A stretch of DNA of 32,421 nucleotides from Planctomycetota bacterium (GTDB lineage Bacteria; Planctomycetota; Planctomycetia; Planctomycetales; Planctomycetaceae). The DNA is taken from positions 1 to 32,421 of the forward strand of contig QWQG01000029.1 of the NCBI GenBank assembly GCA_003670925.1, in the 5' to 3' direction. The notes below the pieces were generated by a model. That model saw only the letters and a program-made list of their open reading frames with translations. It ran no database searches and was not told the DNA's origin. Numbering within the stretch: position 1 is the stretch's first letter; every line of letters begins with the position of its first letter. Of the stretch, positions 1 through 32,421 are shown piece after piece. A program made the position numbers and the translations under genes.

Positions 1-30
1 ATGTCCAAGGTACAGGAATCGCGGCTTTCA

Positions 31-1767
31 TTAATAAATCGATGGATCAGCATCTTGGCTGCCGTCAGCGTGTAGGAAGCGGAAGTCGCAGCCTTCGTGA
101 GCCTGAGTTGTCTCATTCAGATAGAGCTTACCGTAGCCGCGTGTGAATTTTGCTGTGGGGGCTTTCCAGCCTGCCTTCCGCGTTGCCATCTCTTCGTCAC
201 TGATTTCAAGATGCAGCCGACGTCCGGCGACATCCAGTGTGATCATGTCGCCGTCGTGGACGAGGGCCAGCGGGCCACCGACAAAGGATTCCGGTGACAC
301 ATGCAGCACACAGGCTCCGTAACTGGTGCCGCTCATCCGTGCATCACTGATCCGCACCATGTCACGCACGCCCTGTTCCAGCAGATACTTTGGAATCGGC
401 AACATGCCCCATTCTGGAATGCCGGGTGCTCCGAGTGGGCCGGCATTCTGCAGCACAATGACATGCTCTTTCGTTAGAGCAAGAGACGCATCATCGATAC
501 GGGATTTCAAATCGGGATAGTCCTTAAAAACAGCAGCGGGCCCACGATGCTGCAGCAATTCAGCCTCTGCAGCCGCAGGTTTGATCACACATCCGTCCGG
601 AGCCAGATTGCCCCGCAGCACAGCCAGACTGCCCGTCGCACAAATTGGATTGTCTCGACGACGAATTACGTCATCGTTCCAGATCTCCGCACCATCCATG
701 GCGGCTCTCAGCGTCTGACCTTCGACCGTTTGAGCATCTAGATGCAACAGATCTGCAATTTGCACGAGCAAGGCGTTCAGGCCACCCGCGTCGAAGAAGT
801 CTGCCATGACGAATTTTCCAGCTGGTCGCAGATTGGCCAGTACCGGAGTTCGCTGCGACGCCAGATCGAAATCTTCCAACGTTAACTTCACGCCGGTCCG
901 ACCGGCCATTGCCATCAAATGCACGATGGCGTTCGTTGATCCGCCGATTGCCATCAGTGTCGTAATCGCGTTTTCAAAAGCCGTCCGATTGACGATCTCC
1001 GAGGGCTTCACATTCAACCACGCAAGTTCCACGGCCTGCCGACCAGTCATCGATGCCATCCTTGCGTGACCGGAATGTGTTGCCGGAATAGAACTGGCTC
1101 CGGCCAGCGTCATGCCCATCACTTCTGCCAACGCTGTCATCGTGGAAGCCGTGCCCATGGTCATGCAGTGCCCTGGCGACGCAGCGATGTGATCTTCCAG
1201 CTGACACCAGGCTTCGCACGACAGTCGCCCCGCGCCGCGTTCGGCCCAGAATCGCCAGACGTCCGTGCCGCTGGCGAGTTGTGCGCCATGCCATGCCGTA
1301 CGATTCATCGGTCCGGCTGGCATCACAATCGACGGCACATCGGCGCTCAACGCCCCCATGAGCAGGGCGGGTGTCGTCTTATCACATCCGACCATCAACA
1401 CTGCTGCGTCGATCGGATACGTGCGGAGTACTTCTTCGCCTTCCATCGCCAGCAGGTTGCGATAGTACATTGAAGTGGGTTTCATAAAAGTTTCGCTGAG
1501 CCCCATCACGGGGATCTCAACGGGAAACCCGCCCGCCTGCCAGACGCCGCGTTTGATGTCTTCGACACGCTGCTTGAAATGTGCGTGGCAGGAAATCAGA
1601 TCGTTCCACGTATTCAATATTCCGATCACCGGCTTGTCTTTGAAGTCGTCGGTCGAGAAACCGGCTTGCTTCTGCCGCGAACGATGCCCAAACGACCGAA
1701 GATCGTCAGACCCCAGATAACGATGACTGCGAAGTTGTTCCGGCTGGAGACGTGTGCGTGCATGCAT
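31..1767 (-). CDS. IlvD/Edd-family sugar-acid dehydratase, L-arabinonate dehydratase-like
   Basis: This 578-residue protein belongs to the iron-sulfur dehydratase family that includes dihydroxy-acid dehydratase, 6-phosphogluconate dehydratase and pentonate dehydratases. The three cluster cysteines expected of arabinonate-type enzymes are visible: C60 (LISCHAH), C128 (GCDKTTPALLMG) and C201 (GHCMTMGTAS). The catalytic serine region is SDARMSGTSYGACVLHVSPE near residues 474-493. The N-terminal LRSHRYLG and the length near 580 fit the L-arabinonate/D-xylonate subgroup better than biosynthetic IlvD. The likely reaction is dehydration of an aldonic acid to a 2-keto-3-deoxy acid in the cytoplasm. 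The start is ATG at 1767 with only a weak ribosome site. The gene is divergent from the thioredoxin/NHL gene. Family membership is secure; the exact substrate is inferred and could be arabinonate, xylonate, fuconate or another sugar acid. Confidence 0.85.
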   Translation of the reverse strand: MHARTRLQPEQLRSHRYLGSDDLRSFGHRSRQKQAGFSTDDFKDKPVIGILNTWNDLISCHAHFKQRVEDIKRGVWQAGGFPVEIPVMGLSETFMKPTSMYYRNLLAMEGEEVLRTYPIDAAVLMVGCDKTTPALLMGALSADVPSIVMPAGPMNRTAWHGAQLASGTDVWRFWAERGAGRLSCEAWCQLEDHIAASPGHCMTMGTASTMTALAEVMGMTLAGASSIPATHSGHARMASMTGRQAVELAWLNVKPSEIVNRTAFENAITTLMAIGGSTNAIVHLMAMAGRTGVKLTLEDFDLASQRTPVLANLRPAGKFVMADFFDAGGLNALLVQIADLLHLDAQTVEGQTLRAAMDGAEIWNDDVIRRRDNPICATGSLAVLRGNLAPDGCVIKPAAAEAELLQHRGPAAVFKDYPDLKSRIDDASLALTKEHVIVLQNAGPLGAPGIPEWGMLPIPKYLLEQGVRDMVRISDARMSGTSYGACVLHVSPESFVGGPLALVHDGDMITLDVAGRRLHLEISDEEMATRKAGWKAPTAKFTRGYGKLYLNETTQAHEGCDFRFLHADGSQDADPSIY

Positions 1768-2097
1768 GGTTCAGGAGTGCTCTGGAGAGGAACGTTTACA
1801 AAAAGCGAGCCGGGATGATATCCGGGTATTCTGACCAGATGGAAGCCACACTGATGCAATCGTTTTTCACGCGAATAGCGGACCGTCCGATGGCTCATTC
1901 CGGGGGCTGGTAGTGTGACGCCGCGTAGAATTCTTGCCGATGCAAAACCAACGTTAGATGCGGCTACCCTTGAAACACGGGTTCGTTCGGATCACAATCC
2001 AGAGACGGTGCTGGGATTATTGAGCCAATCGACCCACTCAGCTGCCTCAATTATCAGATTTAGCTGACTCAATCCTCAATCAAAAGGACGTGACGGC
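1768..2097. other. Divergent intergenic region
   Basis: These 330 bases separate the dehydratase (-) from the thioredoxin/NHL gene (+), so promoters for both should lie here. I see an AAAGGA ribosome site at about 2082-2087 before the ATG at 2098. I see no convincing -35/-10 pair, RNA gene or conserved small ORF. Confidence 0.5.
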
Positions 2098-4188
2098 ATG
2101 ATTCGTCGCCTACATGTTTCTAGCCGCACCATCTTCTCAATCGCGTGGCTGGCCATTGCAGCCTCGGCACAATTCAGCGTGGCCGCGCCGGTTCAGGTCA
2201 CTGCAGATCCTAGACCAGCGAATGGGGCCGCAGCGGCGGATGCTCAGCAGAATCCCTTCCCGAAGGCCGTTGCCGTGCCGGAGGGAATTTTGGACGGGGG
2301 AACAGAATGGCTGAATACGTCGCAGCCGATCGACATGAAGGACCTGAAAGGCAAGATCGTCATTCTGGATTTTTGGACCTACTGTTGCATCAACTGCATG
2401 CACATCCTGCCGGATCTCAAGTTTCTGGAAGAAAAGTATCCGAAGCAGATCGTCGTCATCGGTGTGCATTCGGCAAAATTTGACAACGAAAAAGATTCGC
2501 AGAACATCCGCGACGCGATCCTTCGGTACGATATTCAGCACCCTGTTGTCAACGACAGCGAACTTTTGATCTGGCGTAAATTTGGGACGCGTTCATGGCC
2601 GACGGTGGCGATCGTTGATCCGGAAGGGAAGTTTATAGGATCGCAAAGTGGTGAAGGTCACAGAGATTTGATCGACGCCGTTGTAACACAGTTAATTACG
2701 TACCATCGAGCAAAGGGGACACTTGACGAAATCCCGCTGGTCTTCGAGTCGGAAGCCAGTAAATCGCCACCGACCACACTCCGATATCCTGGGAAAATTC
2801 TAGCCGATGAGGCGTCACAGCGTGTCTTCATTACTGACAGCAATCACAACCGCATCGTCGTGGCCTCGACTTCCGGAGAACTTCTGCACACGATCGGGAC
2901 TGGCCTGAGTGGCAGGACAGATGGCGCATTTGATGTGGCGGAGTTCAATCATCCGCAGGGAATTGTGCTGGTTGGAAATATGCTGTATGTCGCCGACACC
3001 GAAAACCACTTGCTGCGGGCTGTTGATCTCGAAACTAAGGCCGTCTCGACACTGGCCGGGACAGGCATGCAAGGTTCTTTGGGATTTCTGGGTGGGAATC
3101 TGCTTGCGTCGCCATTGAACAGCCCATGGTCCATGGCGCATGTTTCAGGGACATTGTACGTCGCCATGGCTGGGCCGCATCAGATCTGGTCACACAAACT
3201 CGGTGAAAACACGATCAATGTCTATGCCGGCAGCGGCCGTGAAGATGTGACTAACGGGCCACTGGCGACCAGTGCTTTTGCGCAGCCATCGGAAATCGTG
3301 GCAGATCAAAACGGCAAGTTTTTGTATGTTGTCGATAGCGAAGGATCTGCGATTCGCAAAATAGCGACGAAGAGCCCTGGTCGTGTCACGACTGTGGCCG
3401 GCACATCTGAGTTGCCGCGCGGGCAGTCGCTGTTCGCATTTGGCAATCAGGATGGTGTCGGTAATCGGGCTCGGTTTCAACATCCACTGGGGATCGCGAT
3501 CTACAATGATTCACTGTTTGTTGCAGATTCGTACAACCACGCATTACGAGAAATTGAACTGAAGTCTGAAACCGTTTCGACGGTAGCTGGCGGCGGTTCG
3601 GCAGGAAGTGAGATTGATCCGCTGCAGTTGAGTGAACCGGGAGGCTTATCCGTTGCCGGATCTTCACTGTATATCGCTGATACGAACAATCATCGGATTG
3701 TCGTCATGGATCTGAACACGAAACAATCTCGGGTGTTTGAAGTCGCCGGACTGGCTGCACCAAATCCTCCCAAACCAGTTGCCGTGCGAGACACCGCGAA
3801 CGCGATCGACACCGCAGTAAAGTCGTTTGTCTTAGGCGAGAAATTACCGGTCAAGATTGCATTGATGATTCCCGATGGCTACAAGCTCAACGCGCTCGCT
3901 CCGGTGAGGTGGGAACTCTTCACCGATGGAACGCAATCGATCTTCCCCACCGTCGCTCTCGGCCAGCGTAACCAAGTTGTCGTGACTGACGGTCATGCGA
4001 CATTTGACATGCCGCTGACCGGAGAATCAGGAACAGCGACAATGTATATCCGTGTTGATTATGGCTATTGCGGAACAGAAGAAAACGCGGTGTGCCGTCT
4101 TGCCACTGCAACATGGCGGGTTCCGATTACGATCGCCGCTGACGCCCCTGTTGACACATTAAGCCTTTCATTTCCAGCTGCTCAATAA
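2098..4188 (+). CDS. Secreted thioredoxin-like/NHL-repeat protein (NHLRC2-like)
   Basis: The 696-residue product starts with a signal peptide (basic [10 protein letters not shown], then a hydrophobic stretch to about residue 30, AxA-type end), so it is probably exported. Residues about 75-200 form a thioredoxin-like domain with the motif WTYCCINC (C97-I-N-C100, preceded by C96) and a cis-proline in RSWPTV at 168. The CCINC signature is typical of NHLRC2-like proteins. Residues about 230-560 hold at least four NHL beta-propeller blades, seen as [34 protein letters not shown] and [14 protein letters not shown]-terminal beta-rich domain (about 575-696) has a cysteine pair in CGTEENAVC. Role: probably a periplasmic thiol-redox or scaffold protein; the partner is unknown. 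An AAAGGA ribosome site supports the start. The next gene begins 14 bases after the stop, so the two are probably co-transcribed. Confidence 0.85.
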
Positions 4189-4202
4189 CCCAAAGTTTGT
4201 CC

Positions 4203-5303
4203 ATGAAAATTGTTCGCATTGCGGCGTATCAGATTGATCTCCCTTTGAATGAAGGTAGTTACAAATGGGCGGGGGGGAAATCAGTGGATGTTTTCGACAG
4301 TACCATCGTGCGTGTCGAAACTGATACTGGGCTTGCCGGCCACGGTGAAGTTTGCCCGTTGGGGCCGGCGTATCTGCCCGCCTACGCTGCCGGTGTTCGA
4401 GCAGGGATTGCGGAGCTAGCTCCGCATTTGATTGGCCTTGATCCCCGCGAGTTGAATCAACTCAATCAACGCATGGATCAGGTAATGAAAGGGCATGCGT
4501 ATGTAAAATCGGGAATCGACATTGCTTGTTGGGACATTCTTGGGCAGGCTACGGGCTTGCCGGTCTGCACGCTTCTTGGCGGGCGATTTGGAAAAGATGT
4601 GGGCTTATATCGAGCGATCTCGCAGGTTTCCCCGGCGGAGATGGCAACCAACGTGGCGGAATATAGACAACAGGGCTATCGCCGTTTTCAACTCAAAGTT
4701 GGTGGCGACGCAGACGAAGACATTGCGCGGATTCGAGCCGTGTCGGCCATCTTGCAGCCCGGTGATCGATTAATTGCCGATGCCAACACCGGTTGGCTCG
4801 TGCACGATGCCGCGCGCGTGGTGCGCGGCGTGCAGGATATTGACGTTTATATTGAACAACCGTGCGCGACGTACGATGAGTGTCTTTCAATTCGTCGCCG
4901 CACGAGTCATCCGTTCGTGATGGATGAACTGATCGATAGTGTGGAAATGCTGATGCGCGCCCATGGTGATCGAGCGGCAGACGTGGTAAATTTAAAGATC
5001 AGTAAATTCGGTGGTCTTACGAAAACACGGCAAGCTCGCGATCTCTGCGTCGCGTTGGGAATCGCGATGACGCTCGAAGACAGCTGGGGCGGCGACATTG
5101 CGACCGCCGCCATCGCGCATCTGGCACATAGTACGCCGGAGCGATTTCTCTTCACGACAACCGACTTCAACAGTTACGTCACCGTCAGTAACGCCACCGG
5201 AGCCCCGCAGCGTGTGCAGGGTCGGATGGCCGCATCCATGGCGCCCGGTTTGGGGATCCAGCCAAGATTTGAGCTGCTTGGGGAACCGGTAGTAGACGTC
5301 TGA
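4203..5303 (+). CDS. Enolase-superfamily dehydratase, cis-3-hydroxy-L-proline dehydratase-like
   Basis: This 366-residue protein is a mandelate racemase/muconate lactonizing enzyme family member. Counting from ATG 4203, the K-x-K motif FQLKVGG carries the base K165. Metal ligands are D193 (ADANTGW), E218 (YIEQP) and D241 (VMDE), and the opposite-face lysine K265 lies in NLKISK. Two active-site lysines at 165 and 265, with CPLGPAYLP and [17 protein letters not shown], resemble characterised cis-3-hydroxy-L-proline dehydratases, which give 1-pyrroline-2-carboxylate. The reading frame also allows TTG at 4197, but the ATG matches the family start better. It follows the thioredoxin/NHL gene after 14 bases. 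Superfamily and active-site layout are seen directly. Substrate assignment rests on remembered family resemblance and is less certain. Confidence 0.8.
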
Positions 5304-5343
5304 CTGTTCCGGAATATCGCGCGCGGTTGACGATGGCCCATGC

Positions 5344-5454
5344 GTTTAACCGCGTGGGAACGCCCCGCGCTTCAAATTTCAAATTTCAAATTTCAAATTT
5401 CAAATACGAAATCTCAAATAGAACAAAGGCGGCCCGCCGGGCACGCGGTTAAAC
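5344..5454. repeat. Inverted pair of a GTTTAACCGCGTG element
   Basis: GTTTAACCGCGTG at 5344-5356 is matched exactly by its reverse complement at 5442-5454. Both are followed inward by GC-rich tails, and the pair encloses an AT-rich heptamer array. A third copy of the 13-mer lies at 20638-20650. The pair sits in the convergent gap after the enolase-superfamily gene and after mreD. A dispersed REP-like extragenic element is the most likely explanation. Confidence 0.7.
5371..5419. repeat. Tandem TTCAAAT heptamer array
   Basis: Five perfect TTCAAAT units (5371-5405) are followed by two diverged units, ACGAAAT and CTCAAAT, to 5419. The array is non-coding and lies exactly between the two inverted GTTTAACCGCGTG copies. 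Seven-base units would shift any reading frame, and no gene covers it. Confidence 0.9.
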
Positions 5455-5485
5455 CATCCAATGCCAACCACGTGCGGTCTAATCT

Positions 5486-5499
5486 GGACATTCATGTCC
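5486..5499. repeat. 14-base palindrome GGACATTCATGTCC
   Basis: The sequence is an inverted repeat with 6-base arms and a two-base centre. The same 14-mer, in the opposite orientation, occurs at 27483-27496. Both copies are intergenic. It lies just beyond the 3' end of mreD. Confidence 0.7.
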
Positions 5500-5512
5500 T
5501 GCTGCACAACCA

Positions 5513-6037
5513 TCAGATCCACTGCTGACTAGCGCGCCGCAGGCCAAGTTCATCAGCGAGGCGCATGAGCATCGAGATTCCAGCACTGATCGGCAGGCTG
5601 ATCATCAGCAGCGAGGGCAACGATGTCTTCACTGCAAACTGAATGTCCACAGCGGCTGGCATGGCTGAGAGATTGAGTTGGCTGATCAGTTGTAAGCTGA
5701 CCGCTAGCAGTGTGATGAATGGCAGGTGTAACGGCGTCAACATTTTGGCTAATGATTGCCGGCGGGAACTATAATCGTCTGGCTTCGCGGACGGACTGAT
5801 CAGACAGGCCGCGATTGCTGGCAGAAGCATGGGGCAGAGTGGCAAGCATCCCGGTCTGGCCACCCAGTCAATTAACAACGCTGTAGCCGAAAGCAGAATC
5901 CCTGTCACCGAACGCATCCAGAACATGATGCCACAGGCAATCGGCAGAACCAAGGCGCCGTGAGGCAGCGAACGGGACCACGCAAGTTCAACTGCGATTG
6001 TCATCCAGAGAATCACCAGCATTGAAATTGTTTTCAT
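5513..6037 (-). CDS. mreD: Rod-shape protein MreD
   Basis: The 174-residue protein is almost entirely hydrophobic, with about five membrane segments, for example the stretches around ISMLVILWMTIAVEL, GALVLPIACGIMFWM, MLLPAIAACLI, LPFITLLAVSLQLI and LLMISLPISAGISML. MreD is the integral membrane partner of MreC and MreB in the elongasome. The call rests on size, topology and position right after mreC, since MreD sequence is poorly conserved. The frame is open up to 6160, but ATG at 6037 overlaps the mreC stop as ATGA, a standard translational-coupling arrangement, so I use that start. Confidence 0.82.
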   Translation of the reverse strand: MKTISMLVILWMTIAVELAWSRSLPHGALVLPIACGIMFWMRSVTGILLSATALLIDWVARPGCLPLCPMLLPAIAACLISPSAKPDDYSSRRQSLAKMLTPLHLPFITLLAVSLQLISQLNLSAMPAAVDIQFAVKTSLPSLLMISLPISAGISMLMRLADELGLRRASQQWI

Positions 6038-7011
6038 TTTGGCCCTCTCGAATCTACTGCTATCGAGACGGCCGTAATGTCCGTCTGCAGACTCATACGC
6101 ACAATTCCCACGCGGTCCAGTTCTGCCAATGTGAAGCCCGGCTGAATCCGCACGTCCCATTGGCCGCCCGCGAGGAATTCCGCAGAAGTTACGGTTCCAA
6201 AAAACAGTCGTGGGCCACGAACTCCATTAATATCTGCACTGACGACAGTGTCACCGACCGTCACGGCGTCGGTGTAAGTAATTCCTGTCAAACGGCACTC
6301 TGACGTTCCTGTTCCTTCCAACATCCCGACCGCTCCGAAGTGCAGTCCGTCATCTGATGTGCGCAAGAGTTGCACCTGAGCGCGGAAGTCGGCTGATGTC
6401 ACGGGTTGAACCATACTCACCCAACGTCCGGTCTTTTGGACGCGTCCAATGACGCTCGAACCCGACAGCACACGGTCACCCGCCGCCACGCCAGCGTCTG
6501 AGCCAATATCTACGACGGCACCGCTGCCATCCACGACTAGTTCCGAACGAGTTATGCCTGCTGACTTGCCTGCCGAAATAATAAGTTCCCGCAACGCCCC
6601 TGGAATCCCGCTGCTACTGATCACCTGTGCCGGAATCATCGCATAGTCTGTCAGTGATGAGGCAGGATCAACAAATTCAGCGACCACAGTCGCTTCTTTG
6701 GATCGCTGTAAATCACGCCGTAATTTCGCGTTTTCAATCATCAACTGGCGGAGTGTCTGCAACTGTTGCGCAGTGAGATCCGTTGCGGCAGCCGTTTTAA
6801 CAGGACTGGTGCCGCTCATCCGTTTTCCGGCATCAACCGGTTGCGGCGTGATGGCCATCAGCATCAGTCTCCCGGGACTTAACGCATCGTGCAGCACAGA
6901 CCGCACCACGCTCAGCATTTCCGTGCGGTCCGCAGCAGTGACGAGGAGCGAAAGCACAAACATCGCGATCGCGGCGAACCACATTCCGTGACGACTTTCT
7001 TCCACACGCAT
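6034..7011 (-). CDS. mreC: Rod-shape protein MreC
   Basis: The 325-residue protein has a short cytoplasmic N-terminus, one membrane helix (WFAAIAMFVLSLLVTAA), a coiled-coil stretch (LTAQQLQTLRQLMIENAKLRRDLQ) and the beta-rich periplasmic MreC domain with VVDGSGAVVDIGSDAGVAAG and GDRVLSGSSVIGRV. MreC links the MreB filament to periplasmic wall enzymes. A GTG at 7014 is followed directly by ATG at 7011. AGGAG sits 6 bases before the ATG, so I choose ATG. It starts 15 bases after the mreB stop and overlaps mreD by four bases, so the three genes form one operon. The usual downstream mrdA (PBP2) and rodA genes are not here. Confidence 0.93.
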   Translation of the reverse strand: MRVEESRHGMWFAAIAMFVLSLLVTAADRTEMLSVVRSVLHDALSPGRLMLMAITPQPVDAGKRMSGTSPVKTAAATDLTAQQLQTLRQLMIENAKLRRDLQRSKEATVVAEFVDPASSLTDYAMIPAQVISSSGIPGALRELIISAGKSAGITRSELVVDGSGAVVDIGSDAGVAAGDRVLSGSSVIGRVQKTGRWVSMVQPVTSADFRAQVQLLRTSDDGLHFGAVGMLEGTGTSECRLTGITYTDAVTVGDTVVSADINGVRGPRLFFGTVTSAEFLAGGQWDVRIQPGFTLAELDRVGIVRMSLQTDITAVSIAVDSRGPK

Positions 7012-7026
7012 CACAAACTCCTGTTA

Positions 7027-8070
7027 CTACCGCGTTCCGTCATCCAGTCCGTGCTTCCAGCGATCTAGGTGATCAAGGCAAATCATTGCGCCGCGTGTGA
7101 CGGCTGTACGTGGCGAATCCACAACACGCACCGGAATTCCGAGATGTTGCGAAAGGTAGCGGTCGATCCCTCGCAACAACGCACCGCCTCCAGCCAGCAC
7201 AAGTCCTGTGTCCGCGAGGTCTGCGATAAGTTCGGGTTGACAGCGTTCGATCGTCCGCCGAATACTGTCCACGATTTCTTCGAGCGGCTCGTACAGCGAT
7301 TCTCGAATTTCTTCGCTCGTCACCAGAGCCTTGCGGGGAATTCCGCTAGCGGTATCAAGGCCGCTAACTTCATGTGTCAGCTCATGGTCCAGTGGCGCTG
7401 CGCTCCCGATCGCAATTTTGAGTAGTTCCGCCGTCTGATCACCGATCCGCAGTGAGTATCGACGACGCAGGTAGCGCACGATGGATTCATCCATGGCATC
7501 GCCGGCAATTCGAATTGACTGCGACGCCACGATGTCCGCGAGGCTCAGCACGGCGACTTCGGTTGTACCACCACCAATATCACAAATCATACTCGCCAGC
7601 GGTTCCGACACTGGCAATCCAGCTCCAATCGCGGCTGCTTTCGAATCATCAATTAGCCAGACGCGTCCCGCCCCGGCCCGCTCCGCACTATTGAACACAG
7701 CGCGGCGTTCAACTGCCGTAATACAACCAGGGACCGCAATGATCACGCGCGGACGCAGACCGACAGAACGACCGCAGGCTTTGCGAATAAAGTAGCGCAG
7801 CATGGTCTCGCAGAGTTCGAAGTCGTTGATGACACCGTGCCGCAACGGACGGACGGCCTGAATGCCTTCCGGAGTCCGGCCCAGCATCTGATACGCCAGT
7901 TTCCCGACTGCCGCGCCACGTCCCACAACGCGATGCTTTCCCTTTGCCACGGCGACGACGGAAGGTTCGTCAATCCGAATGCCTTCACCTGGCAGACCGA
8001 TCTGCGTGGACGTCGTCCCCAGATCGATTGCAAGGTCGGAGCAAAATCGTTTTCGAACCCAGGCCAGCAT
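7027..8070 (-). CDS. mreB: Rod-shape-determining actin homologue MreB
   Basis: The product is 347 residues, the usual MreB length. The amphipathic N-terminus MLAWVRKRF is followed by phosphate loop 1 (DLAIDLGTTST, 12-22), phosphate loop 2 (DIGGGTTE, 164-171) and the adenosine motif GLVLAGGGALL (289-299). It forms membrane-bound filaments that guide wall synthesis. The motif that normally reads IEEPMAAAIGA is IDDSKAAAIGA here (D141, D142, S143, K144), an unusual change near the ATP site. The frame extends to a GTG at 8109, but ATG at 8070 has an AGGGAAG ribosome site and gives the standard N-terminus. It is the first gene of mreBCD. Confidence 0.95.
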   Translation of the reverse strand: MLAWVRKRFCSDLAIDLGTTSTQIGLPGEGIRIDEPSVVAVAKGKHRVVGRGAAVGKLAYQMLGRTPEGIQAVRPLRHGVINDFELCETMLRYFIRKACGRSVGLRPRVIIAVPGCITAVERRAVFNSAERAGAGRVWLIDDSKAAAIGAGLPVSEPLASMICDIGGGTTEVAVLSLADIVASQSIRIAGDAMDESIVRYLRRRYSLRIGDQTAELLKIAIGSAAPLDHELTHEVSGLDTASGIPRKALVTSEEIRESLYEPLEEIVDSIRRTIERCQPELIADLADTGLVLAGGGALLRGIDRYLSQHLGIPVRVVDSPRTAVTRGAMICLDHLDRWKHGLDDGTR

Positions 8071-8144
8071 CCGTGCTTCCCTGTTAAATTCCCGTATTTT
8101 CTCGCGCACGGTACCCGCGATGACGGAGCGTGGCGCCCCTGTTT

Positions 8145-8172
8145 TTTACAGGCAAACCGGCAAATACCGCAA
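8145..8172 (-). promoter_or_regulatory. Possible mreB promoter
   Basis: On the minus strand TTGCGG (8172-8167) is followed after 16 bases by TGTAAA (8150-8145), about 75 bases before the mreB ATG. The match to the sigma-70 consensus is only moderate. Confidence 0.3.
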
Positions 8173-8206
8173 GACACAGATTTTTTAAGCGATTTCGGCC
8201 TGATTT

Positions 8207-8455
8207 GCCCGTGTCTGGCCTTATCTGTGTTCATCTGCGGCAATTTGTGATTCCAACTTACACCATCCTGTCCGCAATGATCGTCGTCTGTCGAAGCGAT
8301 TCATGTCAGGCGACCCGCAACACGTTTGCCGCTCGAACGAATTCATGACTGGCCACAGACGAACGCAGATACACACAGATAGGTTCCTGCGTTGTTTACG
8401 ATTCTGCTTGATTGCGTCTGGGCTTATTTGTAGCCATCTATGTTCATCTGTGGCA
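8207..8455. repeat. Degenerate ATCTGTGTTCATCTGYGG-type repeat, three copies
   Basis: Upstream of mreB three related blocks occur. Block A (about 8207-8245) reads GTGTCTGGCCTTATCTGTG then TTCATCTGCGGCAA. Block B (about 8351-8382) is inverted, CCACAGACGAACGCAGAT. Block C (about 8413-8455) contains TATGTTCATCTGTGGCAAG. B and C form an imperfect inverted pair. No ORF here looks real. The region between mreB and the ppdK terminator otherwise appears empty. Confidence 0.6.
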
Positions 8456-8476
8456 AGTTCCTGTTCGTACCAATAA

Positions 8477-8509
8477 AGAAGCCCGGCATTTTAAAAATGC
8501 CGGGCTTCT
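8477..8509 (-). terminator. Intrinsic terminator of ppdK
   Basis: AGAAGCCCGGCATTTT (8477-8492) pairs perfectly with AAAATGCCGGGCTTCT (8494-8509). On the minus strand the stem is followed by a T-rich run (TTTATTGG), 48 bases after the ppdK stop. On the plus strand there is no U-tract, so it serves ppdK. Confidence 0.88.
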
Positions 8510-8556
8510 GGGATTTGAGCGGGACAGGTTGCCAAACGCGTCCTGCGGAATGGCAA

Positions 8557-11295
8557 CTATTTCTTCGACGCCTCAACTGCCGCCTGAGCAGCAGCCAGCC
8601 GCGCAATCGGGATTCGGCGTGGCGAACAGCTGACGTAGTTCAGGCCGATCTCGTGGCAGAAATAGACCGACTTCGGATCGCCGCCGTGTTCACCACAGAT
8701 GCCAATCTTAAGGCCGGGACGAGTTGCCCGTCCGTCTTCGACGGAAGTCTTCATTAAACGGCCAACCCCGGTCTGGTCGATCGTCTGAAATGGATCTGCC
8801 GGGACGATATCGTTTTCGGTATAGTAACCAATGAAGGACTTGTAGTCGTCGCGGCTGATACCCAGACAGGTCTGAGTCAGGTCGTTTGTGCCGAAGCTAA
8901 AGAATTCAGCGGTCTTTGCAATTTCGCCAGACGTCATGGCAGCTCGCGGCACTTCGATCATCGTGCCGACCATATAATCAACCTTCACGCCTTGTTCAGC
9001 AAAAACCGTTTCGGCCGTAGCTTTAATAATGGCGGTCTGATTATCGACTTCCGTCTTGTAGCCAGCCAAAGGAATCATGATTTCCGGATGGCAGTTGATG
9101 CCGGCCTTCTTCACGGCACAAGCGGCCTCGATAATGGCTCGGGCCTGCATCGCAGTGATCTCCGGATACACGATTCCGAGACGGCAACCGCGGTGACCGA
9201 GCATCGGGTTCGATTCTTTCAGTTCTTCCACGCGCCGGTGTACGGCTTCTTCCGACACGCCAAACGTCTTCGCCAGCTTTGGTCCCAGCGTTGGATCTTC
9301 GTGCATGTGGTGTTCTGAAAGGAACTCATGCAACGGCGGGTCAAGTAGCCGAATGGTCACAGGACGGTCGCCCATCGTCTTGAACAGGTGCGTAAAGTCG
9401 TCACGCTGGAACTTCAACAGTTTTGCCAGAGCGTTCTCGCGATCAGCCTTTGCGGTGGCAAAGATCATTTCACGCATTTCGTCAAGGTGGTCGAAGAACA
9501 TATGTTCTGTGCGGCACAGACCCACCCCTTCCGCACCCAACGCGATCGATGCAATGGCGTCGGCAGATTCCGTGTTGGCTCGAACCTGCATCGTGCGATA
9601 CTTATCGGCCCAAACCATTAATTGAGCATATCGAGCGTAGATCTCGGATTGCTCTGGCTGCAACTTGCCCATGAGAACGTCCATGACTTCAGACGGGCTA
9701 GTTTCGATCTTGCCTGCAAAGACTTCTCCAGTGAAGCCGTCAACGGAAATCCAGTCCCCTTCCTTCAGAACTTTGCTGCCGACTGTCAGAGTTCCCGCTT
9801 CGTAGTCGATATGCAGCTTATCGCAACCACAAACGCAGGTCTTACCCATCTGACGGCTGACCAAAGCCGCATGAGACGAAGCACCACCAAACGCGGTCAA
9901 AATTCCCTTCGCAACCTTCATCCCGCGGAGGTCTTCCGGGCTGGTTTCCTTACGGACAAGGATCAATTGCAGGTTGTTATCAGCGTTCCACTTTTCTTCT
10001 GCGTCCGATGCGTGGAAGACAATCTGTCCGGTCGCAGCACCTGGACCGGCATTGATGCCTTTCGCAAGGAATGCGTCAGTTTTGCTCGCCGCCGCCTTCG
10101 CCATTGGGTTAAAGATGGGCTGCAGTAACTGATTCAGGTCGTCAGCTGGAATGCGGCGTTTTTCAAGCGCTGTCTTCTCGTCGATCAAGCCTTCATTCAC
10201 AAGGTCAACAGCGATTCGAACCGCAGCAAATCCAGTACGCTTGGCGTTGCGTGTCTGCAGCATCCAAACCTTGCCGCGTTGAACAGTAAACTCAATGTCC
10301 TGAACTTCCTTGTAGTGTTGTTCAAGAATCTTGCCGATATCGTCAAGCTGCTTGAAAGCTTCCGGTGCATCCTTCACCAGCGTTTCTTCGATGCGTTTTG
10401 GTGTCCGAGTTCCTGCGACAACGTCTTCGCCCTGAGCATTAATGAGGTAGTCGCCGCAGAAGCCTGGCAGACCGATTGAACAATTGCGGGTGAGGCCTAC
10501 ACCCGTCGCACAATCATCACCTAGGTTTCCGAAGACCATGGCTTGCACGTTGGTCGCTGTACCCCAGTCGTGGGGAATCCCATACTGCCGACGGTAAACC
10601 ATCGCTCGGTCGTTCATCCAGCTGCCAAAGACAGCCCCGATGCAGCCCCAAAGCTGTTCCATCGGATCTTCAGGAAAGTCAATCCCCTTGTGCTTTTTAA
10701 TGACGGCCTTGAACTGCACAACAATGTCCTTCAGCACTGCTATGGACAGGTCTTTCTCATGCTCGACACCCGCATGTTCGCGAGCTTTGTCGAGGATCAG
10801 GTCGAAGTGGTCAGGATCGTTTTTTGATTCTGGCTTCAGGCCGAGCACCACATCGCCGTACATCTGAATGAGACGGCGATAACTGTCCCATGCGAAGTGT
10901 TCGTTGCCGGACTGCTTGATGAGTGCCTGCACAACCTGTTCATTGATGCCGATATTGAGAACAGTGTCCATCATGCCTGGCATGGATTCGCGTGAACCGG
11001 AACGGCAACTGAGCAGCATGGGGTTTGTTGGATCGCCAAATTTTGAGCCCATGATGATTTCAGCGTTCTGAATGGCTGCTTCCACCTGCGCTTTCAATTC
11101 CGACGGATAGGATTTGCCATTCGCGTAGAAATACGTGCAAACTTCAGTCGTGATCGTGAACCCGGCTGGAACCGGCAAACCAATCCGGCTCATTTCCGCC
11201 AGATTCGCGCCTTTGCCTCCGAGAAGCGTTTTCAGAGTGGCATTGCCTTCTGCCTTGCCATCACCCCATGTATAAACGTACTTGTTGTCTGCCAT
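8557..11295 (-). CDS. ppdK: Pyruvate, phosphate dikinase
   Basis: The 912-residue enzyme interconverts pyruvate + ATP + Pi with PEP + AMP + PPi in the cytoplasm. Domains in order are the ATP-grasp region (GGKGANLAEM, K28; SCRSGSRESMPGMMDT; DIEFT...LQTRN with D333, E335, Q347), the swivelling phosphohistidine domain (GGASSHAALVSRQMGK, H475) and the PEP/pyruvate barrel (GLCRTEHMFF; GTNDLTQT; ICGEHGGDP, C867). All key residues are present. The segment TRNCSIGLPGFCGDYLINAQGEDVV departs from the usual TRNPSTGE...GEYL. The frame opens at a GTG (11337), but ATG at 11295 gives the family N-terminus (MADNKYVYTWGDG). It stands alone with its own terminator. It may serve gluconeogenesis or reversible glycolysis; direction cannot be read from sequence. 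Confidence 0.96.
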   Translation of the reverse strand: MADNKYVYTWGDGKAEGNATLKTLLGGKGANLAEMSRIGLPVPAGFTITTEVCTYFYANGKSYPSELKAQVEAAIQNAEIIMGSKFGDPTNPMLLSCRSGSRESMPGMMDTVLNIGINEQVVQALIKQSGNEHFAWDSYRRLIQMYGDVVLGLKPESKNDPDHFDLILDKAREHAGVEHEKDLSIAVLKDIVVQFKAVIKKHKGIDFPEDPMEQLWGCIGAVFGSWMNDRAMVYRRQYGIPHDWGTATNVQAMVFGNLGDDCATGVGLTRNCSIGLPGFCGDYLINAQGEDVVAGTRTPKRIEETLVKDAPEAFKQLDDIGKILEQHYKEVQDIEFTVQRGKVWMLQTRNAKRTGFAAVRIAVDLVNEGLIDEKTALEKRRIPADDLNQLLQPIFNPMAKAAASKTDAFLAKGINAGPGAATGQIVFHASDAEEKWNADNNLQLILVRKETSPEDLRGMKVAKGILTAFGGASSHAALVSRQMGKTCVCGCDKLHIDYEAGTLTVGSKVLKEGDWISVDGFTGEVFAGKIETSPSEVMDVLMGKLQPEQSEIYARYAQLMVWADKYRTMQVRANTESADAIASIALGAEGVGLCRTEHMFFDHLDEMREMIFATAKADRENALAKLLKFQRDDFTHLFKTMGDRPVTIRLLDPPLHEFLSEHHMHEDPTLGPKLAKTFGVSEEAVHRRVEELKESNPMLGHRGCRLGIVYPEITAMQARAIIEAACAVKKAGINCHPEIMIPLAGYKTEVDNQTAIIKATAETVFAEQGVKVDYMVGTMIEVPRAAMTSGEIAKTAEFFSFGTNDLTQTCLGISRDDYKSFIGYYTENDIVPADPFQTIDQTGVGRLMKTSVEDGRATRPGLKIGICGEHGGDPKSVYFCHEIGLNYVSCSPRRIPIARLAAAQAAVEASKK

Positions 11296-11322
11296 CGAAT
11301 TTAGACCCCATGATTTGGAAGA

Positions 11323-11340
11323 GCTGTGAACCGTCACAGC
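11323..11340. promoter_or_regulatory. Palindrome GCTGTGA-ACCG-TCACAGC
   Basis: Seven-base perfect arms with a four-base centre lie 28 bases upstream of the ppdK ATG. This spacing would suit a repressor operator over the promoter or leader. No regulator gene is adjacent. Function is inferred. Confidence 0.4.
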
Positions 11341-11445
11341 CTAGGTTGATTGGAAAATCATGAGTGTCGGCGTTTTAGCCTGCCGAATCCATGATTCGAG
11401 GGGCGAAATCTGTCCGAGACAGTCTCGTCACAGAGCCCCCAAAAT

Positions 11446-11465
11446 AACGGTCAGAATTGACCGTT
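11446..11465. promoter_or_regulatory. Palindrome AACGGTCA-GAAT-TGACCGTT
   Basis: Eight-base perfect arms with a four-base centre lie 150 bases upstream of ppdK and about 306 upstream of terC. It is a candidate dimeric-regulator operator. It has no U-tract, so a terminator is unlikely. Confidence 0.4.
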
Positions 11466-11771
11466 CGCAGCGCGCACCGCAACCGGAAACCCGATCGGGC
11501 GGTCAAGCGAGCGGGAACGTTAGCATTGCTGTCCTTAAACTGCAAGCAGGATCCTTGATGCCGGCTTTCAGTTTTACTTCAATAACAAAGCAGAGCAAGC
11601 CCGTCCGCACGGAATTCCGCCATCGCATGAATTCCGTCAATTCGTCCGCTATGCTTCGCGCATACGACTGGTTCTTTTCGCGAACCAAGGTGACCTGTTT
11701 TTAAATCCGGACCAGGCATCTGAATTTTTCTGAACTCACGGATCGTCGAGACAAGCGCAGGAACAAAGTGC

Positions 11772-12518
11772 ATGAGTGAGTTACTGACGAGCGAAGCCCT
11801 TGTGGCACTCTTGACATTGACGTCTCTGGAAATGATTTTGGGGATCGACAACATCATTTTTATTGCCATTCTCGCTGGACGCTTGCCGGCCGAACAACGT
11901 GATAAAGGACGCACGTTTGGGTTGCTGCTGGCCGTCATCTCGCGTGTGGCCTTGGTCCTGTCGATTGGCTGGGTAATGTCGTTGAAGGCTGAATTATTTT
12001 CGATCTTGGGGCATCCATTCTCGGGTCGCGATATCATCTTGGTGGTGGGCGGAATGTTCCTCGTCTTTAAGGCGACTCGGGAGATTCACCATAAGGTCCA
12101 GTCAGCGGGTGACGATGATGGCAAACCGGTCGCCCAAGCCAGCCTCAGGTCCGTTCTGATCCAAGTGATGCTGATTGATGTGGTGTTCTCACTGGATTCG
12201 GTAATCACGGCGGTCGGGATGACGTCGGGATTGAAGTCTGCGATCCCTGTCATGGTCATCGCCATCATTCTGTCTGTGCTTGGGATGCTGCTTTTTTCAA
12301 AAGCAATCGTCACGTTTATTGAACGCAATCCCGCAATCAAAGTGCTTGCCCTTTCATTTCTGATGCTCATTGGGATGCTCTTGATCGCGGAGGGATTTGG
12401 CAAAGAAATCCCCAAAGGATACGTGTACTTTGCGATGGCGTTTTCGTTCCTTGTCGAAATCCTGCAGATGTGGACAGAGAAGAAAAGTCATCCTCCAGCA
12501 CCGGAATCGCAGTATTGA
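11772..12518 (+). CDS. TerC-family integral membrane protein
   Basis: The 248-residue protein has about seven membrane helices and the two acidic intramembrane motifs of the TerC family: LEMILGIDNIIFIAILAGRLP (E20, D26, N27) and DVVFSLDSVITAVGM (D136, D142). A charged loop (EIHHKVQSAGDDDGK) lies between them. Relatives act in metal-ion handling, notably manganese efflux and metalation of secreted enzymes, and are not always linked to tellurite resistance. No other ter genes are nearby, so I prefer a metal-export role. An AGGA site precedes the ATG. The next gene on the same strand begins 156 bases later. Confidence 0.9.
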   Translation: MSELLTSEALVALLTLTSLEMILGIDNIIFIAILAGRLPAEQRDKGRTFGLLLAVISRVALVLSIGWVMSLKAELFSILGHPFSGRDIILVVGGMFLVFKATREIHHKVQSAGDDDGKPVAQASLRSVLIQVMLIDVVFSLDSVITAVGMTSGLKSAIPVMVIAIILSVLGMLLFSKAIVTFIERNPAIKVLALSFLMLIGMLLIAEGFGKEIPKGYVYFAMAFSFLVEILQMWTEKKSHPPAPESQY

Positions 12519-12674
12519 TCCCATGGCACGATGGATTCTACGCCGAACAATTTAGTGAAATATGCGGTGCCCAATTTTTCGCAGGAAATGTCACCAAAGT
12601 TCTCGATTTCTTGGAATATTTCCCAAGCATTATTCTTCGTCTGCGAATGGCTGTTCCTGCCAAGGAATTTGAAT

Positions 12675-13721
12675 ATGACGCCAGTCGAACCAAACAATGA
12701 TCCTGCGTGGGGTGTCTCGCAACCCCAGAATCAGCAACTACAGAATGGAACCACCGGCGATGATTGGAATCCGTATCAAGCTTCGTGGACTCCGTCCGAT
12801 TCAAACCAACGAGATTCGCATGCTGTTTCAGCGTTGGCGATCTTGAGCATGGTGTCGGGAATTGTGTCGGTTCCGATGATCTGCGCCTGCTTTCTGTCAA
12901 TTCCCTTTTCGCTGTTTGCGGTCGTGTCAGGCCATATTTCCAGAAGTATTTGTCGCCGCAGTCAGGGCCGTGTGACGGGAGACGGCATGGCAGTCGCAGG
13001 CTTGGTGTTGGGTTACCTGAGTTTGCTGGCGACGACCGGTGTTTTAGTGATATTGTTCGCGAACGGTAATATCCGGTCTGGCCCAGCCGCCCCAATTATG
13101 ATGCCTCCCGCATGGAATCAATCTGAGACAACATCACTGTTGGGGCAGGCGATCGCAAGTCTTAAGTTATCGTCCGGAAATTCTGAAACAGCAACCACAC
13201 GTGCACTACATCTCCAAGCCTCACTCCACGATATCTCCGAGCAGTTACAGGCGGGTAGTTTTCCTGTCAGGGACGGGAATGTCGCAGTAGATTCGGCGCC
13301 GATTGACGCTGAACTAACCGAGACGCCAGGAAGCCTTGAACTGCAGCAGGCACTGGCCGAATCCGTGGTGTATTGCGCACTGCAGGACGATTCCTGTGCG
13401 TTTCTTGTCCGGATTGAGAATTGGAAACAACTCAATGAAGCAGACTGCCGAACGCTGTCACAGATGATTTGGCTGGCGGCTGGACGATCAATGAAAGATC
13501 ACTGCAACGAAGGCCATGCTTTTGCGGTGGCTCTGGTGGCAAACGGACTGCTTGAAGAGATCAGCCTTGGCCGCTATGAGCGTTCCGACCACTTCGATGC
13601 CGGACTTGAACATCGCGTCCAGCCGGACGATATGACGCGTCTCAGACTGGAAGGATTCTTTGCCCCAAGGCCGCGTGAGGCAACGCCAAGTACGATTGAG
13701 AGTGAAGCGGTGGCACAATAA
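12675..13721 (+). CDS. DUF4190-type membrane protein with unknown C-terminal domain
   Basis: The 348-residue protein has an N-terminal Asn/Gln/Pro-rich tail (about 1-48) and then two membrane helices in DUF4190 style. The first is SALAILSMVSGIVSVPMICA with its continuation, the second MAVAGLVLGYLSLLATTGVL, with GHISRSICRRSQGRVTGDGM between them. The C-terminal 200 residues are soluble and not recognised; they contain ALAESVVYCALQDDSCAFLV and may bind an unknown partner. The frame is open from 12531, but ATG at 12675 has AGGA 8 bases upstream and places the soluble tail directly before the membrane pair. Function unknown. Confidence 0.7.
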   Translation: MTPVEPNNDPAWGVSQPQNQQLQNGTTGDDWNPYQASWTPSDSNQRDSHAVSALAILSMVSGIVSVPMICACFLSIPFSLFAVVSGHISRSICRRSQGRVTGDGMAVAGLVLGYLSLLATTGVLVILFANGNIRSGPAAPIMMPPAWNQSETTSLLGQAIASLKLSSGNSETATTRALHLQASLHDISEQLQAGSFPVRDGNVAVDSAPIDAELTETPGSLELQQALAESVVYCALQDDSCAFLVRIENWKQLNEADCRTLSQMIWLAAGRSMKDHCNEGHAFAVALVANGLLEEISLGRYERSDHFDAGLEHRVQPDDMTRLRLEGFFAPRPREATPSTIESEAVAQ

Positions 13722-13977
13722 ATCAGCTTCGAGCGCGAGTTAAGAATCCGATAAGAAATCATGAGCGTTTTTTGGCAGAATGGGTGTTGCAATTAAGGTC
13801 GCAAACGGTCTGCACGCACCACGTGTTTTTTGACACGCGATTGAGGCACCAACGAACTGATCACAGCTGAGCGTTGGTTTCCTAGGTCGACCACGCTTGG
13901 CACCCATGGCAAGTCAATGGATGTCTGCTAGGCACCCGCTACCAAGGATGCCGGGTGCCATCAGCAGTCAGCAGTCA
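13722..13977. other. Convergent intergenic region with weak hairpins
   Basis: Between the DUF4190 gene (+) and the parvulin gene (-) I see two candidate hairpins. ACCAACG (13848-13854) pairs with CGTTGGT (13872-13878), followed by TT. GGCACCC (13931-13937) pairs with GGGTGCC (13953-13959), and another GGCACCC lies at 13899-13905. None has a strong U-tract. They may act as weak bidirectional terminators or be remnants of a repeat. Confidence 0.4.
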
Positions 13978-15042
13978 TTATTCTGTCGCGGGCGTTCCAG
14001 GAGCCGCTTCTTGAATTGCACTCGCTCTTTCAACGGTACCTCGCGATTCCCCAGTCAAAAAGTTGTCGACACGCGCAGACTTTTGCAGCGTCTCAAACGT
14101 GTCCCCGACCATCTTTTGGACTTCGCGTTCGGTCAAGTCTGCTTGCAACTGAACCTGCACATCTTTAGGATCGTGATCGACCGGTTCCGTCTGGCCTTCA
14201 AACTTCAGGATGGCGAACTGACTCGGCCCGATCTGCAGAATTCCCGAAATCTCGCCCGGTTCTTTCATGGCGAATGCAGCCTTCCGTAGATTCTCATGCG
14301 CACCCGTATTCTTGCGAATCGGCGGAATGACACCTCCCAAAGCGCGACTATTGGTTTCGACACTGTAATCACGAGCCAAAGCATCAAAGTCTTCAGGCTT
14401 GGCTTTGGCTTTATCCCAAACTTCCTGTGCGCGACGTTGCTTGTCGCACACAATCATTCGAGCCTTGACGCGCGGTCCATAGTTGTCTTCGTAGGCCTGC
14501 TGCATCATCTCACGCGTGATCGTCACTTCCTTGCCTGCCAGCTTTCTTAATGCCAGCATCGGCCAGATAATATCGCGTTGATACTGTGTCGGCGAAAGTC
14601 CACGCTCGGCCTCCAACAGCTTGTAGTACTGATCCACAGCCAGACCAAATTTTTTAGAAATCTCGATAACCTGCTGCGTCACTTCAGCTTCCGAAACCAC
14701 AACGCCGCGTTCGGCACATTCCTGCTGAATGATCAAGCGACTGATCATGTTTTCGAGAACTTCTTTGCCGTAACGCTCGACGCATTCCTTTGCCAAGGCT
14801 TCGTAGGAAATTGGTTCCGCGTTAACTCGGGCAAATGCTGTATTCTGCGCATCCATTCGGGTTTTCGTGGATCCGTCATCAGATTTTTGCTCAGCGGCTT
14901 GAGTCGTCTGAGCTCGCCAGACTTGCATCGAGATGCCACCAGCGATCAACACGACTAGCGTGCCGCCGATCAGGATGCCACTGCGATTTGAGCGAGATTC
15001 GGCAACAATTTTTGCCGGGGACTGGGAAGAAAGTTGCGGCAT
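13978..15042 (-). CDS. Membrane-anchored parvulin-type peptidyl-prolyl isomerase (SurA/PpiC-like)
   Basis: The 354-residue protein has a cytoplasmic N-terminus, one membrane helix (GILIGGTLVVLIAGGISMQVW, about 22-42), a SurA-like N-terminal chaperone region (FARVNAEPISYEALAKECVERYG through RDIIWPMLALRKLAG) and a parvulin domain (about 190-300; VKARMIVC, FDALARDYSVETNSRALGGVIPPI, PGEISGILQIGPSQFAILKFEG). It should help fold exported proteins on the outer face of the inner membrane. The C-terminal tail is Ala/Pro/Glu-rich. The ATG at 15042 has AGGAG 8 bases upstream. It is divergent from gyrA across 368 bases. Confidence 0.88.
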   Translation of the reverse strand: MPQLSSQSPAKIVAESRSNRSGILIGGTLVVLIAGGISMQVWRAQTTQAAEQKSDDGSTKTRMDAQNTAFARVNAEPISYEALAKECVERYGKEVLENMISRLIIQQECAERGVVVSEAEVTQQVIEISKKFGLAVDQYYKLLEAERGLSPTQYQRDIIWPMLALRKLAGKEVTITREMMQQAYEDNYGPRVKARMIVCDKQRRAQEVWDKAKAKPEDFDALARDYSVETNSRALGGVIPPIRKNTGAHENLRKAAFAMKEPGEISGILQIGPSQFAILKFEGQTEPVDHDPKDVQVQLQADLTEREVQKMVGDTFETLQKSARVDNFLTGESRGTVERASAIQEAAPGTPATE

Positions 15043-15220
15043 GATCTTGTCTCCTGAACCGAGGATACTCGTCGCGAAGGGGAAGGGGAGGGTGAGAAGC
15101 TAGAGAGGGGATTTACAGGGCAAAGCAATATGTCGGATGTTTTTGACGCATTCTGGGCTTCAGTTCCGCGATCGGAGGTCGCAGATTCCGCCGCTTTTCA
15201 AAGCGTAATCACACACTTTG

Positions 15221-15242
15221 GGGCGCGTTATACGCCCTTTTT
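15221..15242 (+). terminator. Orphan intrinsic terminator upstream of gyrA
   Basis: GGGCG-CGTTATA-CGCCC (15221-15237) is followed directly by TTTTT. It reads as a plus-strand terminator, yet no plus-strand gene lies immediately upstream and the best gyrA promoter lies downstream of it. Confidence 0.5.
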
Positions 15243-15293
15243 CGAAATGAGGTCAAGTTCGGTTTTTTGGGCCCCGGAAGATCCGCGAGACAA

Positions 15294-15321
15294 TTGAGAA
15301 ACCGGCAGATTCTGCTACAAT
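15294..15321 (+). promoter_or_regulatory. Likely sigma-70 promoter of gyrA
   Basis: TTGAGA (15294-15299), a 16-base spacer and TACAAT (15316-15321) lie about 90 bases before the gyrA start. This is among the best sigma-70-like matches in the window. The leader would be about 80 bases. Confidence 0.6.
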
Positions 15322-15410
15322 GCCCGAGCTCCAATTTGGCGTCGTAAATGACTGTCAGAAAAGCACTTGCAGCCTGCAAGGTTAAACCTGATTTCTAAAA
15401 GGATTTTAGT

Positions 15411-18233
15411 TTGTCTACTGACGTTCCTCAAAGCGGCGGCCTTGTTCCCTCTGATCCTCGCGTGTTCCGAACTGACATTCAGGATGAGATGCGAACTAGT
15501 TATCTGACCTACGCAATGAGCGTCATCATTAGTCGTGCTTTGCCCGACGTGCGGGATGGCCTAAAGCCTTCACAACGCCGCATTTTAGTCGCCATGAACG
15601 ATCTCAGTCTTGGGCCAAATTCCGGCCGAAAAAAGTGCGCGAAGATCGCCGGGGATACGAGCGGTAACTACCACCCGCACGGTGAAGGTGCCATCTATCC
15701 AACGCTTGTTCGGATGGCTCAGGACTGGGTGATGCGTGAGGTGTTGATCGACAAGCAGGGCAACTTCGGTTCGCTCGCCGGTCTGCCGCCCGCCGCCATG
15801 CGATATACCGAGGCGCGTCTCTCCGGTGCCGCCGCCGAAATGATGCGCGACATCGATCGCGAAACTGTGGACTTCGCGCCGACATACGACAACGATCGTC
15901 TCGAGCCAGTCGTGCTGCCGGCACGGTTTCCGAATCTGCTAGTCAATGGATCGAGCGGCATCGCGGTGGGGATGGCTACGAGCATGCCTCCGCATAACAT
16001 GGCGGAAGTCTGCGAATCAGTGATTCGCGTAATTGATGATCCTAACTTGTCGCTCGACGAATTACTGGACGTGATCCCCGGCCCAGATTTTCCGACCGGC
16101 GGCATTATCTGCGGCAGTATGGGGATCCGTCAGGCCTACATGACTGGGCGTTCAACTTTAACGTTAAGATCGCGTACACATTTCGAAACTGAAAAAAATT
16201 CTGATGTCATCGTAGTCACCGAAATCCCATATCAGGACACGCGCGACCGCATTCGTGAAAAGCTGGAAATTCTGGTGCGTGATGAACGCATTAAAGGCAT
16301 TTCACGCATTGTTGACCTGACGGACCGCACGATTCCGTCATGGCAAGTGCGGCTGCATATCGTGCTGAAACGCGATGCCGACAAAGAAGTCGTGCTGAAT
16401 CAGTTGTTCCAGTATTCGCCGCTGCAAACGACCGTCAGCGTGATCATGCTGGCGCTCGAAGGCAATCGTCCTAAGTTGATGACCGTGCGGATGCTGCTTG
16501 ATTCGTTCATTCGGCACCGCGTAGACGTCATTCGTCGCCGTACCGAGTTCATGCTCCGTGAAGCACGCAAGCGAAAGCACACCGTTGAAGGTCTATTGTT
16601 GGCTCAGACGGATATCGATCGCATCATCAAAACGATCCGCGATTCCGCCAGCCGCGCTGCCGCTAAAGACGCGTTGCAAAAAGTCCCGGTGCCGTCACCG
16701 CTTGTGTCACGCGCTTTAGGCGACGATGGCTTTAAGGCGTTTGTACTTGAGAATGGCGAAGCCGAAAATTACTTCCTGTCGGCCAATCAGTCCGAAGCCA
16801 TCGTGTCCATGCAGCTTGGTTCATTGGCAAATCTCGAACGCGAAAAACTCGTTGGCGAACACCAGCATCTGCTCGACAATATCGCCGAATTCCTCCGCCT
16901 GTTATCCGATGAAGCCAATCTTAGGGCTGTCGTCCGCACCGACATGGAAGAACTCAAGGCACGCTTCCCAGACAAACGTCGCACCACAATTTCTGACGAA
17001 GAATTGGGGGACTATGACAAGGAAGCTCTCATCGCTGAACAGCCGATGGTAGTGACGATGTCGCAACGTGGTTACATCAAACGTACTCCGCTGGATGTTT
17101 ATGAAGCTCAGCATCGTGGTGGTAAAGGGATCAAAGGAGCCACCTCGGACGACGAAGATCCAATTGCTCATTTGTTCGTGACTAGCACGCACGACTTCCT
17201 GTTGTTCTTCACAGACAAAGGCAAAGTCCACTGGATCAAGGTTTACGATCTGCCGTTGCAGGCCCGCACGGGCAAAGGTCGCGCTCTCGCAAACATTTTG
17301 ACCCTAGAAGAAGGCGAAGGCATTGCCAGTTGCTTCAATGTGCGTTACTTCCCGGACGACCAGTATATGGTCATCGCGACGCGGAAAGGCGTCATCAAAA
17401 AGACGGCACTGTCCGCCTACAGTCGGCCGAGGAAAAGTGGGGTCATCGCGATTCGTCTGGACGACGGGGACGCATTGATTGATGTCCGCATTGTGCAGGG
17501 AGATCAGGACTTAATTCTGGCAACTTCCGGCGGAATGGCGATTCGTTTCAATCACGAAGACGCTCGTCCGCTGAGCCGAGCCACTCGCGGCGTGAAGGGC
17601 ATCAAGCTGAAGAAAGATGAAATCGTCGTGGGGATGGTGGTCGCCGATCCGGTTCGCACCCTGCTGAGCATCTGCGAATTTGGTTACGGCAAACGCACGC
17701 CGTTCGGGCCAGGCGAACTGGATTCCAGCGAAGCCATGTCGGACGATGCGCCGCTAGATGATACTGTTGTGGATGACGATGCAAACGGCATCGCCGAAGA
17801 TGCATCGAACGAAGCAATGGAAAGTGGCGAAGATGAAGGCGAGGCCTCGGTTACTGGCAATAACCAGTACCGCCGCCAGCGCCGGGGCGGCAAAGGTGTG
17901 CGTGACATCAAGACTACTGCCCGTAACGGCAAAGTGGTCGATGTGCTCTCCGTCATCGATTCCGACGAAGTCCTCATGGTAACTTCCCGCGGCAAGATTC
18001 AACGCATCCGCGCATCGGATATCAATATCATCGGTCGCAACACCCAGGGCGTCCGTATCATCCGCCTTGATGAAGGCGACACGCTAGTGTCATGTGCTGT
18101 CATTCCAGGCGATGTGATTGATGAGGAAGCCGCCAAGGCGGCGGCTGCTGCCGTTCAGATCGCAAGTGCGACAGAGAAGCCTGCGGTGCCAGAGGTTGAT
18201 GTGCAGGAATCGACTGAATTGGATGATGAATAA
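15411..18233 (+). CDS. gyrA: DNA gyrase subunit A
   Basis: The 940-residue subunit breaks and rejoins DNA in type II supercoiling. Seen motifs are [18 protein letters not shown], the catalytic tyrosine Y132 in [26 protein letters not shown], and the C-terminal pinwheel with QHRGGKG (first-blade GyrA box, normally QRRGGKG) and a later QRRGGKG. The quinolone-pocket stretch reads [11 protein letters not shown], so the positions of E. coli S83 and D87 are G93 and P97. Residues about 765-819, between GYGKRTP and [10 protein letters not shown], form a strongly acidic insertion absent from typical GyrA. The start is TTG at 15411, with AAAAGGA 7 bases upstream and no better ATG. It is convergent with the EutBC gene, only 23 bases apart. 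Confidence 0.97.
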
Positions 18234-18256
18234 CGACGATGATATTGGAATAGGCA

Positions 18257-20551
18257 TCAGGGGGTGGTCACCTCTGTTTGACGCAAGATTCTGACCGCTT
18301 CAATGGCCCCGGCTTCTGGTGCAAGGGCTGTATTGGCGATTCCGGAGACGACTTTTGTGATGTTGTGATCGACTTGGTCTGCGATGCCCCACGTTTGTCC
18401 ATCAGCACGAGTCATGTAGACGGAAAGTGTATGATGACCACTCCCCGGTCGTTCGCCGATAATGTGCAGAATGGTGAACATGCCGTCGCGGCCACCGAAG
18501 AGTTGCTCGCCAATCCGATAACCGGCCCGGACGCGGCCTGAATTGACGACCAGATTCTCTGGAGAGACGAAGAACTCGGTTCCGGCCAGCTCCGTGCGCA
18601 CCCGATGCAGGAGGCTAAGTAACTGGTTACCGTCCATCACCGCGAGTGCATTCAAGCCGTCGGAGATGACGATTTGCGTGTTGAACTGTGCGTCTCTTTC
18701 ACGTCGCAACCCTGCGATCACCGTGGCAGCCTCGTCTGACAGATGCTCACCCGAGACCGGATGCAGGATAAAATCCGTGCGGTCTGCAGATCGCGTGTTT
18801 AATCGTGTAACATCAGGAACAGTCGCGACGAAGGCATCGTCTAACTGCATCCAGATGGAGATTTTGGCGTCGTCGTAGATGTGCTGAATGTGTTTGGCCA
18901 GCGATGGATGCAGAATCGAAGGCTGTGCGCCAAATCCTTCGGCAATAAAGACGCCGCGGGCACGCACGGCCGCGATCAGGGTGGCCGCTGCGGACTGAAT
19001 TTCCTTGTCTGATCGGGCATCGTTTTTTCGGCGACAGTACTGTTGATACACCCAAGATGGATCGCCGAAGTGCTCCGTGGGCTGCCCCTCTGCATCGATC
19101 ACACCCAGTTGCTGGAAGAACTGCCACATGCGATCATTGACTTTAAAACCAAATTTTTCACGAATATGAACGTGATCCTGAAAGCCGGTTGTCAGATATC
19201 CCAGCATCGGATCAATGCGCGTCGGCAACGCCATCAGATAGCCGGGGTTAGCGGGCATGATCTGATCGATGCACCATCGCAGATCATCGAGACTGACATC
19301 CATGTGCAACGTGGAACATACGTCCAGACCAATCATCAGTCCATGCAGTTTGCCCATCACGATGTCTTCCAGACAACAACGCACGAGCTGTTCGCGTGAC
19401 CGAAAAACTTCCGGGCCAATGAAGCCGGCAACATCATTAAGAATAACCCACGGATGTTCGTGTTTGCCACGACGCGTAAGAGTCGCTGCAACCATCTGAG
19501 TGAGTACTTTGGCAAAGCCATACTTGCGCGATTCATGAACGACCATATCAACACCATGACCATGGCCATTCGTAAAGTCGGCTCCCTGACCTGTCTCAAA
19601 GTAGAGGCTAAATCGTCCGTCTCGCGACTTTGCATGCTGCACCATCTTATCGACGGAAATATCAAACGTGTTGTTTGCGTTGTCATTTCCAGCAATGCTT
19701 TGAAACCACAATGCCGTGAGGCTGGGATGGGCGCTTTCCACCGCAGCCTGAACATCGATATGCGCGAGGACGCAGTGCGGCAAGACATTTTCAATTCCAA
19801 ATGTCACCAACACATCCCTGAGCGTTTCCTCCACGGCTGCCACGGATTCCGGAGTGCTCGAAACGGGATTCGTCCCCAGCAGCACATCGCCGACAGCGTA
19901 CGCAAAGGCGTCAAAGACCTGCCAGCGGATATCATCAACATTATCGGTTGGTGAATTGGGTTGAACCCTAGCCCCCATATAACCTCGAGCGCCAATTTTT
20001 GATTCAGGGAGTGGATTAAAAACCTTCGCGCCAATTTGAATGAGCTCAGCGTTGCTCATCAGGCGAACGACACACGCAATGACGTCACTGGAAAGTCCGG
20101 CGCGGAGAGCGTGAATCTCGGATTCGCTTCTTTCCAGCAGAAATGTTTTCAACGCTCCAAGGGTCATCTCGCCACACTTCTGCTGAATTTCACGGTTGAG
20201 GGCCGAAGTGATCAGTTCTGAAAGTTCGTCGCGAAACGGGGGGTGTTGATCGATTTCGCTCAATGCTGTGGAAGCAAGAAGCTCACGAGCCTGCCGACGA
20301 GCATCGTCATCGACCGCGGCAACGCCGATGATAGCATCACCTTCCTTGAATTCGTTTGCGGCTCCCAGCAACTGTTTGTACATCGCGGCATCCCACTTGC
20401 CCTGCACGCGTTGGATGTAAGCAAACACGCTTTCTCCCAGCGTAGAGCCTGCCATAGGCTTTGTCGTACCGCTGGCTGCCGACGATGTCGCACACTTCGC
20501 AAGCGTTTGCCCGGCAAGCCCTAATGCCAGAAATCGTCTACGATGGAGCAT
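18257..20551 (-). CDS. eutBC: Fused ethanolamine ammonia-lyase (EutB-EutC) with Tat-type leader
   Basis: The 764-residue protein joins the large (EutB, about 40-600) and small (EutC, about 610-764) subunits of the adenosylcobalamin-dependent lyase that converts ethanolamine to acetaldehyde and ammonia. EutB residues are present: R195 and Q197 (ARVQPN), N228 (GTNPV), E319 (YFETGQG), plus GFIGPE and MGKLHG. The EutC part shows ISDGLNALA, NSGRVRAGYRIGE and IGERPGSGHHTLSVYMT, and lacks the usual N-terminal third of EutC. The N-terminus MLHRRRFLALGLAG fits a twin-arginine signal (RRxFL), followed by a Cys at 20 with a poor lipobox. ATG 20551 has AGGGA upstream; the frame is open to 20611. No microcompartment, EutA or aldehyde dehydrogenase gene is nearby. 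Confidence 0.9.
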   Translation of the reverse strand: MLHRRRFLALGLAGQTLAKCATSSAASGTTKPMAGSTLGESVFAYIQRVQGKWDAAMYKQLLGAANEFKEGDAIIGVAAVDDDARRQARELLASTALSEIDQHPPFRDELSELITSALNREIQQKCGEMTLGALKTFLLERSESEIHALRAGLSSDVIACVVRLMSNAELIQIGAKVFNPLPESKIGARGYMGARVQPNSPTDNVDDIRWQVFDAFAYAVGDVLLGTNPVSSTPESVAAVEETLRDVLVTFGIENVLPHCVLAHIDVQAAVESAHPSLTALWFQSIAGNDNANNTFDISVDKMVQHAKSRDGRFSLYFETGQGADFTNGHGHGVDMVVHESRKYGFAKVLTQMVAATLTRRGKHEHPWVILNDVAGFIGPEVFRSREQLVRCCLEDIVMGKLHGLMIGLDVCSTLHMDVSLDDLRWCIDQIMPANPGYLMALPTRIDPMLGYLTTGFQDHVHIREKFGFKVNDRMWQFFQQLGVIDAEGQPTEHFGDPSWVYQQYCRRKNDARSDKEIQSAAATLIAAVRARGVFIAEGFGAQPSILHPSLAKHIQHIYDDAKISIWMQLDDAFVATVPDVTRLNTRSADRTDFILHPVSGEHLSDEAATVIAGLRRERDAQFNTQIVISDGLNALAVMDGNQLLSLLHRVRTELAGTEFFVSPENLVVNSGRVRAGYRIGEQLFGGRDGMFTILHIIGERPGSGHHTLSVYMTRADGQTWGIADQVDHNITKVVSGIANTALAPEAGAIEAVRILRQTEVTTP

Positions 20552-20582
20552 CGATAAAGTCCCTGAAAGCCGACTCAATCTG

Positions 20583-20611
20583 TGAATAAATCCTGCCCCG
20601 GAGTATGACAA
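20583..20611 (-). promoter_or_regulatory. Possible promoter of eutBC
   Basis: On the minus strand TTGTCA (20611-20606) and TATTCA (20588-20583) are 17 bases apart, about 30 bases before the eutBC ATG. The -10 is weak. If correct, it rules out the longer TTG start at 20611. Confidence 0.35.
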
Positions 20612-20637
20612 CGAAACGGGGATTTATCCACCAAGAA

Positions 20638-20650
20638 GTTTAACCGCGTG
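20638..20650 (+). repeat. Third copy of the GTTTAACCGCGTG element
   Basis: An exact 13-base match to 5344-5356 and to the complement of 5442-5454, followed by a GC-rich tail (CCGCGCGAGCAGCGTCGCG). It lies between the divergent eutBC and DapA-family genes. The rest of the 293-base gap shows no gene. Confidence 0.7.
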
Positions 20651-20844
20651 CCGCGCGAGCAGCGTCGCGTTGGGTGAATTCCCCGGCCTAGGGCGTTGCC
20701 CACACAGGCAAATGAATGTGCCCTCCGCGACCGCATCCCGCTCGCAGGACGCGGGACGTTTGGTTTTAAGAGAGGGAGAAGACCTGATATATTTGCCAAA
20801 ATTGCTGTTCTCTCACTGTGATGCTCTGCTTTTCGGAAGAAATA

Positions 20845-21786
20845 ATGCCAGACAATTTGAATGTATTCTGTGGTTGTATCCCAGCCTTGATGACACCCTG
20901 TGCGGCCGATGGTGTGCCGGATTTTGTGGCACTGGTTGCGAAAGCTAAGGAACTGATTGAAATTGGCATGCGAGCTGTAGTGTATTGTGGTTCGATGGGT
21001 GATTGGCCCTTGTTGACGGATGCCCAGCGACAGGAAGGTGTGCGACAGTTGTGTGAGGCGGGGGTTCCGGTCGTTGTCGGAACAGGCGCTCAGAATCCGG
21101 CGATAGCAGCTGCTCATGCGGCGCACGCGAAGAAAGTTGGTGCGGCGGGTTTGATGGTCATTCCGCGAGTTCTGTCACGTGGTAGTTCAGCGACCGCACA
21201 ACGTCATCATTTCGCAGGGGTTCTCAAAGCAGCGGCAGGCTTGCCTGCCGTCATTTACAATAGTCCGTATTATGGATTCGAAACGAAGGCTGAGCTGTTC
21301 TTTGACCTCCAGCGAGAGTTTTCAAATCTGGTGGGCTTCAAGGAATTCGGCGGAGCGGACTCATTGAGTTACGCGGCCGAACACATCACCAACCGCGATC
21401 CTCGCCTGACGCTAATGGTCGGTGTCGATACGCAGGTCTATCACGGCTTCGTGCACTGCGGTGCTGCCGGTGCGATCACGGGCGTCGGCAACGCACTGCC
21501 GCGTGAAGTTCTGCGACTGATCGCTCTGTGCGAAAAAGCAGCCACCGGCTGTCCCGATTCGCGGCGGCTGGCTCAGGAACTGAACGAAGCTCTGACCGTG
21601 CTGTCCACCTACGACGAAGGCCCCGATCTGGTGCTGTACTATAAATACCTGATGGTGTTGGAAGGCAATTCGGAATACAGCCATCATTTTAATCCGTCTG
21701 ACGTACTTAGCCCCAGCCAGCAGGCGTTCATTCAAACCCAGTGGCAGCTCTTTCGCACATGGTGGAGCCGCTGGAATCAGGGCTAA
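20845..21786 (+). CDS. DapA/NAL-superfamily lyase, pyrroline-4-hydroxy-2-carboxylate deaminase-like
   Basis: The 313-residue protein is a TIM-barrel Schiff-base enzyme of the dihydrodipicolinate synthase superfamily. It has the conserved tyrosine Y138 (IYNSPYYGFET) and Schiff-base lysine K166 (GFKEFGG). The usual GTTGE motif is CGSMGDWPLLT, which argues against a lysine-biosynthesis DapA. This motif with PRVLSRG and GVDTQVYHGFVHCGA resembles the hydroxyproline-pathway deaminase (HypD) as I remember it, which converts 1-pyrroline-4-hydroxy-2-carboxylate to 2-oxoglutarate semialdehyde. ATG at 20845 has GGAAG five bases upstream and gives the family N-terminus; an in-frame ATG at 20821 is less good. 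No other hydroxyproline gene is adjacent. Superfamily is certain; subfamily is moderate. Confidence 0.82.
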   Translation: MPDNLNVFCGCIPALMTPCAADGVPDFVALVAKAKELIEIGMRAVVYCGSMGDWPLLTDAQRQEGVRQLCEAGVPVVVGTGAQNPAIAAAHAAHAKKVGAAGLMVIPRVLSRGSSATAQRHHFAGVLKAAAGLPAVIYNSPYYGFETKAELFFDLQREFSNLVGFKEFGGADSLSYAAEHITNRDPRLTLMVGVDTQVYHGFVHCGAAGAITGVGNALPREVLRLIALCEKAATGCPDSRRLAQELNEALTVLSTYDEGPDLVLYYKYLMVLEGNSEYSHHFNPSDVLSPSQQAFIQTQWQLFRTWWSRWNQG

Positions 21787-21802
21787 GACAGTGGGAATTA
21801 CT

Positions 21803-22391
21803 TTAACTGCTGCGCACGCCTACAGTATCGAAGTTGTCGTCGCTGATGGGGGCGTTAATGAAAATAGATCGAGGGGCGAACGCGGCGAGGACTTCTTGGA
21901 ATTCAAATGGGCTCCTGTCCGGATCATTGCCATAGTCCTTGCCCTGAACTTTGAAGTCATAGGGGTCTTCGCCGAATGCTGGGATCCTGGACTAGACAGA
22001 CGAAACCGCGTACTGCGAGTTCGTGCGCATGATGCAGATTCTCGAGTGCGCCAAGTCCTGCCGGTTCGTCTTTGCCAATGCCGGTCGTCTGATGCAGACA
22101 GAGCAGCGTTGCTCCCGGTGATGTTTGTCCCGTGGGAATCAGCAGCCATGCCGGGACACGATCACCTAGTTCCGTCGCAAATGAGATTTTCTGACGTTCG
22201 TAGCCCGCAACGGGTACCGTCGGCACAACTTGCGCGTCGATAGGTACGCGACAATCAGAATCCGGAAGAGTTCCCATGGTGAGACTCATTCCTGCCAGAA
22301 TCAGCGCCCGCCGCATACCCATTTGCAACGGCGTCGTGATCGGCTGTAACCAGCCTGCGTCATCTCTCAGAACCATGACGTTGTGGTGATC
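21803..22391 (-). pseudogene. Decayed alpha/beta hydrolase (acetyl xylan esterase/dienelactone hydrolase-like)
   Basis: Two minus-strand frames carry parts of one esterase-like protein. The first (22391 to about 21985) encodes VLRDDAGWLQPITTP, ISFATELGDRVPAWLLIP, LCLHQTTGIGKDEPAGLG and RGFVCLVQD. The frame then shifts near 21982 (expected D-Y-P is now GATC-CCA, a two-base loss) and continues as PAFGEDPYDF, then KDYGNDPDRSPFEFQEV and LAAFAPRSIFINAPISDDNF to a TAA at 21803. The segment between YDF and KDYGND that should carry the nucleophile GHSLGG motif, roughly 90 residues, is missing. So are the signal peptide and the last part with the catalytic His. N-terminal truncation, internal deletion, frameshift and C-terminal truncation together show a dead gene. 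Confidence 0.82.
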
Positions 22392-22409
22392 TTAGACGTC
22401 TCCGTTAGG

Positions 22410-24791
22410 CTATCGGCATTCAGCGAGGGCGGTTCGCGCAGATTGAATCTTGGCGGCGGGAAGTTCAACATCGTCTGGCAGATAGCGAGCCTGTTCATAG
22501 ATTTCGGCGAGTGTCTGCACTGCGCTACCTTGTTGCGGGGATTCAGCAGCGAGCTGTGTCGCAGCGGCGCGATGCGTCCACCAAGATTCAACGAGCTTGT
22601 GCGGATTCAACGCCAGTGCGTGAAACGCCGAGATGACGTCCTCGCGTGAGCGAATGTCACTTGGCTGGTAAACTCGCTGAGAATCGGCAACGCCAGTTGC
22701 AACCGATACCAGTTGCAGCAATGGTCGCCGCATCACGAACACAGCAACAGCCACCATTCCCAAAAGTCCCAGACCGATCATAAGAAATGATTCGAGCGGC
22801 AATTGAGTGTCACCGGAAACGGAAGTGCCCCCACCGGACGACGCTCGCGGTGAAGTCGGGGCTGGTGGTGCCTTGCTGAGATCTGACAGAAAATTGGATG
22901 CGGCATCACTCCACGTGTGCGTGCTTGAATCCGTGTGAGACTGCTGCCGTGACGAATCGCGTGGTCGTCGCGATTCACCTGATCGCTCCTTAAACTTCGC
23001 TCCATTGATCAATTCTTCCATCTGATCATCCATGCCGCTCAGCAAGTCCGTCAGCGATTTCTGCAGACCTGCGTCACCGGGAGTTCCGTTCCGACCACTC
23101 GGACTAGCCGTGTTTTCCGGCTGCATGGGATTCTTCCCGGACGAGCCTTCATTTCGATCAGTCTGACCGGCAAGCGAATCCAGCTTTGACTGCTGCTCAG
23201 CCTGCTTTTCCGCAAATTGTCGGGCTTTAGTTTCTTCCCTCGCATTCTGGATCAGTTGATCGAGTGTGCCACGGAGGCCCCGTTTTTGCAGCTCACGTTG
23301 AATATCGATCTTCGATTGGTTCGTTTCCGGAGACGCATCCGGAGAACCTGTCGGTTCCGAATCATTGCCCCCGGAATCACGTGGCATTGATGATTGCGGA
23401 CGTGCATTGCTACCAGACGTTTTGGAATCGGGAGTTCCTTCTTTTGCACCGGGTGCCGGAAATCCCCTGCGGAGCTGCTCCTGCAGGAATTCCGAAACGG
23501 AAGGCATCGATTTTTCCGATGAACCATTCCCGGATGATTTTTGACCCTGCCGTTCAGCGCTCTGATCAAGGCCGTCACGATCCGCAGGCGGCGACTGGGG
23601 GTTTCTACCGGACGGCATCTCCGCAGGCGGAAAAACTTCGCCTTGCTCCGACGTCCTCGGGCCGAATCTGACTGGCGGTTCAACGGGCGTCGCACGATCC
23701 GGACGTCGATTCACGCGTTTTAAAGCGTCAGGTGCCGGGGCACTTCCATTATCTTCGCTGCGCGGCGACCGCATACCAGGACGCACCTCCGGCAAACGTG
23801 TCTCGTCGGGGTCAGGGCTATCCGTTCCATCGTCAGATGGCTGCTGTTTTCGCTGCGAATCCTTGAAGCGCTCCAACAAATCCTGAAATGCCTGCAATGA
23901 TGGCTGCTGAGTTTCACGATTGCCTGCCTCTTCGTCGCCAGGATCGCCTGCACCACGCTCAACCTCGTTTAGGTCAGCCTCGTTGCGATCGGTGTCAGGT
24001 TGTTCGGTGCGCGGTTCTTCGGTGTCAGGTTGTTCGGTGCGCGGTTGTTCGGTGCGCGGTTGTTCGGTGTCAGGTTGTTCGGTGCGAGGTTGTTCGGTGC
24101 GAGGTTGTCGTTCGTCTCCGCCGCCGCGTTTCGGGGACGTGCGTGGCAAAGCATCGGCGCCATCCTCGGAAGCATCGACACGCGGACTCCCGTCCTCATT
24201 CTGCGGCGACTTGTTTTTTTTACCCTGAGCGATCTCAGACAGTTTCTTCATGGCGTCTTTGAGCAACTCCCATGATTGGTCAGCAGGCTTCGTCGGTGGC
24301 GATGCCTGCTCCTGAGGCTGAGTTGGAGATTGTCCCCGTCGCCGCGGAACCGGAGGCAACGGCGAGTTAGAAGTATCGCTGTCATTTTTGGGCAGCAGGC
24401 CATCTTTCGAAAACTGTTCCAGCAACTTCTTCAAATTCTGTTGCATGGCCGGATTCGCCATCGCTTCATCCAACTGCTCCTTCGGGATCGAATTAAGATC
24501 AGGAGGCATGACACCCGGTGGCAGTTGCTCCTGCAACTTATTCAGCGCCTGCTGCAACTGTTCCAACTGCTTGTCGTCGATCTTTGGACTGTCCTCAGGA
24601 GCAGCGACGATTGAACGTAATTTCTGCAGCAACTGCATCTGAGTCTGCACATCGGACAGCTTGCCCTGTGGTAACGGAAGAATCCGCTGCGAACCAAGAT
24701 CTCCTGACACCGATTGTGCTTCCGCCGTGTCGGTGCTGCACAACAGCGTCAACAGCACGCCCAGCATGCATCCACCAACAGAAGTCCGCAT
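22410..24791 (-). CDS. Secreted low-complexity protein with C-terminal DUF4129-like domain
   Basis: The 793-residue product has a signal peptide (MRTSVGGCMLGVLLTLLCSTDTAEAQ), then a Gln/Leu-rich helical part (about 40-130). A long disordered region rich in Pro, Glu, Arg, Ser and Gln follows, including eight pentapeptides (QPRTE/QPDTE, residues 229-268). Then come one membrane helix (FLMIGLGLLGMVAVAVFVM, about 668-687) and a cytoplasmic domain (about 713-792; REDVISAFHALAL...WWTHRAAATQLA...LAEIYEQARYLPDDVEL) like DUF4129. ATG 24791 has AGGAA 9 bases upstream and places the signal peptide at the N-terminus, so I prefer it to the longer frame opening at 24848. DUF4129 proteins often accompany MoxR/DUF58 genes, but none is here. 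Function unknown. Confidence 0.8.
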   Translation of the reverse strand: MRTSVGGCMLGVLLTLLCSTDTAEAQSVSGDLGSQRILPLPQGKLSDVQTQMQLLQKLRSIVAAPEDSPKIDDKQLEQLQQALNKLQEQLPPGVMPPDLNSIPKEQLDEAMANPAMQQNLKKLLEQFSKDGLLPKNDSDTSNSPLPPVPRRRGQSPTQPQEQASPPTKPADQSWELLKDAMKKLSEIAQGKKNKSPQNEDGSPRVDASEDGADALPRTSPKRGGGDERQPRTEQPRTEQPDTEQPRTEQPRTEQPDTEEPRTEQPDTDRNEADLNEVERGAGDPGDEEAGNRETQQPSLQAFQDLLERFKDSQRKQQPSDDGTDSPDPDETRLPEVRPGMRSPRSEDNGSAPAPDALKRVNRRPDRATPVEPPVRFGPRTSEQGEVFPPAEMPSGRNPQSPPADRDGLDQSAERQGQKSSGNGSSEKSMPSVSEFLQEQLRRGFPAPGAKEGTPDSKTSGSNARPQSSMPRDSGGNDSEPTGSPDASPETNQSKIDIQRELQKRGLRGTLDQLIQNAREETKARQFAEKQAEQQSKLDSLAGQTDRNEGSSGKNPMQPENTASPSGRNGTPGDAGLQKSLTDLLSGMDDQMEELINGAKFKERSGESRRPRDSSRQQSHTDSSTHTWSDAASNFLSDLSKAPPAPTSPRASSGGGTSVSGDTQLPLESFLMIGLGLLGMVAVAVFVMRRPLLQLVSVATGVADSQRVYQPSDIRSREDVISAFHALALNPHKLVESWWTHRAAATQLAAESPQQGSAVQTLAEIYEQARYLPDDVELPAAKIQSARTALAECR
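23988..24107 (-). repeat. Eight-unit 15-base coding tandem repeat (Q-P-[RD]-T-E)
   Basis: Eight consecutive 15-base units encode QPRTE, QPRTE, QPDTE, QPRTE, QPRTE, QPDTE, EPRTE and QPDTD. Units differ mainly in the third codon (CGC/CGA or GAC). They lie in the disordered part of the DUF4129 protein and could change copy number by slippage without a frameshift. Confidence 0.92.
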
Positions 24792-24934
24792 CGCGACAAT
24801 TCCTGCAAAGGCTATTCTTGTTGACTTTAGAACTCTCAACAGAAGCAAAAGGATTCTAGCACTTGCGCGGCGTCATTGAAGCGCCCATTTCCTCAATGTG
24901 AAAATCATCCGAAACAATCACGGCGCAGCAAAAA

Positions 24935-25048
24935 GGGGCAAAACGCTGTCTCCGCACGCACCCGAATACCGTGACCGCAGGGATGCTTCCTCTCGGACCT
25001 GACCCGGTTAGGCTGGACCCGCCGCGATTGGAGACAGCGTTTTGCCCC
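24935..25048 (-). ncRNA. ffs: Small SRP RNA (4.5S type)
   Basis: On the minus strand GGGGCAAAACGCTGTCTCC (25048-25030) pairs perfectly with GGAGACAGCGTTTTGCCCC (24953-24935). Between them lies the conserved SRP domain, GGTCAGGTCC-GAGA-GGAAGCA, which matches the universal GGTCAGGTCCGGAAGGAAGCA core with a GAGA tetraloop. Length is 114 bases, normal for the Alu-less bacterial form. TTTTT follows the stem, so the outer helix may double as terminator. The RNA binds Ffh and targets nascent membrane proteins. It lies between recQ and the DUF4129 gene. Confidence 0.95.
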
Positions 25049-25071
25049 TGATTGAGCAATTCGCTCCCCAC

Positions 25072-25100
25072 ATTATTCAGCCGATTGCGTTGAATCTCAA
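25072..25100 (-). promoter_or_regulatory. Likely promoter of the SRP RNA gene
   Basis: On the minus strand TTGAGA (25100-25095), a 17-base spacer and AATAAT (25077-25072) lie about 24 bases before the RNA 5' stem. The -35 is identical to that of the predicted gyrA promoter. A start near 25065 would leave a short 5' leader to be trimmed. Confidence 0.6.
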
Positions 25101-25157
25101 GTGACGACTGTGAACTTTGCGAGACGAATTGCATTTTCTCACGACAAGTCCGGTGAA

Positions 25158-27356
25158 CTACTCATCGTCCGCTACGTTTGACTGCTCGATTTCCCATGCT
25201 ATGACGACGATTCGGATTCGCGCGTAATCGACTTGGCTTTCCAGATGTTCAAAAATAGGCTTCAGACGCTCGCAGCCAACCTTACTAATCGCTTGCTGTA
25301 CCAACTTCTGCAACTTCGGCGTAATCCACGCGTCGATGTCGCTGATTTGATGAGCCTTTAGGTATTCCCCTAAGTATTTGCTGACTGTATCCAGCGCGCG
25401 ATCCAGTTGATTCGCCACATCCTCAAGGGATAGCCCTTGTTCGAACAAGTCATAATATTCTCCTGACGTACTTTCACGCGGTTGCGAAGAACGACTCTTG
25501 CCGGCGGAACGCGCCAAGACAGGACTTGGTGTTTCAATATTCATGGCCACATTATGGGCGTGGCACCATTCCTTAATCGTATGTAACACGACCGCTCCGA
25601 ATTCTTTCTGTTTCTGCGTTCCAATTCCGTGAATCCGCGTTAACACGCCCACATTTGAGGGACGTTGACGGGCCAAATCACGCAGAGTCGCATCGCTGAA
25701 GATGATATAAGGAGGCACTTGCTTCTGAACAGCCAGGCGATTCCTCATCCCACGTAATTCATCGAACAGATTGCGATCCACTCCTTCCCACTGGTCTTCC
25801 ACAGGCTGAGCCGAATCAGCGACCTGCATCCGCAGCAACATGGGTGTCGCCTGTCCTTTAAGTAACTGACGGCCGAGCGGTGTGACCTCGAGGCAGTTGT
25901 ATTCACCGACCTGCCGCAGAAACCCCTGCGACAACAATTGGTCAAACCAGTTCCGTACTTGAGGTTCCGGTTCGTCTTTGAGCAGTCCCCATGTACTCAG
26001 CTTGTCATGGCCGTTTTCGATGATGCGTTTGCCTTTCGAACCACGAAGCACCTGAGTTGTATATGCCGCCCCAAACCGCTCGCCTTGGCGTACAACACAT
26101 GACAAGAGTTTCTGCCCCAGAATGCTGGGGTCTTCGACCGGCTGCATTTCGTTCAGGCAAAAATCACACGCTCCGCAGTTTTCATGTTGCAACGTTTGCC
26201 CAAAATGTTCTACCAGTTGTTGATGACGGCAACGAGTACTCACGCAATACTGCTGCATCGCCGAGACGGCTCGCTGACCGGTCTGGCGCACAGCGGGATC
26301 TTCGGTGTCCTTCATCAGGTATTCCCAAGTATCCGCATCTTTCGCGGCATACAGCAGACAGCATTCCGCTTCTAGGCCATCGCGTCCCGCACGACCGCTT
26401 TCCTGCTGGTAGTTTTCCAGTGAGCGAGGCATCTCTGCGTGAATGACGAAACGCACGTTGCTCTTGTCGATCCCCATGCCGAACGCGACCGTCGCGACAA
26501 TGATGTTGACATCTTCGTCGATAAAAGCGTCTTGGTTTTTTCGCCGACCTTCGTCAGACATACCAGCGTGATAGGGCAACGTTTTAAACCCCAGTCGATT
26601 GAGTGAGTCACTGGTACTATCCACGTTCTTGCGACTGATGCAGTACACGATGCCTGATTCGCCCTTGTGGCGCTGCAGAATCCGTTGCAGTTGGCCGATT
26701 GGATCTGTCCGACGCTCAACGCGATACTGCAAGTTCGGACGATCAAACGAACCCACAAGAATCTCCACATCCGCGATCCCGAGCTGTTCGACAATGTCCT
26801 TCCGAACCTGTTCGGTGGCAGTCGCCGTATAGCCATGTACCGCAGCACCTGGAAATGCCGTTTTGAGGCACCGCAATTGGCGGTACTCAGGACGAAAATC
26901 GTGCCCCCACTGACTGATGCAATGGGCTTCGTCAATTGCAATAAATGAGACACCCGCTCCCTGCAGGAACTCAATCGTCTGCGGTTGCAGCAGTCGTTCT
27001 GGGGCAATGTACAACAACTTAAGTTCATGCCGCCGGATCTGGCCGGCGACATCACGCTTGTTCTGCGCCGTCTGCATACTGTTAATGCAGGCAGCAGAAA
27101 CGCCAACCGAATGGAGCGAATCCACCTGATCTTTCATCAATGAGATGAGCGGTGAAACAATCAATGCCATGCCGTCGCGACTGATCGCCGGCACCTGATA
27201 ACAGAGTGATTTTCCGCCGCCGGTTGGCAGGACTACTAGCGAATCACGATCACTCATGACTAACGACATCGCTTCCCGCTGCAATGGCCGAAAGCCGGGA
27301 TATCCCCAGTACTGTTTTAGATTCGCCAGCAGACTGGATGCGGTGCTTTCGTGCAT
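25158..27356 (-). CDS. recQ: ATP-dependent DNA helicase RecQ with C-terminal HTH extension
   Basis: The 732-residue helicase has Walker A LPTGGGKS (43-50), the DEAH box IDEAHCISQWGHDFRPEY (141-158), motif V/VI (VATVAFGMGIDKSNVRFVIH, QQESGRAGRDG), a zinc site C376, C394, C397, C400, an RQC winged helix (about 410-510) and an HRDC domain (about 530-600). Residues about 630-732 add a helix-turn-helix extension (YDLFEQGLSLEDVANQLDR) not found in the 609-residue E. coli enzyme. It unwinds DNA 3' to 5' in recombination repair. ATG 27356 has AAAGGA 12 bases upstream and begins the domain; the frame runs on upstream to 27674 without family-like sequence. Confidence 0.96.
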   Translation of the reverse strand: MHESTASSLLANLKQYWGYPGFRPLQREAMSLVMSDRDSLVVLPTGGGKSLCYQVPAISRDGMALIVSPLISLMKDQVDSLHSVGVSAACINSMQTAQNKRDVAGQIRRHELKLLYIAPERLLQPQTIEFLQGAGVSFIAIDEAHCISQWGHDFRPEYRQLRCLKTAFPGAAVHGYTATATEQVRKDIVEQLGIADVEILVGSFDRPNLQYRVERRTDPIGQLQRILQRHKGESGIVYCISRKNVDSTSDSLNRLGFKTLPYHAGMSDEGRRKNQDAFIDEDVNIIVATVAFGMGIDKSNVRFVIHAEMPRSLENYQQESGRAGRDGLEAECCLLYAAKDADTWEYLMKDTEDPAVRQTGQRAVSAMQQYCVSTRCRHQQLVEHFGQTLQHENCGACDFCLNEMQPVEDPSILGQKLLSCVVRQGERFGAAYTTQVLRGSKGKRIIENGHDKLSTWGLLKDEPEPQVRNWFDQLLSQGFLRQVGEYNCLEVTPLGRQLLKGQATPMLLRMQVADSAQPVEDQWEGVDRNLFDELRGMRNRLAVQKQVPPYIIFSDATLRDLARQRPSNVGVLTRIHGIGTQKQKEFGAVVLHTIKEWCHAHNVAMNIETPSPVLARSAGKSRSSQPRESTSGEYYDLFEQGLSLEDVANQLDRALDTVSKYLGEYLKAHQISDIDAWITPKLQKLVQQAISKVGCERLKPIFEHLESQVDYARIRIVVIAWEIEQSNVADDE

Positions 27357-27482
27357 TGTCTTAAAAATTCCTTTGCGTGATGAACATTCATGTTTGTCGT
27401 TTTGCCGAACAATGTTGCCAAGGCAATGATGGCCGGATCGTGATGGTATTCGCCCTGTGGTGTACACGGTGGTAAATGACTC

Positions 27483-27496
27483 GGACATGAATGTCC
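27483..27496. repeat. Second copy of the GGACATTCATGTCC palindrome (inverted)
   Basis: GGACATGAATGTCC here is the exact reverse complement of 5486-5499. It lies in the 193-base gap between the BFD-like gene and recQ. No other feature is visible in that gap. Confidence 0.7.
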
Positions 27497-27549
27497 AAGC
27501 TACACAAATCGCGACATTTGCGTGACACTTATTACTTGAGCGATACGTC

Positions 27550-27834
27550 TCACGGAATCGGTTCCGCCGCCGGAGGTTTTCCTTTGCCACTCCGCACATA
27601 AGCCGCTCGATCCTCGGCGTACTGTTCGGCTGTTTCAACGATCGCAGCGACCTCGTCCGACTTCGCCGCTTCAAACATCTTCTTCAGAAACGGCACGCAC
27701 CAGCCACAGCCGGTTCCCGCACCACCGCACTCACTGATCTGACTGGGCACGCGCGGACGGTGAATCCGGAGAAAGTTTTGAACCTTTCGCTGACTGACGT
27801 GGAAGCAGTAACACAATTTATCATCCGGCTGCAT
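27550..27834 (-). CDS. BFD-like [2Fe-2S]-binding protein
   Basis: The 94-residue protein carries the bacterioferritin-associated ferredoxin-type domain: C8-Y-C10 near the start and CGGAGTGCGWC, giving cluster ligands C8, C10, C43, C46 and an additional C36. The C-terminal half is a charged helix (KKMFEAAKSDEVAAIVETAEQY) and a Pro-rich tail. Such domains take part in iron release from bacterioferritin or in electron transfer. No bacterioferritin gene is in the window. ATG at 27834 has AGGA seven bases upstream. It lies 37 bases after the universal stress protein gene on the same strand, so they are likely co-transcribed. Confidence 0.85.
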   Translation of the reverse strand: MQPDDKLCYCFHVSQRKVQNFLRIHRPRVPSQISECGGAGTGCGWCVPFLKKMFEAAKSDEVAAIVETAEQYAEDRAAYVRSGKGKPPAAEPIP

Positions 27835-27871
27835 GGCGTAATCCTGTCAATGAATGTCGCGTTTACGTCCG

Positions 27872-28789
27872 CTACATCGTCCAGAATTCTGGGGGCAACA
27901 TTGTTCGGAATCCTTCCGGCTTGAGTGCCAAAATGGAACACTTAAGTTCCGGCAGCAGACGTTCCACTGTGCTTCCCGGCAAAAGTCCTGAGACACCCGT
28001 TTTAGATGAAGTTCCAAGGATGACAAGGTTAGCACTCGCTTCGTCGACAGCCTTGAGAATGCATTTATCCGCATCACCTAAACACACCTGCACTTTGACA
28101 CCTGCGTGGAGCGTACGATAATCCGTCGCTGCAAGTTGTGCATGAACCTTGGTTGTCAGATCGGTCACATCAGAACCTTCCTCAGCGGCATGCACCACAT
28201 GGAGTCGCGCAGAAAGTTTCGAGGCGATCGAGACTGCCGTACAAATGACATCTGCGCCAACGAGGCCTAGGTCTGTACAAGCCACGATGTCCACCGATTC
28301 ATTGTCTTCAGCAGGCGGCTTGACGATCCACACTGGCCCCGGGGCAAGTCGCAAAAGTTTCAATCCCGTGCTACCAAAGACAACTCGCCGTAGTGATCCT
28401 AAATCCCGAGTTCCACAAACAATGAGTGTGTCCGAGCGATTGCCAGCTAGGCGGATCAGTTCTTCCCATGCGTCCCCGCTTCGGACAACACAGTCGACCT
28501 GTTTTCCGGACTCTGCATCTGCAGGGTACTGTTGCTGCAACTCACTGAGGACTATTTCGGCAGCTCTGCGATCCTGAATCAACTGCCGATCGAGGCCTTC
28601 ATGTGAACCGAACCAGCCTACCGAGGTTTTGGGGAGAACCGTTGCCAGTGTGACGGGCATTCTGCCGCCATTGGAAACCTGAAACGCATGGTGGACGGCC
28701 AGTTGACTTGGGCGTTTCAGCTTCGATCCATTCCAAGGTCGCTCGGCCGGCATTTCTACCCCGACCACGATTCGCTTAACTTGAAACAT
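27872..28789 (-). CDS. Tandem-domain universal stress protein
   Basis: The 305-residue protein has two Usp domains (about 1-160 and 163-297), similar in layout to UspE. Each ends with the phosphate-binding pattern G-x2-G-x9-G-[ST]: GTRDLGSLRRVVFGST in the first and GTSSKTGVSGLLPGST in the second, so both may bind ATP. It is cytoplasmic, with no signal or membrane segment. An AGGAAG site lies 8 bases before the ATG. It is first in a minus-strand run with the BFD-like gene and recQ, and divergent from the MDR reductase. The 224-base divergent gap holds no other gene. Confidence 0.92.
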   Translation of the reverse strand: MFQVKRIVVGVEMPAERPWNGSKLKRPSQLAVHHAFQVSNGGRMPVTLATVLPKTSVGWFGSHEGLDRQLIQDRRAAEIVLSELQQQYPADAESGKQVDCVVRSGDAWEELIRLAGNRSDTLIVCGTRDLGSLRRVVFGSTGLKLLRLAPGPVWIVKPPAEDNESVDIVACTDLGLVGADVICTAVSIASKLSARLHVVHAAEEGSDVTDLTTKVHAQLAATDYRTLHAGVKVQVCLGDADKCILKAVDEASANLVILGTSSKTGVSGLLPGSTVERLLPELKCSILALKPEGFRTMLPPEFWTM

Positions 28790-29013
28790 CGAATCGACTT
28801 CCTGAACTATGGTTGATTCTTCATCTCAGAGTGAGACTATGCCGCGCCGCCCCTAGCGACGTCTTGCCCTATTCTATCTGAACTTCGCTGCGATTCACTT
28901 CCACCACCAAGATTTTGCGTCAGTCTCGCCAAATGCGATTTGTTATAAGATGATGAAGTGGCAGCATTCACTTAAACTTCTCGGATCAAACGAAAGCAGA
29001 TCATCCACAAAAT

Positions 29014-30066
29014 ATGAACGCCGCGCCGCTCATCAGAATGGATTACTCAATGAATGCCGTGCAGTTTCAGAAGACCGGTGAACCATTTGCGGTTCTCAAG
29101 ACGTTGGAGATTGATCGTCCCGTGCCAAAGGCTGGCGAAGTCTTGGTTCGGATGCTGGCGACGCCGATTAATCCATCAGATTTGATGTATATCCGCGGAC
29201 GCTACACCGTTCCGGCGCAGTGTCCTACAACGCCTGGTTTTGAAGGCGTCGGTGTTGTGGAAGCATCCGGTGGCGGTTTGCGAGGTCGATTGTTCATGAA
29301 ACGGCGAGTCGTGGTGCTCAATCGACGCGGCGGTAATTGGGCCGACTATGCAGTTGTCCCAGCGACAGAAGTCATTCCGATCAGCAGCTGCTTGTCAGTT
29401 GAACAGGCCGCGACATTCTTCGTCAATCCCGCGACCGCATGGGTGATGACGCGTGAAGTCCTGAAGGTACCGCAAGGACAATGGCTGGTCCAGACTGCGG
29501 CTGGTTCCGCACTTGGACGCATGATCATTCGACTTGGACGAACGACCGGTTTCAAAACATTCAACATCGTACGGCGGGAAAGTCAGGTAGAAGAATTACG
29601 AAGTCTGGGGGCAGACCATGTTGAAGTCTTTGACGAAGCCAAAAACATGCCGGACGCACTCAACGCATCAATTCGCAGGACGACCAGCATCTCCGGGGCT
29701 GGAGTTGGTTTTGCGATCGACGCCGTGGGCGGGGCCGCGGGATCGGCTGTGATTCAGAGTCTTGGCCATCATGGCCGCATGCTGGCTTACGGGACGCTCA
29801 GCAATGAGCCTCTGTCGTTCAGCCCGCGAGTCCTGATGACGACAAGCAGCAAAGTCGAAGGTTTCTGGCTGGGCAGATTCATGGCAGGCGTCTCGCTGCC
29901 ATTTAAACTGAGTCTGGTTCGCCGCCTCACAAAGTTGATCGACGCAGGTGTTCTGAGTACCGAAATAGCACGAACGTGCACACTGAATCAGATTCAGGAT
30001 GCGGTCAAAGCCGCAGAAGACTCGTCCGTGGCAGGGAAAGTCCTGCTCCGCATCGCAGAAGCCTGA
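29014..30066 (+). CDS. Zinc-free MDR oxidoreductase, enoyl-thioester reductase/quinone reductase-like
   Basis: The 350-residue protein is a medium-chain dehydrogenase/reductase. Seen are TPINPSDLMYIRGRY, GFEGVGVVEASG, NPATAWVMTREVL, the NADPH-binding loop QTAAGSALGRMIIRLG, and VEGFWLGRFM. Zinc-ligand cysteines are absent. INPSD, NPATAW and GFWL resemble mitochondrial-type 2-enoyl thioester reductase (MECR), so reduction of an enoyl thioester or a quinone with NADPH is likely. The start is uncertain: ATGs at 29014, 29038 and 29050 are in frame, none with a strong ribosome site, and family alignment favours 29050 (MNAVQFQKTGEP). I keep the longest. Confidence 0.85.
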   Translation: MNAAPLIRMDYSMNAVQFQKTGEPFAVLKTLEIDRPVPKAGEVLVRMLATPINPSDLMYIRGRYTVPAQCPTTPGFEGVGVVEASGGGLRGRLFMKRRVVVLNRRGGNWADYAVVPATEVIPISSCLSVEQAATFFVNPATAWVMTREVLKVPQGQWLVQTAAGSALGRMIIRLGRTTGFKTFNIVRRESQVEELRSLGADHVEVFDEAKNMPDALNASIRRTTSISGAGVGFAIDAVGGAAGSAVIQSLGHHGRMLAYGTLSNEPLSFSPRVLMTTSSKVEGFWLGRFMAGVSLPFKLSLVRRLTKLIDAGVLSTEIARTCTLNQIQDAVKAAEDSSVAGKVLLRIAEA

Positions 30067-30152
30067 AGATTTGGATTTAATTTTTAAACCCTGCAGTTGG
30101 CAAACACTAGGGTATCAAAAATACATGCCCTTCGGGTTTCGTAGTCGATGGT

Positions 30153-30166
30153 CGCCGTGAACGGCG
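30153..30166. repeat. Palindrome CGCCGT-GA-ACGGCG in a convergent gap
   Basis: Six-base perfect arms with a two-base centre lie between the MDR gene (+) and rsmE (-). The overlapping 11-mer GTGGGAACGCC (30173-30163 on the minus strand) also occurs at 5354-5364 inside the GTTTAACCGCGTG element. It may be a weak terminator or a dispersed repeat. Confidence 0.4.
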
Positions 30167-30181
30167 TTCCCACTCGCATAA

Positions 30182-30895
30182 TTAATTGGTCAGCAGTTGG
30201 GTCGCAAAGACGATCGCCGCAGTTTCGATCCGAAGAATGGTGTGTGGCCATGAAATCATGCGGGCCCCGACGTTCACTGCTGCCTGAAGTTCGATCTCGG
30301 TAAATCCACCTTCTGGCCCGATCAGTAAAAGTCGAGATGTGATCGGCATCTCTGCGTGATACGGCAGAGGCGTGATCGATGGTGTCGGATGCGCAATCCA
30401 GAGTTCACCTGCCAAGCGTGTGGCCGTTATGTCGTCAAGGACGGATGTTAGCTTTTGGAGCGGCGACAATTGTAGAAGTTCGTTGCGACGGCACTGCTTG
30501 CACGCCGCGATCACATAGCTGCGCAGTTTGTCTTGGCGGGATTCACTCGAGATGACCTCGGTGCGATCCGTCTGCAGCAGAATGAGGCGTGCAACCCCGA
30601 TTTCTGTTAGCTTTTCGACCATCCATTTTAGGCGGTCGGCCTTGGGTGGCGCAGCAATCACCGTGACGTGAGCATGACTCATGGGAGACGTCTGACGACG
30701 GGCTTGCACGGTACAGAAAACCTCGCGCCGACTGCTCCGCGTCACCACGGCATCTACCTCCATTCCGCAGCCATTAAACAACTGCAGTGGATCTCCAGAT
30801 TTGAGTCGCAGGACATGCAGCAGATGATGCGCCTCCGTGTCATCCACGACCACATCATCTGTCAGCAGCAGTTCGCAAAATGCACGCGGCAGCAT
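30182..30895 (-). CDS. rsmE: 16S rRNA m3U1498 methyltransferase RsmE
   Basis: The 237-residue SPOUT methyltransferase modifies 16S rRNA U1498. It has an N-terminal PUA-like domain (about 1-70; HHLLHVLRLKSGD) and the SAM-binding trefoil knot with KADRLKWMVEKLTEIGV, LLLIGPEGGFTEIE (190-202) and LRIETAAIVFATQ (221-233). The usual EQSGR is KQCRR here. ATG 30895 gives the family N-terminus (MLPRAFCELL). The frame is open upstream to 31150, but that part has no RsmE-like sequence. The ribosome site is weak. 196 bases separate it from the FN3 protein upstream. Confidence 0.94.
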   Translation of the reverse strand: MLPRAFCELLLTDDVVVDDTEAHHLLHVLRLKSGDPLQLFNGCGMEVDAVVTRSSRREVFCTVQARRQTSPMSHAHVTVIAAPPKADRLKWMVEKLTEIGVARLILLQTDRTEVISSESRQDKLRSYVIAACKQCRRNELLQLSPLQKLTSVLDDITATRLAGELWIAHPTPSITPLPYHAEMPITSRLLLIGPEGGFTEIELQAAVNVGARMISWPHTILRIETAAIVFATQLLTN

Positions 30896-31091
30896 AAGGG
30901 TAGTTCTGTCTCTCAGCCAACGGTCTGTGGATTTAGGCGTTTGAGCCAAGCCAACGGCGAGGTCTTCCAAATTGCCTCGCCGCTGCCGCGGGTGAAACGA
31001 ACTTCGATGCCTCAATGTCTCAGAAATTGCCGTCCTGCAACGTACCATCCGTCCTGTTGTAATGGCATCTGCGTCCGTGGAGCGACATCGC

Positions 31092-32421
31092 CTATGACTT
31101 TCGTTTTCGGCGATCGTCAGGGCGCTGACCGTTCCTAACAACAAAACCAATGCTGGCTGCCAGAGCGGCGGTGGAATTCAAATCTACCCGGTCAGGCATT
31201 TCGGATGTTTCTGTCCACCAAGCGGCGGATTGCCATTCCGACATGACGGCATCGTATTCGGAACCGACCGTTGCCGCTGGCTCAACCGAATCTAGTAATT
31301 CCGCGCCACTAGCGAGAGCGACAGTCGCCTCAGGTCTGACGTCTGCGTTGATTTGTGAATCCACTTCCCCAATGAACTGATCAGCATTTTCCACTAGCAG
31401 CCCGTCTGGAGTCTGATTCCCGTCGTTGATTAGCAAAGATGCCTGAACCAAGGTGCCCACAGAGTTCAAAGCATCCTGCGGAAGTTCGTTCGCTGCGATC
31501 ACCAAGTCAACGGAAGCACTCCAAGCTGTTATGACACCCATCGTGCTCACGGCTCGTACCCACGCACGATACGTCCCTGGAGGGAGAGTTGTCGCGGACG
31601 TAAATGTCGTGTTTGTTAAGCCCGTCTGGTAGATCACACGTTTGCCGGTTGCGACATTGTTGACCCATAGTTCGTACCTCTCCGTACCTGCTACCGCTGT
31701 CCAACTGAACTGCGGTTTTCCAGGCGTTCCCACCAGCTTCGCACCTGTAATCTTCGGAGGCTGGCCAATTGAGAATGCGCTTGGGGCTGACCAGACGCTG
31801 AAGTAATTCCCTAGCCGACTGCGAACGAGTACTTGATATTGGCCGGGCGCGATGTCCTGGGTGGCCGTAAGGGAAGTTGTGGTGACATACTTGTTGCTGA
31901 GGACAACAACATTTGTGACAGCATTGCGGACGGACAGTTCATAGCTCGTGGCACCACTGACGGTGGTCCATGAAAAGGTCGGAGTGGTGTCAAATGTTCC
32001 CCCACTAGGTGCTGTGACTGTAGGGGCACGCAGAACTGTATGTTTTCTCGCTAGGCTCCACAGCCCGGGTTCGCCTTGGGAATTTAGGCCGCGAACCCAA
32101 ATGCTAAACGTTCCGAACCCTAGACTCTCGGTAGGAGAGTACGTCGTCGTCGACAATGCAGTCGCACCGACACGGTAAATCACACGATTCTGGCCAGTGG
32201 TGAGATTATCCGCCCAAACTTCATACTTAACAGCATCCGGAATTGCAGTCCACGTGATCGTCTGGAAAGTAGGGCTGGCGATGTCCGTCTGTGCTGCCGG
32301 GGCCGTAATGACGGGAGTCGTATTGATGAAGAAATCACGCGCCACGCTCCAATAGCCGGCTACTTCCTGATTATCAATCGCACGCACCCAGACGCGGTAA
32401 CGTCCGATCCCCAAATTTTCC
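31092..32421 (-). CDS. C-terminal part of a large FN3-like repeat protein (runs off window)
   Basis: The frame is open to the window edge; the residues before the first possible TTG (E-N) continue the fold, so the true start is outside. Three complete and one partial repeat of about 90 residues are seen, each with [FI][ST]WTxVxGxxxYELWVxN...LxxGxYxxWVRAxxxxGxxSxWS. These are FN3-like beta sandwiches. A Asp/Glu-rich linker follows, and then a C-terminus with a short hydrophobic segment (AALAASIGFVV) and a basic end (RPDDRRKRKS). This suggests a large surface or secreted adhesin-like protein, with the tail as a possible anchoring signal. Function inferred only from domain type. Confidence 0.82.
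   Translation of the reverse strand, partial: ENLGIGRYRVWVRAIDNQEVAGYWSVARDFFINTTPVITAPAAQTDIASPTFQTITWTAIPDAVKYEVWADNLTTGQNRVIYRVGATALSTTTYSPTESLGFGTFSIWVRGLNSQGEPGLWSLARKHTVLRAPTVTAPSGGTFDTTPTFSWTTVSGATSYELSVRNAVTNVVVLSNKYVTTTSLTATQDIAPGQYQVLVRSRLGNYFSVWSAPSAFSIGQPPKITGAKLVGTPGKPQFSWTAVAGTERYELWVNNVATGKRVIYQTGLTNTTFTSATTLPPGTYRAWVRAVSTMGVITAWSASVDLVIAANELPQDALNSVGTLVQASLLINDGNQTPDGLLVENADQFIGEVDSQINADVRPEATVALASGAELLDSVEPAATVGSEYDAVMSEWQSAAWWTETSEMPDRVDLNSTAALAASIGFVVRNGQRPDDRRKRKS

What the first reader, a model, noticed from the sequence alone, without database searches (positions are those of the whole stretch)
18257..20551. EutB-EutC fusion carrying a twin-arginine leader
Ethanolamine ammonia-lyase is normally two separate subunits in the cytosol or a microcompartment. 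Here both are fused into 764 residues. The preferred start, supported by AGGGA, gives MLHRRRFLALGLAG, a clear RRxFL Tat pattern. Tat exports folded, cofactor-loaded proteins, which would suit a B12 enzyme acting outside the cytoplasm, perhaps on ethanolamine from phospholipids. No microcompartment, reactivase or aldehyde dehydrogenase gene is adjacent, leaving the fate of acetaldehyde and the reactivation of B12 open. The EutB key residues R195, Q197, N228 and E319 are intact.
Basis: partly seen in the sequence, partly recalled or inferred. Interest (0 to 1): 0.75.

Follow-up and report, generated by a model that had tools for sequence, protein, structure and literature searches.

The report
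Fused ethanolamine ammonia-lyase with Tat leader
This bacterial gene makes a one-piece version of a vitamin-B12 enzyme that normally works inside the cell, but it carries a conserved address label for export of folded proteins, and the same labelled enzyme turns up in several bacterial phyla, which suggests B12 radical chemistry outside the cytoplasm.

The parts
18257..20551 (-). CDS of the 764-aa EutB-EutC fusion with Tat-type leader (stop codon included)
20560..20564 (-). AGGGA, Shine-Dalgarno-like, 8 bases before the ATG
   Evidence: read directly
20462..20551 (-). N-terminal leader, residues 1-30; model pLDDT about 30, outside the EAL fold
20528..20542 (-). RRRFL (residues 4-8), twin-arginine motif, at the head of uncharged FLALGLAGQTLA
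19073..20380 (-). EutB domain, residues 58-493
18890..19072 (-). junction between the domains, residues 494-554
18278..18889 (-). EutC domain, residues 555-758
19322..19969 (-). stretch with active-site residues R195, Q197, N228, E319, D410 (E. coli EutB R160, Q162, N193, E287, D362)
   Evidence: each conserved in 79 of 79 sequences counted (window plus 78 loci)

Best explanation
It is an adenosylcobalamin (AdoCbl)-dependent ethanolamine ammonia-lyase fused into one chain and sent out of the cytoplasm by the Tat pathway. Shown by sequence and model: the fusion, the EAL fold, the intact active-site residues, and a conserved, translated, signal-peptide-like Tat leader (with a lipobox-like motif in most leadered myxobacterial copies). 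Inferred: the chain folds and binds AdoCbl in the cytosol, at the EutB-EutC interface (location recalled) that the fusion holds in one polypeptide; Tat exports it folded; and in the periplasm (as a membrane-held lipoprotein in myxobacteria) it splits ethanolamine to acetaldehyde and ammonia, which diffuse in. No ATP-dependent reactivation is expected there, so each molecule works until its cofactor is spent.
For: The RR motif is in 14 of 14 genus loci with the N-terminus held, window included, in 75 of the 77 loci with the N-terminus held among the 80 best database loci, in 18 of 21 fusions of this lineage in a 392-genome Planctomycetota sample, and in 3 of 3 rhizobial copies read; these sets overlap in part. 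Signal-peptide pattern of change: residues 1-8 100% identical with dS 0.18-0.82, residues 9-45 41-54% identical, EutB 90-91% with dN 0.05-0.06 (the three window/L004/L005 pairs). Lipobox-like motif in 24 of 27 leadered myxobacterial loci. Five active-site positions conserved in 79 of 79. EutB and EutC folds. Residues 1-30 lie outside the fold. TatC in 16 of 18 genus genomes including the window's; cobalamin adenosyltransferase in 15 of 18, the window's included. Precedent for Tat export of a folded corrinoid enzyme: RdhA (PMC6095959, passages read).
Against: No direct localisation, cofactor or activity data. The uncharged stretch after RR in the window protein is only 12 residues before K19, and the cleavage site is weak. 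Leaderless members of the same lineage exist (2 of 77 database loci; 3 of 21 in the Planctomycetota sample; 41 of 68 myxobacterial loci fail the rule), so export is not essential to the fold. EutC is divergent. TatC was not found in G013 (98% complete), which holds a leadered copy. EutA was not found in 17 of 18 genus genomes, though it is described as the factor that replaces damaged cofactor (PMC5821096, passages read). No conserved partner gene for acetaldehyde. Salmonella EAL is a [(EutB-EutC)2]3 oligomer (title of a reference); export would have to precede assembly.
Confidence: 0.66

Rival explanations
1. Tat-exported, but the catalytic role has changed: it acts on another vicinal amino alcohol, or serves as a periplasmic cobalamin binder rather than an ethanolamine deaminase.
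For: EutC is divergent; no ethanolamine genes adjacent in the window and no partner conserved in 81 loci, the largest non-EAL cluster covering 10; no Rfam match at gathering score, hence no B12 riboswitch found, in 8 sources tested.
Against: All five active-site positions are invariant in 79 of 79 sequences counted, 75 leadered loci, the window and 3 with the N-terminus not held; dN/dS is about 0.06 for EutB and 0.08-0.09 for EutC, arguing for retained catalysis of the same kind.
Confidence: 0.2
2. Cytosolic EAL whose N-terminal helix is a microcompartment encapsulation peptide, not an export signal.
For: BMC shell genes are in 18 of 18 genus genomes; EutC of the classical system carries an encapsulation peptide (PMC5821096, passages read).
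Against: Of 24 genomes that I picked because they hold a leadered copy, 20 have no shell gene. A conserved RR and a lipobox are not known to me as features of encapsulation peptides. The shell genes of the window's genome are on another contig (C168), and the planctomycete type of shell serves fucose and rhamnose (PMC4207490, passages read).
Confidence: 0.04
3. The leader is a membrane anchor that is not exported or not cleaved, keeping a working EAL on the cytoplasmic face of the membrane.
For: Weak cleavage site and K19 after a 12-residue uncharged stretch in the window protein.
Against: The RR motif is under strong constraint, lipobox-like motifs occur in myxobacteria, and some planctomycete and rhizobial leaders end in AxA-like sites such as SHA-A or AWA-D (read).
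Confidence: 0.08
4. A wrong start codon: translation begins downstream and the leader is not made.
For: In-frame ATG at M33, and leaderless relatives exist.
Against: Residues 1-8 are identical in near orthologues despite synonymous differences; ATG at the same place in 13 of 14 genus loci; SD-like AGGGA. M33 is not conserved.
Confidence: 0.02

Closest known systems
Ethanolamine ammonia-lyase EutBC of E. coli / Salmonella / Listeria (PDB 3abo, 2qez)
   Same: EutB and EutC folds and active-site residues
   Different: One chain instead of two; N-terminal Tat leader; EutA not found in 17 of 18 genus genomes; EutB about 30% identical
Leaderless EutBC fusion beside EutA in the same genome (G000 contig C100) and three other Planctomycetota loci (L117, L121, L127; their neighbours not examined)
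   Same: EutB and EutC fused in one frame
   Different: No leader, about 29% identical, Ala where E. coli has D362 in the C100 copy; a separate, long-branched group
Reductive dehalogenase RdhA (PceA)
   Same: Corrinoid enzyme with an N-terminal Tat motif, exported folded (PMC6095959, passages read)
   Different: [quoted passage not shown] different fold and respiratory chemistry, not an AdoCbl radical enzyme (recalled)
Leaderless myxobacterial paralogues of the same lineage (e.g. L086, L092)
   Same: Fusions 55-60% identical to the window protein; D410 kept in L086
   Different: Start at the structured core without RR motif or lipobox; in 13 of 54 genomes beside a leadered copy in the same genome

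Membership tests
Ethanolamine ammonia-lyase | EutB domain over curated cut-off | tested here: met
   449.2 vs 25 bits; NCBIfam 591.8 vs 554
Ethanolamine ammonia-lyase | EutC domain | tested here: met
   [not shown]
Ethanolamine ammonia-lyase | Active-site residues R160, Q162, N193, E287, D362 (list recalled, R160 also seen in a reference title) | tested here: met
   79 of 79
Ethanolamine ammonia-lyase | AdoCbl binding and lyase activity | not testable with these tools
   needs purified protein
Tat substrate | Twin-arginine motif near the N-terminus, conserved in orthologues | tested here: met
Tat substrate | Uncharged, moderately hydrophobic stretch after RR | tested here: met
   own rule, 74 of 75 leadered loci; window 12 residues, just short of the 13 that I recall TATFIND asking for
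Tat substrate | TatC in the host | tested here: met
   16 of 18 genus genomes including G000; not found in G001 and G013
Tat substrate | TatC-dependent export and cleavage | not testable with these tools
   no wet test; no SignalP/TatP available
Tat lipoprotein | Lipobox with cysteine after the h-region | tested here: not met
   window has LAKC, not a lipobox; but 24 of 27 leadered myxobacterial loci have a lipobox-like motif
Eut microcompartment enzyme | Shell and eut genes alongside | tested here: not met
   none among 20 other window ORFs run against Pfam; shell genes of this genome only on C168

The most novel reading that the evidence does not exclude
A widespread lineage of ethanolamine ammonia-lyases performs AdoCbl radical catalysis outside the cytoplasm.
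Probability: 0.5. Interest if true: 0.85.

Novelty: new variant of a known kind. Interest (0 to 1): 0.72.

Why it matters
AdoCbl enzymes are treated as cytosolic (or microcompartment) enzymes (recalled); the cofactor of this one is damaged in use and its replacement by EutA takes ATP (PMC5821096, passages read). A conserved Tat-exported member in Planctomycetota, Myxococcota and Sinorhizobium would mean that AdoCbl can be used, and spent, in the periplasm. It would give these bacteria an extracytoplasmic route from ethanolamine to ammonia and acetaldehyde without importing it. Sinorhizobium meliloti carries it, so the question can be put to a tractable laboratory organism.

Tried and rejected
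Microcompartment targeting: disfavoured, see rivals. Wrong start codon: rejected. A conserved operon partner: none general. The largest neighbour clusters were a Tat-leadered planctomycete protein (10 of 81 loci; I take it for the DUF1501 family, recalled, not run against Pfam) and a loosely linked PQQ_2/BamB-like set (8 of 81); a close relative of the L052 PQQ_2 protein lies 10-35 bases upstream in the same direction in 5 loci (L030, L040, L052, L075, L081; Pfam run on L052 only), and a 28% identical one 30 bases downstream in L057, so it may be a local partner. Greedy ORF calling failed in GC-rich myxobacterial and a Tautonia locus (7 of 81 loci without an EAL gene model); a GC3-based call on 6 loci (62) showed nothing eut-like by eye. 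B12 riboswitch: no Rfam match in 8 sources. EutA in five of six named genomes: only partial matches of about 27 bits over 45-62 of 475 positions, and the same search rings in B. subtilis and Caulobacter among the controls, so not counted as EutA. A single origin of the leader: one change in the first tree (73 rows, four ambiguous rows uncounted), but three changes after six rows were added, two leaderless, two rhizobial and two leadered planctomycete (79 rows), so gain and loss cannot be told apart. Leader lost or degenerate in L183, L188; Sec-like leader in L197 (one case, by eye, not followed up). Rows left out: six truncated or fragmentary pieces (two in G568, two in G580, one in G476, a 58-residue piece in G412) and its matches of about 26-38% identity, which I took for ordinary EutB or EutC; L079 and L093 left out of the trees.

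Full report

THE LEADER. In the genus of the window's genome, 16 of 18 genomes, the window's included, have a match. Of these, 14 loci hold the N-terminus and all 14 have an RR motif (RRRFL in 10, and RRKLL, RRTFV, RRNFV, RRQFL once each), while two are cut by contig ends. In near orthologues, residues 1-8 are 100% identical although synonymous sites differ (dS 0.18-0.82), residues 9-45 fall to 41-54% identity, and EutB stays at 90-91% (the three window/L004/L005 pairs). That is the signature of a translated signal peptide. The two closer pairs are less telling: in L006/L007 and L006/L008 residues 9-45 are 92-95% identical, and L008 has one change in residues 1-8 (H3 to I3).

SPREAD. Three loci lack the N-terminus; 75 of the other 77 have the RR motif and two (L086 Myxococcus, L092 Archangium) do not (L031, L043 and L056 were set by hand). 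Some of these are the same genes as in the genus set. A TATFIND-like rule of my own passes 74 of the 75 (L029 fails), against 29 of 274 ATG-started neighbour ORFs of 150 aa or more; the family starts were chosen with the motif in view, the control starts were not, so the contrast is somewhat flattered. Titles include Planctomycetota of several families, Myxococcota, and single bins labelled Bacteroidetes, Pseudomonadales and Gammaproteobacteria, which may be mis-binned.

THREE KINDS IN PLANCTOMYCETOTA. Of 392 genomes, 38 have EutB, with 39 matches: 14 ordinary-type EutB (12 of them in frames of 460-525 aa, plus 556 and 1365), 4 leaderless fusions like the one on C100, and 21 fusions of the window's lineage. 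Of the 21, 18 are leadered and 3 leaderless (L128, L204, L207) (some are the same genes as in the database scan). None of the 14 ordinary EutB has an RR leader, by eye, at its likely start.

MYXOCOCCOTA. 96 of 193 genomes match P0001, many through ordinary EutB. I read 68 fusion loci in 54 genomes: 27 pass the leader rule and 24 of these carry a lipobox-like motif; 13 genomes hold one leadered and one non-leadered copy, 12 one leadered copy, 1 two leadered, 28 only a non-leadered one. The leaderless proteins start near where the structured core of the others starts, e.g. MSVSLRDVLTGEDVFGY against ...GVYIPDVKPGEDVFGY. L183 and L188 look like decayed leaders and L197 like a Sec leader, by eye.

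SINORHIZOBIUM. Plasmid records add S. meliloti, S. fredii, S. terangae, Ensifer and Pararhizobium at 51-53% identity. The three read all have a leader with an RR motif: LTRRDLLLM, LSRRELLTM, LSRRDLLVM; the S. meliloti BL225C protein is 782 aa and keeps all five active-site residues. The Ensifer canadensis copy appears to have a broken frame.

TREE. With the C100 type as outgroup, the label 'leader' needs 1 change on 73 rows but 3 on 79 rows, four ambiguous rows uncounted in both. Leaderless L128 and L204 lie at the base, and L207 and the myxobacterial leaderless clade lie inside. One early gain with two losses is one reading; both trees are quick ones with many open forks.

MECHANISM. The five active-site positions are conserved in 79 of 79 (residue roles recalled). 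A sixth recalled position, E. coli E257, is T in 78 and I in 1 here and A in Listeria, so I give it no weight. TatC is in 16 of 18 and cobalamin adenosyltransferase in 15 of 18 genus genomes; TatC was not found in G013 (98% complete), which has a leadered copy. EutA is in 1 of 18, the window's genome, beside the leaderless fusion. So hosts of this enzyme in the genus mostly lack the known reactivase, which fits a compartment without ATP but is also a puzzle. Reductive dehalogenase is a precedent for Tat export of a folded corrinoid protein (PMC6095959, passages read).

MICROCOMPARTMENT. All 18 genus genomes carry shell genes, a result against a simple 'no compartment' claim. They lie on C168 in G000, and the planctomycete type serves fucose and rhamnose (PMC4207490, passages read; I did not type this locus). 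Of 24 genomes picked because they hold a leadered copy (23 myxobacterial, 1 Tautonia), 20 have no shell gene.

LITERATURE. 'ethanolamine ammonia-lyase' with 'twin-arginine' gave 0 papers; with a space in place of the hyphen 1, a Desulfitobacterium genome paper whose passages treat the two separately. 'adenosylcobalamin' with 'twin-arginine' gave 7, none with EAL in its title or abstract start (listing only). Searches with planctomycet, myxococc, signal peptide/periplasm, exported, and EutBC fusion showed nothing on an exported EAL in titles and abstract starts; passages were read in PMC5821096, PMC9172201, PMC4465626 and PMC4207490. The library lacks most subscription papers.

Noticed in passing
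G000:C100:462-4094 (L001): A second, leaderless EutB-EutC fusion (738 aa) directly after an EutA gene, with Ala at the position of E. coli EutB D362; similar fusions in L117, L121, L127.
   Followed up: partly
window 21957-22376 (-): A 139-aa ORF that reads like the start of an alpha/beta hydrolase (by eye) and stops early; no Pfam match. Possible frameshift, pseudogene or assembly error.
   Followed up: no
window 22413-24848 (-): 812-aa protein with RTEQPDTEQP-type low-complexity repeats and a likely membrane segment, no Pfam match.
   Followed up: no
window 20857-21783 (+): DHDPS-family (DapA-like) gene divergent from the EAL gene.
   Followed up: no
L197 (G460:C35): A relative whose N-terminus reads MTKFSFFWLIALVGFPGLAAPKDLAQ, a Sec-like leader in place of a Tat leader.
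   Followed up: no
L030, L040, L052, L075, L081: A PQQ_2/BamB-like protein (Pfam run on L052 only) lies 10-35 bases upstream of the EAL gene in the same direction.
   Followed up: partly
L070:6709-7986: In a bin labelled Bacteroidetes a periplasmic binding protein (Peripla_BP_6) lies 15 bases upstream of the leadered EAL gene.
   Followed up: partly
L101 (G342:C1): EutB match of 740 bits inside an open frame listed as 1365 aa in Planctomycetota; may be another fusion.
   Followed up: no
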